From Balneola sp. EhC07 (GTDB lineage: Bacteria > Bacteroidota > Rhodothermia > Balneolales > Balneolaceae): a DNA stretch of 64,000 nucleotides. The stretch's first letter is position 1. Each line of letters opens with the position of its first letter. The position numbers and the translations under genes are program-made. The notes below the pieces were generated by a model. The model was not told where the DNA came from. It made no database searches and saw nothing but the letters and a program-made list of their open reading frames with translations. Location: positions 1-64,000 of the forward strand of contig NZ_LXYG01000018.1 of assembly GCF_001650905.1 (NCBI RefSeq). Reading direction: 5' to 3'. Below are positions 1-64,000 of this stretch, in pieces.

Positions 1-691
1 GAAGAAGCCTAAAATTTAATCTATTTGGAGAAAAAGTATCCAAGAATATTTTCATTCTTTCTATATAATCTTCATCTTGTAAACTTATTCCAGTAAGGGA
101 TTCTAATTGTATATCAAACCTTTTTTCAAGAGATGTAATTTTTGCTAGTTCTTTTGAAACTGCATTTCTGTTGGTATTTGTTTTAGCATTTTTTTTTGCA
201 TCATTGAGTTGCTTTCGTATTTCAACAATCTCAGGGTTATCAATAATTACAGAGTGGAATATCAGTCTCTGAATCTCATTAAAGTTTGTATAAATATTTT
301 TAAATCTTTCATAATCTTCAAAATTAGCCCAACCAGTTGCTTTTATGTAATTCAAATTTGGAAGCAGTTTAAAGAACGTTTCTATATCATTTTCAAATTC
401 TTTATATAGTTCATTTAGATCTGAAAGAGAGTCGACTTCTTTAAGCTGAGATTCTATCTCATTTATCATTTCATGAAAAAGCTCAACCTTTTCAGTTTTG
501 ATTGTTCTTTCTGTATCAAATTCTTTTCCCCCAATTTTCACTATTTTTATATCTAATCCTAATTCTCCTTCTAAGGTGTTTTCTTCTTCAAAAACTTTAG
601 AAATTTCATTAATTACTCCACCTTTGAGTTGACTAATTAGGGATTTTGATTTTTCTATATCTAAATAGATAATATCTTTAATGGACTTCAT
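1..691 (-). CDS. DUF6414-like protein, C-terminus beyond window edge
   Basis: An open frame of 230 codons runs from an ATG at 691 to the left edge with no stop; I translated it by hand on the minus strand. It begins MKSIKDIIYLDIEKSKSLIS, and the YLD...S..SQL start resembles DUF6414 proteins. The rest is hydrophilic and helical, with Lys/Glu-rich coiled-coil-like stretches around residues 70-200. There is no signal peptide or membrane segment, so it is probably cytoplasmic. The function of the family is unknown to me. The C-terminal part lies outside the window. The frame is certain; the family name is a recollection from the N-terminus only. Confidence 0.65.
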   Translation of the reverse strand, partial: MKSIKDIIYLDIEKSKSLISQLKGGVINEISKVFEEENTLEGELGLDIKIVKIGGKEFDTERTIKTEKVELFHEMINEIESQLKEVDSLSDLNELYKEFENDIETFFKLLPNLNYIKATGWANFEDYERFKNIYTNFNEIQRLIFHSVIIDNPEIVEIRKQLNDAKKNAKTNTNRNAVSKELAKITSLEKRFDIQLESLTGISLQDEDYIERMKIFLDTFSPNRLNFRLL

Positions 692-1006
692 CTGTGGTTT
701 TATAAGGATTAATAAATCTCTTTAATAAACAAAATGCTCTAAACAATTCCATGCAATAAAACTTTAAAAAAAAGTTACATAACTAGTAACTCAGAAAAAC
801 TCCCTTCGAAGGGAGACGATCATCCAAACGGTTCTTTGGATGATCCGAGGGATGTCGTGAAGTTTAGGAATTGGTAAACCTCACGACATCCTCCGTCCGC
901 CAGTCGGCGGACACCTCCTTCAAAGGAGGATTTTCATGTCTTTTATTCTACTTTTTTTGAGGATTGAAACCACCTACGCGTTCTTTATATCTATCAAGTC
1001 AGCATT
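692..1006. other. Gene-free stretch with repeat copy A
   Basis: No credible gene lies between the DUF6414-like start and the stop of the 1007-1423 gene. An AT-rich leader (692-799) is followed by a block of hairpins (800-934) described separately. The plus-strand frame from 964 only mirrors the membrane-protein gene on the other strand. Confidence 0.7.
800..934. repeat. Hairpin-rich dispersed repeat, copy A
   Basis: Five palindromes follow one another: CTCCCTTCGAAGGGAG (800-815), a stem GATCATCCAAA/TTTGGATGATC (818-845), a longer stem GGATGTCGTG/CACGACATCC (850-891) with inner GTTTA/TAAAC, TCCGCCAGTCGGCGGA (896-911) and CCTCCTTCAAAGGAGG (914-929). The same succession recurs at 1465-1620. It has no coding potential, and transcripts of either strand would fold strongly. 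It resembles a REP- or MITE-like non-autonomous element; that is inference. Confidence 0.75.
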
Positions 1007-1423
1007 TCAGAACAAATTCAGCCAAACAGAAAGAACAAAAAACCAGAGCATGTTGGCCAGAGTTAAAACAGTTAATCTTTGCCATTTTAACTTATGAAAA
1101 CCCTCGTTTTCCAGCTCCATTACAGTTTTTCCAATACGCGGGAGAAAAGTGCTAAACATCGAAATAAAGATATATGGAGCACACACTATCAGAATTATGA
1201 GTTCCTTTTTTGAAAGTCCTTTTGATCTTTTTAAAGCTTTTATTTTTTCTTTGCTCTTAGAGCTTACGCTTTCTTTGTGCTCAATTTTTCGACTAGAATA
1301 TCCTCTCTTAAGTAATTTCTTTTTTGCAATTAAGACTGCTTCGTTATCCCAGTCTTCGGTATTTGAAGTAATTTCGAATAACTCTTTGTCCGGTCTGGTT
1401 TTTATTGGTGGATTGAAATTCAT
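1007..1423 (-). CDS. Small membrane protein, function unknown
   Basis: This 138-residue protein has a soluble N-terminal half containing KELFEITSNTEDWDNEAV followed by a Lys-rich stretch. That start resembles a module seen at the head of many short Bacteroidota proteins (D.EL..I......W...A...AK..L..RG). Two hydrophobic segments lie at about residues 74-92 and 117-137, so the basic N-terminus is probably cytoplasmic. The start is the ATG at 1421-1423. The gene sits alone between two copies of the same hairpin-rich repeat (800-934 and 1465-1620), which may have moved or duplicated together with it. I cannot assign a role. Confidence 0.65.
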   Translation of the reverse strand: MNFNPPIKTRPDKELFEITSNTEDWDNEAVLIAKKKLLKRGYSSRKIEHKESVSSKSKEKIKALKRSKGLSKKELIILIVCAPYIFISMFSTFLPRIGKTVMELENEGFHKLKWQRLTVLTLANMLWFFVLSVWLNLF

Positions 1424-1720
1424 TCCTGATGCTAAGAGAAATATTTATTTCAAGCAATTAAATTTCCCTTCGAAGCCTGCCTCTCGGTATAGGCAGGGGA
1501 GATGATCATCCAAACAGTTCTTTAGATGATCCGAGAGATGTCGTGAAGTTTATGAATTGGTAAACCGCACGACATCCTCCGTCCACCAGTCGCCGGACAC
1601 CTCCTTCAAAGGAGGATTTTGGTTTCGGGCTTTAAGAAGAATAACTAAACAACGTTATTCTGATTTCGAAACTTCGGGAGAAAGAACTGCAAAGCTAGTT
1701 CGTGCATCTAGTTTACTAAT
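1424..1720. other. Intergenic stretch with repeat copy B
   Basis: It is occupied mainly by the second copy of the hairpin-rich repeat (1465-1620). The remaining roughly 100 bases up to the DUF3817 gene stop show no coding signal or clear site. Confidence 0.65.
1465..1620. repeat. Hairpin-rich dispersed repeat, copy B, with nested hairpin
   Basis: It repeats copy A in order: CCCTTCGAA, GATCATCCAAA...TGATCC, GATGTCGTG...CACGACATC, TCCGTCCACCAGTCGCCGGA and CCTCCTTCAAAGGAGGATTTT. The first palindrome is interrupted at about 1476-1497 by GCCTGCC...GGCAGG, an extra hairpin absent from copy A. The copies differ by scattered substitutions, so they are not recent identical duplicates. A short third fragment, TTCAAAGGAGGATTTT, occurs at 2737-2752. 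Confidence 0.75.
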
Positions 1721-2026
1721 TCAGTGGTTTGCATATTCATCTTTCTTCAAATACTTAGCTTCCAAGTAAAACGTGCCAAACGGTATTAGCGAAGCCAAAA
1801 AAGCCATAACACTAAAGCCGAATTTCCATTTGTAGTGGATAGCGCAGCTTAGTCCCAATATACAATACAAGATGAACAACAGGCCATGCGCCATACCTAC
1901 ATAAAAGTTGGGTTCTAAAATATCATACATATACTTTAATGGCATTGTAAGCCCAAATAACAAATAGCTTATACCTTCTAGAATGGCGGTGTAACGGAAG
2001 GATTTTAAGAGTGACATATTGTACAT
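1721..2026 (-). CDS. DUF3817 integral membrane protein
   Basis: The 101 residues carry the signature of the DUF3817 family: an EGISYLLFGLTMPLKY motif at about 17-32, where the family has EG.SYL.L....MPLKY, then a GMAHGLLFILYC motif at about 44-55. Three hydrophobic segments span roughly 14-30, 43-64 and 70-88. DUF3817 proteins are small inner-membrane proteins of unknown role. The length is normal for the family. The gene stands 47 bases from the ATPase gene upstream on the same strand and may share its transcript. The family call is firm; no function can be stated. Confidence 0.85.
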   Translation of the reverse strand: MYNMSLLKSFRYTAILEGISYLLFGLTMPLKYMYDILEPNFYVGMAHGLLFILYCILGLSCAIHYKWKFGFSVMAFLASLIPFGTFYLEAKYLKKDEYANH

Positions 2027-2072
2027 TTTTTGAGTATGAATTTATTGAAGAATATCAGGGCATTAAGACTCT

Positions 2073-2567
2073 TTATGCATCTACTTCGTACCCATTTTTG
2101 AGTTCTTCCTGATCCGGAATTTCAAATCTTGGCTCCATAAAATTGATCATCGTATCAGTAACTTCAAAGGCATATACATTGGGGTCTTTTTCAAGATTAC
2201 GTTTCTTAATACGCTTTACACGGACATCTTTTGGCACATTCAGGTAATGAATTTCGGAATTTATATTTAACTCTTTGGCTCGCTCAGAGAATAAAGTTCT
2301 TTGTTCTTTAGTGGTAAAACCCAGATCTAAAACCACGTTTCCATCAAGTGCTAGAATTTGCTTACTTACTTCCCAAATTTGCTCATAGCATCGATTTACT
2401 CGTTCAATCATCCAGGAGTAGTCTAGTGATGTCATATCATCCGAGAATAATGTTTGCATCCATGGGTCTATAGAAAACTTAACTGCACCAATTTCTTTAG
2501 AAAGAGACAGTGAATATGTTGTTTTTCCTGCGCCAGTAGGTCCGCAAATTAGAATCAATCTTGCCAT
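2073..2567 (-). CDS. P-loop kinase / AAA ATPase, zeta-toxin-like fold
   Basis: The 164-residue protein starts with a Walker A loop, GPTGAGKTT, at about residues 9-17. A lid-like basic stretch, RVKRIKKRNLEK, follows at about 132-143. This matches the small AAA_33/zeta-toxin-like kinases that phosphorylate small molecules or nucleic-acid ends. The substrate cannot be read from sequence. A Walker-B-like stretch, NVVLDLGFT, lies near 77-85. No antitoxin gene adjoins it, which argues against a toxin-antitoxin pair. The start ATG at 2565-2567 places the P-loop where expected. It is cytoplasmic. Confidence 0.8.
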   Translation of the reverse strand: MARLILICGPTGAGKTTYSLSLSKEIGAVKFSIDPWMQTLFSDDMTSLDYSWMIERVNRCYEQIWEVSKQILALDGNVVLDLGFTTKEQRTLFSERAKELNINSEIHYLNVPKDVRVKRIKKRNLEKDPNVYAFEVTDTMINFMEPRFEIPDQEELKNGYEVDA

Positions 2568-2736
2568 TCAACTTTGATTTTTTTGAGAAAATTTTTGTAT
2601 AAATCTGAGTGTTTATACTCTCTTAAATATAACATTGAGAGTTCTGATATCACAGCTATAGATAGAAGCTTTATTGGTTGTATCACCAAAACTAATTCTT
2701 TGGATAACCGTCGTCTGCAAATCTATAGATATCAAA

Positions 2737-2752
2737 TTCAAAGGAGGATTTT
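2737..2752. repeat. Fragment of the hairpin-rich repeat
   Basis: TTCAAAGGAGGATTTT is identical to the right end of repeat copies A and B. The rest of the element is absent. It lies in the 208-base gap between two minus-strand genes, where I see nothing else. Confidence 0.5.
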
Positions 2753-2775
2753 ATGGCTTCCCCAAAACAGTTCAA

Positions 2776-3105
2776 TCATTTAGGCTCCAAATCCATCACA
2801 AAATCATAGCTCTCATCGAGTAGTTTTGAAACGTGATTCAAATCTTCCAGCATTTCATCTGAAATCAGAATATAACCCTGCATTACAGAACCATAGGATC
2901 TATAGAGTTTGGTATTAAAATCTTCCAGATATTTTTTCTGAACTTCTTTGGAAAAGCGAATGCCAATTTCACCGGATTTATTCATCTGTGAAAACATATA
3001 ACCATTGGCAGAGGTGTAGGGCATGGTTTTACCTTTACGTTCAAAACGGGAGCATTTTGCGACCAGTTCATCGTAAAGCTTTAGTCGTTCTTCCCAATTA
3101 GTCAT
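2776..3105 (-). CDS. TfoX_N/Sxy-like small protein
   Basis: It is about 109 residues from the ATG at 3103-3105; a TTG nine bases upstream (3114) is a possible alternative start. The core PYTSANGYMFSQMNK followed by IGIRFSKE resembles small proteins annotated as TfoX/Sxy N-terminal-like. Those are compact alpha/beta proteins with no known catalytic residues. The stop codon of the SRPBCC gene upstream overlaps this start (ATGACTAA), so the two are almost certainly cotranslated. Similar pairing with SRPBCC proteins would fit a small-ligand or stress role, which is inference. I see no signal peptide or membrane segment. Confidence 0.65.
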   Translation of the reverse strand: MTNWEERLKLYDELVAKCSRFERKGKTMPYTSANGYMFSQMNKSGEIGIRFSKEVQKKYLEDFNTKLYRSYGSVMQGYILISDEMLEDLNHVSKLLDESYDFVMDLEPK

Positions 3106-3541
3106 TTCTTTCAACGAAGTCTTTAAATTGTTGCATCCATTTGTCTCCGTGTTTACGATACATTCCGGGAAACAGAACAGCCATCAGTTTTGGCATCACC
3201 CAGTCAATGCGAGTGTATTCAAATTCATAATCATATCTGGTGCTGTTCTCATCCAATGCTGTAAAGTTGCATTTCATGGTATTATCCATGTGTTTGTGAT
3301 GATAGAAAGCCTCAAATGAGTGAGGAAGATTATTGGAAGTGATGGTTTCAGTAAGTTCCATTTTTCTCTTTCCGTCATCATAATACATTTTGGAAACGGC
3401 TCCATTTTTACCGGACTCTCCACTGATAAGTTCTTTCCTTTGAAAACCATCCTGATATTCTTTCAGGTTAGCAGGATCAGCAAAAAGTCTGGCTACCAAT
3501 TCTATAGATTTGTTGATTACAATGGATCCTGAATGTTTCAT
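3098..3541 (-). CDS. SRPBCC (START-like) family protein
   Basis: This 147-residue protein has the outline of the helix-grip SRPBCC fold. An N-terminal strand (GSIVINKSIELVARLFADPANL) leads into the usual short helix pair, central strands alternate with YYDDGKRKMELTETI, and a long C-terminal amphipathic helix ends in KWMQQFKDFVE. Such proteins bind hydrophobic ligands in a central cavity. No catalytic residue can be named. The length is typical. It overlaps the downstream TfoX-like gene by eight bases. It is predicted cytoplasmic. Confidence 0.75.
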   Translation of the reverse strand: MKHSGSIVINKSIELVARLFADPANLKEYQDGFQRKELISGESGKNGAVSKMYYDDGKRKMELTETITSNNLPHSFEAFYHHKHMDNTMKCNFTALDENSTRYDYEFEYTRIDWVMPKLMAVLFPGMYRKHGDKWMQQFKDFVERND

Positions 3542-3608
3542 ACAGATTTCTTTTTGATCTGATTGAAGTATACTATTTCAAGATAGAATCATTTACTGAA
3601 TTTCATAA

Positions 3609-4181
3609 TCAACTTTTCTTAGAACAAGAGATCTTCCAGGTTGGATAAGAGAACGTTTCTCCAAGATTCACCCATTCACCGATCCACTTAAAACTTTCAT
3701 CAGTAACTTCATAGAATGTCAGGCGATAATAGCCATCAGTTCCGTTTGGGGCTGCTTGACGCCTGTAAAGCACGATCTTGCTTTCATCAGTCTTGGTGCC
3801 TTCCCATGTACTTAACGATGGAGAGGCCGGCACTGAGGAGTAATAGTGTACATACCATTTACTGCTGTCCGCATTAAACTGGCGAATACTGCCTGAATGT
3901 AGACCATCCGCTTTAAGTGTTTCATCCTGAACAGCCATTCCATTCATTATATATTTCCATTTCCACAGCATATCAACTTCATCATTCCAGGAGCCGTCAG
4001 GGGCTCTGCTTTCAGAAATACATTCACTAACTCCAATTAAAGGAGCAAAGTCTCCGGTTTGTGGAAATGCAGCCGGATTTAATTGTCCGTATGGATGTTC
4101 TTTGTTTGGCTCATATTCATATTGAGCAAATGTTGGTACTGCAGTGATGAAGAATAGGATAGTGAAAGTAATTTTTTTCAT
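3609..4181 (-). CDS. Secreted DUF1579-like protein
   Basis: A signal peptide ending TFAQ at about residue 20 directs this 190-residue protein to the periplasm or outside. The mature part is rich in Trp and Tyr, with strand-like segments (WKWKYIMNGMAV, KWYVHYYSS, YYRLTFYEV, KWIGEWVNLG). This is the layout of the DUF1579-like proteins that make a lipocalin-like barrel. I see no catalytic motif. It lies 67 bases downstream of the SRPBCC gene on the same strand, so a shared transcript is possible. The family call is tentative. Confidence 0.6.
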   Translation of the reverse strand: MKKITFTILFFITAVPTFAQYEYEPNKEHPYGQLNPAAFPQTGDFAPLIGVSECISESRAPDGSWNDEVDMLWKWKYIMNGMAVQDETLKADGLHSGSIRQFNADSSKWYVHYYSSVPASPSLSTWEGTKTDESKIVLYRRQAAPNGTDGYYRLTFYEVTDESFKWIGEWVNLGETFSYPTWKISCSKKS

Positions 4182-4259
4182 GGCTTTTTATTTTAAAGAA
4201 ACCATCAAATTCTATCCAAATCTACTAAATGCAGTGAATCAACCTGTGTTTGCAGTTAA

Positions 4260-5114
4260 TTAAATGGAATTTTCTTTCAATGCTTTGCGAAGTACCTGAG
4301 CTCCTGATTTTGATAGAGGCAATTCAGAGGAATCTTGCAATTTTATAAGTGAAGATTCGAAGTCAACATGATCCAGATATCCAAGGTTTAGCAAAGCTCC
4401 TCTGTGAACCCGGATAAAACGATACGACGCTAGTTGTTCTTCCAGAGATTTCATGCTTTTTCTCATCGAGTAAGCTTTACGTTCTGTATGTATTTTTACA
4501 CAGTAATCATCTGCTTCTATCCAGGTGACTTCATTCAGAGGGATCAACTTGAGTCTGTTACCTATTTTTATGCTTATTTGAGGATCATGAGAGATTTCGT
4601 TGCTAATTCCAGTATTTGATTTTAGATCTTTGATCTCAATCCATTGAGCGTCAATTACTAAGTTTTTGGAACTGCTGTATAAAGTTAAAACAAGCACACA
4701 ATACGCGAAAATAAAGGTTATCCCTTTCTGGTAAACAAAAAACTCAGCCGTTGATAATAAATCGAAAACAGAAAACTCTTCTCCATTGGTTATTAAAGAT
4801 GTCAGACTTATTAGAAAAATTGAAACTAGCCATCCAATAAAACCAACGGTAAAAATTAAGATCCAACGCGATGAAGCAATTTGTTGATTTGACTTTGAAA
4901 AATACTTCCAGGACACAATTACCAGGGGAATACTACAAATACCCCATACAATCCATCGGATTAGATGATTTATAAAAAGGGTAGAGAAAGCAATATTTGA
5001 TCCATCTTCTACAATATCATATGTGGACAGGTAATATTGTTGCTGAAGGGCATCAAACAGAATAATACCTAAAATGAATATTGAAAAATAAAGTGTAGTC
5101 TTTCTAAAATTCAT
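4260..5114 (-). CDS. LytTR-type transcription regulator with membrane anchor
   Basis: The N-terminal half has four hydrophobic segments at about residues 8-25, 48-68, 84-108 and 130-147. The C-terminal domain (about 180-284) is LytTR: NEVTWIEADDYCVKIHT, then RFIRVHRGALLNLGYLDHVD, then SELPLSKSGAQVLRKAL, all hallmarks of this DNA-binding fold. LytTR proteins usually act as response regulators, but here the input is a membrane region, not REC, so it probably senses an envelope or membrane signal directly. It is divergent from the glycosyltransferase at 5163 with only 48 bases between, making that gene a likely target. Confidence 0.85.
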   Translation of the reverse strand: MNFRKTTLYFSIFILGIILFDALQQQYYLSTYDIVEDGSNIAFSTLFINHLIRWIVWGICSIPLVIVSWKYFSKSNQQIASSRWILIFTVGFIGWLVSIFLISLTSLITNGEEFSVFDLLSTAEFFVYQKGITFIFAYCVLVLTLYSSSKNLVIDAQWIEIKDLKSNTGISNEISHDPQISIKIGNRLKLIPLNEVTWIEADDYCVKIHTERKAYSMRKSMKSLEEQLASYRFIRVHRGALLNLGYLDHVDFESSLIKLQDSSELPLSKSGAQVLRKALKENSI

Positions 5115-5143
5115 AGCTGATAATCGTACCTTTTAGCGATTTT

Positions 5144-5172
5144 CAAAAATATAAGTGTGTAAATGTTCGCAA
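5144..5172 (-). promoter_or_regulatory. Candidate Bacteroidota-type promoter for the LytTR gene
   Basis: On the minus strand a TATTTTTG box (5151-5144) fits the TAnnTTTG -7 consensus. A TTG (5172-5170) lies 18 bases upstream where the -33 element belongs. The box lies about 30 bases ahead of the LytTR ATG. The -33 overlaps the first codons of the divergent glycosyltransferase. Confidence 0.4.
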
Positions 5173-6407
5173 ATCAAAGATTACTAATTCTTGGAACGGT
5201 TTGGCCTGAGCCTGAATCTTCAGCTGCCGGCACCCGGATGATGCAACTATTAGACTTCTTTTTGGCAAATGAATTTGAAATTACATTCGCCTGTTCTGCA
5301 TCTAATCTGGAGTTTTCTGAAGATCTAAGAACACTTGGAATCAAAACCGAAAACATCAAAATAAATGATTCTGGTTTTGATCGCTTAATTCAGGATCTAA
5401 AACCTGATGTCGTACTTTTTGATCGGTTTATGACCGAAGAACAGTTTGGTTGGCGGGTATCTGAACATTGCCCAGAAGCACTGAAGATACTTGATACTGA
5501 AGATTTGCATTCTCTGAGGTACGCCCGGCACAAAGCTTTGAAAAAAGGCTCTGAATTCAAACTTGAGGACTTATATTCGGATGAAGCTCGCAGAGAAATT
5601 GCAGCTATTTATCGGTGTGATATCTCGTTGATCATTTCAACATTTGAATATGAGCTGCTTACAGATTTTTTCAACATTGACGCAGAAATTTTGCATTACC
5701 TCCCGTTTATGTTTGAAGAACTCGACTCGGATCATCTTTCTGAAATTCCAGAATTTGAAGAGAGGAAGCATTTTATATCGATCGGTAATTTTTTGCATGA
5801 ACCAAATTGGGACGCCGTGCGATTTCTGAAAGAAGATATTTGGAAACTCATCAGAAAGGAATTACCCGATGCAGAACTGCATATTTACGGAGCGTATACT
5901 TCTTCGAAAGTAGAGCAACTTCATAATGAGAGTGAAGGATTCCTGATTAAAGGGAGAGCAATCAGTGCAGAAAATGTGTTGAAGCAATCTAGGGTTTTAT
6001 TGGCACCGTTACGCTTTGGAGCCGGTTTAAAAGGAAAGTTCGTTGATGCTATGAAATTCGGAACTCCATCAGTTACTACAAAAATCGGGGCTGAAGGAAT
6101 GAAAAGCAATCACGATTGGGGGGGAGCCCTGGCTGAAACTCCGGATGAGATCGCTCAAAAAGCAGTTCAGCTATATTCAGATAAGTCAGTATGGGTTGAA
6201 GCACAAAAAAAAGGATTTGAGATATTCGATCAGCTGTTTAATAAAGCAGAGCACAGACAAAACCTTGAAGGAAAGATCGAATCAGTAACCGAGAACATTC
6301 AGAATCACCGAAAGAGAAATTTTATTGGATCCATGATGCTTCAGAATACGCTTCAAAGCTATAAGTATATGAGCAAATGGATAGAAGAAAAGAATAAAAA
6401 CTTATAA
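5163..6407 (+). CDS. Glycosyltransferase, GT4-like (GT-B fold)
   Basis: A 414-residue cytoplasmic GT-B protein. It opens with a strand-loop RLLILGTVWPEPESSAAGTR, the glycine-containing acceptor-side loop of GT4-like enzymes. The C-terminal half has FISIGNFLHEPNWDAVRFL, then ELHIYGAYTS, then the donor-binding stretch LAPLRFGAGLKGKFVDAMK followed by GTPSVTTKIGAEGM. The AGLKGK...AM.FGTP pattern is typical of sugar-nucleotide transferases acting on surface glycans. The sugar and acceptor are unknown. A repeat protein with a membrane anchor follows 42 bases later, so the two may form an operon, and the LytTR regulator is divergent. It is not part of the Pel-like locus. Confidence 0.8.
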   Translation: MFANQRLLILGTVWPEPESSAAGTRMMQLLDFFLANEFEITFACSASNLEFSEDLRTLGIKTENIKINDSGFDRLIQDLKPDVVLFDRFMTEEQFGWRVSEHCPEALKILDTEDLHSLRYARHKALKKGSEFKLEDLYSDEARREIAAIYRCDISLIISTFEYELLTDFFNIDAEILHYLPFMFEELDSDHLSEIPEFEERKHFISIGNFLHEPNWDAVRFLKEDIWKLIRKELPDAELHIYGAYTSSKVEQLHNESEGFLIKGRAISAENVLKQSRVLLAPLRFGAGLKGKFVDAMKFGTPSVTTKIGAEGMKSNHDWGGALAETPDEIAQKAVQLYSDKSVWVEAQKKGFEIFDQLFNKAEHRQNLEGKIESVTENIQNHRKRNFIGSMMLQNTLQSYKYMSKWIEEKNKNL

Positions 6408-6449
6408 ATTGATTCATTACTTTCCTGAAACAGCTTTTGATTAAGAGAC

Positions 6450-7304
6450 ATGAGCAGACAAAGAAATAAAAACAGACTTACCAACGATCTTGATTCAAGT
6501 GAAGAAGAAAAAGATTTCTCTGATTTTTATAGCGATGAAGGTCCCAAAGAAAAGAGAAAACCTTCAGATCCCGAAGATATATTATCCAGAAGAAACACTT
6601 GGGTTATCGGAATCTTTATTGTAGTAGCAGTTTTGTGGCACTTTGATTGGAGTCCAATGAAAGCTGCATACGGTATAGGAACTTCTATAACCAATTTATT
6701 TGAAAATGAAGAAACCCAGTCTGTTGGTCAAACTTCCAATTCAGATGCAATGAGTTTAACTCAACTTGACTATTTGGATCGGGTAAGGCAATTGGATTTT
6801 GGAAGTACACCCTCAACCTCCCAAATTACAACCTTGTACAACAGTGGGGTTTCGATCGACTATCTTGAAGCACTGGATGATGTTGATTATTTAGATGAAC
6901 TAAATTATTCCGGTGTTATCGCGCTAAATAGTAATGGAATAACCAGTGAGTATATCAGCGGTCTTGAAGATCTGGATTATCTGGACGAAGTAAATTATTC
7001 CGGTGTTATCGGTTTATACACCAGTGGGGTACCGATCAATTATATTGAGCATTTAGAATATATAGACTATCTGGATGAGGTTAATTACTCTGGAATCATT
7101 GGTTTATATACTTCCGGAGTACCTGAAAGCTATTTATCTACTTTAGATGATGTAGATTATCTTGATGAAGTAAATTATTCAGGGATCATAGGTTTATACA
7201 CATCAGGGGTATCTGAAGGATTTTTGCAAGGCCTGTACCAAAGAGATCTTTTAGACGATATGAGCTATTCCGAAATCATCCGGTTACATCAAAGTGGCGG
7301 TTGA
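6450..7304 (+). CDS. Membrane-anchored protein with 30-residue tandem repeats
   Basis: The first 50 residues are highly charged and probably cytoplasmic. A single membrane helix (about 51-66, WVIGIFIVVAVLWHF) follows. From about residue 108 to the end come tandem repeats of exactly 30 residues, with core DYLDEVNYSGIIGLYTSGVP. Four are close copies; the first and last are degenerate. The spacing of GV(P/S) and Leu/Ile recalls the GVTPEYI...L repeats found after some BlaR1-type peptidases, which suggests short paired helices stacking into a superhelix. The repeats are very acidic. It follows the glycosyltransferase by 42 bases. The role is unknown; a binding scaffold in the periplasm is my inference. 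Confidence 0.75.
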   Translation: MSRQRNKNRLTNDLDSSEEEKDFSDFYSDEGPKEKRKPSDPEDILSRRNTWVIGIFIVVAVLWHFDWSPMKAAYGIGTSITNLFENEETQSVGQTSNSDAMSLTQLDYLDRVRQLDFGSTPSTSQITTLYNSGVSIDYLEALDDVDYLDELNYSGVIALNSNGITSEYISGLEDLDYLDEVNYSGVIGLYTSGVPINYIEHLEYIDYLDEVNYSGIIGLYTSGVPESYLSTLDDVDYLDEVNYSGIIGLYTSGVSEGFLQGLYQRDLLDDMSYSEIIRLHQSGG

Positions 7305-7312
7305 TCTGCTGA

Positions 7313-7846
7313 TTACTTAGACTTTTCAATCCTTTCCAGAGAAGCTCTGATATCTTTCAAAACTTCGAGTACATTTTCAGAATTATCAGAGCTTGGCGCT
7401 GATGAAGATGATGTGTTTTCAGTTACTAAATCTCTTTGGTCAAGTACTTTGTCTCTGAATTGCGATGCGTTAACAATTCCGATCAAAGACAGATCTGCTG
7501 ATGCGGAAGCTGAACTGCCGGCAGTTTCAATTTGAAGAATACTTAAACCGAAAGCTTTTAAAAGGGGACCTTCTTTAAATGTAAGATCCTGAATTTTATC
7601 TAACGGAATAGTTTTTTCAGTTCTGAAAATATAACCCTTGTTAAATTTTAGTGAACGGGTTGTAAGTTCGCAATGAAGTCTCTCAAAGTATTTATTCACA
7701 AAGTAGGATGCGAAAATCAACCAAAGAGGGATAAAGGGAATCGTAAATATCATAACAATACACATCAACACACCATACCAAAGAAGATATGATTTAATCT
7801 TTGGGTTGAAGCTGGCTTCTAATAAAGTTTTTGCCGGTTCTGTCAT
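7313..7846 (-). CDS. PH-domain membrane protein (bPH_2, YdbS-like)
   Basis: 177 residues. Two adjacent hydrophobic segments (about 20-48) are followed by the bPH_2 signature: CELTTRSLKFNKGYI, then EKTIPLDKIQDLTFKEGPL, then FGLSILQIETAGSS. This is the order seen in YdbS/YdbT-type proteins. A Ser-rich linker leads to a C-terminal helix (LKDIRASLERIEKSK). Bacterial PH-like domains of this kind occur in small inner-membrane proteins of poorly known function, some linked to envelope stress. It converges with the repeat protein (eight bases between stops). Confidence 0.8.
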   Translation of the reverse strand: MTEPAKTLLEASFNPKIKSYLLWYGVLMCIVMIFTIPFIPLWLIFASYFVNKYFERLHCELTTRSLKFNKGYIFRTEKTIPLDKIQDLTFKEGPLLKAFGLSILQIETAGSSASASADLSLIGIVNASQFRDKVLDQRDLVTENTSSSSAPSSDNSENVLEVLKDIRASLERIEKSK

Positions 7847-7864
7847 GTTTTGAAATTTAATTAT

Positions 7865-7897
7865 ATAAAAAAGGCGAGCTTTTAATCAGCTCGCCTT
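7865..7897 (-). terminator. Rho-independent terminator after msrB
   Basis: A perfect 9-bp stem AAGGCGAGC/GCTCGCCTT (7871-7897) with a nine-base loop. Read on the minus strand it is followed by TTTTTTATAT, so it ends transcripts coming from msrB, whose stop lies 28 bases before it. Confidence 0.85.
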
Positions 7898-7924
7898 GAG
7901 TATAAATAAAAATGTGGTTCAGAA

Positions 7925-8479
7925 CTATTGTTCTTTACTTGCTAATTCATTTTTTGGAATAAAATCCATTGCTGCAGAATTCATACAGTATCTCAATCCT
8001 GTTGGCTCTGGACCGTCATCAAAAACGTGACCTAAATGTCCGCCACAATTTGAGCAGACAATCTCAGTTCTGGTCATGAAATAACTTTTGTCTACTTCTT
8101 CAGCAACCAATGAATCAGCCAATGGCTTCCAAAAACTCGGCCACCCTGAACGGCTGTTATATTTATGTTCAGAACTGTAGAGTTTCTGTCCGCACCCTGC
8201 ACATACATAAAGTCCTTCTTCTTTGTTGTCATTGTATTCATTAAACCAGGGTGCTTCCGTACCTTTGCCGCGAAGGATTTTAAATTCTTTAGCCGTTAAA
8301 ATTTCTTTCCATTCGGCTTCGGTTTTTTGATAGGGATATTTTTTATCCGGATCAGGTTGTGTTTGAGTAGCCATGATATTGTCGGTATGATTATGCTCTA
8401 TGACAGCTTCGTCAGAATGTGCTGTTATTAAAAAAAGTCCTGCAAGAGCTATTGAAACAAATATTGCTAACGTTTTCAT
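7925..8479 (-). CDS. msrB: Peptide-methionine (R)-S-oxide reductase, exported
   Basis: The SelR domain is complete: YPYQKTEAEWKEIL, then two zinc-binding CxxC pairs (CAGC and CSNC), then SGWPSFWKPL and the C-terminal GLRYCMNSAAMDF holding the catalytic cysteine. It reduces the R-sulfoxide of oxidised methionine. An N-terminal hydrophobic segment ahead of a His/Asp-containing linker indicates export, so it probably repairs periplasmic proteins. The start is set at the ATG (8479), which gives a standard signal peptide; an in-frame GTG at 8503 would add eight residues. No MsrA partner is present. A strong terminator follows, so it is probably transcribed alone. Confidence 0.93.
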   Translation of the reverse strand: MKTLAIFVSIALAGLFLITAHSDEAVIEHNHTDNIMATQTQPDPDKKYPYQKTEAEWKEILTAKEFKILRGKGTEAPWFNEYNDNKEEGLYVCAGCGQKLYSSEHKYNSRSGWPSFWKPLADSLVAEEVDKSYFMTRTEIVCSNCGGHLGHVFDDGPEPTGLRYCMNSAAMDFIPKNELASKEQ

Positions 8480-8555
8480 AATTATTGTCTGTTTAAGTTT
8501 CACCTAACATAACAATAATACGAAATGAATTGTTTCACAGATTTATAACATCTGA

Positions 8556-10037
8556 TCAGTCCCAACCATAGTCAAAATCATATTCGTTGAGAAGGGGGAG
8601 GTTTTTTTGCTTAAAGAACCTGACTCCAACAGTAAATCCAACCCACATACGATACTGACGACCGTTCCATTCGGGGCTCCACAAACTATACCATGTGTAA
8701 TCGTTTGCTGGGTTTACTCTGGTAACCTGGATGTTATAGCTAGGTCCTCCGTATAGAGATAATCCGGAGTTAAATCGGTTTCCAACCATATACTTATAAG
8801 AAAAGATCAGGTTTGTATTTTTACTCCAGTTTTCTTCAAAGTGGTGAAGCACTGTAAACTCCTGGTTTACAAAAAGGTGATCACTTTCAATTTTTCTAAA
8901 TGAATCATTGATATTTTTTTCCAAACCAACACCCACTCCAAACCGGTATACATTTCTATCGAAAGAAGTGTTATATCCAAAAATGGCCATATTATATACT
9001 CTGTGTGTACCTGTTGTTATTCCAATATCAGTAAAGCCGGCATCAGAATAACGCACATCGAAATTTTTACGTCCATTACCATACAAGCTGAAAAAACCAT
9101 AGGAAGCGCCTTCAAATTCTTTGGCAATATTTATAATTCCAATTTGTACACCTCTTGCGGTAGTGGCATAATTCAGAAGCCCTCCGAATTGCATTCCTTC
9201 CATTTCCTGCGTTATGTTTGCGCCTGCTGATATCATTAATCCTTCCTGATATCTGGAGTAGTTTAATCCTCCGGTAATCAGTAAACCACTTGAATACTCT
9301 GATGAAACGTTGAACAATGAAGAGATCATTAGTCCTTCCATATCATCAGTTGCAATATTTCCACCGCCGGTGATGAACAAACCACTTGCGTCTCCTTTTG
9401 CAGCATTGAATATTCCTGATATCATCAATCCTTCCATATCGTCCAAACCAACATTTCCACCTCCGGTAACTTGAATCCCGCTCATATTACTTTTAGCTAA
9501 ATTGAAGAGACCTGATATTTGAGCACCTTCAACAGAACCTTCCGCAATATTAGAGCCAATAGAGCCCTGTAATCCGGACAGGTCGTTTTTGGCATAATTA
9601 AACAAACCAGAAGCTTGTAACCCTTCGATATTGCTTCCACTGATGTTGGCTAAACCTGCAATTTGAATTCCGGACATTTCATCTACTGAGTAGTTAGCAA
9701 GCCCTGCTAAATTAATTCCTTCAAGATCTCCACCTGTAGCATTTACTAAACCGGCTATCTGAAAACCAGAAGCGTATTTTTTGTTGTAATTGTACAGAGT
9801 CCCGATCTCAAATCCATTTAGTGCGCCATGATATCCTCCTAAAAAATTTATAGAATACTTGGCTGTGTATTTGCCGGCTGCAATACCATTTGTGCCAATT
9901 GGGTTGATAAGGGTTAATCTCCATTTACGATATTCGAGATCATCATATCTGTTTCCATAGTTTTGAGCTGATACAGAGTTTGAGCCGATGATTAGCAGGA
10001 GGGAGGCTAAAAAAGACAGAGTAAATAAATGCTTCAT
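8556..10037 (-). CDS. LA_2272-type surface repeat protein
   Basis: A signal peptide ending VSAQ (about residue 25) precedes roughly thirteen repeats of 19-23 residues between about 75 and 310. The recurring pattern is GLQIAGLANxSGSNIEGLQxSGLFN, alternating Gly-Leu and Gly-Ile steps that suggest a beta-solenoid or stacked strands. The last 150 residues look like outer-membrane strands (FRFGVGVGLEKN, FTVLHHFEENW, LIFSYKYMVG, YRMWVGFTVGVRFF). This is the layout of LA_2272-type surface repeat proteins. No enzymatic motif is present. It is a surface or outer-membrane structural protein of unknown role. Confidence 0.75.
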   Translation of the reverse strand: MKHLFTLSFLASLLLIIGSNSVSAQNYGNRYDDLEYRKWRLTLINPIGTNGIAAGKYTAKYSINFLGGYHGALNGFEIGTLYNYNKKYASGFQIAGLVNATGGDLEGINLAGLANYSVDEMSGIQIAGLANISGSNIEGLQASGLFNYAKNDLSGLQGSIGSNIAEGSVEGAQISGLFNLAKSNMSGIQVTGGGNVGLDDMEGLMISGIFNAAKGDASGLFITGGGNIATDDMEGLMISSLFNVSSEYSSGLLITGGLNYSRYQEGLMISAGANITQEMEGMQFGGLLNYATTARGVQIGIINIAKEFEGASYGFFSLYGNGRKNFDVRYSDAGFTDIGITTGTHRVYNMAIFGYNTSFDRNVYRFGVGVGLEKNINDSFRKIESDHLFVNQEFTVLHHFEENWSKNTNLIFSYKYMVGNRFNSGLSLYGGPSYNIQVTRVNPANDYTWYSLWSPEWNGRQYRMWVGFTVGVRFFKQKNLPLLNEYDFDYGWD

Positions 10038-10127
10038 AATTGAGTTCGGTTATAAATTCGAACTCAATTACGAAGCTGAGTTAAAAAGGTTTCTAAACAA
10101 AAAATCTAGATAAGAAGAATTTGATAA

Positions 10128-10634
10128 TTAGTTTGGAAATCTTTCATCCAATACTTCATTCCACATAGAGACTTCATCAACTCCGGAAATCAAATTATCA
10201 ACATCACCTTCAATGCTTATCGATTTTATCTTGTCGCTTTGAGTGATGGAATTAACAACCTCTTGGTCTGAGTCAGAAATCACTTTTCCGAATACGGAGT
10301 GTTTTCCATCCAGCCAAGCTGTTTCAATATGTGTTATAAAAAATTGACTTCCATTTGTGCCAGGACCCGCATTTGCCATCGAAAGAACACCCGGTGAATC
10401 ATGCTTTAATTCAGAATCAAACTCGTCTTCGAAAGTGTATCCGGGACCGCCTCTGCCATCGCCGTTAGGACATCCTCCTTGAATCATGAAGTTGTCAATT
10501 ACCCGGTGAAATGAGAGGTCATTGTAGTAGCCTCGCTTAGATAAATTTACAAAATTTGCTACTGTTTTTGGAGTTTTCTCAGGGAATAGGGTAAGGTTTA
10601 TGTCACCTTTGGTTGTTGAAATAGTTGCTTTCAT
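10128..10634 (-). CDS. Cyclophilin-type peptidyl-prolyl isomerase
   Basis: 168 residues with all cyclophilin blocks: [40 protein letters not shown], the core [20 protein letters not shown] and [12 protein letters not shown]. The catalytic arginine (FHRV) and active-site FMIQGG and QFFIT segments are intact. There is no signal peptide, so this is the cytoplasmic bacterial PpiB-like form catalysing proline isomerisation in folding proteins. About 20 C-terminal residues ([17 protein letters not shown]) extend past the core. The gene lies eight bases downstream of the PagL-like gene and is probably cotranscribed with it. Confidence 0.93.
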
Positions 10635-10642
10635 AGAGTTAG

Positions 10643-11248
10643 TTACTTAATGGTGATATTTAAAAATAAAAAATTAGAGTCCAACCCGGGGTTTTCTTTT
10701 CCTGTTTGCGCATTGGAAATATGATGAAATTTATAGCCCCCGGATAGATTCACAGATTCTGAAAGGTTTGCTTGTAGGGTAAGAGAAGGGTCAAAAGTAA
10801 AATTTAGCTTTCTACCGTTATCTGTTGGAAATTCATGGTCAACTAGAATAAAAGAGCCTGAGACTGATAGTTCATAGGAAAGAAAGTTGTTGATCTTCTT
10901 TTCCAATAAAAACCCTACAGGAGAGATGCCCAGCCCTTGAAGTTCAGTGGGGCGGTCATTATCGTCTCTTTTCGGGTAGTCAAAATAAATGTATGGAATT
11001 AAATCTGTGGTATAATACAAAAGTAGATCCGAGCCATATTTTCGTATTGGGGTTTTAAAACCAATTCCAACAATTGCCGATCTCGCATTAGTGGTTTTCC
11101 CTAAAAAATAAACGGAGTTAAAAGAATACCCAGACCAAACTCTAAATTGTATGGGTTGATCAGTCAGCTTTTTTTGAGCAGTTATGTTCCTAGGTTGAAA
11201 AGCCAGAAAAACGAAAATAAAAAGAATTGCTTTACTGAAACGGATCAA
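10643..11248 (-). CDS. Acyloxyacyl hydrolase / lipid A 3-O-deacylase (PagL-like)
   Basis: A signal peptide (residues 1-24, ending ITAQ) precedes a small beta-rich protein with alternating hydrophobic strands, as expected for an eight-stranded outer-membrane barrel. The C-terminal motif [20 protein letters not shown] carries the His-x-Ser pair of PagL and the NPG(L/I)DS segment. In Pseudomonas PagL the triad is completed by Glu; here an Asp sits at that spacing, as I recall for many relatives. It would trim lipid A acyl chains. The start is a TTG whose TTGA overlaps the stop of the upstream membrane-protein gene; no internal ATG would keep the signal peptide. Confidence 0.8.
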
Positions 11249-11565
11249 GATTTATACTGTTTTGAAAGTAAGAATATTGAGAGAATCCAAACTAAAGCCC
11301 AGGCACCTGCTAAATACCACTTTTGTATATATAGCAATGAGCCGACCGAAACAGCATAAATCAAGTGGTAGATCCAATTTGGTGTATTAGTCTTAGCAGC
11401 TTTTTTCTGTAGAAAGGGCATAAATAATGCAAGTATTTTACTTGTTAGTAAAAGGCATGTATATACCCAAATAATTATAAAAGCTGTGTTGCTTGGAAAG
11501 AAAAGAGTAGAAATAATTACTCCCATAAAAATTACATCCAAGACAGAATCTTTAAGCCAACTCAT
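11245..11565 (-). CDS. Small inner-membrane protein, function unknown
   Basis: About 106 residues from the ATG at 11565 (an in-frame TTG at 11580 is the alternative). Four hydrophobic segments are visible, near residues 7-22, 26-45, 66-78 and 83-101, with little sequence outside them. Its stop overlaps the TTG of the PagL-like gene, so translation of the two is probably coupled. That link hints at a role in outer-membrane lipid remodelling, but the sequence shows no motif that would confirm it. Confidence 0.65.
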   Translation of the reverse strand: MSWLKDSVLDVIFMGVIISTLFFPSNTAFIIIWVYTCLLLTSKILALFMPFLQKKAAKTNTPNWIYHLIYAVSVGSLLYIQKWYLAGAWALVWILSIFLLSKQYKS

Positions 11566-11617
11566 GAATTCTTTTTTCAATAAGGTAGCTGTTAATTCAA
11601 AAAAGTAACAGTGTTTT

Positions 11618-12208
11618 CTATTTTTTTGTCAGTGATGTTATCCAAAATATGTTATGACCATTAACAAATGATTCTGATTTAGAAGGAGAAGTTGCGGACT
11701 TCCATTGTAAACCTGTCTTAGTAGTAACATCGACTATATAACCCGAGATTTCAATTATATGCCCCTTTCGTAAGGTAAAAAGACTGTTTTTGATTTCTTC
11801 TGAAGAAGGAATTAAGTGCCAAAGTAATGTTTGGTTATTAATAAGATCGGGATCTAAAGGAAGTCTGTAATTTTTATATTCAAATGTTCTATCGCTAAGT
11901 TTAAAGTTGATATAATCTAAGTTTTTTTGGTCAGATACCTGTCCCCAACCAACCAGTATATCATAAGAAGAGAATTCTGACATGCTGTCTAAGAAATATC
12001 TTTCTTTTTCGATAACACGAACTTTCGCATCTACTTTTTTATGAGTGGTGTAAGTGTTTCCATCAAAATTTATTTCATCGGAAGAGATTAGTTTTGAAAT
12101 CTTTGGTGCTTCTTCTGCTAATATTCCGGGCCCTCTTTTAATCGGAATTTCAGACCATGCCATGATCGATAATCCAATCACAATACAGAGGAATATATAC
12201 TTAATCAT
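11618..12208 (-). CDS. Exported or anchored protein, function unknown
   Basis: The start is the ATG at 12208: AAGGAG sits six bases upstream, and the protein then begins MIKYIFLCIVIGLSIMAWS, one clear N-terminal hydrophobic helix. A longer frame to 12256 lacks such a site. The central motif YDILVGWGQVSDQKNLDYI, followed by LLWHLIPSSEEIKNSLFTLRKGHIIEISGYIVD, matches a pattern I recall from unnamed proteins (GWGPMSD... NMHLIPA... VR.GD.V...G.LV). The C-terminus lacks the usual acidic and cysteine-containing end of those relatives. It is probably periplasmic. No function can be given. Confidence 0.65.
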   Translation of the reverse strand: MIKYIFLCIVIGLSIMAWSEIPIKRGPGILAEEAPKISKLISSDEINFDGNTYTTHKKVDAKVRVIEKERYFLDSMSEFSSYDILVGWGQVSDQKNLDYINFKLSDRTFEYKNYRLPLDPDLINNQTLLWHLIPSSEEIKNSLFTLRKGHIIEISGYIVDVTTKTGLQWKSATSPSKSESFVNGHNIFWITSLTKK

Positions 12209-12278
12209 TTTGTCTCCTTGATTTGTCCTTTTTGTTAAAAGAGTATCAAAGAGCACTGAGCGTTACAAAAAAGAGAGA

Positions 12279-12764
12279 CTAGGATGTTATACTTTTGTAC
12301 TTAAGAAAGAACTTTTCAAGATCTTCAACATAAAAGTTTTGGAGGGCGGGGTTTCCATCATTCCCAAGAATATCTGAAAAAACAAATGATTGAAGATTTT
12401 TGTATGTAAAGAGTAACTCTCCATTTTCAAAAGAAATACTTTCAATATCATCAAATGAATACTCTAATTTTTCTGAGCTTAATAGTATAACATCACCAAG
12501 AAGAAAGTGACCTTGTGAGTCAATAAATTGACTTGCTTCAACACTATGTCGCTGAGCAATTTCCTGGTTCATATTATCTTTTACTGAACTCTTCATCAAC
12601 ATATACACAGAAGTTTTGGTAAGGCAAAGTTTAACTTCGTTGTACTTATCTTCAATTTCAAATAAAGCAGGTTTTTCATTTATAGGATCAGTCTTTTCAG
12701 CATAAAGATTACTGCTGAAAGAGAGAATGCAAACAAATATAAATGAGTACTTTAAAAATCGCAT
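12279..12764 (-). CDS. Secreted protein, function unknown
   Basis: 161 residues with a signal peptide of about 22 residues ending LYAE. The mature protein has strand-like stretches (VKLCLTKTSVYML, HFLLGDVILLSS, ISFENGELLFTYKN) and ends in a helix (VEDLEKFFLKYKS). It has one cysteine after the signal peptide. I recognise no family. It lies 71 bases upstream of the 12208 start on the same strand. The 126-base gap to the divergent Pel-like operon probably holds both promoters. Confidence 0.6.
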   Translation of the reverse strand: MRFLKYSFIFVCILSFSSNLYAEKTDPINEKPALFEIEDKYNEVKLCLTKTSVYMLMKSSVKDNMNQEIAQRHSVEASQFIDSQGHFLLGDVILLSSEKLEYSFDDIESISFENGELLFTYKNLQSFVFSDILGNDGNPALQNFYVEDLEKFFLKYKSITS

Positions 12765-12819
12765 TTTAGACGTGAATCTATGTACATTGATGTATTCAAC
12801 TAAAAATAAGACGCATTAG

Positions 12820-12839
12820 AAATTGAATAGTTTCAATTT
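12820..12839. promoter_or_regulatory. Inverted repeat upstream of the Pel-like operon
   Basis: AAATTGAA-TAGT-TTCAATTT is a perfect 8-bp inverted repeat, 52 bases before the first ATG of the operon, in an AT-rich leader. It could bind a dimeric regulator. No clear TAnnTTTG box can be fixed next to it, so the promoter position stays open. Confidence 0.4.
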
Positions 12840-12890
12840 ATTTTACGTTTTTTAAAATAATACAAAATTTCAAGAAAAAAATTAGAATTC

Positions 12891-14045
12891 ATGGCTCAAA
12901 ATGAAGTGAATCCATTAGATTTTTTGATTCTAGTTGTAGATGATTCAAAGCCCAATGTGATATTGCTGTCTCATGTCTTGGAAAAAGAAGGGTTTCGGGT
13001 AGAGAAAAGTTACGATGGTGATGAAGCATTAAAGAAAATAAAAGAAGTTAATCCGGATATTATACTTCTGGATATTATGATGCCAAAAATGTCCGGATTG
13101 GAAGTTGGAAAAGCTTTAAGGATGTCTGAGTTTGAAGACATTCCCATTATTTTTCTAAGTAGCTCCAACGAGTCTGTTGATAAGGTAAAAGCATTTGAAG
13201 CCGGTGGAGTAGATTTTATAAACAAACCTTTTGACAAAGATGAGCTTATTATAAGAGTTCGAAACCACTTAATGCTAAAGGTGCTGAAAGAAGAAAGTGA
13301 AGAACAACTCCGGATATTGAAAGAAAGAGAAGTAGAGTTAAGTGAGGCTAATCAAAAGAAGCATAAGTTAATGAGAATGCTTAGCCATGACTTTAAAAAT
13401 CCTATTTCAGGCATAATGGGATTAGTGACTATCTTAATAGAAGACGATGAGCTTGATGAGGAAGAGAAGAATGAAATGCTCGATCTTATAAAACAAAGTA
13501 GCGAAAAGTTACTGTCTCTTGTAAAAGACCTCTTAGATAAAGAAGTCATAGGAACAGAATTCGGAGCTTTGGAGTTGAAAGAGGTGAATATTATTGATCT
13601 TGTAAATAAGGTTATTTCAGATAATAGGCCAAAGGCCGCTCTTAAAAAAATTAGTCTTAGCTTGAGCACTTTTCAGGATGAGCTAATTGTGAAGTTAGAT
13701 AAAGAGAAGATCCGGTACGTGCTAAATACATTGGTTTCTAATGCGGTTAAGTTCACACTATTAGACGGAGAAGTAAATATTGAATTTCTTAATACTGAAG
13801 ACGATTCATTTTTAATAAAAATCAGTGATACTGGTATAGGAATTCCTAATACAATGCTACCAAATTTTTTAATATCATCTCATAAAGAACAGGGCTCTAA
13901 CTCCGCGGGTATTTTGGGAAGTGGACTTGGACTTGAAGATGTACAGACTTATGTCGATGCTCATGAAGGAAGGATATGGGTAGAGTCAGAGGAAAATAAA
14001 GGCACAACCTTTTTTATAGAACTACCACTGGGAAATTTACAATAA
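12891..14045 (+). CDS. REC-histidine kinase (response-regulator-first hybrid kinase)
   Basis: 384 residues. The N-terminal REC domain (about 10-130) has VVDD, the phospho-acceptor Asp 61 in LLDIMMP and Lys 112 in NKPFD. A coiled coil (about 130-160) leads to the HisKA H-box MLSHDFKNP with His 166. The HATPase follows: N-box NTLVSNAVKFT, G1 DTGIGI and G2 GSGLGL. There is no membrane segment, so the signal must arrive through REC or a partner. It opens the Pel-like operon, two bases ahead of the REC-GAF gene, its likely partner. This REC-HisKA-HATPase order is known from phosphorelays controlling development and biofilms. Confidence 0.92.
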   Translation: MAQNEVNPLDFLILVVDDSKPNVILLSHVLEKEGFRVEKSYDGDEALKKIKEVNPDIILLDIMMPKMSGLEVGKALRMSEFEDIPIIFLSSSNESVDKVKAFEAGGVDFINKPFDKDELIIRVRNHLMLKVLKEESEEQLRILKEREVELSEANQKKHKLMRMLSHDFKNPISGIMGLVTILIEDDELDEEEKNEMLDLIKQSSEKLLSLVKDLLDKEVIGTEFGALELKEVNIIDLVNKVISDNRPKAALKKISLSLSTFQDELIVKLDKEKIRYVLNTLVSNAVKFTLLDGEVNIEFLNTEDDSFLIKISDTGIGIPNTMLPNFLISSHKEQGSNSAGILGSGLGLEDVQTYVDAHEGRIWVESEENKGTTFFIELPLGNLQ

Positions 14046-14047
14046 AT

Positions 14048-14980
14048 ATGTCGCATACAATTTTAGTAATAGATGATGATGAACCAATTCACATCATGGC
14101 AAAGAGCTTGCTCGGAAAAGAATTTCAACTTGTTAATGCGAGAGATTCTCAAGAGGCTATAAATATACTATCTGAAACGCCGGTAAACTTAATTTTATCA
14201 GATATTCATATGCCCGGGTTATCCGGTTTGGAATTGTTGGAGTCTATCAGAGATGATAAAGAAAAGAGTAAGATTCCGGTCCTTATAATGACAAACCTTC
14301 CGACGGTTGAGAAGGAACAAAAAGCTTTAGACCTTGGAGCGGTTGATTTTATCAAAAAAGAGCGTTTCAATACAGATCGTGAAGGAGTTATTGAGTTGGT
14401 AAGAATGAAAATTCTAACCGATGTTAATGTAAAAGGATTGGATGAAGATCTTGAGAAAAGTAAGAATAAGCTTGTAATGAAATTGATGGAGTCAGCAATT
14501 AAAGGATCATTTACTGATACTGCTGAAACTTTTTGCTCTCACTTATCAGACATTCTAAATAGTGACCTTTTAACTTTCTTCGTTTTGGAAGATGGAGAAC
14601 CTAAACCGCTTATTGTTCACGGAGATAATAAACCATCAGATGCTGATTTCTCTACCTTTCAAAACTCGAACTCTTTCGATTTTCTAAATGCTAAAAAAGA
14701 ATCTTTTCTGAGCAACCATATTTATAATGAAGAATTCGGGTGTTTTCTTGATTTCTCCACAAAAAATGAAATGCCGGCAGAAATAGGAGTCCCTTTATTT
14801 TCAGCAAATGAAAAAGCAATGCTTATGAATAACCTGAGCGCTCCAACTGAATCAGAGCTTTTTGGAATGTTAATAATCAAGCGATCAAAACTATTTTCAA
14901 GTAAAGAATTCGAGTTAATTTCCAGATTAGTAACACAAACGGGAGCAATACTTTGGAGGCTTTACCAAAAAAATAAATGA
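14048..14980 (+). CDS. Response regulator REC-GAF
   Basis: 310 residues. The REC domain (about 1-125) has VIDDDEPI, acceptor Asp 52 in LSDIHMPG and Lys in KKERF. After a helical linker, residues about 145-305 form a GAF-like domain (DTAETFCSHLSDIL... GVPLFS... FGMLIIKRSK... FELISRLVTQTGAILWRL). No DNA-binding or enzymatic output follows, so it probably signals by binding a partner or ligand. Its GAF resembles in outline the second GAF of the HD protein five genes on. Its last four bases overlap the next gene (ATGA), tying it to synthesis of the glycosyltransferase. Confidence 0.85.
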   Translation: MSHTILVIDDDEPIHIMAKSLLGKEFQLVNARDSQEAINILSETPVNLILSDIHMPGLSGLELLESIRDDKEKSKIPVLIMTNLPTVEKEQKALDLGAVDFIKKERFNTDREGVIELVRMKILTDVNVKGLDEDLEKSKNKLVMKLMESAIKGSFTDTAETFCSHLSDILNSDLLTFFVLEDGEPKPLIVHGDNKPSDADFSTFQNSNSFDFLNAKKESFLSNHIYNEEFGCFLDFSTKNEMPAEIGVPLFSANEKAMLMNNLSAPTESELFGMLIIKRSKLFSSKEFELISRLVTQTGAILWRLYQKNK

Positions 14981-16164
14981 ACTCGAATAATACATCCATT
15001 TTGCTGATAATTGAAGGAACCTATCCCTGGTACAGAGGTGGAGTTAGTGAATGGGTCTATCAATATTTGAAAGAATTGGATAGTTATGATTTTCATATTC
15101 TCCAAGTAGCTACGGATGAATTTAAACAACTGGATCCTTATAACGCTCTTTATCCTATTACCGAAAATGTTAAGTCATTTACTCGTGTACAGCCACCTAC
15201 ATTGAAATCCGATTGGGAAACTACGAAAGAGACATGGTTTCAATCTATTGTTGAATCGGTGCCTGTTTATAAATATGACACCATCCATGTTACCAATACG
15301 GGTTTTGCAGGTTGGTTAGGTATCCGAATAGCTGATATTTTTAATGCCCCACTTGTATTAACTGAACACGCCTTGTATTGGAAAGAGGTAGAAAAGGGGG
15401 CAGTAGCTTTGGAATGTGGTTATCAAATACCGGATAATTTTGAAGCGAAATCAGAAATCGTAGATATTTTTAAAGAAATTGCATCTGAAGTCTATTCTTC
15501 GTCAGAAGAAGTAGTATCAGTTTCAAGGGTTAATATTCCTTACCAGAAAGAATTTGGAGCACATTCACCCAAATATATTCCCAACGGTGTCCCGGTTGAT
15601 CTATTAACTCCGAACAAGATCAGAAATGAAGCTCCTGTTATAGGATGGATAGGGAGATGTGCGGAAATGAAAAATCCAAAACTGTTCTTTGAGTTTGTGG
15701 AAGTGTTTCAAAGCAGGTCTTTGGATGCAAGCTTTATTATGATGCTAAGCGATGCAAATGAAAAAGAACTTGAACAGGAAGTGAGAGCATTGGCAAAAAA
15801 GTATCCTGAAGTGAACATGATCTGGAATGAACCAGCTCATCAGTATCTGCATCAGTTTGATATGCTTTGCATTACCAGCCATAATGAATCGCAACCTTTA
15901 GTTATGTTTGAAGCACTTTCAAATAAAGCTTTACCTATTGGCTGGGAAGTTGGGGATCTTACATCGGAATTTGGCTTTGTTGTCCCAACAGGGACTAGCA
16001 CCAACACTCTGGTTGATCAGGTAAGCGCTCTTTGGAGAGATTCATCAAAATTCAATGAGCTGACAGAAAGCAAATATGATCTGGTAGCTTATAATCATAC
16101 ATGGACTTCTATTTTTGAGAAGTACGACGAGCTTTTCCAAGAACTTTTAGTTGAAGATGCATAG
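14977..16164 (+). CDS. PelF-like glycosyltransferase paralogue (GT4)
   Basis: 395 residues. The N-terminus IIEGTYPWYRGGVSEWVYQY is very close to the PelF signature EGTYPYVRGGVSSW. The middle has VSRVNIPYQKEFGAHSPKYIPNGVPVDLL and the C-terminal donor domain VIGWIGRCAEMKNPKLFFEF, then ITSHNESQPLVMFEALSNKALPIG. The second half is shorter and more divergent than in canonical PelF, with ESQPLVMFEAL where the family has EGFP...IEAM. It may transfer a different sugar or act as a non-catalytic partner of the real PelF, whose gene overlaps it by one or two codons. It is cytoplasmic, in the Pel-like operon. Confidence 0.8.
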   Translation: MNSNNTSILLIIEGTYPWYRGGVSEWVYQYLKELDSYDFHILQVATDEFKQLDPYNALYPITENVKSFTRVQPPTLKSDWETTKETWFQSIVESVPVYKYDTIHVTNTGFAGWLGIRIADIFNAPLVLTEHALYWKEVEKGAVALECGYQIPDNFEAKSEIVDIFKEIASEVYSSSEEVVSVSRVNIPYQKEFGAHSPKYIPNGVPVDLLTPNKIRNEAPVIGWIGRCAEMKNPKLFFEFVEVFQSRSLDASFIMMLSDANEKELEQEVRALAKKYPEVNMIWNEPAHQYLHQFDMLCITSHNESQPLVMFEALSNKALPIGWEVGDLTSEFGFVVPTGTSTNTLVDQVSALWRDSSKFNELTESKYDLVAYNHTWTSIFEKYDELFQELLVEDA

Positions 16165-16166
16165 TG

Positions 16167-17756
16167 ATGGAAGAAGTAAAACCGGTTGTATTATTTGAAA
16201 CAGAAGGCTCTTATCCATTTAGTGGAGGAGGAGTAAGCACTTGGGCTCATATATTATGCACAGAGTTGCAGGAAGAAGTGGATTTTCATCTGATGGCAAT
16301 TACAGGTAATCCATTCGTGGAACCACGTTATAAACTTCCGAAGAATATAACAGATATTATACATATTCCGCTTTGGGGTGTTGAAGAACCGGTCCATTAT
16401 TTTGATAAAACAATTCCATTCTCAGGTCAAATTGAAAAAAAAGCCAGAACTACAAAAGAGGTAGTTAAACAGCATTTTCTTCCATTATTTAGAGATTTTA
16501 TTTCATGTCTGAATGATCCATTTCAGGATGTAGACAAGATCAGTGATGTCATATATGGATTCTGGAAATTTTTTCAATATTACGATTATAAAATAACCAT
16601 GAAAGAGCCCATGCTTTGGATAGTTTTCAAGGACTCGCTTCATGAAAACTATGTTGAAAACTATGATCCTGAGTTAGGAGATACCCCAAAGGTGATCGAT
16701 ATGACTTTTGGGATGAGGTGGTTGTACCATTTTTTAATGCCGATCGCATCTCCGATCCCAAAAGAAGTAAATATCTCTCATTCTACGTTAGCCGGCTTTC
16801 CGGCTTTAGCTTCTATTGCAGCTAAGTATGAATATGGTATTCCAAGTATGGTAACAGATCATGGAGTGTATATGCGGGAACGTCTTATCAATGTTGGTAG
16901 GTCTGATATGACTTTCTTTTCCAAAAAAATGCTTGTAGATCTCTCTACAATGGTAACAAGAGCTGTTTATCATACCGCTGATCAGATTTCACCTGTTACT
17001 ACGGCAAATCAGAAATGGGAAGAACGCTTTGAAGCTAAACCCGAGAATATTTTACCGATCTATAATGGTGTGGATACAGATCTTTTTAAACCTACACCAA
17101 AACCTACTAAAACTGAAGGTACACCAACGGTAATAGCAGTGGCTCAGGTTTTTCCGTTAAAAGATATCGAGACTATGATCCGTACTTGTGCAGTAGTAAG
17201 GAAAACAATTCCGAATGTACAATTTACGGTCTATGGCAGTTTGGATGTGGATACAGATTATGTTGAAACATGCAGAGAACTTATAAAAGAGCTTGATCTG
17301 GAGGATAATTTCACATTTGGAGGTTTTCATAACAATCCAAGTATGATCTTCAATGAAGGGGATATATCAATTCTAACTTCCATATCTGAAGGGTTTCCGT
17401 ATACCGTGATCGAATCTATGAGTTGTGGCCGACCTGTAGTTGCAACTGATGTAGGAGGAATAAAAGATGCTTTAGAAGGTTGTGGAATTCTTTGTAAGCC
17501 GCGTTCTCCGGAAGAGATTGCAGCGGGAGTAGTTCAGTTATTGGAGGATACAGACTTAAGAATTGAACTCGGTAATAAGTCTCGTGAGAAAGTACTTCTT
17601 AATTTTACTACAGACAGATCAGTTAAAAATTATCTTGAGTCTTATAAACAACTGGCCGCTAAGCCAAGAGAGCCTTTAAAAAATAAAGTGAAAACAGAGT
17701 CAGTATTAAACCTGCTTGAATATTTAAGGGTTAAGAGGTTCGCTCATGCAAACTGA
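16167..17756 (+). CDS. pelF: Pel polymerase glycosyltransferase PelF
   Basis: 529 residues from the ATG at 16167 (a GTG three bases earlier is possible). The N-terminal ETEGSYPFSGGGVSTWAHIL is the PelF hallmark, and the long linker (about 90-200) between it and SHSTLAGFPALASIAAKYEYG is also PelF-like. The donor-binding half carries NGVDTDLFKPTP, AVAQVFPLKDIETMIR and ISEGFPYTVIESMSCGRPVVATDVGG. In Pseudomonas PelF polymerises the amino-sugar chain in the cytoplasm from UDP-sugars. No membrane segment is present, so it should dock on PelG, whose gene overlaps its end by 11 bases. This is one of the two surest Pel assignments here. Confidence 0.9.
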   Translation: MEEVKPVVLFETEGSYPFSGGGVSTWAHILCTELQEEVDFHLMAITGNPFVEPRYKLPKNITDIIHIPLWGVEEPVHYFDKTIPFSGQIEKKARTTKEVVKQHFLPLFRDFISCLNDPFQDVDKISDVIYGFWKFFQYYDYKITMKEPMLWIVFKDSLHENYVENYDPELGDTPKVIDMTFGMRWLYHFLMPIASPIPKEVNISHSTLAGFPALASIAAKYEYGIPSMVTDHGVYMRERLINVGRSDMTFFSKKMLVDLSTMVTRAVYHTADQISPVTTANQKWEERFEAKPENILPIYNGVDTDLFKPTPKPTKTEGTPTVIAVAQVFPLKDIETMIRTCAVVRKTIPNVQFTVYGSLDVDTDYVETCRELIKELDLEDNFTFGGFHNNPSMIFNEGDISILTSISEGFPYTVIESMSCGRPVVATDVGGIKDALEGCGILCKPRSPEEIAAGVVQLLEDTDLRIELGNKSREKVLLNFTTDRSVKNYLESYKQLAAKPREPLKNKVKTESVLNLLEYLRVKRFAHAN

Positions 17757-19374
17757 AGAAAGAGATATTATTCTTGAAAAAGAAGATCTGTCAGTTATTG
17801 AAGAATTGACTCAGCAGGTTTATGACCTGATCGGAAATCCATTAAGTGTTTGGGCAGTGGCAGCTACCATTGAGTCGTTGGGAGTAAGAGATGTGGACGC
17901 AAATACCGATTATGGATTTAAGAGCGTTTTTGATTTAGCAGAGGAAGTATTTAAAAGGCTTAAAAAGCATATAAGGGGTAAGTATGAGGAAGAAAGTGAA
18001 TCAGAGTTTAAACTCGGTGATGTAGGAGAAAGTTTTAAACTCTTTTTCAAACATTTTGGAATGGGTGTGCTTTTTACCATGCCGATGATCTCTCAGATTG
18101 CAGCAATCATTATTTTTGAATACGCGCTATGGGCATGGTTTCGGTTTAATGTAGCTCAGGCAACCATGATAGCGATGGGAACTATAGGGGCCTTCATTAT
18201 TACCGGTGGTTTTATTCAGGTGCTCGGAAGGCTTGTTTCAAAATATATGGGGGAAACTAATTATTATTTAAGCTGGAAAGCTATTAAAGCAGTTATGTAT
18301 TTTGCCATTCCTCTTGTTTTGGGAATTGCTGCGCTTGTTTTTATAGTAAATGTAATTCTTCCTTTTTACCCTCAGAGAATGGTAACAATAGGGCTTACCT
18401 ATTTTATTCTGATCTCCAGTATGATGCTTTCGGCGGCCGTTTTGTATGCTTCTCAACAAAAATTGATCATTTTGGGGAGTATTTTAGCAGGTACATTGGC
18501 TGTAGCTTTTGGAATGGAAGTACTTGATTGGGGGATTTATTTATCACAATGGTTAGGAATCGGAATAACTACAGGATCTCAGATAATTTATATAATAATT
18601 TATTATCAGTATAAGATCAGATCTAACCGTCAGCGTCTGTTTAAACAATCTCTGCCGAATCTTGAGGTGAGTTACTATAATACTTACAGATATTTCTTGT
18701 ATGGTTTTGGATATTTTACTTTTCTGTTTGTTGACAGAATTTTGGCTTGGTCTGCCGGACCTCCGCCACCGCCGTATATCATCTGGTTCAACACTCCTTA
18801 TGAACTTGGGATGGATTGGGCGTTATTAAGCTTCATATTTACTATAGCGTTGCTGGAGTTTATTATTCATTTATTTTCACACAGGATTATACCTGCTCAA
18901 AAGAAAACGGAGATAAATAAGCTCAAGAAGTTCAATTTATACTTTAGCAATTTTTATTCCTTACAGTTGGTATTACTCTTTTTTGTTGGAATAATCTCCA
19001 TAGTGTTAACCTATTACGGAGTGGAGGCTTTAAGAGTATTTGAAGATGATTATCCGGAAATAAGGGATTTCTTTGCAAATCCACTAACCTTTAAAGTGTT
19101 TTGGATGGGAAGCATTGGTTACCTGTTTTTGGTTTTTGGATTACTAAATTCCCTATTCTTTTTTACAATGAATAGGCCGGAATTTGTACTTTATTCTATG
19201 CTTGCCGCATTAGCAGTTAATGCGATTACAGGTTATATATGTAGCAGAGTGATAGGATTTGAATATGCTGTAGTTGGTTTAGTAGCAGGTTCTATAACAT
19301 TTGCAGCTGTGACCGGATTGATCGGTAAAAGATTTTTTAAACATTTGGACTATTTTTATTACTCTGCATACTAA
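17746..19374 (+). CDS. pelG: Pel exporter PelG with N-terminal extension
   Basis: 542 residues with about twelve membrane helices from residue ~108 onward. It matches the MATE/MOP-like PelG transporter that moves the polymer across the inner membrane. Diagnostic is the stretch LFVDRILAWSAGPPPP followed by PYELGMDWALLSFIFTIALLEF, where PelG has FDKW..W....... YD.A.F.A.L..IP. Unlike the classical protein it carries about 100 soluble residues before the first helix, containing NPLSVWAVAATIESLGVRD and an acidic linker. That extension may dock cytoplasmic partners. The start overlaps pelF by 11 bases; the next gene follows after nine. Confidence 0.88.
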   Translation: MQTEERDIILEKEDLSVIEELTQQVYDLIGNPLSVWAVAATIESLGVRDVDANTDYGFKSVFDLAEEVFKRLKKHIRGKYEEESESEFKLGDVGESFKLFFKHFGMGVLFTMPMISQIAAIIIFEYALWAWFRFNVAQATMIAMGTIGAFIITGGFIQVLGRLVSKYMGETNYYLSWKAIKAVMYFAIPLVLGIAALVFIVNVILPFYPQRMVTIGLTYFILISSMMLSAAVLYASQQKLIILGSILAGTLAVAFGMEVLDWGIYLSQWLGIGITTGSQIIYIIIYYQYKIRSNRQRLFKQSLPNLEVSYYNTYRYFLYGFGYFTFLFVDRILAWSAGPPPPPYIIWFNTPYELGMDWALLSFIFTIALLEFIIHLFSHRIIPAQKKTEINKLKKFNLYFSNFYSLQLVLLFFVGIISIVLTYYGVEALRVFEDDYPEIRDFFANPLTFKVFWMGSIGYLFLVFGLLNSLFFFTMNRPEFVLYSMLAALAVNAITGYICSRVIGFEYAVVGLVAGSITFAAVTGLIGKRFFKHLDYFYYSAY

Positions 19375-19383
19375 GGACATCCT

Positions 19384-21006
19384 ATGAGTAAAGACGTAAA
19401 AGACTACATAAATATAATAGGAAGCAGGCTTGGAAAAGCCTTTGCAATAGATTCGTTTGGAACAGAAGAGGAGCTGGAGTTTTGGGCACTTTCTGCAGAG
19501 CATATGTCTCGTAAGCAAGATCCAACGTTTCAGAATATAATTACTTGGATAGATCTGTTGTATCAGGCCCCTGTTCACTTTGTGTATAAGTTGGATAAAG
19601 AGCATTTAATACTTATCAAACGACAACTAATTTCGGAAAATCTGCTACCTGAAAAACCCGGAGGAGGTAAGCCCGGGAAAGCAGACGCTCAAAGAACTCA
19701 GTTTATTCAGGATTTTGAAAATCAAATGCAGAATCTTGAGAAAAAGCGACAATGGGACGAAGACTTTAAAGAGCATGGTGTTTCAGCTCATACAATCGGT
19801 AATTGTGAACATATCCCACTTTACAAAAAGAACGGAGAATTTTGGGGGATCTATGTAATAGGGCCAAATATAAAAAGCCCTGAAAATATGGTTCCAAAAT
19901 TTTCAATTGTGAGTAGGTTGCTTTCTGCATGGTTGATAAAACTGGACGAGCAGGAAAAGAAATCACAGCTAAAATATCAGAAGGAAGTACACGGATTGGT
20001 TGGAGATTTAGGTACCGGTGCGTTAAATACCGAAGGAATTTCTGAGCTTTTGCTTCTTTACATCATAAATTCGTTTCATGGAAATTCCGGTGCTGTAATA
20101 GAATATAAAGGAGGAAGACCAGAACTGATAGCTTCAAATAATTTGGATGAGAGTTATTTGAAATCTTTACTGGGTTTATCAGGAGATATGATGTATTCAT
20201 TTTCAGATAACACCTTTTCGATTTCAGATCATGGGAAGAACCTTATAAGCCAGTTGAAAGTTAAACCTTTATTCCTGCCTTATATTACTGAACAGGTAAA
20301 GGGGTTTATTTGGATTAACAGAGTTGAAGCTAAAGAGGATGAAGAATCTAATCCGGTGCTTGAAGATATTTCTGAAATTGTTGCCAAGCTCTTTAAGTTC
20401 AGAGATGTAAATAAAGTATTTTCCGACGATCTTTTGGAAGCTTTTTATAAAATGCTCCGCGCTATTGAGGTAAAAAGAGAGAAAACTAAATATCATTCAC
20501 CAAGAATGATCGCTTTTGTTGAAATGTTCGGTATGCTTTTTGGATTGGATAACCATGAAATGGAGATCATTAAGACTACTGCAAAACTACATGATATCGG
20601 ATATGTAGGCGCGGCAGGAATAAGTTCTTTGGCGAGTATAGGTTCTGAACTGGCTCATCCAATTGCCGGTGCAACTATGATCAGTAATCTGCCTGTTCAT
20701 AATGATATTATTGAAGGCATTAAAACTCACCATGAATGGGTAAATGGGAAAGGTACTCCCAATGAGATCAGAGGGGAAGATATTCCGTGGACAGGTAAAA
20801 TTATATCCGTTTATGAATTTGTTGTAGACTTCTTTGAATCAAATCCTGATGTAGCTCCTGAAAAAGAAGATGAAATGTTGGAGAAGTTGAAATCCAACTT
20901 AATAGAGCGCGCGGATGTTCAATTTGATATGGTTTTAATCCCTACAGTTATTCAGCAACTAACCATGCTTGGTTGGTCAGGTTGTGCGCAATTAGGAGTT
21001 GAATAA
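19384..21006 (+). CDS. GAF-GAF-HD-GYP-like protein, PelD replacement candidate
   Basis: 540 residues, soluble. Residues about 100-190 form a GAF-like fold (HIPLYKKNGEFWGIYVIGPN), residues about 215-340 a second GAF. The C-terminal part is HD-GYP-like: His in KYHSPRM (~367), HDIG (~403), His in LAHPIAGA (~426), and HHEW (~449). The GYP signature is changed to GKGTP, Asp of DG.GYP is Asn, and the last metal Asp is Glu (VYEF). Most metal ligands thus survive. HD-GYP enzymes hydrolyse c-di-GMP. In classical pel operons this slot holds PelD, a GAF/degenerate-GGDEF receptor. AAGGA precedes the ATG. Confidence 0.82.
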   Translation: MSKDVKDYINIIGSRLGKAFAIDSFGTEEELEFWALSAEHMSRKQDPTFQNIITWIDLLYQAPVHFVYKLDKEHLILIKRQLISENLLPEKPGGGKPGKADAQRTQFIQDFENQMQNLEKKRQWDEDFKEHGVSAHTIGNCEHIPLYKKNGEFWGIYVIGPNIKSPENMVPKFSIVSRLLSAWLIKLDEQEKKSQLKYQKEVHGLVGDLGTGALNTEGISELLLLYIINSFHGNSGAVIEYKGGRPELIASNNLDESYLKSLLGLSGDMMYSFSDNTFSISDHGKNLISQLKVKPLFLPYITEQVKGFIWINRVEAKEDEESNPVLEDISEIVAKLFKFRDVNKVFSDDLLEAFYKMLRAIEVKREKTKYHSPRMIAFVEMFGMLFGLDNHEMEIIKTTAKLHDIGYVGAAGISSLASIGSELAHPIAGATMISNLPVHNDIIEGIKTHHEWVNGKGTPNEIRGEDIPWTGKIISVYEFVVDFFESNPDVAPEKEDEMLEKLKSNLIERADVQFDMVLIPTVIQQLTMLGWSGCAQLGVE

Positions 21007-21015
21007 GTTTCATTA

Positions 21016-21870
21016 ATGTATAAGAAGTTATCACTGATTATTATCTATTTGCTCACTGTAAATTGCATATCATCGAGTAATAAGCTGTCAGAAGATTCGA
21101 TCTATGACTCCTTTGGAGTTGTGTATTCTGATATTAATTCTACTGTGGTTTCCGGTTATAAACTGTTGATCGTAGAACCGTATTTTTACACCAAGCAAGA
21201 AATAAATGAATTTAATTCAAGAGGAATAAAGGTTGTAGCCTATCTTTCTTTGGGAGAAGTGAATGAATCACGAAGATATTTCAGTGAGTTCAAAGAGATC
21301 GGTTTAAAAGGAAAAAATGAAAACCATGGTTCGTACTTTGTTGACCTTTCGGAAGCAAGAGTAAAAGAAAAATTTGTTAATGAAATTGTTCCGGAGTTAC
21401 TTTCATATGGTTATGACGGTCTTTTTCTGGACACCATTGACGCTGTAGCTCCATATACGCTCAGAAGAAATATGGAACAGGATATGGTAGATTTGATATC
21501 CGGTATAAGATCCCGAAACCCTGATAAGTTGCTAATTCAAAATGCAGGTTTATTCCTGTTGGATAAAACAGCAGCTTATATTGATGCTGTGACGATTGAA
21601 GCTGTTGCTTCCGGTTATGATTTCACAAAAAATGAATATCAAATCAAACCGGTAGAAGAATACGAAGAGAGATTAGATCTTATAAATTCTTTGCATAGTA
21701 AATTCGGAACTCCATTTTTGATCATAGATTTTGCTGAAAATTATGAATCCTCCTTACAGGTTAAATCAAGGTTAGAAGATTCCGGTTACCCCTTTTTTAT
21801 CAGTAATATCGAATTCAGAGGTTTACCCGTATTGAGCGGAAAATCTAGAACATTAAAGAAAGGAGCTTAA
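21016..21870 (+). CDS. GH114 family hydrolase, stand-alone PelA-type hydrolase domain
   Basis: 284 residues. The N-terminus has a signal with a cysteine at about 17 (LLTVNCISSS), probably a lipoprotein. The TIM-barrel blocks of the TM1410/GH114 family are clear: LLIVEPYFYTKQEI, GIKVVAYLSLGEVNESRRYF, GYDGLFLDTIDAVAPYT, LLIQNAGLFLL and AVTIEAVASGYDF. GH114 enzymes cut alpha-1,4-polygalactosamine; PelA of Pseudomonas has such a domain fused to a deacetylase. Here it is separate. The acidic residues in GEVNE, LDTID and TIEA are the likely catalytic set. It lies nine bases after the HD gene and one base before the membrane protein. Confidence 0.85.
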   Translation: MYKKLSLIIIYLLTVNCISSSNKLSEDSIYDSFGVVYSDINSTVVSGYKLLIVEPYFYTKQEINEFNSRGIKVVAYLSLGEVNESRRYFSEFKEIGLKGKNENHGSYFVDLSEARVKEKFVNEIVPELLSYGYDGLFLDTIDAVAPYTLRRNMEQDMVDLISGIRSRNPDKLLIQNAGLFLLDKTAAYIDAVTIEAVASGYDFTKNEYQIKPVEEYEERLDLINSLHSKFGTPFLIIDFAENYESSLQVKSRLEDSGYPFFISNIEFRGLPVLSGKSRTLKKGA

Positions 21871-21871
21871 T

Positions 21872-23932
21872 ATGCCATATTGGTTAATTGTGTTTCTTTC
21901 TATTGCCCGGCTTGTACTCTTTTTTGTGATCTTGTTTTCATGGATAGGTCCTAAATTCCTTACTCATACCAAAAAGTTGCATGGAATTGATAAGATGCTT
22001 TACAGCTGGATCGGTATTGGGGGTACTATCATACTCACCATTTTTATTCTCACGATCCTGAATCTATATGACTTGATAAGCATTTTCACTGTTTTGGTTT
22101 TGATCCCGATTCTTATCGCTTTGTTTAAAGAATGGAGGAGTGGAACATCTATAACATCCATTTTTAAAGTTATAGAAAATAAGATAGTAGCAAATCAGGT
22201 AAGAGTAATCGAATCGATCAAAATTTTTACCTACAAGGGATTAAAGGATCGGTTTTCAAAGAAACGAGAGTTTTCTTTTTACGACAATAGATATAATATC
22301 GCTGCTATAACTATAGGTATCATATCTTGCATTGTCCGTGTTATTCCTGTTTTAAAAAATGCAGCACCTTACAGCAGGGCTTGGTATTTCGAGCTCGATG
22401 AAGTCAAAAATATCAGACTCCAGGAATATTTTAGTGAATTACCAATACCAAAAGGGATGCATTCTTTGGTTGGTATGTTTAGCAATCTTACACAAGTAGG
22501 ACCGGAGCTCACCCTTAGCTTGCTTGGGAGTTTAACCAGTTTTCTTTTGACGATTATAATTTTTTGGTTGATAAGGGAAATTACAAAGGGTAAACGATTA
22601 ACTGCCGCCTTATTTGGTGCCAGTGTCTTTGCTCTCATCCCTACATTGTTACTACCAATAAGTCTTGAAGCTGAAACCGGTATTAATACAATTTTATTGG
22701 CGCTTTGTTTTGCTCTGCCAACTGCTTTTATCTTTGTTCGAAACCTCAGGTCGGTTGACAAGGCGCCATGGTTTTATGTGACTATGGGAATTATCGCAAC
22801 AGCCCTTACTGATATATTTGTTCTTTTAGTAGTGTTATTACCTTTTTTGATATATGGATTATTAGCCATTCCTAGAAAGCGGTTTGGTATTAATTTCCTT
22901 AAAGTAGTTGCCTACTTGGTTATTGTCTTTTCAGTTTCGTTAAGTCCATATATTATCCATTTAATAATAATGGGATTGGATATTAATTCATTTTTTGAGT
23001 CACAGCTGTTAGACACTCTTATATTCAGTTATTTTCCATACTTAATTACAGATATAGAAGCCCTGAGTTCGATGTACCTTTATATAACGGGGGGCTTATT
23101 CATCGTTTTTTTGATTCTTCATTTAGTTCAAAAAAAGAAACGCTTTGCGGATGAATTAGTTTATTTTGCAATGTTCGGATCTATGGCTTTTCTGTATTCT
23201 TCTCATAATAATCTTAGTATTTCATTTATTGATTTAGATCAGCTCAATGCTTTTTATGCAATTCTCATTTCTGTTTTATGTGGACTGGTCTTTTATGCTA
23301 TATATACATTAATAGAAGTGGTAATGAATATAAAACATCGTTCTGTACGCTATAGCCAACCAATCTTAATGGTGTTATTAGTGACGGGTGGGTTATTCCT
23401 TTCAGGAGGGGTGAATACCGGCAAAACATTACCACAAACACTGCCGAATGGTTTTTTTGAATCTTACTATAGAATAATCAATGAAAGGCTTCCTTTTACT
23501 TATGCCACAGTAAGCCCACCCATTGATAATGCATTGTCCAAGAACAGACATTATTTTATGAATTATGATTTTTTCATGGAAAACTATGGGAATATAGATT
23601 CACTGTATCAGGAGTATCTTGAGCTACCCAAAGAACTAAGACCGGATACTGCGAATATTCCACCTGCAAGTATATTTGTTTTTATACAAAAACCACCTTA
23701 TGAGTCTATACAGCAAGGGATCTTGTTTGAACCGGGCGAGCAGATGCAAGCTCTAAGTGATTGGATATCTAAATATAATTCATTGCCCGGTAGAGAAGTT
23801 TTGGTGTATAAAGAAACAGAGGATGCTGTTGTCTATGAGATAATAAATCAGAAAGACGGATCTAACATAGGTGATATTTTGATGAATATTTACCCAAAAG
23901 AGGAAGGGCGTGCAGCTAAGCTATTTAAATAA
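21872..23932 (+). CDS. Polytopic GT-C-like membrane protein, role in Pel-like locus unknown
   Basis: 686 residues with about thirteen membrane helices: two clusters at 1-85 and 145-510. A large loop containing AWYFELDEVKNIRLQEYF and LPIPKGMHSLVGMF lies between early helices, and a C-terminal soluble domain of about 160 residues follows. The acidic residue in the first loop and the R.....L..P.G.H spacing recall GT-C glycosyltransferases, which use lipid-linked sugars outside the inner membrane. Classical pel operons have no such protein; PelE, a TPR membrane protein, is not similar. It may modify the polymer or be an unrelated membrane scaffold. Its last 23 bases overlap the fusion gene. Confidence 0.7.
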   Translation: MPYWLIVFLSIARLVLFFVILFSWIGPKFLTHTKKLHGIDKMLYSWIGIGGTIILTIFILTILNLYDLISIFTVLVLIPILIALFKEWRSGTSITSIFKVIENKIVANQVRVIESIKIFTYKGLKDRFSKKREFSFYDNRYNIAAITIGIISCIVRVIPVLKNAAPYSRAWYFELDEVKNIRLQEYFSELPIPKGMHSLVGMFSNLTQVGPELTLSLLGSLTSFLLTIIIFWLIREITKGKRLTAALFGASVFALIPTLLLPISLEAETGINTILLALCFALPTAFIFVRNLRSVDKAPWFYVTMGIIATALTDIFVLLVVLLPFLIYGLLAIPRKRFGINFLKVVAYLVIVFSVSLSPYIIHLIIMGLDINSFFESQLLDTLIFSYFPYLITDIEALSSMYLYITGGLFIVFLILHLVQKKKRFADELVYFAMFGSMAFLYSSHNNLSISFIDLDQLNAFYAILISVLCGLVFYAIYTLIEVVMNIKHRSVRYSQPILMVLLVTGGLFLSGGVNTGKTLPQTLPNGFFESYYRIINERLPFTYATVSPPIDNALSKNRHYFMNYDFFMENYGNIDSLYQEYLELPKELRPDTANIPPASIFVFIQKPPYESIQQGILFEPGEQMQALSDWISKYNSLPGREVLVYKETEDAVVYEIINQKDGSNIGDILMNIYPKEEGRAAKLFK

Positions 23933-26900
23933 ATACTTACTTAGTTCATTACTATTTTTTGGATTAATGGTTTTAAATAAACCGTTAAATGCACAAAATG
24001 AAATAGCTCCTATTATAATTCTGCAGAGTTCGACCGATGAATTTTCTGTTGAAGTTACCAACGAGTTGATTGAGGGATTTAAATATCCTGAATTCAAATA
24101 TGAAATTGTAGATCTGGATAAATCCAAAAATATTCCAATAGATAAAAAAACCAATCTTCTTATCAATACCAGTACCAATATAACTTCAATAAATGATAAA
24201 GAGTTAAACAAGATCATTGATTATTTAGGTAAAGGTGGTAAAATGATCTTTTTTGGTACTGTAACAGATGAAAGGTTTGCATATATCCAAGGAATCAAGG
24301 CAGGAGCAGATTATAATATTGATCAGACAGTTCGTGGAATTAAGGGAGTTGAAAATATATTCCCTGGTTATAAAGGAATGGAATTTTATTCAAACTTCAG
24401 TGTTCCTCATAACCGCTTAAAAAAGAGTAGTTTTATTGATCAAATCAGAGTGCTGGCAACAGCAGTAACCGATGAAGATTATCCTATTCTTTTTGAGAAT
24501 AATATTGGTCTTGGTACTGTATTAGTGTTTAACAGTTATGTACTGTATGAAAAAGACTACAGAGGACTGATGTTTTCGTCGGTAATTAAAATGTTACCTC
24601 ATTTACCATACCGAAATGCAAATGTAGGTACTATTTTTCTGGATGATTTTCCTGCTCCGCTTTATAATACTAAGTTAGAACCTATTGCTACAGAATACGA
24701 TGTAGAGCAAGCAGACTTTGTTGCAAATATTTGGTGGCCTGATATGCAAAGACTTGCTGATTCTTTGCTAATCACATATTCTGCGATGACAGCTTTTAAC
24801 TATAATGCAAATATAGTACCTCCATTCGATTACATAGAGTGGACATCTGCAACAATCAGAAGAAAGAACAAGCTCGTTAATGCAAGTGTTTATCTGGCAC
24901 AGGAAATTGCTGAATCAAGACATGAGTTAGCCTTTCATGGCTATAATCACTTTTCTTTATTGAATGAAGAATGGAATTCAAATTCATCGTTCATGGAATC
25001 GGCATTAAATTCGGTAAAAAAGAGATGGAGAGTTGATGATCTTGGACAGCTTCCTATAACTTATGTTCCTCCAACCAATTATATAGATTCAACCGGAATA
25101 CAGGCTTTAACAAGAGCAATGCCGTCTATAAAAGTGCTTAGTTCTCTTTATCTGGGAGAAAAGGAATATGGTGGAGAAAGAGGTTTTGGTCCCGACCCAT
25201 ATTCAGATAAATTATTTAATTATCCAAGGATATCCAGTGGTTTTAATATAGAAGGGAATTCAGTTTTTAATCAGCATAGTATGCAACTACTAACAGGGGT
25301 TTGGAACCATTTTGTACACCCAGATGATGTATTTCAAGTTGTACAGCGAGATGCTGATGCGTTTGAAAGCAGAAACCCTGATAATCTCGGATGGAGATCT
25401 ACCCCGGACACAACCACTTCACTATATCAGGAGTTTCTTAAAAGATTAAGCCATACAAAGAAACAGTATCCATTTTTACGTTTGGTTTCTGCTGATTATG
25501 GAGCAAACATAGCTCAGGATTGGTTGAATGCAGATTCTGAATATTTGGAAACGGATGATCAATATCTGGTGAACGTAACACCACCTGATGCTTATAAATC
25601 CGCAAGTGAGGACAAGGACGAAAAGTATTGGTTTATGTATGTCCCAAGGGAAGATCGGGCTGATATTGAGAAGCATTTAAGTAAGATCGTAGACGGATAT
25701 ACTTTTTCCAGAATTTGGGATGGTTATCTTTTTCAATTTTATTCAAAAAAAAACTTGATAAATATTCCCAAACCAAAATCCTATAATAGAACTTCAAGGC
25801 AAATACAATCTGGTTTGGCATTAGCAAATAACAGGTTTAATAGCTATCTGAGCAATCCATTTTATTTAGCCACATCATCCGTAACTGTTGAGCCTGAAAT
25901 TACCTTAGAGGAACAACTTTCGGATGCGATAAACAGATATTTACGAAATCCTAAAAACATTCAGGCTCAGGAAGAGTTAATCGAGCTTAGTATCGAAAAT
26001 GATGAGGCTATGCGTGCTATTCAAATTCTTGAATTCAGGTTAAAGTCTAACCCTGATTGGCAAAAAAGTGACATAGATCGGTTAGTTACTTACTATGGAT
26101 TTGAATCCGCTTATACAAGGGCAGAGAATTTTCTGGAAGAGCTTTGGAGAAAATATGGTGATGAGAAGGTTATTCTTTTAAAAAACAGAATAGCTGAACA
26201 GCTTGGTTTGTATTCACCTGAATTTGTAAAGAGATGGAGACTTAGAGAAATTGAAGTTTATGGCGAAACCAATGAAACAGTTTTAGCTTATGTAAATGCT
26301 GTTGAAAGTGTTGAAACCTGGCCGGAGATAAAACAAAGGCTAAGAAGTCTGATAAATAACGATCCACGAAATGACAGCTTGTATGCATATACAATTCAGA
26401 GATCATTTTATTATGAAGCAGCAGATAGTACCATTGCGCTACTGGAAGAGTTTCCTGAATGGTCTCATAGTCAGTTAAATGAATTTGCAGGGCAATTTGC
26501 TAACATATATGGTTATCAGCTTTTTGATTACGATAAAGCTTTGTATTGGGCAGAACGATCGGATAATATCTCAAACCGAACTAAGTTAGAATGGATAGCT
26601 CAGCAAAATGAACTGGATCAATTCTATGCCATCAGTAAGGATTATTTACAGAATAACCCCGGTAACGATTCCTTAAGAGTGTTTGCAGGTACAACTCTCT
26701 ATTATCTTGGATTTAAAGAAAGAGGATATGAAATCATGTATCCATTATTCGGTAAAGGAAAAAGTACAGAAACCGAAGCTCACCAGTTAATCGAAGAAGA
26801 ATTTAAATTTATTACTTATAAAGACAAGAAAAATCTTTTCAGAAGATACCCGAACTTCTTTTCAGAGAAAGAAGAAGAGATATTTAAAACTGATCTAAGA

Positions 26901-27797
26901 TGGAATGAAGGAGTAAGAACATCTTTGTTTGGTGAATACTTCTCTGACAATTTTGATAATCAATCTGCCAGAGGAGGCTTGTCGGTACAATTCGGGAACA
27001 GGTTGGATGTATCTCACTTATTTAAATTGGAAGATATTTATGTAAATGACAGAGTTGGGAATCAAAATTTCTTTTCAAATTTTACAGGTATTGGATATGA
27101 ATTCGAGAATAGAAAAGAAGATTATAGCCGTGTCTTCAGGTTTGGCCCTTCTGTATTTTATGGAGCAGAAGGTGTTTTAGCAGAAGCGTTTGTTTCCTAT
27201 TCAATAAGCTATGATTCTACATTTACTACGCTCAACTTGTCGATTGAACCTGAGTTTACCCGCCAGGCTATTGTTCAGGATATCTATAAGCTGAAGGGTG
27301 AATTCTATAGAGAAGATCCATGGTTAAAAAATAAATTTCTGACAACGGTGTCCGGATCCGGTCAGGTTTATACAAATGAAGTATTCGATTATTCTATAAC
27401 AGGGAGAGGATACCTTCAACCTTGGGGAACTCCTTTCAGAGGAAGATTGATCGGTGAGTTAGGCTGGCAGGATGCTTCAAAAAGTTTCCCGAATGCAGAA
27501 CCATTTTTTACTCAGGATAACTATTTACTAAAAGGTTTAGGTTTTGACTTGAGATATCGAAACCCTAACGATTTTAGCTATGATTCTTTGTTTGAATTGG
27601 AATTAATGGGAAAACATGCTTCAAGGGATGGCTACTTTTTAACCGGCAGGGCAAACGTAGAACATAAGTTCAAAAAGTTCTGGCAGATAAAAGTGGGTAC
27701 TGAGTTTTCAACTAGTTCTGTATATCAGTCAAACAGAATATTTTTTACCATTTCTCATTTTTTTAAATACAATCTAAAACGCACCGAACAAAAATAA
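23910..27797 (+). CDS. Fusion of PelA-type deacetylase, TPR-like superhelix and PelB-type outer-membrane barrel
   Basis: 1295 residues. A signal peptide (1-29, ending NAQ) leads to a Rossmann-like domain (~30-230). The polysaccharide deacetylase region (~235-640, DUF2194-like) has VGTIFLDDFPAP with an Asp pair near 245 and LAFHGYNH with an H-x3-H pair (343, 347), the metal site expected of PelA-type deacetylases. Residues ~660-995 are helical TPR-like repeats. Residues ~1000-1295 alternate as outer-membrane strands and end in TISHFFKYNLK. PelB normally carries the TPR and barrel parts; here deacetylase and pore are one chain. The GTG start has AGGAAGG upstream. Confidence 0.85.
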   Translation: MQLSYLNKYLLSSLLFFGLMVLNKPLNAQNEIAPIIILQSSTDEFSVEVTNELIEGFKYPEFKYEIVDLDKSKNIPIDKKTNLLINTSTNITSINDKELNKIIDYLGKGGKMIFFGTVTDERFAYIQGIKAGADYNIDQTVRGIKGVENIFPGYKGMEFYSNFSVPHNRLKKSSFIDQIRVLATAVTDEDYPILFENNIGLGTVLVFNSYVLYEKDYRGLMFSSVIKMLPHLPYRNANVGTIFLDDFPAPLYNTKLEPIATEYDVEQADFVANIWWPDMQRLADSLLITYSAMTAFNYNANIVPPFDYIEWTSATIRRKNKLVNASVYLAQEIAESRHELAFHGYNHFSLLNEEWNSNSSFMESALNSVKKRWRVDDLGQLPITYVPPTNYIDSTGIQALTRAMPSIKVLSSLYLGEKEYGGERGFGPDPYSDKLFNYPRISSGFNIEGNSVFNQHSMQLLTGVWNHFVHPDDVFQVVQRDADAFESRNPDNLGWRSTPDTTTSLYQEFLKRLSHTKKQYPFLRLVSADYGANIAQDWLNADSEYLETDDQYLVNVTPPDAYKSASEDKDEKYWFMYVPREDRADIEKHLSKIVDGYTFSRIWDGYLFQFYSKKNLINIPKPKSYNRTSRQIQSGLALANNRFNSYLSNPFYLATSSVTVEPEITLEEQLSDAINRYLRNPKNIQAQEELIELSIENDEAMRAIQILEFRLKSNPDWQKSDIDRLVTYYGFESAYTRAENFLEELWRKYGDEKVILLKNRIAEQLGLYSPEFVKRWRLREIEVYGETNETVLAYVNAVESVETWPEIKQRLRSLINNDPRNDSLYAYTIQRSFYYEAADSTIALLEEFPEWSHSQLNEFAGQFANIYGYQLFDYDKALYWAERSDNISNRTKLEWIAQQNELDQFYAISKDYLQNNPGNDSLRVFAGTTLYYLGFKERGYEIMYPLFGKGKSTETEAHQLIEEEFKFITYKDKKNLFRRYPNFFSEKEEEIFKTDLRWNEGVRTSLFGEYFSDNFDNQSARGGLSVQFGNRLDVSHLFKLEDIYVNDRVGNQNFFSNFTGIGYEFENRKEDYSRVFRFGPSVFYGAEGVLAEAFVSYSISYDSTFTTLNLSIEPEFTRQAIVQDIYKLKGEFYREDPWLKNKFLTTVSGSGQVYTNEVFDYSITGRGYLQPWGTPFRGRLIGELGWQDASKSFPNAEPFFTQDNYLLKGLGFDLRYRNPNDFSYDSLFELELMGKHASRDGYFLTGRANVEHKFKKFWQIKVGTEFSTSSVYQSNRIFFTISHFFKYNLKRTEQK

Positions 27798-27818
27798 TTC
27801 AGAAGCGTATATTTCTTC

Positions 27819-28136
27819 ATGAAAAAAATCAGACCTCATATTGAGTGGGTAGCATTTACTACAGGTTTAGTTCTTATGGCTACTATGGATCCTTTAAGTA
27901 CGGGTTCTTCATTATGTTTTTTTGAGTTTATTGGAATCGAATTTTGTCCGGGAGAGGGGTTGGGACATTCCATAGCATGGTTGTTCAGAGGCGAATTTAA
28001 TAATGCGGTAAATGCGAATCTTTTTGGTATTCCGGCCGTACTCATTTTGAGTTTGAGAATTCTACAGATCTGGAAAGATCTTTATATAAATAAAACTACT
28101 ACACAAACAGGACAAACAGATGGCAGAAGTTTATGA
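27819..28136 (+). CDS. DUF2752 membrane protein
   Basis: 105 residues, with two membrane helices (about 9-25 and 68-86). The DUF2752 motif is present as GIEFCPGEGLGHSIAWLFRGEFNNAVNANLFGIP, where the family usually shows G..CP.CG.TR....L..G....A...N. The first cysteine of the pair is kept (CPG) but the second position is Glu, so the usual CPxCG cluster is lost. The function of the family is not known. It lies 21 bases after the fusion gene and overlaps the TM2 gene by 17 bases, so it belongs to the same operon. Confidence 0.85.
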   Translation: MKKIRPHIEWVAFTTGLVLMATMDPLSTGSSLCFFEFIGIEFCPGEGLGHSIAWLFRGEFNNAVNANLFGIPAVLILSLRILQIWKDLYINKTTTQTGQTDGRSL

Positions 28137-28461
28137 TTTTATACCTGAAGCAGAAGGAGATGAAGCACTTTATTTGGCTAAACTTCTAACTTCACTAGAT
28201 GATGAGAATAAAAAAAGATTCTCTAATGTATACAGATCCAGAAGAAAAGACCCACAGACTATTCTAGTACTTTGTCTTTTAGGATTTGTAGGTCTTGCAG
28301 GAGTACACAGATTTATATTAAATCAGATAGGAATGGGAATTTTATACTTCTTTACTGCAGGTCTTTGTTTTATTGGAGTGATCGTTGATCTGGTCAACTA
28401 TAAGGATCTCACTTTTCAATATAACAGAAAGGTTGCTCAGGAAGTCAGATCCCTTTTATAG
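28120..28461 (+). CDS. TM2-domain protein
   Basis: 113 residues. A short cytoplasmic N-terminus is followed by the TM2 domain: two membrane helices with the conserved short turn (LCLLGFVGLAGVHRFIL, GMGILYFFTAGLCFIGVIVDL). The GVHRFIL...G.GIL.....G..GI..L..D pattern is diagnostic. TM2 proteins are small membrane proteins of unclear role. Its stop overlaps the stop of the convergent DUF5777 gene by six bases, so the operon ends in a tail-to-tail overlap without a visible terminator. It is the last gene of the Pel-like run. Confidence 0.85.
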   Translation: MAEVYDFIPEAEGDEALYLAKLLTSLDDENKKRFSNVYRSRRKDPQTILVLCLLGFVGLAGVHRFILNQIGMGILYFFTAGLCFIGVIVDLVNYKDLTFQYNRKVAQEVRSLL

Positions 28462-29313
28462 AAGCCCGAAAACACGATTTACATTAAACCCGAATCTGAA
28501 ATTTGGTTCAAAAAAATTAGTTTCGGTTCGGGTTAATAAGTGCTGTTCTGTAAACCATCTTCCGGACATAAAAAACATTTGAAATACATGACCACCGGTC
28601 TCTAACTCATAGACTAGGGCTGCGTGGTTTTTTGTGTCTGTAATTTTATCACCAATTACCGGTAGATACTCAAATGAAATAGATTTTCTCTCATTGATCT
28701 TAAATCTTCCGGCAAAACCAAGACCGTAAACGGTATTATACAATTCTGAATCTGCTTTTGTCTTAACCACAGTATTAAAGTGAGAGACCATAGGAGAAAC
28801 CTGAAAGCTAAAATTGTCGCTAAATTTACGCGCTATCATAACTGAACCAAGATAATTCAGCCTTTCTTGGAAGGTTAATCCAAAGGATTCTTTTTGAGTT
28901 CTGATTCCCGTGTTTCCTTTTAGTACAACCGAAACAGGAACTCCATCCAACTTTGTTTGATGAAAAATTCTGTAATCGATTGAAAAGTCGATATTGTCTT
29001 CCCGGCTTGTTCGTCCAATTCCAATATTGAGATCATCAGTAAGTCCATAGCCAAAAGCGATCCGGACATTAGCTCCTTCATCAACTCCGAAAAAAGTATC
29101 TATACCACCACGAACATCCCCAAAATTGTGCTGTATCATACTATTCAAATCACCTTTACCTAAAAGCTGTACTGTACCTAAACCAGCTATGTTTTTAGTT
29201 AAAAAAGTTTCAGCAACCGGGCCATCAGGGTTTGCTCTTTTTCGTTCTAATTGAGCATTAACAAGGCTGAACATAAAAAATGAAAACAATAGTGTTGCTA
29301 TACTTTTTCTCAT
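28456..29313 (-). CDS. DUF5777 family outer-membrane beta-barrel protein
   Basis: 285 residues. A signal peptide (ending VNAQ near 20) precedes the block LGKGDLNSMIQHNFGDVRGGIDTFFGVDEGANVRIAFGYG, then LNIGIGRTS, which is the DUF5777 signature (H.FG....G...FFG.D...N.R....YG). Alternating strands run to a C-terminal phenylalanine-rich end (FFEPNFRFGFNVNRVFG). It follows the YceI gene by two bases and the cytochrome-like gene is next upstream, a trio often seen together in Bacteroidota. It is probably an outer-membrane pore or assembly protein linked to their redox function; that link is inference. Confidence 0.85.
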   Translation of the reverse strand: MRKSIATLLFSFFMFSLVNAQLERKRANPDGPVAETFLTKNIAGLGTVQLLGKGDLNSMIQHNFGDVRGGIDTFFGVDEGANVRIAFGYGLTDDLNIGIGRTSREDNIDFSIDYRIFHQTKLDGVPVSVVLKGNTGIRTQKESFGLTFQERLNYLGSVMIARKFSDNFSFQVSPMVSHFNTVVKTKADSELYNTVYGLGFAGRFKINERKSISFEYLPVIGDKITDTKNHAALVYELETGGHVFQMFFMSGRWFTEQHLLTRTETNFFEPNFRFGFNVNRVFGLL

Positions 29314-29315
29314 AC

Positions 29316-29861
29316 TTATCCGTCTACTGGTTTTAACAGAGCATCGATTTTAATTTCCTGCTCTTTATCTACTTTAATAAATAAAATTTGTGGAGGCTCA
29401 ATTTTATAATCTAACAAACTCAGGATCCAACCGGCAGTAAGATGTAAACCATTATCTTTCATCTGTAAGGTGCCGTCCACTTCGATCTCTCTTTCTACTC
29501 CATGAATTTTAAAGGTCCCTTTTACTTTAACATCCTGAATTGAAGAAGATTCAGTATCAAAATCGGAGACGAGCTTGCCGAAGAATTCAGCAAAAGGGTA
29601 TTTCTTTGTTTCTAAAGTGAGTTTCATATCCTTATCACGCTTTCCATTTCCGGTATCTAACGTTTCCAGATCTATATAGAAGTCTACGGTTTTCTCATCC
29701 AGATTAATAAGACCAACCAGGTTCTCAGAATTCCCTTCAAAACTGTGCAAAGGGACTTTAGAATAGAATGTTGCTTTACCTTCTTCAGTTTTAAAGCTTT
29801 GTGAATGACCTAAGCTTGTTATAAAAAGACACAGAAATGTAGTAAAGATTAATTTTTTCAT
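29316..29861 (-). CDS. YceI family periplasmic protein
   Basis: 181 residues with a signal peptide (about 1-20, ending GHSQ). The YceI lipocalin-like barrel is recognisable: KATFYSKVPLHSFEGNSENLVG, the central DLETLDTGNGKRDKDMK and VKGTFKIHGVEREIEVDG. YceI proteins bind isoprenoid-type or other apolar molecules in the periplasm. The length is normal. It sits between a c-type-cytochrome-like gene (13 bases upstream) and the DUF5777 gene (two bases downstream), so all three are probably one operon. No catalytic residues are expected or seen. Confidence 0.9.
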   Translation of the reverse strand: MKKLIFTTFLCLFITSLGHSQSFKTEEGKATFYSKVPLHSFEGNSENLVGLINLDEKTVDFYIDLETLDTGNGKRDKDMKLTLETKKYPFAEFFGKLVSDFDTESSSIQDVKVKGTFKIHGVEREIEVDGTLQMKDNGLHLTAGWILSLLDYKIEPPQILFIKVDKEQEIKIDALLKPVDG

Positions 29862-29874
29862 AGCAGAAGACCTT

Positions 29875-30276
29875 TTAATTATTTTGTGCGCCCTGATTTA
29901 TCCAGGCAATGATCTTGCCGGTTTCCGAATTACTTAACGCAGATCGTCCTTGAGGCATTCTGTTACCAAATTCAGGGCTTGAACCTAGTTTATCAACTAA
30001 TGGGCTATTATCTGCATTATTTGGAACAACTATTAGCCCCCCATAACTTGTTCCTTCACTGTTAATGGTATTTTGATAGCTATCCAGGTTTACCCCATTT
30101 ACATTATCACCATTAGTGTGACAAAACCCTCCTCCGCAACTCGAATTGAATATAGGTTGAATATCGGTTGCGTAACTTATTGGGCCATCAGGAATCTCGG
30201 GAACTTGATCCTCAACATTGTTGACACAATTCATGAAAAATAGAAAAGCAAAAATAAGAAGGATATAGTTTTTCAT
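29875..30276 (-). CDS. Cytochrome-c-like lipoprotein with CX4CH heme motif
   Basis: 133 residues. The signal has a cysteine at about 17 (FLFFMNCVNN), so it is probably a lipoprotein. The motif SCGGGFCHTNG is a heme c site with four residues between the cysteines rather than two; this variant occurs in planctomycete-type cytochrome-like domains. A Met in GNRMPQGRSALS lies where the distal ligand belongs, and the C-terminal helix NSETGKIIAWINQGAQ is typical. It should carry electrons in the periplasm. It opens the three-gene operon with YceI and DUF5777. Confidence 0.82.
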   Translation of the reverse strand: MKNYILLIFAFLFFMNCVNNVEDQVPEIPDGPISYATDIQPIFNSSCGGGFCHTNGDNVNGVNLDSYQNTINSEGTSYGGLIVVPNNADNSPLVDKLGSSPEFGNRMPQGRSALSNSETGKIIAWINQGAQNN

Positions 30277-30390
30277 TGCATAAGTATTTAATAATTATCT
30301 GTATTTAAAACTATTAACTCGTAGTTAAATTAAATCATTCTAATTACTCATCTATAATAGAAAAAGTATCACAGAACTCTAAAAAGATTG

Positions 30391-30429
30391 GAAAAAGAAA
30401 AAAACCCGAGTCGTTCAAAACTCGGGTTT
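30391..30429 (-). terminator. Rho-independent terminator
   Basis: A perfect 9-bp stem AAACCCGAG/CTCGGGTTT (30402-30429) with a ten-base loop. On the minus strand it is followed by TTTTTTCTTTTTC. It has no intact minus-strand gene ahead of it; only the short open stretch at 30451-30510 precedes it. That suggests a small RNA or a decayed gene. Confidence 0.75.
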
Positions 30430-30450
30430 ATCTTTAGGGCATTTGGTGCT

Positions 30451-30510
30451 TATGCAGCATCCAAAAGCTCGATTGCTCTTCGTGTGTCGACTACGAAAGT
30501 TTTTTTGTTT
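30451..30510 (-). other. Orphan 19-codon open stretch before a terminator
   Basis: The minus strand reads about 19 codons ending KKTFVVDTRRAIELLDAA and a TAA stop, directly followed by the terminator. An in-frame TAA lies a few codons further upstream, and no start codon is present. It could be the last remnant of a lost gene or the 3' part of a small RNA. No database match was possible. Confidence 0.35.
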
Positions 30511-30587
30511 AGTTGCGTTAATTAAAAATAAGCATATTAAATACTGTAAAGAGGTGGGTTTAAGCTCGAGGGTTCTTATCTTTAATT

Positions 30588-31658
30588 ATGAACAATAAAA
30601 ACATATTAGATTTCACTACAAAAGAATCAGCACTAGGAATAGCTGTAGTGCTTATTGTTTTCCTGAGTACATTTATTTCCAGAACGTCCAGAATTTCAAA
30701 ATCTGAGGCACTAATTGGTACTCAAAACACTCAAATATATTTAGAGCAGGATATTAACCTGAACGAATTAGTTAGCAAATTGGAATCTTCGAATATTCAA
30801 TTTGATGAAAATGAATTGCTTTGGGTTAGTCCTCTGCTTGGTTGGAGAACGTTCAAAAAAGGGTATTATGAGTTTGATGGTGAGTATTCCTACAATGATT
30901 TTTTAACCAAGCTTGCTTTTGGAAGTCAGGACCCGGTTTCGATTACGATTTTACCAGGTATCACAATAGATAGGTTTGCGAGAAATTTAGGAAATGAAAT
31001 GAGTTTTGACAGTTCTGAAGTCAGGAATGTTTTTGATGACTCTCTATTTGTTGCTTCCAAGGATATATCCAAAGAACAATTGTTCGGAAGAATGTTACCA
31101 AACACTTACGATGTATACTGGACTTATAGCCCAAAGCAAACAGTAGAAAAGATACTCAGCGAATTTAATAATCAGGTTGCCAAAAGGTATAAAAGCAGAA
31201 TAGATTCTTTGGATTACTCGATAGATGAGATCGTTGCAATGGCATCTATCGTAGAATGGGAAGCTAACATTGAGGAAGAAAAACCAATAGTAGCCGGTTT
31301 ATATTGGAACAGGTTAAAAAGAAGAATGTATCTGCAAGCTGATCCAACTATCAGTTTTGCTGTAGGAGAGAGACGTAGATTATTACTGGAAGATTACAAA
31401 GTTGATCACCCTTATAACACCTACACTAAATATGGATTACCGCCCGGCCCGGTTACAAACCCCAGCTTACAAACTATAAAGGCGACTTTATATCCTGCGA
31501 ACCATCAATATTTATATATGGTAGCAAATCCAGAAGGGGGCCATCTTTTCAACCGAACCTATGAAGAGCATTTAGTGGATGCTGAAAAATGGCGAAAATG
31601 GTTGAGGCAGCAATACAGAATTAAGCGACAAAGAGAACTGCAGGAATCAGGAGAATAA
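30588..31658 (+). CDS. mltG: Endolytic murein transglycosylase MltG
   Basis: 356 residues. One N-terminal membrane helix (about 16-30) is followed by a LysM-like region and the YceG domain: SITILPGITIDRFARNLG, LFGRMLPNTYDVYW, then the catalytic block IVAMASIVEWEANIEEEK with the active glutamate, then ADPTISFAVG and YNTYTKYGLPPGPVTNPS. MltG cuts nascent glycan strands in the periplasm and sets their length. The length fits the family. It is transcribed alone on the plus strand, between the cytochrome operon and a minus-strand binding-protein gene. I find no strong promoter box in the 311-base gap. Confidence 0.94.
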   Translation: MNNKNILDFTTKESALGIAVVLIVFLSTFISRTSRISKSEALIGTQNTQIYLEQDINLNELVSKLESSNIQFDENELLWVSPLLGWRTFKKGYYEFDGEYSYNDFLTKLAFGSQDPVSITILPGITIDRFARNLGNEMSFDSSEVRNVFDDSLFVASKDISKEQLFGRMLPNTYDVYWTYSPKQTVEKILSEFNNQVAKRYKSRIDSLDYSIDEIVAMASIVEWEANIEEEKPIVAGLYWNRLKRRMYLQADPTISFAVGERRRLLLEDYKVDHPYNTYTKYGLPPGPVTNPSLQTIKATLYPANHQYLYMVANPEGGHLFNRTYEEHLVDAEKWRKWLRQQYRIKRQRELQESGE

Positions 31659-31672
31659 ATTTCAGAGAGTTT

Positions 31673-33385
31673 TTATTCTTGCCTGTAAAGAGATTTAATA
31701 AGAACCTTTTGGTTTATATGCTCACTATCAAAACCAAAATTCCCACTTAGACCACGGTAATTTTTCAATTCATGCAGACCTTGTTTTAATAAATCCGGAT
31801 TACCTACTCTGTTTAATGTACTCAACACAAATTTGGTGACATCATAACCGATAAAAGCAAACTGATTAGGTTCTGTTTGAAATCGTAATCTGAAGTTTGA
31901 AGCAAACTCTTCTACATCAGTTTCACCATATCGTATTTCAAAACTTTGAGTATAATGAATAGATGTTTCAGGCAAGCGTGTATTTTCCAGGTCTGTATCC
32001 GACCATTCCTCTGAACCAAGGAGTATATAATCACTTCTTGAAGCTTCTAGATCAGTGAGTAGATTCCTGATCAAGGTTGGAGCTGCCGCACCTGTGAAAG
32101 GGGCGTAGATCGCTTTCAAACCAGGCGATGGTAACAGTGTATCAGTTTTAGACAGATAAGCTGTGTATTCAGAAATATCATAGCCATCAGACTCCAGATC
32201 TTTCAGAAAAAAGTGCTGAACAAATGCTCCTAAACGTTCTGCTTCATGTCTGAATGCCAATGCTGAAGCTTCTCCTAGTGCATCCATCTCAGCCAAAACT
32301 GCTACTGTATCAAGGCCTAAAGAATTCACAGCATATTGAGCCATTTTTTTGCCTTGCACCGCAAAAGTAGGATTCGTTTGGAACATATAGTTATTGGCGA
32401 TGCTCAGCGAATCAGAGTTTGCCAAAGGAGTAATTACAGGTACTTCATAAACTTCAGCAAGTTCAGAAAATGATTTTGCTACATTAGAAAATAAAGGACC
32501 AATTACCACATCTACATCTTTATTCCAGACTAAATGATTTAAAATATCTTCTGATTGAATAGAATCAACATTAGTTCTGGAAAAATTAATGAAAGCCTTT
32601 TTATCTGGTTGGTTTGCATTGAATTCTTCGACTGCAGTTTGAATTCCAAAATAGAGATGTTGTGGGATTTCATAATTATCAGAATTCATCTCAAAAGAGG
32701 GCAGTGCAACGCCAATTTGATAAGACATTCCGGTTGGTGCGTATGAATACTTTTGGAAAGGATATCTGGAAGCATAGGTAAGTGAGTCTTTCAATGCAGC
32801 TTCTATCTGAAAAAGATCTACAGCGCTACTATCAATCAAAGAAGATTTTAACGAGTTGACCATAGTTTTGGCTTTTGAGAAATCAACTCTGCCTAAAGCA
32901 CCGGAAATAACATCCGCTAAGACTTCAACATTAGAACTTTGTCTGAACACGGTTTTGATCTGATCAATGCTTAGGTAGCTCAATATCTGATCGTAGAAAG
33001 AAATAGCTCTGGTATAGTAAGGATTATTTCTGCTATTGGATTTGAGCTCATGTAAAAGTTCAAGAGAAGCTGCAAAATCATCGATCTGAAATAAAACCAA
33101 AGCCTTTGTATACTTGGCCTCCTGTACAAAAATATTTGTGCTTTCATCTGAATCTATAACTCTATTCAGATAAGCTTTGGATTTAGAAAACTCTCCTAAA
33201 GAAAAATAGCTTTTCCCTGAAAATAAATTCGCTTCCGGAGTATCAATTTGAGTGAATATTCTAAGTGCTCTTTCATAGTCCTCATTTTGATACAGATTTT
33301 TACCTGCTTCTACTGATTGGGCATAAGCTGAGGTGGAAAAAAGAAGAATTAATAAAAAAGAGAAAATTGAAAAAGTAGATTTCAT
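31673..33385 (-). CDS. Periplasmic binding protein with TPR-like N-terminus (LpoA-like)
   Basis: 570 residues. A signal peptide (1-22, ending AYAQ) is followed by helical repeats (~23-210: AGKNLYQNEDYERALRIF, SYFSLGEFSKSKAYL) and a type 1 periplasmic-binding domain (~225-570). The latter shows QIGVALPSFE, VDVVIGPLFSN, VPVITPLANSD and VAVLAEMDALGEA. A TPR plus LivJ-like fold is the architecture of LpoA, the activator of PBP1a; a plain amino-acid receptor is the alternative, but no transporter genes adjoin. The nearest upstream gene is guaA, 55 bases away on the same strand. Confidence 0.75.
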   Translation of the reverse strand: MKSTFSIFSFLLILLFSTSAYAQSVEAGKNLYQNEDYERALRIFTQIDTPEANLFSGKSYFSLGEFSKSKAYLNRVIDSDESTNIFVQEAKYTKALVLFQIDDFAASLELLHELKSNSRNNPYYTRAISFYDQILSYLSIDQIKTVFRQSSNVEVLADVISGALGRVDFSKAKTMVNSLKSSLIDSSAVDLFQIEAALKDSLTYASRYPFQKYSYAPTGMSYQIGVALPSFEMNSDNYEIPQHLYFGIQTAVEEFNANQPDKKAFINFSRTNVDSIQSEDILNHLVWNKDVDVVIGPLFSNVAKSFSELAEVYEVPVITPLANSDSLSIANNYMFQTNPTFAVQGKKMAQYAVNSLGLDTVAVLAEMDALGEASALAFRHEAERLGAFVQHFFLKDLESDGYDISEYTAYLSKTDTLLPSPGLKAIYAPFTGAAAPTLIRNLLTDLEASRSDYILLGSEEWSDTDLENTRLPETSIHYTQSFEIRYGETDVEEFASNFRLRFQTEPNQFAFIGYDVTKFVLSTLNRVGNPDLLKQGLHELKNYRGLSGNFGFDSEHINQKVLIKSLYRQE

Positions 33386-33440
33386 AGAATTGCTAATTAA
33401 TACAAATGCTTACACTCAGAATAAACGAATTTGTTCTGAT

Positions 33441-34988
33441 TTATTCCCATTCAATTGTTGCAGGAGGTTTAGAGCTAATATCGTAAACCACTCTGTTGAT
33501 TCCCTTTACTTCATTAATAATACGATTAGAGACTGTTCCAAGGAAATCATAGGGGAGATGAGCCCAATCAGCAGTCATGCCGTCTACACTTGTAACCGCT
33601 CTGATCGCCGCAGTAAACTCATATGTCCGCTCGTCACCCATTACACCAACACTTTGAACAGGAAGTAAAACAGCAAGAGCTTGCCAAACATCATCATAAA
33701 GCCCCTGATTTTTGAGCTCATCGATAAAGATCTTATCAGCTTCGCGAAGCAGATCCAATCTTTCTTTACTGAGTTCTCCAATTACTCTGATCCCTAGTCC
33801 CGGGCCAGGAAAAGGATGTCGACCAATAAAATGAGCAGGAATACCTAAAGCCTTCCCAACTTCACGTACTTCATCTTTAAAGAGTTCCCGTACAGGTTCT
33901 ATCAGGTCAAGCTTCATTTTTTCGGGCAAACCACCCACATTGTGGTGCGATTTTATTGTCGCAGATGGACCTTTGAAAGAAACACTTTCAATAACATCAG
34001 GATATAAAGTTCCTTGTGCTAAATATTTAAACTCAGATTGACCACCGATTTCTTTCTCGAAAACATCGATAAAAGTAACTCCAATGATCTTTCTTTTCTT
34101 TTCCGGATCAGAAACACCCGTTAGTCTGGTTAGGAATAGTTCACTTGCATCCACACCTCTTACTGGAAGTTCAAGATCTTTGATATACAGATCGAGCACC
34201 TCATTAAACTCATCTTTACGGAGCAAGCCGTTATCAACAAAAACGCACTCCAGTTGATCTCCAATAGCTTTGTGAATCAAGGTAGCAACAACTGTCGAGT
34301 CCACTCCGCCTGATAGTGCACAAAGAACCTTATCATTCCCGACTTTCTTTCGGATCGCTTCAATTTGTTCTTCCACAAACGAATTTGCGGTCCAGTCTCC
34401 GGATAAACCACAGATATCGAAAGCAAAGTTATGGAGAATTTGTTTGCCACAATCTGTATGTGCTACTTCAGGATGGAACTGAACTCCGTAGATCTCTTTT
34501 TCTTTATGATGAACAGCTGCAACTCCGGCATTATTTGTATGTCCTACAATCACATAAGAGGATGGAAGCTCATGAATGTGATCACCATGACTCATCCATA
34601 CAACAGAATTGTCTTCTACATCTTTCAGTATTCCGTTGTTGTTATCAACAATAAGATGAGCTCTTCCGAATTCACGCTTATCTGCTTTTTCAACACTTCC
34701 GGGAATTTGAGTATGAGCAAGAAGCTGCAAGCCATAACAAACGCCAAGTATAGGGACATCCCAATCCAGAATATCTGTTTGGAGGGATGGAGCATCGTCG
34801 TCATTTACACTTTTGGGGCTTCCTGAAAGAATGATTCCTTTAGGAACCGGTTCAGAAACCGTACTCAGATCGACATTAAAAGGATGGATTTCACAGTAGA
34901 TATTGAATTCACGCAATCTTCTTGCGATAAGCTGGGTGAACTGAGATCCGTAATCAAGAATTAAAATCCATTCGTTATGTCGGTTCAT
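33441..34988 (-). CDS. guaA: GMP synthase (glutamine-hydrolysing)
   Basis: 515 residues in the standard two-domain layout. The N-terminal amidotransferase has [11 protein letters not shown] with the nucleophilic cysteine and [11 protein letters not shown] with the His-Glu pair. The ATP-pyrophosphatase P-loop is [11 protein letters not shown]. The C-terminal dimer domain ends in the usual KPPATIEWE. It converts XMP to GMP. It is the last gene of the efp-accB-accC-gcvH run, 15 bases after gcvH. Length is normal and motifs complete. Confidence 0.97.
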
Positions 34989-35003
34989 TAAATTTGATAG
35001 TAT

Positions 35004-35384
35004 TTAAGCGATGATTTCTTTGTATTGGTCTGCTGACAGAAGAGATTCCAGTTGGGAGGTATCTGACAGTTTTATTTTTACCATCCAGCCTTTTCCATAC
35101 GGATCTTCGTTAACGATCTCAGGATTATCTTCAAGCTCTTCATTAATTTCTGAAATTTCCCCATCTACAGGCGCATAGAGCTCAGAAACTGTTTTTACAG
35201 CTTCAACAGTACCGAAAGTGTCATCGGCAGAAAACTCAAATCCTTCTTCTTCCAACTCCACAAAAACGATATCTCCAAGTTCACCCTGAGCAAATTCTGT
35301 GATCCCAATAGTGGCTGTGCCGTCACCATTGTCTTTGATCCATTCATGTTCTCTAGTGTATTTTAAATCACTTGGTACGCTCAT
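35004..35384 (-). CDS. gcvH: Glycine cleavage system H protein
   Basis: 126 residues. The lipoyl domain has [33 protein letters not shown] and the lipoylation site [19 protein letters not shown], with the target Lys in VKT. It shuttles the aminomethyl group of glycine in the mitochondrial-type cleavage system. The start ATGA overlaps the accC stop by four bases. No gcvP or gcvT is in the window. It ends in the typical DQYKEIIA. A lipoate carrier inside a biotin-carboxylase operon is a plausible but uncommon grouping. Confidence 0.95.
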
Positions 35385-36736
35385 CTAACGGCCTCCGGGT
35401 TAAATTTGAAATTGTTTTCTAAATACTTAGTGGTGAATTTTCCAGCTAAGAAGTTGGGATCATCCATAAGTTGAATATGGTAAGGTATAGTCGTTTTAAT
35501 CCCTTCTATGATAAATTCCTGCAACGCACGTTTCATCTTATTGATAGCTAATTCTCTGGTTGGTGCATAAACAATTAGTTTAGCTATCATTGAATCGTAG
35601 TGAGGCGGGATGCGATATCCTGAATAAGCATGAGTATCCAGTCTCACACCATGTCCACCCGGTGGGTGAAATACCGTAATTTCTCCTGCAGAAGGACGGA
35701 AGTTAAATTCAGGATCTTCAGCGTTAATTCTACACTCTATGGAATGGCCTCGCATTTCGATCTCACGCTCTTCGATCTTCATACCGGCAGCAACACGTAT
35801 TTGCTGTTCAATAAGATCATATCCTGTTACTTCCTCAGTTACAGGATGTTCAACCTGAATACGAGTGTTCATTTCCATGAAATAGAAATTCTCATCGTCA
35901 TCTACTAAATATTCAACAGTACCAGCGCCTTCATAATCAACTGCTTTCGCAGCGTTTATAGAAGCTTCACCCATTCTTTTTCTTAAATCCGGGGTCATAA
36001 GTGGGGAAGGAGATTCTTCCAATACTTTTTGATGTCGTCGCTGAAGAGAGCAATCTCTTTCACCTAAGTGAATAACATTACCATGCTGATCAGCCATGAT
36101 CTGAATCTCAACATGATGTGGGTTTTGAACGAAACGTTCAATATATACTTCCGGGTTACTGAAGATAGTGCCGGCTTCATTTCGGCACATTTCGAAGTTT
36201 TTCTTTAACTCACTTTCTTTTTCAACAACACGCATTCCACGACCACCGCCACCAGCAGAAGCTTTGATAATAACCGGGAATCCAATGTCCTGGCACACTT
36301 TTACAGCTTCTTCATAAGTGTCAACTACACCATCACTACCAGGTACAACAGGTACCTTATTCTTGATCATAGTTGCTTTAGCTACAGCTTTATCTCCCAT
36401 TGAGTTAATAGCGTGAGGAGATGGACCTATAAACTTTAGATCATGCTCAGAGCAAATCTTAGAGAACTCAGCATTTTCAGCTAAAAATCCATAACCGGGA
36501 TGAATAGCCTCAGCATTGGTGATTTCTGCGGCAGCCAAAATACTCTGTATTTTTAAGTAGCTGTCTTTACCTGCAGGAGGTCCAATACATACAGCTTCGT
36601 CTGCAAATTTAACATGAAGGCTATCGGCATCAGCTGTTGAATAAACAGCTACTGTCTTAATACCCATTTCTTGACACGTTCGAATAACTCGAAGTGCGAT
36701 TTCGCCACGATTGGCTATTAATATCTTTTTAAACAT
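35381..36736 (-). CDS. accC: Acetyl-CoA carboxylase, biotin carboxylase subunit
   Basis: 451 residues, normal length. It starts with [20 protein letters not shown] and has the Gly-rich ATP-grasp loop [16 protein letters not shown], then [20 protein letters not shown] and [20 protein letters not shown]. It carboxylates biotin on AccB with ATP and bicarbonate for malonyl-CoA synthesis. It stands nine bases after accB and overlaps gcvH by four. All catalytic blocks are intact. Confidence 0.97.
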
Positions 36737-36745
36737 GCTGACTAA

Positions 36746-37228
36746 TTAGTCTTTGCTGATTATGAAAAGAGGTTGATCAAACTCGACAGCCTGACCATCG
36801 TCGATCAGAATATCCTGAACAGTTCCACTAAATTCGGCTTCAATTTCATTCATGATCTTCATTGCTTCTACAATACAAAGAGTATCACCTTTAGATATCT
36901 TTGATCCTACTTTTACAAAAGGATCGGAATCAGGTGAAGCTGCTTTATAAAAAGTACCAACGATTGGAGATTTAACAGTTTCTCCTTTTGCTGATGAACC
37001 GCCAGAGGATTCTGAAGAAGCACCACCATCTGCTGAAGCCGGTGCCTGTGGTTGTGCAGGAGCTGCAGGCTGAGCCGGAGCAGCTTGCATTGGTTGTGAG
37101 TATGTAATCTGCTCAACAGTCCCTGTTTTCTTTACTTTAATTTTAAAATCGCCTTCTTCGATAGCTACCTCGTCTACATCGCTATCAGAAATTAGATTTA
37201 GAATATTTTTTATCAGTTTTAAGTCCAT
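36746..37228 (-). CDS. accB: Acetyl-CoA carboxylase biotin carboxyl carrier protein
   Basis: 160 residues. An N-terminal helical segment ([20 protein letters not shown]) is followed by a Pro/Ala/Gln-rich linker (about 45-75) and the biotinyl domain [19 protein letters not shown], with the biotin site [15 protein letters not shown]. It carries CO2 between AccC and the transferase. It lies six bases after efp and nine before accC, an arrangement found in many bacteria. Normal length and intact site. Confidence 0.97.
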
Positions 37229-37234
37229 GGTAAG

Positions 37235-37804
37235 TTATTTAGCTCGTTCCAGATAAGTTCCTGTTCTTGTATCTACTTTAATTTCTTCACCTTCATTAAT
37301 AAAAAGAGGCACGTTTACAACAGCTCCGGATTCTAAAGTTGCCGGTTTGCTTCCTCCTTGTGCAGTATCACCTTTAACTCCGGGATCTGTTTGGCTTACG
37401 GTAAGCACTAAATGATCCGGTGGTTCTGCGTATAAAACTTGTTCGTCGTCTGCATTAAATAATACATTGCAGACCTGTCCCTCAATTAAAAAATCTTTTC
37501 TTTCAACCTGATTGGCATTAACGGGAATCTGTTCATAAGTATCACTATTCATAAAGTAGAAAAGGGGACCATCCTGATATAAAAATTGGTAGTCTCTGTT
37601 TTCTACACGAACAGCCTCAGTATTTTCTCCTGAGCGCCATGTTTTATCAATGTTTTTACCGTTTACAATACCTCTGAGCTTTGTTCTTACAAAAGCAGGG
37701 CCTTTTCCGGGCTTTACATGTTGAAATTCAGTAATTGAATACAATTCACCATCCATATTCAGAACTAACCCATTTCTGAAGTCGGAAGTAGAAATTTTAG
37801 CCAT
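37235..37804 (-). CDS. efp: Translation elongation factor P
   Basis: 189 residues with three barrel domains: STSDFRNGLVLNMDGELYSI, then the tip loop HVKPGKGPAFVRTKLR, where the Lys in PGKGPAF is the residue that stimulates proline peptide bonds, then YMNSDTYEQIPVNANQV and the C-terminal VNVPLFINEGEEIKVDTRTG. Its ribosome site GGAG stands upstream of the ATG, and a promoter (37832-37862) precedes it, so it heads the efp-accB-accC-gcvH-guaA run. Confidence 0.97.
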   Translation of the reverse strand: MAKISTSDFRNGLVLNMDGELYSITEFQHVKPGKGPAFVRTKLRGIVNGKNIDKTWRSGENTEAVRVENRDYQFLYQDGPLFYFMNSDTYEQIPVNANQVERKDFLIEGQVCNVLFNADDEQVLYAEPPDHLVLTVSQTDPGVKGDTAQGGSKPATLESGAVVNVPLFINEGEEIKVDTRTGTYLERAK

Positions 37805-37831
37805 TAAAAATATCTCCGTTAATTAGTTGCC

Positions 37832-37862
37832 CAAAAATACTACAAGCCTATTTGGATAACAA
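37832..37862 (-). promoter_or_regulatory. Candidate promoter of the efp operon
   Basis: On the minus strand TTG (37862-37860) and TATTTTTG (37839-37832) are separated by 20 bases and match the Bacteroidota TTG/TAnnTTTG consensus. The -7 box lies 27 bases ahead of the efp ATG. Confidence 0.55.
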
Positions 37863-37885
37863 CCAAAATATGAATTTGTAAGCAA

Positions 37886-39292
37886 TCAGTTTATAATTGA
37901 GATTCCGAAAAAATTACTAAGCACAACCAGCACAAATAAAATTGCAAGTAAAGCAGGACATAATATTGTAATAGCAAAATTTAGGAATGTTTTTACTTTG
38001 GAAGTTTGAAAACCTACATAACCATAGGATAATTCTTCATAAAGACTTTCTTTTTTCCAAACAAAAGCAGTAAAACTAACAATCAGAAGGCCTCCAAGTA
38101 AAAGAAAAGTATCTGCAAGGTGACCCAAAAATGTCATAACATCAGTAGGAGCATCTGCACCAACATATGTAATAAACTGAGTAAAGAATGCACTGTAACC
38201 ATTACCTACTAATGATGGAATACCTAAAATAAAGATTACAGCGGCTGAAATTATAACAGCTGCTTTTCTCGATTTTTTATGTTCATCTACTATATAGGAG
38301 ACAGGTACCTCCAACAAGGAAACAGTTGATGTTAAAGCGGCAAAGGAAAGTAATAAAAAGAAACCTCCACCTACAATTGCACCTAATGTGCCACCTAAAG
38401 ATTCAAAAACTCCGGGAAGTACTGTAAAAATCAAACCAGCTCCTCCTTGTACATCTGTCATATCACCACCTGTGCTATACGCAACAATAGGGAACAGCAT
38501 AAGTCCTGCAATAAATGCTATTCCAACGTCGAATAGAGTGATCAGAGCTGCTGACGATACAATATTTTCTTTTTTAGAAAGATAGCTACCATAGGTTATT
38601 AAGGCTCCCATACCTAAAGAAAGAGAAAAGAAAGCCTGACGTAGTGCTCCGCCTATTGTTTGAAGATTAAGCTCAGAGAACTCAGGAATTAAATAATATT
38701 TTAATCCTACCCCGGAATAAGGAAGAGTAAACGCGTATATCAGAAGTCCTACAATCATGATTATTAAAGTAGGCATGAGAATTTTGGCAGCTTTTTCAAT
38801 TCCAGCACTAATACCTCTGGAAACTATTATCGCTGTTGTAGTTAAAAATAGGATTGCATAACCACCTATTTTGATTATGTCGACTGTAAACTCACTAAAT
38901 TGAGATCCTATCTGAAAATTACCCGTTACCATTTCGACGAAGAATCCAAAAGCCCAACCTGCTACCACATTATAAAAGGACAATATTATTATTCCCGAAA
39001 GAATGCCTAGTTTTCCAATAAAATTCCAAGATGAAAATCCTAAACTATCAAATGCCCCAACTGCATTTTTTTGCGTTTTTCTACCAATTGCAATTTCAGT
39101 AATCAGTACTGGAAAGCATAAAATAAAGCAGAAAATAAGATATACGAGGACAAATGCAGCTCCACCTCCAGCTTCCACTTCAAAAGGGAACTTCCAAATG
39201 TTACCTAAACCTACAGCAGAACCGGCTGCCGCTAAAATAAATCCAAGTTTTGAATTCCATGCACCACGTTCGCTTGTTGATGTACCTGCCAA
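37886..39292 (-). CDS. Sodium-dependent neurotransmitter-symporter-family transporter
   Basis: 468 residues and about eleven to twelve membrane helices. The family start is clear: RGAWNSKLGFILAAAGSAVG followed by LGNIWKFPF, the unwound TM1 that binds substrate and sodium. TM6 and TM8 are represented by AFFSLSLGMGALITYGSYL and FAALTSTVSLLEVPVSY. Such proteins import amino acids or similar solutes with sodium. The start is a TTG; AGGAGG lies about nine bases upstream and no in-frame ATG fits. The substrate is not predictable. It is alone, 81 bases before efp. Confidence 0.92.
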   Translation of the reverse strand: MAGTSTSERGAWNSKLGFILAAAGSAVGLGNIWKFPFEVEAGGGAAFVLVYLIFCFILCFPVLITEIAIGRKTQKNAVGAFDSLGFSSWNFIGKLGILSGIIILSFYNVVAGWAFGFFVEMVTGNFQIGSQFSEFTVDIIKIGGYAILFLTTTAIIVSRGISAGIEKAAKILMPTLIIMIVGLLIYAFTLPYSGVGLKYYLIPEFSELNLQTIGGALRQAFFSLSLGMGALITYGSYLSKKENIVSSAALITLFDVGIAFIAGLMLFPIVAYSTGGDMTDVQGGAGLIFTVLPGVFESLGGTLGAIVGGGFFLLLSFAALTSTVSLLEVPVSYIVDEHKKSRKAAVIISAAVIFILGIPSLVGNGYSAFFTQFITYVGADAPTDVMTFLGHLADTFLLLGGLLIVSFTAFVWKKESLYEELSYGYVGFQTSKVKTFLNFAITILCPALLAILFVLVVLSNFFGISIIN

Positions 39293-39340
39293 AAGATGTC
39301 CTCCTTTAAGAGTTGATTAAAGCACTAAAATATTTCTTGA

Positions 39341-41338
39341 TCACATTATTCGCAACCTTCTTAATATAACACCGGAAGAAGGTGCTAGAGTATAAGAATT
39401 TTCAATAGTTATTTTAGCTTTATTTAGTTTGATTGAATTTTTATCTGCTATGAGCTCCCAATTCCCTGGTAGCAAGTCAATTGAATGTTCTTTTTTCGGA
39501 TTTCCATTCAACGAAATGAAATACTCATATGGGTCCAGCTCTTCATTCGCTTGTATCGAAAAAGTGACATGAAGAGGGTCTTTATAAACTTTAAAATTAA
39601 TATCTGAGGGTGAAGCTTTTCTGAGAGCAGGGGAGCTTAAACGAAGTTCAATGAGATCTTTATAATACTCAAACAAACCTTTATTGATCTCTATTTCATT
39701 GAAATTCAGCCAGTTAGTTTCGTTGTCTTTGTTGTAACTGTCATGATCGAGCATTCGATTTCTTTTATCAAGATCTAAGGGATCGAATATCAGTTTTGAT
39801 CGACCCCATTCCTGCCCCGCGTGCATCATGGTTACACCTTGGCTCACAAAAAGAGTGAGCGCTGCAAGTTTGGCCGTAGCTAGTTCTTCCTGAGACAGAT
39901 GTGTAAGTGCTCTTTTGTTTTCAAACTTCTGTTCATTTTTAGAATGATCCAAGGATATCCGGATGAAATCTCCAAGAGTGTACCCATCATGACTTTCAAT
40001 ATAATTGAGCGAATGAGCAGAGGTATTAAAAAGTCCTTTTTCATCTTCTTTAAGCGTTCCGCGGATAAAATTTTCTAAAGCGAATCGTGAAGTTTCATGA
40101 TTCCATCCACCAAAAATAAAACCTTTATCAGAAATAGGGTGAGAGCCTTTGATTCCATTTCTGATCTTGTCATTCCAGGAGATCCAGCCGTGATCGGAGA
40201 ATCCCGAAGGTTTATATTCACCACCCCAGGGTTCAGCGATCAAAATTACATCAGGATTGATCTTTTGTGCTTCTTGCTTGATCATGTCAATGGTTTCCCA
40301 ATCTATTATTCCTGCCAGATCAAATCTGAACCCATCAATATGATACTCTTTGATCCAATGAAGAACAGATTCAACGATCAGCTTCCTGGAATGCTCAGAT
40401 GTGGTATCAATATCATTTCCTGTCCAGCTGTTGTTGATGAAATTCTCTTTTTCATCAAGTTTGAAATAATGCTCTTTAGCCAGGATTTTGAGCGGATTTT
40501 GATCATAATGAGAAGCATGATTGTAAACCACATCCATTATAACAGCGATCTCATTTTTATGAAGTTCACGAATTAAGCTTTTTAGCTCTGAAATTGTATT
40601 CTCAGATTTCCCGATTACTTCATTTTCATTGAGGTTGGCATCGGAAGCGTACATGGTTTCAGGAGCATGAAAGAATGAGGTCATATAGCCCCAGTAATTT
40701 CTCGCGTATGGATTCCAGGTATTCTTTATTCCTTCTTTAGTTTGCTCGTTAAACGGAGGCTCGAAATAAGCAAACTTTTGCAAGGGCAGGAATTCAACTG
40801 CATTTACGTTAAGGCGCTTTAGATGTGCAATACCACCGACTTCAGCTTCTCTGAAATCATTGTAGATTCCCTGAACAAATGTTCTTGCTGAGGAGTGAGC
40901 AACCATGTCTTTGATGTGAGTCTCATAAATAATGAGATCTCTTGGGTCTTCAACTTTAACAAAGCGATCATCCTGCCAATCAAATTCATTTGATCGAAAG
41001 ATCTTTGTTTTCGGAAACTGAAGGTGATGATTTGTAGTAGTTACAAATGTACTCCATGGATCAGCTGCATGTTGGGTCTCACCATTTCCGGATACCCGGT
41101 AACAGTACCATTTATAAGTCAGGTCTTCGGAAACAAGGGCGTTCCAGATTCCACTTTCATCTTTAGTGCAGGGATAAACAGAGCCTTCTTCATCTGAATA
41201 GTTATCATAAACTATTATTTCAATAGAATCAGATAAAGGGGAGAAGACTCTGAAGACCACACCTTTCTCAGTAATGGTATATCCCATTTTATAGATGTCA
41301 AAATCAACAGAAGTGACAGTTTGGGAATTCAAGCTCAA
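39341..41338 (-). CDS. GH13 debranching enzyme, type I pullulanase-like
   Basis: 665 residues. An N-terminal CBM48-like domain (about 15-130: GVVFRVFSPLSDSIEIIVYD) leads to the GH13 barrel. The four catalytic regions are present: MDVVYNHA, GFRFDLAG with the nucleophile Asp, LIAEPWGG with the acid Glu, and YIESHDGYTLGDF. The ARNYWGYMTSFF loop takes the place of pullulanase YNWGYDP. It would cut alpha-1,6 branches of glycogen or pullulan. No signal peptide, so it acts inside. The TTG start overlaps the metG stop (TTGA); AGGAAG lies nine bases before it. A later ATG at 41287 is possible. Confidence 0.88.
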   Translation of the reverse strand: MSLNSQTVTSVDFDIYKMGYTITEKGVVFRVFSPLSDSIEIIVYDNYSDEEGSVYPCTKDESGIWNALVSEDLTYKWYCYRVSGNGETQHAADPWSTFVTTTNHHLQFPKTKIFRSNEFDWQDDRFVKVEDPRDLIIYETHIKDMVAHSSARTFVQGIYNDFREAEVGGIAHLKRLNVNAVEFLPLQKFAYFEPPFNEQTKEGIKNTWNPYARNYWGYMTSFFHAPETMYASDANLNENEVIGKSENTISELKSLIRELHKNEIAVIMDVVYNHASHYDQNPLKILAKEHYFKLDEKENFINNSWTGNDIDTTSEHSRKLIVESVLHWIKEYHIDGFRFDLAGIIDWETIDMIKQEAQKINPDVILIAEPWGGEYKPSGFSDHGWISWNDKIRNGIKGSHPISDKGFIFGGWNHETSRFALENFIRGTLKEDEKGLFNTSAHSLNYIESHDGYTLGDFIRISLDHSKNEQKFENKRALTHLSQEELATAKLAALTLFVSQGVTMMHAGQEWGRSKLIFDPLDLDKRNRMLDHDSYNKDNETNWLNFNEIEINKGLFEYYKDLIELRLSSPALRKASPSDINFKVYKDPLHVTFSIQANEELDPYEYFISLNGNPKKEHSIDLLPGNWELIADKNSIKLNKAKITIENSYTLAPSSGVILRRLRIM

Positions 41339-43368
41339 GTTATTGTGCTTCCTGATTCAGCTTCAGTGTCCACAAATTTAAGATTGCCTTCGGTGTCTTC
41401 AGCCATCAGGATCATTCCGGCACTTTCAACACCCATAAGTTTTTTGGGAGCCAGATTTGCAACCACACTAACTTTTTGACCAACGATCTTATCCATATCA
41501 ACGTGTTTGGCGATACCTGAAACTATAGTTCGTATCTCGATGCCGATATCGACTTTGAGTTTTAAAAGTTTGTCTGATTTTTCAATTTTCTCTGCTTCTA
41601 AGATCTCACCGGCACGAATGTCCAGTTTCATGAAGTCTTCAAAGCCAATATTTTCTTTCAATGGTGTAAATTTTGAGGTTGGATCATTAGCAGCAGCTCT
41701 TTCTTCTAATTTGGCTATCTGCGTTTCAATTTCTTCATCTTCTACTTTAGTAAAAAGCACTTCTCCGGGATCTATCGAGTTTCCAACTTCCAACATAGAA
41801 TCAGAAATACTGTCCCAGGAAACCTTTCCGGAATAAGAAAGCTGATTTCTTAGTTTTTTCATGGAATCAGGGAGAATAGGTTCCATCAATACAGAAAGCG
41901 CAGCACATATTTGCAAACTTACATGTAAGGAGTTTGCACAAGCCTGAGGGTCGCTGTTTCTGGTTTTCCAAGGCTCAGTTTCAGTAAAGTATTTATTTCC
42001 GGCTCTGGCCAGATTCATCATTTCAGAAATGGCTTCCTTAAACTTAAATGTTTCAATAGCTTGGGTTACTTTTTCTTTCTGGGTTTCGATGGATTTCAAT
42101 GCATCCAGATCGATTTGTTGCGGATCAACTAGTTTAGGGACCTCTCCATTAGCAAATTTCTGTGTGAAGGAGAGTGCTCTGAATACGAAATTGCCCAAAA
42201 CAGCTGCAAGTTCATTATTGACTCTGGCTTGAAAATCTTTCCATGAAAAATCAGAGTCTTTACTTTCAGGAAGGGTAGTTCCCAATGCATAACGAAGCAG
42301 GTCAGGAGAAAAATCTTCTAAATATTCATGAAGCCAAACCGCCCATCCGCGGGAAGTAGAAAGCTTTTTGCCTTCCAGGTTCAAAAACTCGTTCGCAGGA
42401 ACGTTTTCAGGCATAACATAACCACCGTGCTCCATCAGGATGGTCGGAAACATGATGCAATGAAAAACGATGTTGTCCTTACCTATAAAATGATAAAGTT
42501 CGGAATTCTCATCCTGCCAGTAATCCTTCCAGGCTTCGGGAGTTCCTTTTTGTTCAGCCCACTCTTTAGTTGCTGAGATGTAACCGATAGGAGCATCGAA
42601 CCAAACGTAGAGAACTTTACCTTTTGCGTTTTCTAACGGAACAGGAACTCCCCAACTTAAGTCTCTTGTGGCAGCTCTGTCTGCAAGCCCGTCATTGAGC
42701 CAGCTCTTAACCTGACCCATTACATTAGGTTTCCAGTTTTTTCTGGTATCCAGCCATTTTTCCAGTTTTTCCTGAGTGTCTCCAAGCGGCATATACCAGT
42801 GCTCGGTTTCTTTTAATTCAGGCTTTTCTCCTGAAAGTGCCGAAACCGGATCGATCAGTTCAGTGGGAGATAGGGATGTTCCACATTTTTCACATTGATC
42901 ACCATAAGCTTCTGTGTAACTGCAATTTGGACAAGTTCCCTTAACATAGCGGTCAGGTAAAAACATATCGGCTTTGGAATCATATAACTGCTTTTCCGTC
43001 TTCTTTTTGAAGTAACCTTTGTTATTCAGGTTTGTGAAGAATTCCTGAGCTGTTTCATGATGAGTTTTAGAACTCGTTCTTCCGTAATAATCGAAAGAAA
43101 TTCCGAATTCCTCGAACACATTCTTATTCATTTCATGAAACCGATCCACTATGTCCTGAGGTTTCACACCTTCTTTTTCAGCAGCAATAGTGATGGGGAC
43201 TCCGTGTTCATCTGAGCCACAAATAAAAACGATATCATCGCCTTTTAGCCTTTTATAACGGGTATAGAAATCGGGAGTTAAATAAGCCCCGGCTAAATGA
43301 CCTAAATGTAATGGTCCGTTAGCATAGGGAAGAGCTGCAGTAACAAGAATTCGTTTATTGTCTGACAT
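41335..43368 (-). CDS. metG: Methionyl-tRNA synthetase with C-terminal tRNA-binding domain
   Basis: 677 residues. The class I HIGH box is PYANGPLHLGHLAGAYL, the KMSKS box is KKLSTSRGW, and a zinc knuckle CPNC...CEKCG is inserted after residue ~140. The last 110 residues are the dimerising tRNA-binding domain (KLDIRAGEILEAEKIEKSDK, LAPKKLMGVESAGMILMAE). It charges initiator and elongator tRNAs with methionine. All motifs are intact and the length is normal. It overlaps the pullulanase-like gene by four bases. Confidence 0.97.
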   Translation of the reverse strand: MSDNKRILVTAALPYANGPLHLGHLAGAYLTPDFYTRYKRLKGDDIVFICGSDEHGVPITIAAEKEGVKPQDIVDRFHEMNKNVFEEFGISFDYYGRTSSKTHHETAQEFFTNLNNKGYFKKKTEKQLYDSKADMFLPDRYVKGTCPNCSYTEAYGDQCEKCGTSLSPTELIDPVSALSGEKPELKETEHWYMPLGDTQEKLEKWLDTRKNWKPNVMGQVKSWLNDGLADRAATRDLSWGVPVPLENAKGKVLYVWFDAPIGYISATKEWAEQKGTPEAWKDYWQDENSELYHFIGKDNIVFHCIMFPTILMEHGGYVMPENVPANEFLNLEGKKLSTSRGWAVWLHEYLEDFSPDLLRYALGTTLPESKDSDFSWKDFQARVNNELAAVLGNFVFRALSFTQKFANGEVPKLVDPQQIDLDALKSIETQKEKVTQAIETFKFKEAISEMMNLARAGNKYFTETEPWKTRNSDPQACANSLHVSLQICAALSVLMEPILPDSMKKLRNQLSYSGKVSWDSISDSMLEVGNSIDPGEVLFTKVEDEEIETQIAKLEERAAANDPTSKFTPLKENIGFEDFMKLDIRAGEILEAEKIEKSDKLLKLKVDIGIEIRTIVSGIAKHVDMDKIVGQKVSVVANLAPKKLMGVESAGMILMAEDTEGNLKFVDTEAESGSTIT

Positions 43369-43466
43369 TAAAGTGATTAAATAGAAGATTATTTTATGCG
43401 AAGATAAAAATGAATGAGGGAATTATGAATTAATAATCAAATAATCCCTTACTGAAGAACTAATTT

Positions 43467-44126
43467 TTAAATCCTCAAAGTGTAGCTTAAATAAAAATCG
43501 AAACCGGATCCGTTTAAGGATTCGAAAATAGGTACTCCTGATTCGTAGTTATATTCAACATTATAATATTTAATACCGGCTGTTAAAAAACCTCTTTCGT
43601 AGTGCTCTTCATACTCAAAAAGCAGATGTAGTCCACTGGTATCCTCATACTTTGTGTTTGTTGAAAACCCCGCAATTTCATCTGCATCAATATTCATCTT
43701 TCCATTAAGATAGAAACCATACCCGCCACCAATATTTAAATTTCTATTGGTGATCAATTCGATTGGGAATTTTATCTCCGGCGTGATCACAAGTCTTTTG
43801 AAGGAAGAGCTGGCATTTTCCAATGGCGGTCGAAGTTCACTGGCTTGATAATAAAAAGTAGATCCGAATTTGATGTTTTTTTCAGTTATATAATACAAGC
43901 CTGTTCCTATGAAAAACCCTCCACCGGCACTAAGAGTAGATTCATCTCCATCTTCTGTTTCAAAGATTTCTTTATTCTCTACTCCCAAACCAAACCCTGC
44001 TGTAAGGGTAGCTCCAAAACCTGATTTAACATAATTCGGTATAGTTACTAAAGTAGAATCTGTTTGGGCTATTGAACCGGTTGAAAGGAGGAGAATAGAA
44101 ATAAATAGAAGCAGGAGTGTTTTCAT
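43467..44126 (-). CDS. Outer-membrane beta-barrel protein, function unknown
   Basis: 219 residues with a signal peptide (1-20, ending SIAQ). The mature chain alternates as transmembrane strands: SGFGATLTAGFGLGVE, GTGLYYITEKNIKFGSTFYY, LNIGGGYGFYLNGKM, and ends FDFYLSYTLRI. It is a small barrel of the porin-like or OmpA-like class with no catalytic motif. It stands alone between metG and the next secreted protein. No function can be given. Confidence 0.7.
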   Translation of the reverse strand: MKTLLLLFISILLLSTGSIAQTDSTLVTIPNYVKSGFGATLTAGFGLGVENKEIFETEDGDESTLSAGGGFFIGTGLYYITEKNIKFGSTFYYQASELRPPLENASSSFKRLVITPEIKFPIELITNRNLNIGGGYGFYLNGKMNIDADEIAGFSTNTKYEDTSGLHLLFEYEEHYERGFLTAGIKYYNVEYNYESGVPIFESLNGSGFDFYLSYTLRI

Positions 44127-44227
44127 TGGTCGGTTTTAGAATGTTAAGCCGACAATGATACAATAACTTGCTTCACTAAAGCAATAGATCATTTAGCTTT
44201 ACTTGATTGGTAAACAACTAAAAGAGC

Positions 44228-44854
44228 TTAATTTGGGTCTTGACAGGTACATTCGTTTTGAGAAGCATAATATTTGTTTATTTGTTCTTCGTTAAATTTT
44301 TCGAATGATGCTTTAAATGCATCATTGGATATAGAACAAATAGGTTTAAGAGGATCTTCTTTATATATATTTATTGAATAAGCTTCTTCAAATTCTATAA
44401 CATTACCATTTACAATAGTGCTGGCATTATATAAGCTTTTTATATCACTAGTTTGTTGATTTGCCTTTTCTATAACTTTGCAAAAATCTGAAGTGACAAT
44501 ACTAACATTAGTTTCAGGTTTTGCCCGGTAGTTTTCGCATATATATCGATCTGTTTTTTCTACATGATTACAGCCAATGAATAATATCAAGGTATTTTCA
44601 ATGTATTCTTTATGTTGGTAGGTTTGATAGTTGCTTTTGTTTAACAAGCTGGGGTCAAAGTAAGCATCACTTTCGTGGTATTTATAAGATTTGAATGTGT
44701 AGGAGATACTATACTTGTTCCCATCTTGGGAATTGTCCGGCTTAACTAAAGTATGTACCGATTTTTTAACAGGTCCCTGACCTTGTCCATGTAATAACGC
44801 CGGCATTGCTAAAGACAGATAAAATAATATAAAAAGTAGTATGAGGTTTTTCAT
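44228..44854 (-). CDS. Secreted protein, function unknown
   Basis: 208 residues. A signal peptide (1-23, ending LLHG) leads to a polar chain with six cysteines in the mature part (for example IGCNHVEKTDRYICE and NECTCQDPN), likely forming disulfides. No domain is recognised. The stop lies about 100 bases past a short gap after the barrel gene. It may be a lipoprotein-like or surface factor, but no evidence supports that. Confidence 0.6.
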   Translation of the reverse strand: MKNLILLFILFYLSLAMPALLHGQGQGPVKKSVHTLVKPDNSQDGNKYSISYTFKSYKYHESDAYFDPSLLNKSNYQTYQHKEYIENTLILFIGCNHVEKTDRYICENYRAKPETNVSIVTSDFCKVIEKANQQTSDIKSLYNASTIVNGNVIEFEEAYSINIYKEDPLKPICSISNDAFKASFEKFNEEQINKYYASQNECTCQDPN

Positions 44855-44919
44855 CTAAAATGCTTTAAGTGCAAGACATTCAAAAGATTATAGGTTTAAA
44901 AATACATTAATCTGATTAA

Positions 44920-45438
44920 TTAAAAAAAACCGGGATTCAGTATTCCAAAACGGTGCTCATCCAGATACACTTCATTCTTTATAAATCCTTTTTGTGAAAC
45001 ACCTTCTGATTTAAAACCTGAATTGATCAACACCTTCATTGATCCGGGGTTTCCTTCCATTACCGTGGCGTAGATACGGGCTAGTTTTAATTCTTCAAAA
45101 CCGTATTTAACGATTTTTTGAATTGCTTTGGTAGCAAATCCATTTCCCCAATATGGTTCCCCGATCCAGTAACCAAGTTCTGCAGAATGTCTGTATATAT
45201 CTTCCTGAGGCTTTAAAGAAATATTTCCAACAAGTTTATTCTGTGATTCAATGGCAAAAGTCAGGATCGGTTTCTGATGCGCTTTGGCATGGATGTATTC
45301 TTCTGCATCAGCTTCAGAAAAAGGATGAGGGAGGTAATCCCTTACTTGATCCCAGATCTTCTTGTTGTTTAACAATACAGCGAGTTCACGAATATCTGAA
45401 CTATCAAACGGGCGTATATTTACAATATCAGAATTCAT
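44920..45438 (-). CDS. GNAT acetyltransferase, RimJ/RimL-like
   Basis: 172 residues. The GNAT blocks are clear: NIRPFDSSDIRELAVLLNN, LTFAIESQNKLVGNISL, then SAELGYWIGEPYWGNGFATKAIQKIV, the acetyl-CoA loop, and VMEGNPGSMKVLINSGFKSEG. It transfers acetyl from acetyl-CoA, often to N-termini of ribosomal proteins or to small amines. The start ATG overlaps the amidase end by 11 bases. The substrate is unknown. It is cytoplasmic. Confidence 0.88.
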   Translation of the reverse strand: MNSDIVNIRPFDSSDIRELAVLLNNKKIWDQVRDYLPHPFSEADAEEYIHAKAHQKPILTFAIESQNKLVGNISLKPQEDIYRHSAELGYWIGEPYWGNGFATKAIQKIVKYGFEELKLARIYATVMEGNPGSMKVLINSGFKSEGVSQKGFIKNEVYLDEHRFGILNPGFF

Positions 45439-46993
45439 AATTTCTAAACTCAGGGGCTTTCCTGACGTTGGTTAGTTGTTCGAAAGAATACGCCATCTCG
45501 ATCATTTCAGGTTCCATCCAGGCACCGCCAAAGAAAGTGATTCCAACAGGTAAACCATCAATGAATCCCATCGGAACAGTTATCGCAGCATATCCGGCTC
45601 TGGCAGCAGGAGAGCTGGACGAAGTTCCAAAGTTATCGCCGTTAGTATGATCTGTTTTCCATGCTGGTCCTCCGGTAATCCCGATAAAACCATCCAGATC
45701 GTGTTCTTCCATTACTTTATCGATTCCATCTTCCCGAGCTGCTTTCAGCATGTTTGCTCTGGCTTCAATGTATTCCTCTGTATCGAGATCGCCTTTTTTC
45801 TGTGCCTGAAGCAAAATGTCATGATCAAATTTCATTTCAACAGGATCCGCTAATGTTTTCTCGATGATCTCTTCCAGATCAGCAACCGTGGCATTTTCGC
45901 CAAGCGATTCCAAGTATTTGTTGATACCATCCTTGAATTCATAAAGCAGAACATTGTAACCATCCCGGCCCGAGACATTTCCTATTCTGTCGATTTCTAC
46001 AATGGTAACTCCTTGCTCTTCCAGAAATCGGATAGTTTCGTACATCAATGTATCCGTTTTGTGATCACTGCCAATGGATGGTTTATAAAGACCGAGCCTT
46101 TTTCCTTGCAGTGCTCCTGTTTTCAGAAACTGTGTGTAATCAGAATGAAATTTCTCTTCGCTTTCATTAGTGTATGAATCGCGCTCATCAACTCCGACCA
46201 TAGTTCCAAGCATAATAGCTGCATCGGTAACAGTTCGGGCCATTGGTCCGGGGGTATCTTGAGTTTCTGAAATTGGAATGATTCCTGAACGACTCAGTAA
46301 ACCTACAGTTGGTTTTATTCCTACAACACCATTTGCGGAAGAAGGGCAGGTAATTGATCCATTTGTTTCTGTCCCAATAGCTAACATAGCAAAGTTTGCG
46401 GATACTGAAGCTCCGGAACCGGCACTTGAACCACAAGGATTTCTTGTTATATCAAAAGGGTTTTTTGTTTGTCCACCCAAACCACTCCAGCCACTTGACG
46501 AATTATTACTATGGAAATTAGCCCATTCACTTAGGTTAGCTTTTCCCAGAATAATGGCTCCGTTTTCACGAAGTTTTTGCACAATGTAAGCGTCTTGCAC
46601 AGGCATAGATCCTTCCATGACTCTGGAACCGGCGGTGTTTGCCATTTTATCTTCGGTATCGATATTGTCTTTGAGTAAGACCGGAATACCGTGCAAAGCT
46701 CCAACCGTATTTCCCTCTGCCATTTGTTTATCTAATTCCTCAGCAATGGCAATAGCATCCGGGTTAATGGTGATCACAGAATTGATCTCAGGTCCGTTTT
46801 GATCGTATTGATCGATACGTTCCAGATATGCTTCAACAACATCTTTAGCTGTGTAAGTGCCATTCATGTAATTTTCGTGAAGTTCATCAATAGTGGCTTC
46901 TTCTAAACCTAATTGCTCAAATTTAGATTGAGATGGTTGACAGGCAATAAATGCAACAAGGACAAATAGAAAGGCAATTCTGGTCATTTTCAT
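45428..46993 (-). CDS. Amidase-signature-family protein, exported
   Basis: 521 residues. The N-terminal signal has a cysteine after VAFIA, so this is probably a lipoprotein. The AS fold shows the Lys of the triad in LKDNIDTED, GSSAGSGASVSANFA and TNGSITCPSSANGVVGIKPT with the cis-Ser and nucleophile Ser. It hydrolyses amide bonds of small molecules or peptides in the envelope. GatA-type tRNA amidases are cytoplasmic, so this is a different branch. The gene is cotranslated with the GNAT gene downstream. Natural substrate unknown. Confidence 0.9.
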   Translation of the reverse strand: MKMTRIAFLFVLVAFIACQPSQSKFEQLGLEEATIDELHENYMNGTYTAKDVVEAYLERIDQYDQNGPEINSVITINPDAIAIAEELDKQMAEGNTVGALHGIPVLLKDNIDTEDKMANTAGSRVMEGSMPVQDAYIVQKLRENGAIILGKANLSEWANFHSNNSSSGWSGLGGQTKNPFDITRNPCGSSAGSGASVSANFAMLAIGTETNGSITCPSSANGVVGIKPTVGLLSRSGIIPISETQDTPGPMARTVTDAAIMLGTMVGVDERDSYTNESEEKFHSDYTQFLKTGALQGKRLGLYKPSIGSDHKTDTLMYETIRFLEEQGVTIVEIDRIGNVSGRDGYNVLLYEFKDGINKYLESLGENATVADLEEIIEKTLADPVEMKFDHDILLQAQKKGDLDTEEYIEARANMLKAAREDGIDKVMEEHDLDGFIGITGGPAWKTDHTNGDNFGTSSSSPAARAGYAAITVPMGFIDGLPVGITFFGGAWMEPEMIEMAYSFEQLTNVRKAPEFRNYEF

Positions 46994-47070
46994 ATTCCGG
47001 AAGTTAGTTTTGAATAGTTAGTTCTTGGAATATAAAACAGAGAAAGAGAAAAGGAAGTAAAATGTTATTA

Positions 47071-47119
47071 GTGAGGAGTGAGGAGTGAGGAGTGAGGAGT
47101 GAGGAGTGAGGAGTGAGGA
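47071..47119. repeat. Tandem array, seven copies of GTGAGGA
   Basis: Seven perfect copies of the heptamer in an intergenic stretch, with no spacers. It is a simple-sequence array, not a CRISPR. Confidence 0.9.
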
Positions 47120-47143
47120 GTCTTGATTTTGAATAAGACTAAT

Positions 47144-47176
47144 AGTCATCCTGAGGATACCTCCGAAGGATCTGCA
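47144..47176. repeat. Dispersed repeat, left member of an inverted pair
   Basis: AGTCATCCTGAGGATACC followed by TCCGAAGGATCTGCA. The same sequence, less exactly, is found in reverse orientation at 48319-48358, so the lipoprotein gene between them is bracketed by inverted copies. Confidence 0.6.
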
Positions 47177-47270
47177 CAATTCAATTTTAATCCCGGATTA
47201 GTCAAATAAGCTTGATTTTAGAATCGACCAAGCGAGACACTTGAAGTAGTTTAGATTCTAAAAGTCTAAC

Positions 47271-47301
47271 AAAAGCCTTTTCGCCGAGCCTGAAGGCTTT
47301 T
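47271..47301 (-). terminator. Terminator-like hairpin
   Basis: AAAAGCCTT (47271-47279) pairs with AAGGCTTTT (47293-47301). The hairpin has A/T flanks on both sides, so it could work on either strand. It lies 171 bases beyond the stop of the minus-strand lipoprotein gene. Confidence 0.5.
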
Positions 47302-47471
47302 CTGATTTAACGTCTAAATTGAAGAGTGTTAGCTAGTAGGACGTTTACGTCCGGCGGATTTGTATATGCCTTGAAATCAATCCAGATCTCTGGAATACGG
47401 CAATAAATGATTGATAGTGATTTTTTAGTTTTATATAAAAACGATTTCGAGCAGTATAGGCTTGCTAGTTA

Positions 47472-48254
47472 TTATCTACAAGCAGGCGTTGAGCGACTCC
47501 TTACAAACTCTTCAGAAGGTGTGAATTTATTCAAGTTCCAGGGTTCAGTTTTTTTAATAACTAAGTTTTTATCAAACCAATATATATCATCACGATCAAC
47601 TTTAATTTTATCATTGCTAATCTCTTTTACCAAAAATAAATCTTCAGAATAATGGACTGTATGAGTTAAAACGATGTTATTTGTGAGTGTATCTACATAC
47701 CATTCTTCATTTCTTGACGAATAATCAAGACAACCAGATATGTTTATATAAGCTCTCTTTTTTTGATTTTCTAATAATGAATCTGTTAAGAATAACTCGA
47801 CTTTTGTGCTGTCTTTGGTGTATTGCCAATATGAATCATCTAAGAACTCTACAATCTCTTTTTTTGATAGATGAGTTTGAGGTGGTTTCTTATTTCTAAC
47901 CATTACGAATGAATGGTAGAAGCGTATAGTATCTTTGGGAATTTTATATTCTTTAGTTGGAATTTCAACCCATGTCGTTCCGATGGTATCTTTCTTGTCT
48001 GATGAAACTAAATAATAATTGGGTATTTCATCAAAGACTCTATCTAAAAAGCGATCTTTTAAGACATATTCATCTGTTATCTCACCAAAACGATTTCGTA
48101 TAGTTACTTTATTATTTTTTTGTATAGTCCAATGTTTATACTCTTCTCCCATTCCAACAACATACCATTCTCCGGCAAAAGCACCGTTCTCAACTGAACA
48201 ACTACAGCCGTTAAAGAAGAATAACGCAAGAAATAAAATTATCAGTCTATTCAT
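47472..48254 (-). CDS. Lipoprotein, function unknown
   Basis: 260 residues. The signal peptide ends in a lipobox-like FNGCSCS, so it is probably lipid-anchored after cleavage at Cys 17. The mature part begins with GAFAGEWYVVGMGEEYKHW and has many Lys/Asp-rich strand-like stretches and two further cysteines (ISGCLD, TPACR at the very end). No family is recognised. It lies alone, with a copy of the same dispersed repeat on either side in opposite orientation. A role is not inferable. Confidence 0.65.
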   Translation of the reverse strand: MNRLIILFLALFFFNGCSCSVENGAFAGEWYVVGMGEEYKHWTIQKNNKVTIRNRFGEITDEYVLKDRFLDRVFDEIPNYYLVSSDKKDTIGTTWVEIPTKEYKIPKDTIRFYHSFVMVRNKKPPQTHLSKKEIVEFLDDSYWQYTKDSTKVELFLTDSLLENQKKRAYINISGCLDYSSRNEEWYVDTLTNNIVLTHTVHYSEDLFLVKEISNDKIKVDRDDIYWFDKNLVIKKTEPWNLNKFTPSEEFVRSRSTPACR

Positions 48255-48318
48255 ATCTCCATATAAGTTGAAATATGGAATTAGTCAATCTTGATAGAAG
48301 AGAGGTAGTTAATATTTT

Positions 48319-48358
48319 TGCAGATCCTTCTTCACAATACTTCGGGATCAGGATGACT
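48319..48358. repeat. Dispersed repeat, right member of the inverted pair
   Basis: It reads TGCAGATCC...CTTCGGGATCAGGATGACT, the reverse-complement pattern of the copy at 47144-47176, just before the stop of the methyltransferase gene. Confidence 0.6.
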
Positions 48359-48363
48359 GAGCT

Positions 48364-49506
48364 TCAATACAACTCATATTCCAATAACCTGCACTCAATA
48401 GTAGAATTATACAGTTCAATACGTTGATTGGTTCTTAAGCCTACTTTTTTGGCTAGATCGAAGTTTCCGGTGAAGACATAACCCCATTTTCCACTGCAAT
48501 CTTGTTTGAAGAAATCACCAATGGCGGTGTATAAACTTTCCAGTTGCTGATCGTGACCGATGCGTTCTCCATACGGTGGGTTCATGACAACAACTCCATC
48601 TCCATAAGGAATTTCTGTTTCTCTGAAATCACATACCTTGAATTCGATCAAATGATCAACTCCGGCAGTTTTAGCATTTTTCTGTGCAGCTTGAATGGCT
48701 CGGCGATCATGATCGGTAGCCAAAATTCGACCTTCAAAATCTTTATTTCCCTGATATTTAAGATCGGTTCGTAAACTGTTCCATTCTCCTACATCAAAGC
48801 CAAGTATATGTTTGATGCCGTAATTAGGACGAAGCAGTCCTGTCGGTTTATTTAACGCTTTGAGCGCAGCTTCAATAGCAATGGTTCCGCTACCACACAT
48901 CGGATTAACAAAATGTTGTCCCGGTTCCCACTTGCTTGCCTGAACAATAGTCGCAGCCAAAGTTTCCTGCATGGGAGCTGTATGATTTTGAACTCTGTAC
49001 CCACGGCGTGAAATAGATTCTCCTGATGTATCAAGATAAACCATGGCTTCTTCATTTTTCCAGAACAGAAAAACTACTGTGTGATTCAGATCAGAACCGG
49101 AATCGGGTCTTGCACCTGTTTCTTGTCTGATTCTATCAACAATGGCGTCTTTTACCTTCAATTGAGCAAACTGGGTGTTATCAATCGTTTTATTCTTGAT
49201 GAACGAAGTAACACTCACATATCCGCTTCTATCGATGTACTCTTCCCACGGAATACTTACTAATTTCTCATGCAGTTGATCTGCATTATGTGCCTCAAAT
49301 TTCTTCAGTAAAAAATGAACTCTGTGAGCCGTACTTAAACACAGATTCAATTTCATACAATCATTTAAAGAACCTGTGATTTCAAGCCCTGCAAGACGTT
49401 CATGATCAACTTTGAATCCAAGATCTTCAACTTCCTTCCGAAGATATGGAGTCATTAATTTTGGACAGGTTATAGAAATTGTGGATTTTTGAGAAAAGTC
49501 AGCCAT
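48364..49506 (-). CDS. THUMP-domain rRNA methyltransferase, RlmL/YpsC-like
   Basis: 380 residues. Residues about 10-160 form the ferredoxin-like plus THUMP RNA-binding part (TCPKLMTPYLRKEVEDLGF, KVDHERLAGLEITG). The C-terminal Rossmann fold has the SAM motif NPMCGSGTIAIEAAL and the catalytic NPPYGERIG, the signature of N2-guanine methyltransferases of 23S rRNA. It is one domain like YpsC rather than the double RlmKL. It follows its own promoter region and is divergent from nothing nearby; a terminator (49525-49556) separates it from the FKBP gene. It acts in the cytoplasm on rRNA. Confidence 0.92.
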   Translation of the reverse strand: MADFSQKSTISITCPKLMTPYLRKEVEDLGFKVDHERLAGLEITGSLNDCMKLNLCLSTAHRVHFLLKKFEAHNADQLHEKLVSIPWEEYIDRSGYVSVTSFIKNKTIDNTQFAQLKVKDAIVDRIRQETGARPDSGSDLNHTVVFLFWKNEEAMVYLDTSGESISRRGYRVQNHTAPMQETLAATIVQASKWEPGQHFVNPMCGSGTIAIEAALKALNKPTGLLRPNYGIKHILGFDVGEWNSLRTDLKYQGNKDFEGRILATDHDRRAIQAAQKNAKTAGVDHLIEFKVCDFRETEIPYGDGVVVMNPPYGERIGHDQQLESLYTAIGDFFKQDCSGKWGYVFTGNFDLAKKVGLRTNQRIELYNSTIECRLLEYELY

Positions 49507-49524
49507 AGTAATTATAAGATATAA

Positions 49525-49556
49525 AAAAGGCTGTGAGTTTATTTCACAGCCTTTTT
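49525..49556 (-). terminator. Terminator after the FKBP gene
   Basis: A stem AAAAAGGCTGTGA/TCACAGCCTTTTT with a six-base loop. On the minus strand the T-run follows, ten bases after the FKBP stop. The A-run on the other side makes it potentially bidirectional. Confidence 0.85.
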
Positions 49557-49566
49557 GAGAGTGAAA

Positions 49567-49995
49567 TTATGCGATCTCTACTACTTCGATTTCGAAGGTA
49601 AGATCTTGTCCTGCAAGCGGGTGGTTAGCATCAAGTGTAACTTTTTCTTCGTTTACAGCTGTGATCTGAACCGGAATTGCTTGTCCGTCCGGCTGGTTCA
49701 ATTGAAGTTGAACACCAACTTCAGGCTCAAGGTCTTCAGGAAGCTGAGCTTTTTCTACTTCCACAACCATTTGTGGATTTGGCTCTCCATAAGCTTCAGC
49801 TGCAGGAATTTCAGCAGTTGTTTTATCACCAACGGCTAAACCTTCAATTGCTTTCTCAAAACCCGGGATCAATTGTCCTTGTCCCATTGTGAATTCTAGT
49901 GGATCTTTCTGGATGGATGAATCAAATACAGATCCGTCTTTTAGTTGACCTGTATAATGAACTTTTACGGTGCTACCGTCTTTAATAGTTGACAA
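49567..49995 (-). CDS. FKBP-type peptidyl-prolyl isomerase, SlyD-like
   Basis: 142 residues. The FKBP core is VKVHYTGQLKDGSVFDSSI and LEFTMGQGQLIPGFEKAIEGLAVGDKTTAEI; the inserted flap domain (AAEAYGEPNPQMVVEV) is the SlyD-type chaperone insert, followed by VTLDANHPLAGQDLTFEIEVVE. It folds proteins in the cytoplasm and lacks the His-rich metal tail of E. coli SlyD. The start is a TTG (49993-49995) with no in-frame ATG upstream. A terminator follows. Confidence 0.93.
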   Translation of the reverse strand: MSTIKDGSTVKVHYTGQLKDGSVFDSSIQKDPLEFTMGQGQLIPGFEKAIEGLAVGDKTTAEIPAAEAYGEPNPQMVVEVEKAQLPEDLEPEVGVQLQLNQPDGQAIPVQITAVNEEKVTLDANHPLAGQDLTFEIEVVEIA

Positions 49996-50087
49996 AATAT
50001 TTTCTTTCTTTTGGAATTATAATAATTATTAAGAGCTTAAAGATAAGGAATCGAACACATAGTATTTGAAATCCAAAATCTTAGCTT

Positions 50088-50510
50088 ATGTCACTGAACA
50101 CGCCTGATATCAATGAAGTTTTAAACGAATCCAAAACCATTGCAATCGTTGGATGTTCAGCCAGTGAACATAGAACAAGCAATTACATTGCCAAGTTTCT
50201 GAAGGAGAGAGGTTATACGATAATTCCTGTCAATCCTGCAGAAAATGAAATACTTGGAGAAAAGTGTTACGATGCGTTGAACGATATCCCCACTGAGACC
50301 ACTATAGACATTGTTGACGTCTTTAGAGCTAATGAACATACGGCAGGTGTTGTTGAAGAAGTTCTGGAATGGAACAAGAAAACCGGCCAAAAAGCAGTTA
50401 TTTGGACTCAATTAGATGTTTCCTCTGATGAAGCTGAGCAGATCGCTGAAGAATCTCAAATACCGTATGTAAAGAATAAGTGTATTATGGTTGAATGGGA
50501 GAGAATGTAG
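50088..50510 (+). CDS. CoA-binding domain protein
   Basis: 140 residues. The Rossmann-like CoA-binding fold is clear: SKTIAIVGCSASEHRTSNYI, GYTIIPVNPAENEILGEKCY and IDIVDVFRANEHTAGVVEEV. This is the YccU/CoA_binding_2 layout. Such proteins bind CoA or a nucleotide; no active site is known. It is on the plus strand alone, with an inverted repeat straddling its stop. The family is common in bacteria and the length is normal. Confidence 0.92.
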   Translation: MSLNTPDINEVLNESKTIAIVGCSASEHRTSNYIAKFLKERGYTIIPVNPAENEILGEKCYDALNDIPTETTIDIVDVFRANEHTAGVVEEVLEWNKKTGQKAVIWTQLDVSSDEAEQIAEESQIPYVKNKCIMVEWERM

Positions 50511-50587
50511 AATTAAGAATTCAAAATTAAGAATTGGCGTAGTACTACGGCTAATTCTTAATCCTTAATTCTACATTCTTAATTCAG
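50502..50587. repeat. Long inverted repeat between convergent genes
   Basis: The left arm AGAATGTAGAATTAAGAATT... is mirrored at the right by ...AATTCTACATTCTTAATTCA, with the perfect palindrome GTAGTACTAC (50539-50548) at the centre. It contains the stop of the CoA-binding gene and reaches the stop of YajQ. It could serve as a two-way terminator, or be a dispersed AT-rich element. Confidence 0.75.
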
Positions 50588-51076
50588 TTACTTCATATTC
50601 GTGAATTGTAATGGAACGCCCATGTCTTTGCGTTTCAGATGTTGGATCACTGCTTGCAGATCGTCTATTTTTTTGCCGTTTACTCGAACCTGATCGTCCT
50701 GAATCTGAGGCTGCACTTTCATCTTCAGGTCTTTGATCTCTTTAACGATCTTTTTTGCAGTTTCTCTGTCAATTCCTTCTTTCAGAGTTACATCCATTTT
50801 CAAATGACCTTGAGAAGTCCCTTCTTCAGTTCCAAAATCCAGTACTTTAGAATCGACACCTCTTTTAATGAAGTTCTTGATCAACATTTCCTGAACGGCT
50901 TTCATTTTCATGCTTTCTGCCGCTACAAGATGGATCCTGTTTTCTTTGCTGTGGAAGGTTACTTCGGTATGCAGTCCTCTGAAATCGTAGCGTGTTGAGA
51001 TTTCTTTCAGCGTATTATTGATCGCGTTATCTACTTCCTGAGTGTTTACTTCATTTACTATATCGAATGAGGCCAT
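50588..51076 (-). CDS. YajQ family nucleotide-binding protein
   Basis: 162 residues. YajQ signatures are present: MASFDIVNEVNTQEVDNAIN, STRYDFRG and the C-terminal VRVNGKKIDDLQAVIQHLKR. YajQ relatives in Xanthomonas bind c-di-GMP and some regulate gene expression or act as temperate-phage factors; the role in this organism is unproven. It is convergent with the CoA-binding gene. It ends normally and no odd feature is seen. Confidence 0.93.
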   Translation of the reverse strand: MASFDIVNEVNTQEVDNAINNTLKEISTRYDFRGLHTEVTFHSKENRIHLVAAESMKMKAVQEMLIKNFIKRGVDSKVLDFGTEEGTSQGHLKMDVTLKEGIDRETAKKIVKEIKDLKMKVQPQIQDDQVRVNGKKIDDLQAVIQHLKRKDMGVPLQFTNMK

Positions 51077-51119
51077 GTTCTTACGTTTAGTTTGTTTTGA
51101 TGTAATTTAGTTATTTTTT

Positions 51120-51189
51120 ATCAGCTATCAGCTATCAGCTATCAGCTATCAGCTATCAGCTATCAGCTATCAGCTATCAGCTATCAGCT
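51120..51189. repeat. Tandem array, ten copies of ATCAGCT
   Basis: Ten perfect heptamers. The array runs into the last codons of the minus-strand membrane protein, and the stop TGA of that gene (51177-51179) is formed by the repeat. Copy-number changes beyond the first two units would not alter the protein. Confidence 0.92.
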
Positions 51190-51863
51190 TCTTTTTCCAT
51201 CTTTTCGATCATTTTTTTAGACAGTAATTTTTCCACTTCTTTTTCATCTTCCGGAGCAACTACGCTACGATGAATACGAATCTGATCTTTGTATTTAAAC
51301 TCGAGCTCAATTACCTGCTCCTGATACCAATTGTACGAAATAAGATCTTTCCAGGGAATTTCTCTGTCCAGTATTACAAACCCTTTTTTTCGAAGTTCCG
51401 GTGTCACTTTCAGAGTTATGGCATAAATTCCAACAGCAATCAATGAAATACCGGATGACATTCGAATAGGCGAAACGGGCAACTCGCTGAAAATAGAAGT
51501 CCGTGCGATTCCTAGGATTATAATGGTCAATGCTAGAAGATTTGGTAGCAGATCAGAAATAAAAGCAGTGTTCACATAATCAATATCCCCAAGTTCTTTT
51601 TTCATTTTATACTGAGCATAAGCAGCGCCAAGAAAGAATCCCGAGAACGAAGAATAACAGTTGGTCATGAAGGCTGCACCGACAGGTTGAGGAAAATATC
51701 CCAGATTATTTAGATATCTTAGCACCAGAAATAATGCCATTCCTATAATACCGGCAAAAAGAAAGCGACGTATTGATATTTGTTCGAGCTTGATAAATCG
51801 TTTTTCACCCAGCCAGATACTAACGAATAAAACTAAAACTGCTGAGATAATAGTCCAGATCAT
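51177..51863 (-). CDS. Membrane protein with PH-like C-terminal domain
   Basis: 228 residues. Five hydrophobic segments fill the first 150 residues (about 3-18, 33-50, 61-80, 96-118, 132-148). The last 70 residues, VILDREIPWKDLISYNWYQEQVIELEFKYKDQIRIHRSVV, look like the PH-like DUF5673 domain. The C-terminus is truncated or extended into the heptamer array: the final Asp-Ser codons and the stop derive from the repeat. No family name is certain. It is divergent from the DUF971 gene with 15 bases between. Confidence 0.7.
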   Translation of the reverse strand: MIWTIISAVLVLFVSIWLGEKRFIKLEQISIRRFLFAGIIGMALFLVLRYLNNLGYFPQPVGAAFMTNCYSSFSGFFLGAAYAQYKMKKELGDIDYVNTAFISDLLPNLLALTIIILGIARTSIFSELPVSPIRMSSGISLIAVGIYAITLKVTPELRKKGFVILDREIPWKDLISYNWYQEQVIELEFKYKDQIRIHRSVVAPEDEKEVEKLLSKKMIEKMEKEADS

Positions 51864-51878
51864 TTCTTAATTTTGAGT

Positions 51879-52205
51879 ATGGAAAATTCAGTTCAACCTA
51901 CGGGTATAGAAGTTAGCAACAATGATCAAGTTCTGGAAATAGAATGGTCGGATGGAGTAAAATCAGTTTATCCTCTTTTTGGGCTTCGAAAAAACTGTCC
52001 TTGCGTGATGTGCAGGGGAGGGCATGCGCATATGAATGAATTTGAGCCCAAGATGTTCTTTGTTGAAAATCCTTCTAAAATTGATATTAAAGATATTCAG
52101 CAGGTTGGGAATCATGCCATCCAGATAACCTGGGCTGATGGACACAATTCAGGTATGTACCGCTGGGAAACCTTGAGGTTTCTGGATCCGGAGAATCATA
52201 AGTAG
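51879..52205 (+). CDS. DUF971 family protein
   Basis: 108 residues from the ATG at 51879 (an in-frame TTG lies six bases earlier). The DUF971 core is VLEIEWSDGVKSVYPLFGLRKNCPCVMCRGG, then GNHAIQITWADGHNSGMYRWETLR. The CPCVMC cluster suggests metal or Fe-S handling; family members are linked to Fe-S assembly in some bacteria, not proven here. The length is normal. The C-terminal strand pair is intact. It is alone on the plus strand and followed by the large repeat region. Confidence 0.9.
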   Translation: MENSVQPTGIEVSNNDQVLEIEWSDGVKSVYPLFGLRKNCPCVMCRGGHAHMNEFEPKMFFVENPSKIDIKDIQQVGNHAIQITWADGHNSGMYRWETLRFLDPENHK

Positions 52206-52289
52206 GGTTTTTTTTAGAGGGTCATCCCTGTAGATGTTAGATAATTACTTGACAGTTTAGGAGTGATAGTTCTAGAAAAGTTTGCCCTT

Positions 52290-52437
52290 AGTATTTAAGA
52301 CGGAGAAGAGAGCGTGATCCGGATGCGTCTGCGAAGCAGGAATAATCCTTTCAGGTGAAGAGTGTAGAAATGTATCAGATCGAACGAAGACCTTTAGGAT
52401 TATTCAGCGCAGGATCAGTGAACCCGTCTTAAATACT
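52290..52437. repeat. Long imperfect inverted-repeat element
   Basis: Outer arms AGTATTTAAGACGG (52290-52303) and CCGTCTTAAATACT (52424-52437) are perfect complements. Inner pairs are TGATCC/GGATCA and GAATAATCCT/AGGATTATTC (52340-52349, 52396-52405). A transcript of about 150 bases would fold end to end. There is no ORF. It could be a MITE-like element or a structured RNA; no promoter or terminator decides between them. Confidence 0.7.
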
Positions 52438-52906
52438 TCGGCTTGATCTTTTGCTACTTTTGTATCAAGACAAAAGTAGGTGCCCGTATTCTAAGCTTTG
52501 AGTGTTTGCAGGGTTCAATTCGTGGTTTCGTGTACTTTTGTGCCGACAAAAGTACCAAAAACTCCCGACAAGAATTTTTGGCGCGAACTTCATTACATCG
52601 ACTAATCATTACAAAAGGTCTTCGTTCGTATGATGCCTATTCACAAATCATCCTGAGTGTAATGATTGCTCCTTTGGAGCCGTCGATTTCATTGCGTTCT
52701 TGGCTCGCCAATAATTCTAAAGGTCGGTGTAGGCGGAAGCTTTTTTGAAAATCATTTGGGTTATAAACAGGACAATTTATAAAAGTAATTAATCTGACTT
52801 CTACATGTAAGAGCCATTCGAGTCTTTTAATGATCGCCAAAAGACTTATTTAAATTCACAAGTCTAACAGCTTTTCACATTTTAAAACAGAATAATCTCA
52901 ATTCTC

Positions 52907-52927
52907 TATTTAGATTCTCTCTAAATA
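52907..52927. promoter_or_regulatory. Operator-like palindrome upstream of iron uptake gene
   Basis: TATTTAGA-TTCTC-TCTAAATA is a perfect 8-bp inverted repeat directly before a -7 box. It resembles DtxR/IdeR/MntR-type metal repressor sites in layout. Its place before an iron-binding gene supports that reading. Confidence 0.55.
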
Positions 52928-52931
52928 ATGT

Positions 52932-52939
52932 TATTTTTG
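52932..52939 (+). promoter_or_regulatory. Candidate -7 box of the iron-binding gene
   Basis: TATTTTTG matches TAnnTTTG and stands 33 bases before the ATG. No TTG is found at the -33 position. Confidence 0.5.
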
Positions 52940-52972
52940 ACAGAACTTAAAAGCTAAATCAAAAACTAACTA

Positions 52973-53989
52973 ATGAAATATTTATCGCTAATTGCTGCTG
53001 GTGTTGTTTTAGTACTATCAGCTTGTAGTCAACCTAAGGAAGTAAACATTTATTCAGCCCGCCATTATGAGACCGATCAGGCATTGTATACTGATTTCAC
53101 TGAGGAAACCGGAATTAAGGTTAATCTGATTGAAGGTGGTTCAGACGGACTGATCGAACGAATCAAAAGTGAAGGCGTTAATTCTCCGGCAGATATTTTG
53201 GTAACTGTTGATGCAGGACGAGTTTGGAGAGCAGAAGAGGCAGGAATTTTAGGTTCTATTGAGTCAGATATCCTTAACGAAAGAATCCCGAGTTCATTAA
53301 GACATCCTGATGGACTGTGGTACGGAATCTCAAAAAGAGTAAGAGCTATTGTGATTAATCCTGCAAATGTAGCTAATCCTGAGTCTTTGACTTATGAAGA
53401 TCTTGCAACTGAAGACTGGAAAGGAAGAGTTTGTATCCGTTCATCTAATAACATTTACAATCAGTCATTAATGGCTTCTATCATCGAGTCTAATGGTGTT
53501 GAAGCAGCTGAAGCGTGGGCTACAGGAATTGTAAATAATATGGCTCGTGCGCCCCAAGGTGGAGACAGAGATCAAATTAGAGCTGTTTCTGCAGGTGTTT
53601 GTGATGCTGCAATTGTAAATCATTACTATCTGGCTATGATGCTTACCGGTGATGAAGAGAATCAGGAAATTGCCAAAAGTGTTCAGCTTGTATTCCCAAA
53701 TCAAAGTGAAGTAGGTCGTGGTGCTCATGTAAATATAAGTGTAGCAGGTGTACTGAAAGATGCTCCAAACAGAGATAATGCCATTAAGTTCATGGAATAT
53801 CTTACTAACGAGACTTCTCAAAGTTACCTGACAGTTGATAACAATGAATATCCTGTTAACGATGATGCGACCTGGAATCCTGTTCTTCAAGGATTTGGTG
53901 AGTTTAAAGCGGATGAAATGAATGTTTCAGCTCTGGGAAAAAACAATCCTGAAGCTATCAGAATTATGGACAGAGCAGGGTGGAAGTAA
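52973..53989 (+). CDS. Iron(III) ABC transporter substrate-binding lipoprotein
   Basis: 338 residues. The lipobox LVLSACSQ gives a lipid-anchored protein after Cys 18. The FbpA/FutA fold is clear: EVNIYSARHYETDQALYTDF, VNSPADILVTVDAGRVWRAE, VNHYYLAMM with the Tyr pair that binds ferric iron, and VGRGAHVNISVAGVLKDAP. It captures ferric iron and hands it to the permease, whose gene converges from the other strand 252 bases away. A metal-repressor-like site precedes the gene. Its terminator is at 54026-54058. Confidence 0.93.
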   Translation: MKYLSLIAAGVVLVLSACSQPKEVNIYSARHYETDQALYTDFTEETGIKVNLIEGGSDGLIERIKSEGVNSPADILVTVDAGRVWRAEEAGILGSIESDILNERIPSSLRHPDGLWYGISKRVRAIVINPANVANPESLTYEDLATEDWKGRVCIRSSNNIYNQSLMASIIESNGVEAAEAWATGIVNNMARAPQGGDRDQIRAVSAGVCDAAIVNHYYLAMMLTGDEENQEIAKSVQLVFPNQSEVGRGAHVNISVAGVLKDAPNRDNAIKFMEYLTNETSQSYLTVDNNEYPVNDDATWNPVLQGFGEFKADEMNVSALGKNNPEAIRIMDRAGWK

Positions 53990-54025
53990 GACCGCTGATT
54001 TCGGCTGACTTTTAAATTGTATTTT

Positions 54026-54058
54026 AAAGCATCTGTACTATGTATGGGTGCTTTTTTA
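54026..54058 (+). terminator. Terminator after the iron-binding gene
   Basis: AAAGCA (54026-54031) pairs with TGCTTT (54048-54053) around a loop and is followed by TTTTTTATTT. It ends transcripts of the iron-binding gene 37 bases past its stop. Confidence 0.7.
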
Positions 54059-54101
54059 TTTGATGTCTAAATTGTTTCTTCCTAAAAAACAGAAATATGA
54101 A

Positions 54102-54176
54102 TAGCAGGGATAAATCCCTTGCTAGCATATGTACGGGATTATAAAAAGAACATAAACAAGTAAGGACTTCAGTCCT
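54102..54176. repeat. Two small palindromes in a convergent gap
   Basis: TAGCAGGGA...TCCCTTGCTA (54102-54124) and AGGACTTCAGTCCT (54163-54176) lie between the convergent iron-binding and permease genes. They look like pieces of the small dispersed repeats seen elsewhere in the window. No coding signal is present. Confidence 0.55.
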
Positions 54177-54241
54177 GAATATTAAAGTCCAGTTGCTTAA
54201 CTATATCCTTGTATGAGGAATGAGAGTGTTAAAAACAGAAT

Positions 54242-55942
54242 CTAATGCTCTTCAGTTTTCCTGGAGCGGGTAATGGTCTTACTGAGGAGTATCACAGGAA
54301 TAATACCCACCAAAACGATCGCTAGAGCTGCTCCGGCTGATTCACCCAGTCTTTCATCAGATGCAAGACGATAGACCTGTACAGCTAGTGTATCGAAGTT
54401 AAACGGTCGAATGATAATGGTAGCAGGCAGTTCTTTCATCACATCTACAAAAACCAATAAGAAAGCAGAAAGTAATCCTCCGGAAAGCATGGGAATATGA
54501 ATTTTCCTCAGGATCTGGGAGAAAGAATATCCCATTCCTCTGGAAGCTTCATCAACACTAGGAGAAATTTTCTGTAAACTGGAATTGATTCCATTGTAAG
54601 AAACAGAAAGAAACCGAACCACATAGGCGAAGATCATTGCAAACAGAGTTCCACTCAACAGTAATCCGGTTGAAACCTGAAAATTAGATCGTGCAAACGA
54701 ATCAATGGTATTATCAAGCCAACCAAAGGGGATAAGAACACCAACCGCTATCACAGACCCGGGAATAGCATAACCCAGAGCACCGAATTGATTTAGACCT
54801 TTTACCAATTTTGATGGATTAAGCCGGGATGAATATGCCATCAGTAATGCAACAGATACTGTAATAAGTCCGGCAATGGCTGCAACGCTAAGTGTATTCA
54901 ATGAGTATAATAAGAACCGTGTATTTACCGAATCTATATTATTAAAGAACATGGACAACAAAAGCGCAACGGGAAGAATGAACCCTAAAAAAACGGGAAT
55001 GGCACACACTAAAAACGCTCCCCATTTTTTGAATCCCGTCAGATCAAATCTTTGAATTCTTTTAAAACGATTTGTAGCGTTGGTCTGGTCTTTAATTCTG
55101 GACCTTGACCAACGTTCGAGTAATATCAGAACAACAATAAAAAGTAATAAGAATCCGGCAAGCTGAGCTGCTGCTGGACGTTCTCCAAGACCGAACCAAG
55201 TTCTATATATGCCTGTTGTAAATGTTTGTACACCAAAGTATTGTACGGTTCCGAAGTCATTCAGTGTTTCCATTAAAGCTAACGCTAAACCCGCCGCGAT
55301 TCCCGGTCTGGCGAGAGGCAGCGCAATCTTAAAAAAGCTTTGAGTAGTGGTATAACCCATAATTCTGCTCGCTTCAAAAAGAGATACAGATTGATTCAGA
55401 AAAGCAGAACGCGCTAGCATATAAACATATGGATAGAATGCCAATATCATAATTAAAATAGCACCCCATACAGACCGGATTTCAGGCAGAACAAATTCAC
55501 CGATACCTAGATCAAAAGTAGAACGAATAGCCGTTTGTAAGGTGCCGGTTATTCCAAAGAAATCTGTATAAATATAAGCCAATAAATAAGCGGGGATCGA
55601 AAAAGGAAGAACCGCAGCCCATTCAAAATACTTTTGTCCCGGAAAACTGCACATGGTAATGATCCATGCCAGAGTGACGCCAAGAAGAACCACTCCTGAA
55701 GAAACTCCTACAATTAACAAAAGAGAATTGGTTATGTAGTCTCCAAGTACAGTAGAAGCTAAATGACTCCATATCTCACCCGAGGAAACAAAGAATGAGG
55801 AGAGAACCGAAAGAATTGGAATAGAAACTAAAACTGCAATAATCCCAGACACTACTGCCCATTTCTTTGATAGCGTAGTTGGATATTTATTAGAATCAGA
55901 AGATGTAAATGTACCGGCCAAAAACCGAAGCGCTTTAAACAT
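54242..55942 (-). CDS. Iron(III) ABC transporter permease, fused double permease
   Basis: 566 residues with about twelve helices. Two permease units are joined: the first EAA loop is EASRIMGYTTTQSFFKIALPLARPGIAAG (about residues 188-216), the second EASRGMGYSFSQILRKIHIPM (about 465-485). This double architecture is the FbpB/AfuB type. It moves ferric iron across the inner membrane. The partner binding protein lies convergent at 52973-53989. No ATPase gene (FbpC) is within the window, so that part must be encoded elsewhere. It is followed upstream by the FAD oxidoreductase 24 bases away. Confidence 0.92.
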   Translation of the reverse strand: MFKALRFLAGTFTSSDSNKYPTTLSKKWAVVSGIIAVLVSIPILSVLSSFFVSSGEIWSHLASTVLGDYITNSLLLIVGVSSGVVLLGVTLAWIITMCSFPGQKYFEWAAVLPFSIPAYLLAYIYTDFFGITGTLQTAIRSTFDLGIGEFVLPEIRSVWGAILIMILAFYPYVYMLARSAFLNQSVSLFEASRIMGYTTTQSFFKIALPLARPGIAAGLALALMETLNDFGTVQYFGVQTFTTGIYRTWFGLGERPAAAQLAGFLLLFIVVLILLERWSRSRIKDQTNATNRFKRIQRFDLTGFKKWGAFLVCAIPVFLGFILPVALLLSMFFNNIDSVNTRFLLYSLNTLSVAAIAGLITVSVALLMAYSSRLNPSKLVKGLNQFGALGYAIPGSVIAVGVLIPFGWLDNTIDSFARSNFQVSTGLLLSGTLFAMIFAYVVRFLSVSYNGINSSLQKISPSVDEASRGMGYSFSQILRKIHIPMLSGGLLSAFLLVFVDVMKELPATIIIRPFNFDTLAVQVYRLASDERLGESAGAALAIVLVGIIPVILLSKTITRSRKTEEH

Positions 55943-55966
55943 AGGTCAAAAATAAGGAATGTTAAG

Positions 55967-57415
55967 CTACAAGGTGAGTTTTATTCCAAATTCATTTTTA
56001 AGAACAGATCTGGCGGCATTAAAACCAGACATCCCATGAACTCCGCCACCCGGTGGGGTAGATGATGAACAAATATATAGATGATCAACAGGAAGTTTAT
56101 AAGGATCCCATTTTAATAAAGGTCGACCAAATAATTGCTTTAAATTTTGAGCTCCACCGTTAATATCTCCACCAATATAATTCGGGTTGTATTTTTCAAA
56201 ATCCATTGCGTTCATTGTGGATGTTGAAATGATTATATCTCTGAATCCCGGTGCATATCTTTCAATCTGGTTGATGATCCGTTCTTCCATATTTTCAGTA
56301 CTTCCATTTGGAACATGACAATAACTCCAAAGCACATGTTTTCCTTCCGGTGCTCTGCTTTCATCAAATAAAGAGGGTTGAGATACAAGTACATAGGGTT
56401 TTTCGGAATGGATACCTTTCCAAACTTCTTTCTCAGAATGGGATATTTCCTTCATGGAACCTCCTAGATGAAGAGTGCCTGCTTTTTTGCAGTCTTCATT
56501 TAACCAAGGGACAGGCTCTGAAAGGGCGAAATCAACTTTGAAAGCCCCCGGACCATAATTAAATCTAAGCAGTTTGTCTTTTAATGAATCAGGGATTTTA
56601 TTATCTGCAATTGTGATCACTTGTTGAGGAGTAAGGTCAAAAAGGATCGGCTTGTCAGAAGGGAATTCATCTAAAGATTGAATATGAGTATTCAGTTCGA
56701 TCTCACCACCCAAAAATTGAAAAAATCCTGCAAGAGCTTTCGTGATAGAGTGGGAACCATTTTTAGCAATAGGCCATCCCACAGAATGAACAGTTGTACC
56801 TAAAACTAAGCCAAAAGAAGCTGTAAAAGCATTTTCTAAAGGTAAAATACTATGTGCAGCCAAACCCGCAAAGTAAGCTTTTGTCTGTTCCAGTTTAAAA
56901 AAACTATTGGAGAGTAAGTTGGAAGAAAACATTCCATACCAACCAAATCTCATCATCGCCAGGGGGTGGTTAGGTATTCTGAGTGTTCCGAAAAGATCTT
57001 TTGAGAGATATTCCCATGAATCTATAAAATCTTTGAAAAGCTTTCGATAGTTTTTTGAATCAGCTCCAAGACGTTCTAAAGTGTTCTCAAAAGACTTTTC
57101 AGCGATAACTGCTTCACCATTATCAAGAGGATGGGCAACAGGAAAATCGGGATGAATCCATTCAAGACCATAATCTTTTAAAGGTAAGCTTTTAAAAAAG
57201 GGAGATGAAAGGGCGGTTGGATGTACGGCTGAACAAATATCATGTTTAAAACCGGATTCCATCAGTTCCTGAGTTCGGGTTCCACCGCCAACAGTATCTT
57301 TTGCTTCAAAAATTTTAACTTTCAAACCTTGTTGTGCCAACGCAATAGCAGCAGCTAATCCATTCGGACCCGAACCAATAACAAAGGCATCATAATTTGA
57401 AAGCGTTGAACTCAA
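55967..57415 (-). CDS. FAD-dependent oxidoreductase, phytoene-desaturase-like
   Basis: 482 residues. The dinucleotide-binding motif VIGSGPNGLAAAIALAQQG is followed by GGGTRTQEL and HDICSAVHP; the C-terminal signature is SSSTPPGGGVHGMSGFNAARSVL. That combination marks the PYROXD2/CrtI-like branch of FAD amine-oxidase-type enzymes. The substrate is unknown; carotenoid genes are absent nearby. The start is a TTG directly after the stop of the protease gene; no ATG precedes the FAD motif. It is cytoplasmic and probably cotranscribed with the protease and permease genes. Confidence 0.85.
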   Translation of the reverse strand: MSSTLSNYDAFVIGSGPNGLAAAIALAQQGLKVKIFEAKDTVGGGTRTQELMESGFKHDICSAVHPTALSSPFFKSLPLKDYGLEWIHPDFPVAHPLDNGEAVIAEKSFENTLERLGADSKNYRKLFKDFIDSWEYLSKDLFGTLRIPNHPLAMMRFGWYGMFSSNLLSNSFFKLEQTKAYFAGLAAHSILPLENAFTASFGLVLGTTVHSVGWPIAKNGSHSITKALAGFFQFLGGEIELNTHIQSLDEFPSDKPILFDLTPQQVITIADNKIPDSLKDKLLRFNYGPGAFKVDFALSEPVPWLNEDCKKAGTLHLGGSMKEISHSEKEVWKGIHSEKPYVLVSQPSLFDESRAPEGKHVLWSYCHVPNGSTENMEERIINQIERYAPGFRDIIISTSTMNAMDFEKYNPNYIGGDINGGAQNLKQLFGRPLLKWDPYKLPVDHLYICSSSTPPGGGVHGMSGFNAARSVLKNEFGIKLTL

Positions 57416-59062
57416 TTAATTCGATCCTGATGATTTAATCTCTGCCAGTTTAAACGCTTCAAATATATTTAAAATTCCTCCCGTAGAAGAAAGTGAGGAA
57501 AAAGAGACCGCCTGATCACTTCCGGGTTTGTACACCACATTTGAAGGTTTGGTAACCGTTTCCAGTAAAATCGTTTTTACATCATGTGCTGATAGATTTG
57601 GATAGTATGCCATCAACAAAGCGGCTGCACCGGCAACGGCAGGACTTGCCATGCTGGTTCCGTCAAATGATTCATAAGTATCATTGGGTGTTGCTGAGTA
57701 GATATCAACCCCGGGAGCAAATAGATCAACACGCATTCCGTAATTACTGAAGTCAGCAGCTAATAAAGAATCTCCCATCCAGGATGAAGCTCCAACAGAA
57801 AGAAAGTTTTTCATCATCCCACCATCTTCATAAAATTTATTTGGATAGCTGATTGTGCTGTCAATGTTCTCTGCTGAGTTTCCGGATCCTGTAACTAATA
57901 GAACATCATTTTCATCAGCAAATTTAAAGGCTTCATCCACATAAAACTTTCGAGGGGAGTAGGCTTTACCAAAGCTCATATTGATAATATCAGCTCCGTT
58001 TTCAACTGCATATCGAATTGCATTCGCAACGTCTTTATCTCTTTCATCTCCATCAGGAACTGTTCTGACGATCATTAATGAAACATAGTCCGCTATTCCA
58101 TTCATTCCGAGGTCATTATTTCTGATAGCGCCTACAATTCCGGCTACATGAGAACCATGGTCACTTCGGGGACCTTCCACATCATTATTTCCGTAAAATC
58201 TGTTTTCAAGATCTTCAAAATCATCACCTACAATATCTCTGGGATCAAAATCCGGATTGTAGGCGTAGTTATACATCTTATCGAATTGTTTGTAGGCGTC
58301 ATTGATGTCTTCTTCAGTTACATCCAGATCGCGAAAATATTTAATGATCTGTTTTGCCTGTTTACGATAAGCTCCGTCATTGTAATTCGGTTCCAGTTCT
58401 TTATTTGAGACAGAGTCGATGGAGCTTACTTTGAAAATATTTTTAGCACCATCAATAGCATTCTTTACATTTTGAAGATTTTCAAAGCTGGTTTTTGCCT
58501 CAGCTCTTTTTTCATCAAATTCTGCTTTTATAGTTTGATAATACTGATACTCTTCTTTTTCCTGAGGAGAAAAGTCTGAAGAACTTTTGCCTTTAAACTT
58601 GTCTCTTAACTTTAAATAGACTCTGGTGAGCTCATAAGTGTCTTTGTCTACATTATTCCCATCTTTTCCACCTATAAAATTCCAGCCATGAACATCGTCA
58701 ACATAACCGTTTTCATCATCATCAATGCCATTTCCGGGAATTTCATCTTCATTGACCCATATATTTCCCGCCAAATCTTCATGTTCAATATCAGTACCTG
58801 AATCAATGATGGCTACAATTACTTTTTTTGAAGGAGTTTTATTGCCCAGGATCTCGGAGTAAGTTTTTTCCGTTCCTGCTCCTGTATATTCTGAATCTGA
58901 AGATAGATGATGCCAATCAGTTGGTGCGGTTCTAGGGGTTTCGATTACCTCTGAAACAGGTTCATCAGCTTCAGGTGGTGAGTTGTCAATTGTATTACCG
59001 GTTGAAGAGCATGCAGCAACCAAGAAAGATACCGCAAAGAGCACTAAATGAGCTTTTTTCAT
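57416..59062 (-). CDS. S8 family subtilisin-like protease, lipoprotein
   Basis: 548 residues. The signal has the lipobox VAACSST. The catalytic triad is complete: Asp in AIIDSGTDIEH, His in HGSHVAGIVGA and Ser in GTSMASPAVAGAA. Between Asp and His lies an insertion of about 170 residues (GNGIDDDENGYVDDVHGW onward, helical), as is common in Bacteroidota S8 lipoproteins. It degrades proteins in the envelope or at the cell surface. The stop abuts the FAD gene. The start is a proper ATG. Confidence 0.92.
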   Translation of the reverse strand: MKKAHLVLFAVSFLVAACSSTGNTIDNSPPEADEPVSEVIETPRTAPTDWHHLSSDSEYTGAGTEKTYSEILGNKTPSKKVIVAIIDSGTDIEHEDLAGNIWVNEDEIPGNGIDDDENGYVDDVHGWNFIGGKDGNNVDKDTYELTRVYLKLRDKFKGKSSSDFSPQEKEEYQYYQTIKAEFDEKRAEAKTSFENLQNVKNAIDGAKNIFKVSSIDSVSNKELEPNYNDGAYRKQAKQIIKYFRDLDVTEEDINDAYKQFDKMYNYAYNPDFDPRDIVGDDFEDLENRFYGNNDVEGPRSDHGSHVAGIVGAIRNNDLGMNGIADYVSLMIVRTVPDGDERDKDVANAIRYAVENGADIINMSFGKAYSPRKFYVDEAFKFADENDVLLVTGSGNSAENIDSTISYPNKFYEDGGMMKNFLSVGASSWMGDSLLAADFSNYGMRVDLFAPGVDIYSATPNDTYESFDGTSMASPAVAGAAALLMAYYPNLSAHDVKTILLETVTKPSNVVYKPGSDQAVSFSSLSSTGGILNIFEAFKLAEIKSSGSN

Positions 59063-59081
59063 ATTCCCTAAAGATTGTTAG

Positions 59082-60233
59082 TTAGTTAACTATTGAATCT
59101 CTGTTTTTGATCCAATGGAGTAAAATATCTAATCCTAAGGTAATTGAAATTATAAGCACCAACAAGACAAGGCTACCAATTGGTTTCCAGATTATGAATC
59201 CTCCAAGTGTTCCAAGCACGGCTCCTAAATACTGGATATACTGAAGTTGATCGTTACTGGCATTTTTAATCAGCTTTTCCAATCGCTGTTCATCGTATTC
59301 CCTTAGGTTGTCCTCAACCAAAGCGTGAACATCCAATTGATTGATAAGCTTGTATAGGAGAGAGGTAACAATGTTTTCAATGGTTGAGCTGTTTGCTTCT
59401 ATTTTATCAGGAAGTGTATCCAGAAAACTGTCTAATTTATCTAAACCTTTTTCCACGCCGCCCGGAAGCTTAGTTAGAGCGTCTTCTACTAAAGATTGCA
59501 TTTCCTGTCCTTTGATGAAACTATAAGCCTTTAGTGCTACTTTTTCGAAGGAATTCTCTTCTATATTATTCTCAATTTGATGAATAATCGATTCTGCAAT
59601 ATTGGCTCTCACTTCGGGCTGAGCTACCATTTCATCTACATAGTTTACAGCTAGAGCTTTCAGATCAGTTCTGAATTCAGGATCGTCAATTACTTCTCTG
59701 ATATATTCTGTTGCCTGAGCTCTGTATTTTGATATAGCATTCGATTCCTGAATTTTTTGCTTAATGATATCAGGATTAATAAGATCTTCAGATACAGCAG
59801 CAGCTAAGCGAAAGGCAATTCTGTCTTTTTGAGCAGGAACCAAGCCCTGACCAAAAATGGGTCTTCGTTTAGCCGGACGAAAAAGCATTGTAATGGCAAG
59901 CCAGTTGGTAAGGAATCCAATCAACCCACTTATGGAAAGTATTCTCATCAAACCTTCAAACTCTACATTAAAACCAAATAGAGTTGTTTGAACTCCATTA
60001 AAATCCCAATAAAAGGAAGTAATAAATGTACCGATCAGCAGCAGTGGGAAGAGGAATAGAAGTTTAAGCAGGATCTTGTATTTCCCTTCCTTTTTAGGAG
60101 GGCTTATTCTGGAAACCGGATCTTGCTCACTATCAGTTTGTTTTTCGATCTGCTTTTGAAGAATGCCCCAAAATTGCTTTCCGTATTCTTTAGTGCGCTC
60201 AGTAATGATATTTTTTTCTTGTTGTTCAGCCAT
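59082..60233 (-). CDS. DUF445 family membrane protein
   Basis: 383 residues. After a charged N-terminus (1-50), one or two helices (about 53-68, 88-112) precede the family core SGLIGFLTNWLAITMLFRPA and RPIFGQGLVPAQKDRIAFRLAAAVSEDLI. A long helical middle region and a C-terminal membrane helix pair (about 340-378) follow. DUF445 proteins are of unknown function. Length and motifs are normal. It lies 20 bases upstream of the protease gene. Confidence 0.88.
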   Translation of the reverse strand: MAEQQEKNIITERTKEYGKQFWGILQKQIEKQTDSEQDPVSRISPPKKEGKYKILLKLLFLFPLLLIGTFITSFYWDFNGVQTTLFGFNVEFEGLMRILSISGLIGFLTNWLAITMLFRPAKRRPIFGQGLVPAQKDRIAFRLAAAVSEDLINPDIIKQKIQESNAISKYRAQATEYIREVIDDPEFRTDLKALAVNYVDEMVAQPEVRANIAESIIHQIENNIEENSFEKVALKAYSFIKGQEMQSLVEDALTKLPGGVEKGLDKLDSFLDTLPDKIEANSSTIENIVTSLLYKLINQLDVHALVEDNLREYDEQRLEKLIKNASNDQLQYIQYLGAVLGTLGGFIIWKPIGSLVLLVLIISITLGLDILLHWIKNRDSIVN

Positions 60234-60274
60234 ACTATTAGTTTTGGCACTGCTACGAGTGAAAGAGGCTTAGG

Positions 60275-60715
60275 TTACTCGTAAAACATAGATAAATACA
60301 GATTTTCTAAATTGGTCATTTCCTCTTTTTCTGCTTCAGACTGATCTTCATATCCAATAAGGTGAAGTAAACCATGAATTAATATTCTGAGGCATTCCTT
60401 TTCTGAAGTTTGGTTAAACTCCTTAGCCTGATCTATTATTCTTGACAGGCAACAATATAATGTGCCTTCGATCTCGGTATTAGAATCGTCCTCATCGTAG
60501 CGGAACGAAATAATGTCAGTTACATAATCCCGCTTCAGAAACTCTTTGTTAATTCTTACGATCTCTTGTTCATCAACATAAGCAAGCTCAACCATTTCAA
60601 AGATCACTTTTTCATGTTGAGCAACAAACTCGAATACTTTTCTGCAATCGATTTCTTTGCAAGGCAAATCGATATCTGTAGTATTGAATATTTGAAGAGG
60701 GTAGGTCTCAGCCAC
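60275..60715 (-). CDS. ybeY: Endoribonuclease YbeY, rRNA maturation
   Basis: 146 residues. The zinc motif is RILIHGLLHLIGYEDQSEAE, with three ligands in H-x3-H-x5-D/H style, close to the family HGxLHLxGYDH; here Glu-Asp replaces the last Asp-His pair. Upstream, EIVRINKEFLKRDYVTDIISFRYDE matches the family LN..YR..D..TDVLSF. It trims 16S rRNA 3' ends. The start is a GTG (60713-60715). The lost third His is worth noting. It is cytoplasmic. Confidence 0.9.
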   Translation of the reverse strand: MAETYPLQIFNTTDIDLPCKEIDCRKVFEFVAQHEKVIFEMVELAYVDEQEIVRINKEFLKRDYVTDIISFRYDEDDSNTEIEGTLYCCLSRIIDQAKEFNQTSEKECLRILIHGLLHLIGYEDQSEAEKEEMTNLENLYLSMFYE

Positions 60716-60724
60716 AATCAGCAG

Positions 60725-61171
60725 TTAAAAGCTGAAGTCATCATCCATTGATTCTGTGAGCGATAATGCAATGCCACACATCATCATATCTTCCGGAAGT
60801 TGAGTGAAGTCTCCCGTAAGTAAACTTTCATCTACATTAGCATAGAGGCTACAACCGGCAGCCTTTTCTACTATCAAACCGGATGTTTTTTCACCTGATT
60901 TTCCAAAAAAGGTAACTTGTTGGAGCATATCGCTTGCAACAAAAGCGGTGCAGTTATGAAGCTGAAGAAATGTGTTATATGCATAAACAGAGACCATGTT
61001 CATTTCTTCGCCATTAACATCTAATCCCAGATGAATTTCGAGAGCGAGCTTTCGGTTCTCTTCTTCGTTCTTTACTTCAATTCTGAATACATCTTTTCCT
61101 AAGGGTTTTGGTGTAGCTCCAAGTACCTTTCCGATAGTTGAAATATTTTCTGCTGTAAATTGATGGATCAT
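60725..61171 (-). CDS. Conserved-looking protein, function unknown
   Basis: 148 residues without signal peptide or membrane helix. It has strand-like stretches (FRIEVKNEEENRKLALEIHLG, MVSVYAYNTFLQLHNC, QQVTFFGKSGEKTSGLIVEK) and an acidic end (TESMDDDFSF). I know no family for it. It lies nine bases upstream of ybeY on the same strand, and its start is an ATG. Its position suggests a link to ribosome or RNA housekeeping, but nothing in the sequence shows it. Confidence 0.7.
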   Translation of the reverse strand: MIHQFTAENISTIGKVLGATPKPLGKDVFRIEVKNEEENRKLALEIHLGLDVNGEEMNMVSVYAYNTFLQLHNCTAFVASDMLQQVTFFGKSGEKTSGLIVEKAAGCSLYANVDESLLTGDFTQLPEDMMMCGIALSLTESMDDDFSF

Positions 61172-61229
61172 GATATAAAATTTTAGCTCTCAGAATATAC
61201 AATACTGAGAGCTAACTATAAATAGATGG

Positions 61230-64000
61230 TTAATTTAAACCGAATTGAGTTCCTGTTCGAATACTTTCTTCCCGGTTTTTAGGAATTAAAGGTATTTGAG
61301 AGCCTTCAAACTTAGCATTTGTCTCTTCAGCAATCTGCAGACCTTGTTCGTCATTACCGGCTCTGAAATATACATACTGTACAATTATCAATGCCTGACG
61401 TTCTCTCATTATATTTTGAGAAATACTTCTGGCTTGTTGAACTAATGTGTTATTACGTTGAGTTAAAGTTCTTTGCGCTTTGATATCAGCATTTCTTCTT
61501 GCTTGCTCATATTGAGCAGATATCTCAGTAAGCTCATTTTGAATGTTTTGGAACCTGTCAAATTCTGTATCCAGCTTTTTAACATATCCATCCAGAGAAA
61601 AATCTAACAAACGTAAAGCATCTTCAGTTTTACCTAATTGAGCATATCTGTTTGCGTAAAGAGCAATGATCGTACTCACTTCTTCGTCTTCACGAAGAGG
61701 TACTACTCTTTCTCCATGCTCCAACCAATACAGAGCACTGTCAGGTTGATTTTGAAGTATGAACTTTTCTGCCAGTTGCAGATAATTATAACGGTAATTA
61801 CCCATCATACGGCGGATATTTTCATCTAAATACACATCCGGATTTCCCCATTCGCGGTGACTAAAGTCACGAAACCTTCTGGCATGAATCTCAGCATCTA
61901 TATATGCATTTCCAACTTCTGCTTCCATTTTCTTAGGGATCACACGATATGCTTTCCCTTCAGTACGGAAATAATCCTGAAGATTAAGTTGGCTCTCGCC
62001 GGACACTGTGTTAGCAAAATACACAGGACGTAACCAGTTATTGCTTTCAAGTATTTCAAGAATTAATCTATCCTGAATTTGAAGATATCTGATGTCATTT
62101 CCTTCCTGATCTTTGCCATAATATCTTCCCGCAAGTCTCCAGCTAACTACATCATCCAATGAGTCAACTGGGATTTCGTAATCAGTACCTGATTGTAAGA
62201 TAGGAACTTCACTACCTGCAACACCTATAGCTTCTTTGTAATCAGTGTCTTCCGAAAATGCCCTTCTCAGCAGTTCTTTATCCACAGGGATGGTTATATC
62301 CTGTGGTAGCCATCGGGAAATGCCTGAAGTAATTTGTTCAACTTCATCATCTGTTAAATCGATTGGGAGAGGAGCGGACTCATGTGACCACTGGTCTCTT
62401 AACTGCTTGATGTACCAATCTGTATTTAAAAGACTCAAACAAACAATACGAACGTCTGTTCTAACGCCTTCCACTTCCTGAGCATACCAAAGAGGGAAGG
62501 TATCGTTATCACCGTTGGTGAATACCAATGCATTGGGCGCTAAGGAGTTCAAAAGGTTTTTAGCGTAATCAGGAGCAACGTAGCGGTCACTTCTGTCATG
62601 GTCATCCCAGTTCTGATATCCCATCCAAACAGGGGATGCCAGCAAGCACAATCCGATTACAGCATATGCCGCCATTGAATTTTCTTTGATAAAGGACTTG
62701 ATCAGATCAACCAATCCGGTTACACCAATTCCAATCCAAATTGAAAATGCAAAAAAGGAACCGACATAGGCATAATCTCGCTCCCTGGGTTGATAGGGTG
62801 GCTGATTTAGATAGAAAATTACTGCCAGCCCCGTTACCACAAACAAGGAGAGTACGGCAAAAGCCCGTTTCTTATCCGTGGAAAAGTGATATATGAGTCC
62901 AAATAGTCCAAGCAGAAAAGGAATGTAGAAGTAGGAGTTACTTGCTTTATTACTCGGATATTTCGGAGCTGAAAAACCGGATTGCCAACCGGTGTCCTGT
63001 ATATCTGAAGCCCGGCCTATAAAATTCCAGTTAAAATATCTTACATACATGTGCACGACCTGGTAATTCCAGAAGAAATCCCAGTCGCTGTCATATCTCC
63101 CATAATATTCAATATGACGAGGATCTTGGGAGTGACGTCGTGGAAAAAGCTCTTCATTTTCAGTTCCACGCGTTATTTGTCCGGTGGCGTCGTCATAATT
63201 ATTTCCTTTCAGGATAGGTGTATCACCATATTGATCTCTGTTCAGGTACTTTACAAAAGCTTCCACAGTTTCAGGATCATTCTCATCAATGGGAGGATCA
63301 GCAATAGATCGGATCATAATTACGGAGTAGGAAGAGAAACCCATCAAGATCATAGCGTAACTGATGATCGCAATATTTGCCAGGCGATATTTCTTTTTAT
63401 GGGTATACCAAACTCCCCAGGCTACCGCAAGCATTATTAAAAAGATGAATACGAGAGGATTGATCAGACCATAAGTGGCGCCTCCAACTTTGGACGACCA
63501 GTCCGGTATCCATTTTATAGTAGCGGGATAAATCACAAAAAAGGAGGTAACTGCCAAGATTCCCATTATGCCAAACGACATATAAGTGAAATCTTTCTTC
63601 TTGAAATAAATAATGAGAGCTACAAAGAAGAGTGCAAGCAAATTCAACAGGTGAACTCCAATGGCTAATCCAAACATATATGCGATCAAAACAAGCCACT
63701 TTTCGTTATAAGGGTCCTCATGACGTTCCGACCATTTTAATGCGAGCCAGACTACAATTGCCGTAAAGAACATCGAAAGTGCGTACACTTCTGCTTCCAC
63801 AGCGTTAAACCAGAATGTATCTGATACTGCAAATGTTAGCGCGCCAACTAAAGCTCCACCGTACATTCCAATTTTGTCCATCAGACTGAATTCTGAGACA
63901 TCACCTTTCCATTCTCTTACCAATCGAACAATGATCAGATATAGGAGCATGATAGTTAGTGCAGATGCAAGAGCACTGATGAAGTTTATGCTCACAGCAA
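61230..64000 (-). CDS. DUF2723 membrane protein, N-terminus beyond window edge
   Basis: At least 923 codons are open to the right edge. The in-window GTG at 63995 is almost surely internal: the family starts with a longer stretch (TL.P.V.FWDSGEF...HPPG) before the NFISALASALTIML helix seen here. Many membrane helices run to about residue 490, then a soluble part (TNGDNDTFPLWYAQEVEGVRTDVRIV) and helical C-terminal repeats. DUF2723 proteins are GT-C-like; some are O-mannosyl or protein glycosylation enzymes. A homologous role here is inference. The stop at 61230 is real. Confidence 0.9.
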   Translation of the reverse strand, partial: AVSINFISALASALTIMLLYLIIVRLVREWKGDVSEFSLMDKIGMYGGALVGALTFAVSDTFWFNAVEAEVYALSMFFTAIVVWLALKWSERHEDPYNEKWLVLIAYMFGLAIGVHLLNLLALFFVALIIYFKKKDFTYMSFGIMGILAVTSFFVIYPATIKWIPDWSSKVGGATYGLINPLVFIFLIMLAVAWGVWYTHKKKYRLANIAIISYAMILMGFSSYSVIMIRSIADPPIDENDPETVEAFVKYLNRDQYGDTPILKGNNYDDATGQITRGTENEELFPRRHSQDPRHIEYYGRYDSDWDFFWNYQVVHMYVRYFNWNFIGRASDIQDTGWQSGFSAPKYPSNKASNSYFYIPFLLGLFGLIYHFSTDKKRAFAVLSLFVVTGLAVIFYLNQPPYQPRERDYAYVGSFFAFSIWIGIGVTGLVDLIKSFIKENSMAAYAVIGLCLLASPVWMGYQNWDDHDRSDRYVAPDYAKNLLNSLAPNALVFTNGDNDTFPLWYAQEVEGVRTDVRIVCLSLLNTDWYIKQLRDQWSHESAPLPIDLTDDEVEQITSGISRWLPQDITIPVDKELLRRAFSEDTDYKEAIGVAGSEVPILQSGTDYEIPVDSLDDVVSWRLAGRYYGKDQEGNDIRYLQIQDRLILEILESNNWLRPVYFANTVSGESQLNLQDYFRTEGKAYRVIPKKMEAEVGNAYIDAEIHARRFRDFSHREWGNPDVYLDENIRRMMGNYRYNYLQLAEKFILQNQPDSALYWLEHGERVVPLREDEEVSTIIALYANRYAQLGKTEDALRLLDFSLDGYVKKLDTEFDRFQNIQNELTEISAQYEQARRNADIKAQRTLTQRNNTLVQQARSISQNIMRERQALIIVQYVYFRAGNDEQGLQIAEETNAKFEGSQIPLIPKNREESIRTGTQFGLN

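Follow-up and report, generated by a model that had tools for sequence, protein, structure and literature searches.

A candidate single-chain deacetylase and outer-membrane exporter in a Pel-type operon of Balneola and its relatives

Introduction

In Pseudomonas, binding of PelA to TPRs 9–14 of PelB raises deacetylation and lowers hydrolysis (PMC12022489), and how the two proteins coordinate deacetylation with export is still an open question there. A 64,000-nucleotide stretch of Balneola sp. EhC07 (contig NZ_LXYG01000018.1, positions 1 to 64,000; the window) contains a reading frame in which a first-pass annotation had seen a deacetylase and an outer-membrane export pore in one polypeptide. 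Is this gene intact and shared, to which families do its halves belong, and what would such a protein do in a Pel-type system?

Results

One reading frame spans both halves

The frame at 23910–27797 (+) starts with GTG, contains no internal stop and encodes 1295 residues. Six genes precede it in a run beginning at 14977, and its start overlaps the 3' end of the gene for a 686-aa membrane protein by 23 bases. The domain order is a signal peptide, a CBM114-like domain, a CE26-like deacetylase domain, a small alpha/beta domain, TPR-type helices and a 16-strand barrel. Its features, with the evidence in brackets, are:

23910..27797, + strand, fusion protein, 1295 aa (ORF, Pfam, PDB sequence search, AF2, Foldseek)
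23910..23996, + strand, signal peptide, SPase I-like, ..NKPLNAQ (sequence)
23997..24614, + strand, segment between signal peptide and deacetylase domain (9ZAU alignment, AF2, fold matches)
24615..25532, + strand, deacetylase domain, CE26-like, residues 236–541 (Pfam, PDB profile, AF2, conservation)
24642..24647, + strand, D245 D246, predicted catalytic base and metal ligand, PelADA D262 and D263 (alignment; PMC13254593)
24936..24950, + strand, H343-G-Y-N-H347, predicted HxxxH metal-binding motif (alignment, conservation)
25227..25229, + strand, R440, predicted base-activating arginine, PelADA R458 (alignment, conservation; PMC13254593)
25308..25328, + strand, H467-F-V-H470-P-D472-D473, predicted catalytic acid motif, PelADA H488, D490 and D491 (alignment, conservation; PMC13254593)
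25533..25769, + strand, residues 542–620, small alpha/beta domain that separates the deacetylase from the TPRs (AF2)
25794..26909, + strand, TPR-type helical repeats, residues 629–1000 (AF2; weak TPR profile matches)
26916..27761, + strand, 16-stranded beta-barrel, residues 1003–1284 (AF2, Foldseek)

The first-pass annotation had placed a signal peptide, deacetylase, helical repeats and C-terminal barrel in one 1295-residue chain, and the intact frame, the AF2 models and homology all agree with it. A lipobox-type cysteine ends the signal peptide in about 78 of 85 homologues (74 recognized by pattern, four more by eye), whereas in the Balneola fusion and the proteins closest to it the signal peptide is a plain one. 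A lipid anchor thus seems usual on these proteins but dispensable.

The N-terminal half resembles Bacillus PelADA

Pfam assigns residues 25–556 to DUF2194 (PF09960; E 2.2e-71), and a phmmer search of the PDB with the fusion protein alone gave a sole match, 9ZAU (E 3e-41). A 67-sequence profile found the same entry at 6e-72 over chain residues 35–530, spanning its CBM and CE domains. 9ZAU is Bacillus cereus PelADA, a Pel de-N-acetylase and the founder of CE26 and CBM114, which deacetylates alpha-1,4-GalNAc; the residues assigned to it are the base D262, the metal ligand D263, an HxxxH motif, R458 and the acid H488 with D490/D491 (PMC13254593). By alignment, every catalytic residue named for PelADA is present in the Balneola fusion, and D245, D246, H343, H347, R440, H470, D472 and D473 are invariant across 75 non-redundant homologues. 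A DD near residue 245 and an H-x3-H at 343–347, both picked out in the earlier reading, were located at 245–246 and as HGYNH at 343–347.

The AF2 model of residues 28–860 (mean pLDDT 91.3) begins with an alpha/beta domain, continues with the deacetylase and runs on into helical repeats. A Rossmann-like domain had been expected ahead of the deacetylase, which is where the alpha/beta domain lies, and the deacetylase fold sought between residues 235 and 640 occupies 236–541 with every catalytic motif residue. Fold matches of this model in the PDB included a heparan sulfate N-deacetylase, a peptidoglycan deacetylase from H. pylori and ThuA-like folds, a set that fits a deacetylase joined to an alpha/beta/alpha domain. 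9ZAU was absent from the Foldseek matches, presumably because the fold library ends in April 2026; the sequence search covers this entry. When the PDB was searched with a profile of the deacetylase half, no PelA chain was returned at E-values up to 10, though PelA 9cgy is in the library. Because the profile reaches 9ZAU at 6e-72 but not PelA, we conclude that the deacetylase is, by sequence relationship, of the PelADA type (CE26) and not of the Pseudomonas PelA type (CE21). By analogy with PelADA, the N-terminal half is probably an active enzyme.

The C-terminal half is predicted to form a TPR-barrel exporter

In the AF2 model of residues 556–1295 (66 homologues; mean pLDDT 88.9), about 20 TPR-type helices reaching to around residue 1000 are followed by exactly 16 strands within 1003–1284. 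The top five Foldseek matches in the PDB were BcsC (9b8a, 9b8h, 6tzk), PgaA (4y25) and PelB (9h80), with E-values from 5e-14 to 1e-10 (PelB, 1.3e-10) and a TM-score of 0.70 by target length for PgaA; all other matches, among them consensus TPRs and ordinary porins, were at 2e-7 or worse. A 16-strand barrel is common to PelB, BcsC and PgaA (PMC12141448). The barrel that had been suspected at residues 1000–1295 is therefore a confident prediction and matches polysaccharide exporters.

Sequence comparison reaches less far. Pfam gave weak TPR matches in a minority of homologues, and a profile of the C-terminal half retrieved only generic TPR proteins and the TPR region of BcsC from the PDB chains; PelB was not matched. 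Since sequence profiles detect only TPR motifs, the kinship to PelB is one of predicted fold and not of sequence. The barrel model points to an outer-membrane location for the fusion. The TPR part is acidic (net charge about −17 over residues 666–1000), a property that would match a positively charged polymer.

The gene lies in a conserved pel-type operon

The genes that precede the fusion in the run are:

14977..16164, + strand, short second PelF-like glycosyltransferase, DUF3492 and GT4 (below the PelF cut-off)
16164..17756, + strand, PelF glycosyltransferase (NF038011, 150 bits against a cut-off of 100)
17746..19374, + strand, PelG-like inner-membrane exporter (PF16933 in homologues)
19384..21006, + strand, protein with a partly degenerate HD-GYP-like domain (Pfam/NCBIfam, motif reading)
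21016..21870, + strand, separate PelA-type hydrolase, GH114/GH166-like lipoprotein (PelA 9cgy and 5tcb, E 1e-32)
21872..23932, + strand, 686-aa membrane protein, conserved partner of the fusion (synteny)

PF16933 (PelG) matches 5 of 12 homologues of the PelG-like protein, the best at 3.5e-8, and the Balneola copy itself has no match. The HD-GYP-like protein, whose gene occurs in Balneolaceae operons and a few others, keeps HD and HHE motifs, with HDIGY and GTP in place of the reference motifs HDIGK and GYP. For the 686-aa membrane protein, Pfam, NCBIfam and the PDB gave no match.

The order PelF–PelG–hydrolase–membrane protein–fusion is common to Flavobacteriaceae, Roseivirga and Balneolaceae, and in the first two it makes up the operon core. 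Between pelF and the fusion, all ORFs of 90 aa or longer are assigned in the four genomes inspected (L045–L047, L050); the minimal operons contain no PelC-like or PelE-like gene, and genes for a separate deacetylase, for PelB or for PelC were not seen in the conserved operon.

In both Pseudomonas and B. cereus, c-di-GMP exerts control via PelD. A search for GGDEF domains, positive in 8 of 14 control genomes, found none in the Balneola genome, which makes such control unlikely here. PF16963 (PelD) gave no match in Balneola, and none in the positive controls either.

The fused form is the norm in the phylum

A full DUF2194 match was present in 26 of 394 genomes sampled across the phylum, always within an open frame of 1268–1349 aa. 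With the C-terminal half alone as query, the same 394 genomes gave 25 strong matches, all inside DUF2194-positive frames; the remaining frame (G275, L044) is highly divergent and aligns over its whole length. No standalone TPR-barrel copy was found in these genomes, the next match (2e-9) covering TPR-type sequence only. One scan of named GTDB genomes yielded 373 related loci, and in the best 80 of them the 76 copies that are complete within their contigs are all fusions (1264–1586 aa), from Balneolota and Bacteroidota. The nearest named relatives are Balneola MAGs at 94–96% identity, and 7 of 8 same-genus genomes carry the gene, this Balneola genome itself counted. Far from being peculiar to the Balneola genome, the fused form is the norm throughout the phylum.

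Standalone DUF2194 proteins occur in Cetobacterium and apparently also in Fusobacterium. The Cetobacterium operon, from a different diderm phylum, combines the same deacetylase family with PelF, PelG and a PelA-type hydrolase, but there the deacetylase is an unfused protein of 609 aa. In a tree of the deacetylase domain, whose root is not fixed, one fully supported branch separates the fusions from two standalone copies. This topology, with few standalone sequences in the tree, is consistent with one fusion event.

Comparison with known systems

The N-terminal half has the domains of PelADA (9ZAU) in the same order. PelADA ends near residue 610, and a TM helix anchors it in the cytoplasmic membrane, whereas the Balneola protein continues for about 675 more residues that comprise the TPRs and the predicted outer-membrane barrel. 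By fold, its C-terminal half resembles that of PelB (9H80), a TPR superhelix followed by a 16-strand barrel; PelB, however, is a separate and much larger protein with more TPRs, and a ring of PelC operates alongside it. Although essential in P. aeruginosa, PelC has no candidate in the minimal operons here. In Pseudomonas, PelA (GH166 and CE21) supplies both the Pel deacetylase and the hydrolase; in Balneola the hydrolase has its own gene. The proposed likeness to PelA and PelB held for the PelB-like exporter fold but failed for the deacetylase type. A literal PelA–PelB fusion is ruled out, the deacetylase being CE26-like and the hydrolase separately encoded.

BcsC and PgaA, the TPR-barrel polysaccharide exporters with the best fold matches, have no enzyme domain in the chain and export cellulose and PNAG, respectively. 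A polymer-modifying enzyme fused to an outer-membrane exporter is described, in the accessible part of an operon survey that looked for fusions, as Zymomonas BcsZC (PMC7112194). That protein has a cellulose hydrolase, belongs to another pathway and is reported there from few species; the same part of the survey reports BcsZC and BcsAB and mentions no fusion for pel (PMC7112194).

The first-pass annotation knew of no description of this domain order, and we found no deacetylase–exporter fusion for pel systems in the literature searched, which was chiefly open-access, with preprints outside it. Each part is of a known kind; that literature describes neither the CBM–deacetylase–TPR–barrel order in one chain, nor the fixation of this order across the phylum, nor its occurrence alongside a PelA-type hydrolase encoded by a gene of its own.

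Discussion

We propose, with a probability of about 0.8, that, within a Pel-type exopolysaccharide system, the fusion both deacetylates the polymer and exports it, as one chain. PelF would make the polymer and PelG would carry it across the inner membrane to the periplasmic N-terminal half of the fusion, where the CBM114-like domain would hold it. The CE26-like domain would then strip some N-acetyl groups, and the positively charged product would move along the acidic TPR superhelix and leave by way of the 16-strand barrel in that chain. The PelA–PelB encounter of Pseudomonas would thus be built into the fusion, while the hydrolase would remain a separate protein. We infer that the polymer is partly deacetylated alpha-1,4-GalNAc, and that it is handed over from active site to pore within an uncleaved chain. 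By analogy, deacetylation may be coupled to export; the stimulation of PelA deacetylation by its binding to the PelB TPRs is a precedent for this logic (PMC12022489). Reports of Pel production by fusion-bearing bacteria were not found in the literature searched.

Would the two halves really act as one molecule? The chance that an assembly or sequencing error has joined adjacent genes is negligible: the order, a similar length and the architecture recur, down to 21% identity, in 85 complete homologues drawn from many genera, MAGs and isolates alike, which excludes a chance ORF or an assembly join. A cut after secretion, yielding a deacetylase and a barrel as two working proteins as in Pseudomonas, is unlikely. 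The segment around residues 645–663 is of low confidence in AF2, and a flexible link could be cut there; yet this stretch of low confidence spans only about 13 residues, no protease gene was seen in the operon, and the halves are never encoded apart in the 26 deacetylase-positive genomes of the phylum or in the 76 complete named loci. Only if the single chain stays uncleaved would the stoichiometry of deacetylase and exporter be fixed.

The reading in which the barrel merely anchors the deacetylase at the outer membrane, the polymer leaving elsewhere, is more improbable still. Strong membrane attachment does look likely from the lipobox-type cysteine of most homologues, but a lipid would suffice as an anchor by itself; a TPR superhelix with 16 strands has known TPR-barrel polysaccharide exporters as its best folds, and the operon encodes no other outer-membrane exporter. 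More weight, though still well short of an even chance, goes to the same one-chain logic serving a different amino-sugar polymer and not Pel. The two PelF-like glycosyltransferases of Balneolaceae would fit such a polymer, as would a 686-aa membrane protein outside all known families. Against it, PelF exceeds the curated equivalog cut-off, the partner hydrolase is closest to the alpha-1,4-GalNAc hydrolase domain of PelA, and the founding CE26 enzyme acts on that same sugar polymer (PMC13254593).

A single-chain unit for Pel-type export, if this is what the fusion forms, allows a broader picture that we hold tentatively, at somewhat below even odds: a phylum-level lineage that makes Pel with one protein, reaching from periplasm to outer membrane, in place of both PelB and the PelA deacetylase, with no PelC ring, with no c-di-GMP at least in Balneola, and with direct hand-over from active site to pore. 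The findings place a Gram-positive-type CE26 deacetylase in diderm bacteria, extend pel-type operons to many Bacteroidota and Balneolota (the 373 related loci of one scan), and give a likely role to the C-terminal ~650 residues of a large group of DUF2194 proteins. The fusion ties together the two activities whose coordination is in question in Pseudomonas. Their geometry could be solved on one molecule, and severing the tether would test whether the coupling matters.

A membrane protein preceding the fusion

The gene next to the deacetylase-barrel fusion in the pel-type operon encodes a membrane protein that was located ahead of the fusion in all operons examined.
Window 21872-23932, 686-aa multi-span membrane protein, directly before the fusion
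It carries a conserved C-terminal domain (LPNGFFxAYY..IPPASIFVFIEKPPY), and no family match was found in Pfam, NCBIfam or PDB. The protein is a candidate replacement for PelE or, alternatively, a candidate connector of PelG with the fusion.

Variation among fusions and operons

Longer versions of the fusion, as well as a deacetylase that stands alone, were detected in other genomes.
L059:4051-9000 (-), 1649-aa version of the fusion
L154:6723-15957, pel operon of Cetobacterium (diderm Fusobacteriota) with a standalone CE26-type deacetylase
The L059 protein has ~350 additional residues beyond the barrel, a SPOR domain among them. The 1586-aa fusion of Fodinibius sediminis (L078) likewise has a long C-terminal extension, for which there was no Pfam match. 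Whereas the window protein joins deacetylase and barrel, the Cetobacterium deacetylase is separate, with no evident outer-membrane exporter gene adjoining it.

Two loci contain pel-type genes that read as disrupted.
L053:14874-18689, second, broken pel-type gene set, adjoining an intact operon
L062:7416-11218, apparently altered PelG and hydrolase region, rest of the operon intact
The broken L053 set, comprising pieces of the membrane protein, hydrolase, PelG and PelF, is a duplicate in decay. At L062, the PelG frame is 435 aa and the hydrolase is broken over two frames, possibly as a result of frameshifts or sequencing errors. A contig labelled Bifidobacterium breve (L121) has a Flavobacteriaceae-type operon, and the MAG is very probably contaminated or carries the wrong label.

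Other operon neighbours

Further genes accompany the operons.
L045:12152-13147 (-), second protein with a GH114-like C-terminal part, upstream of pelF
Window 27819-28461, a DUF2752 protein and a TM2-domain protein, both small, after the fusion
Window 19384-21006, HD-GYP-like protein, member of the pel-type operon
Proteins similar in size to the L045 protein occupy the matching position at L046 and L047. The DUF2752 and TM2 proteins lie downstream of the fusion in most Balneolaceae operons but not in the operons of other groups. Motifs of the HD-GYP-like protein are partly degenerate (HDIGY and HHEWVNGKGTP), and no GGDEF domain was found in the genome that encodes it. This protein may sense something besides c-di-GMP, or may be a non-catalytic substitute for PelD.
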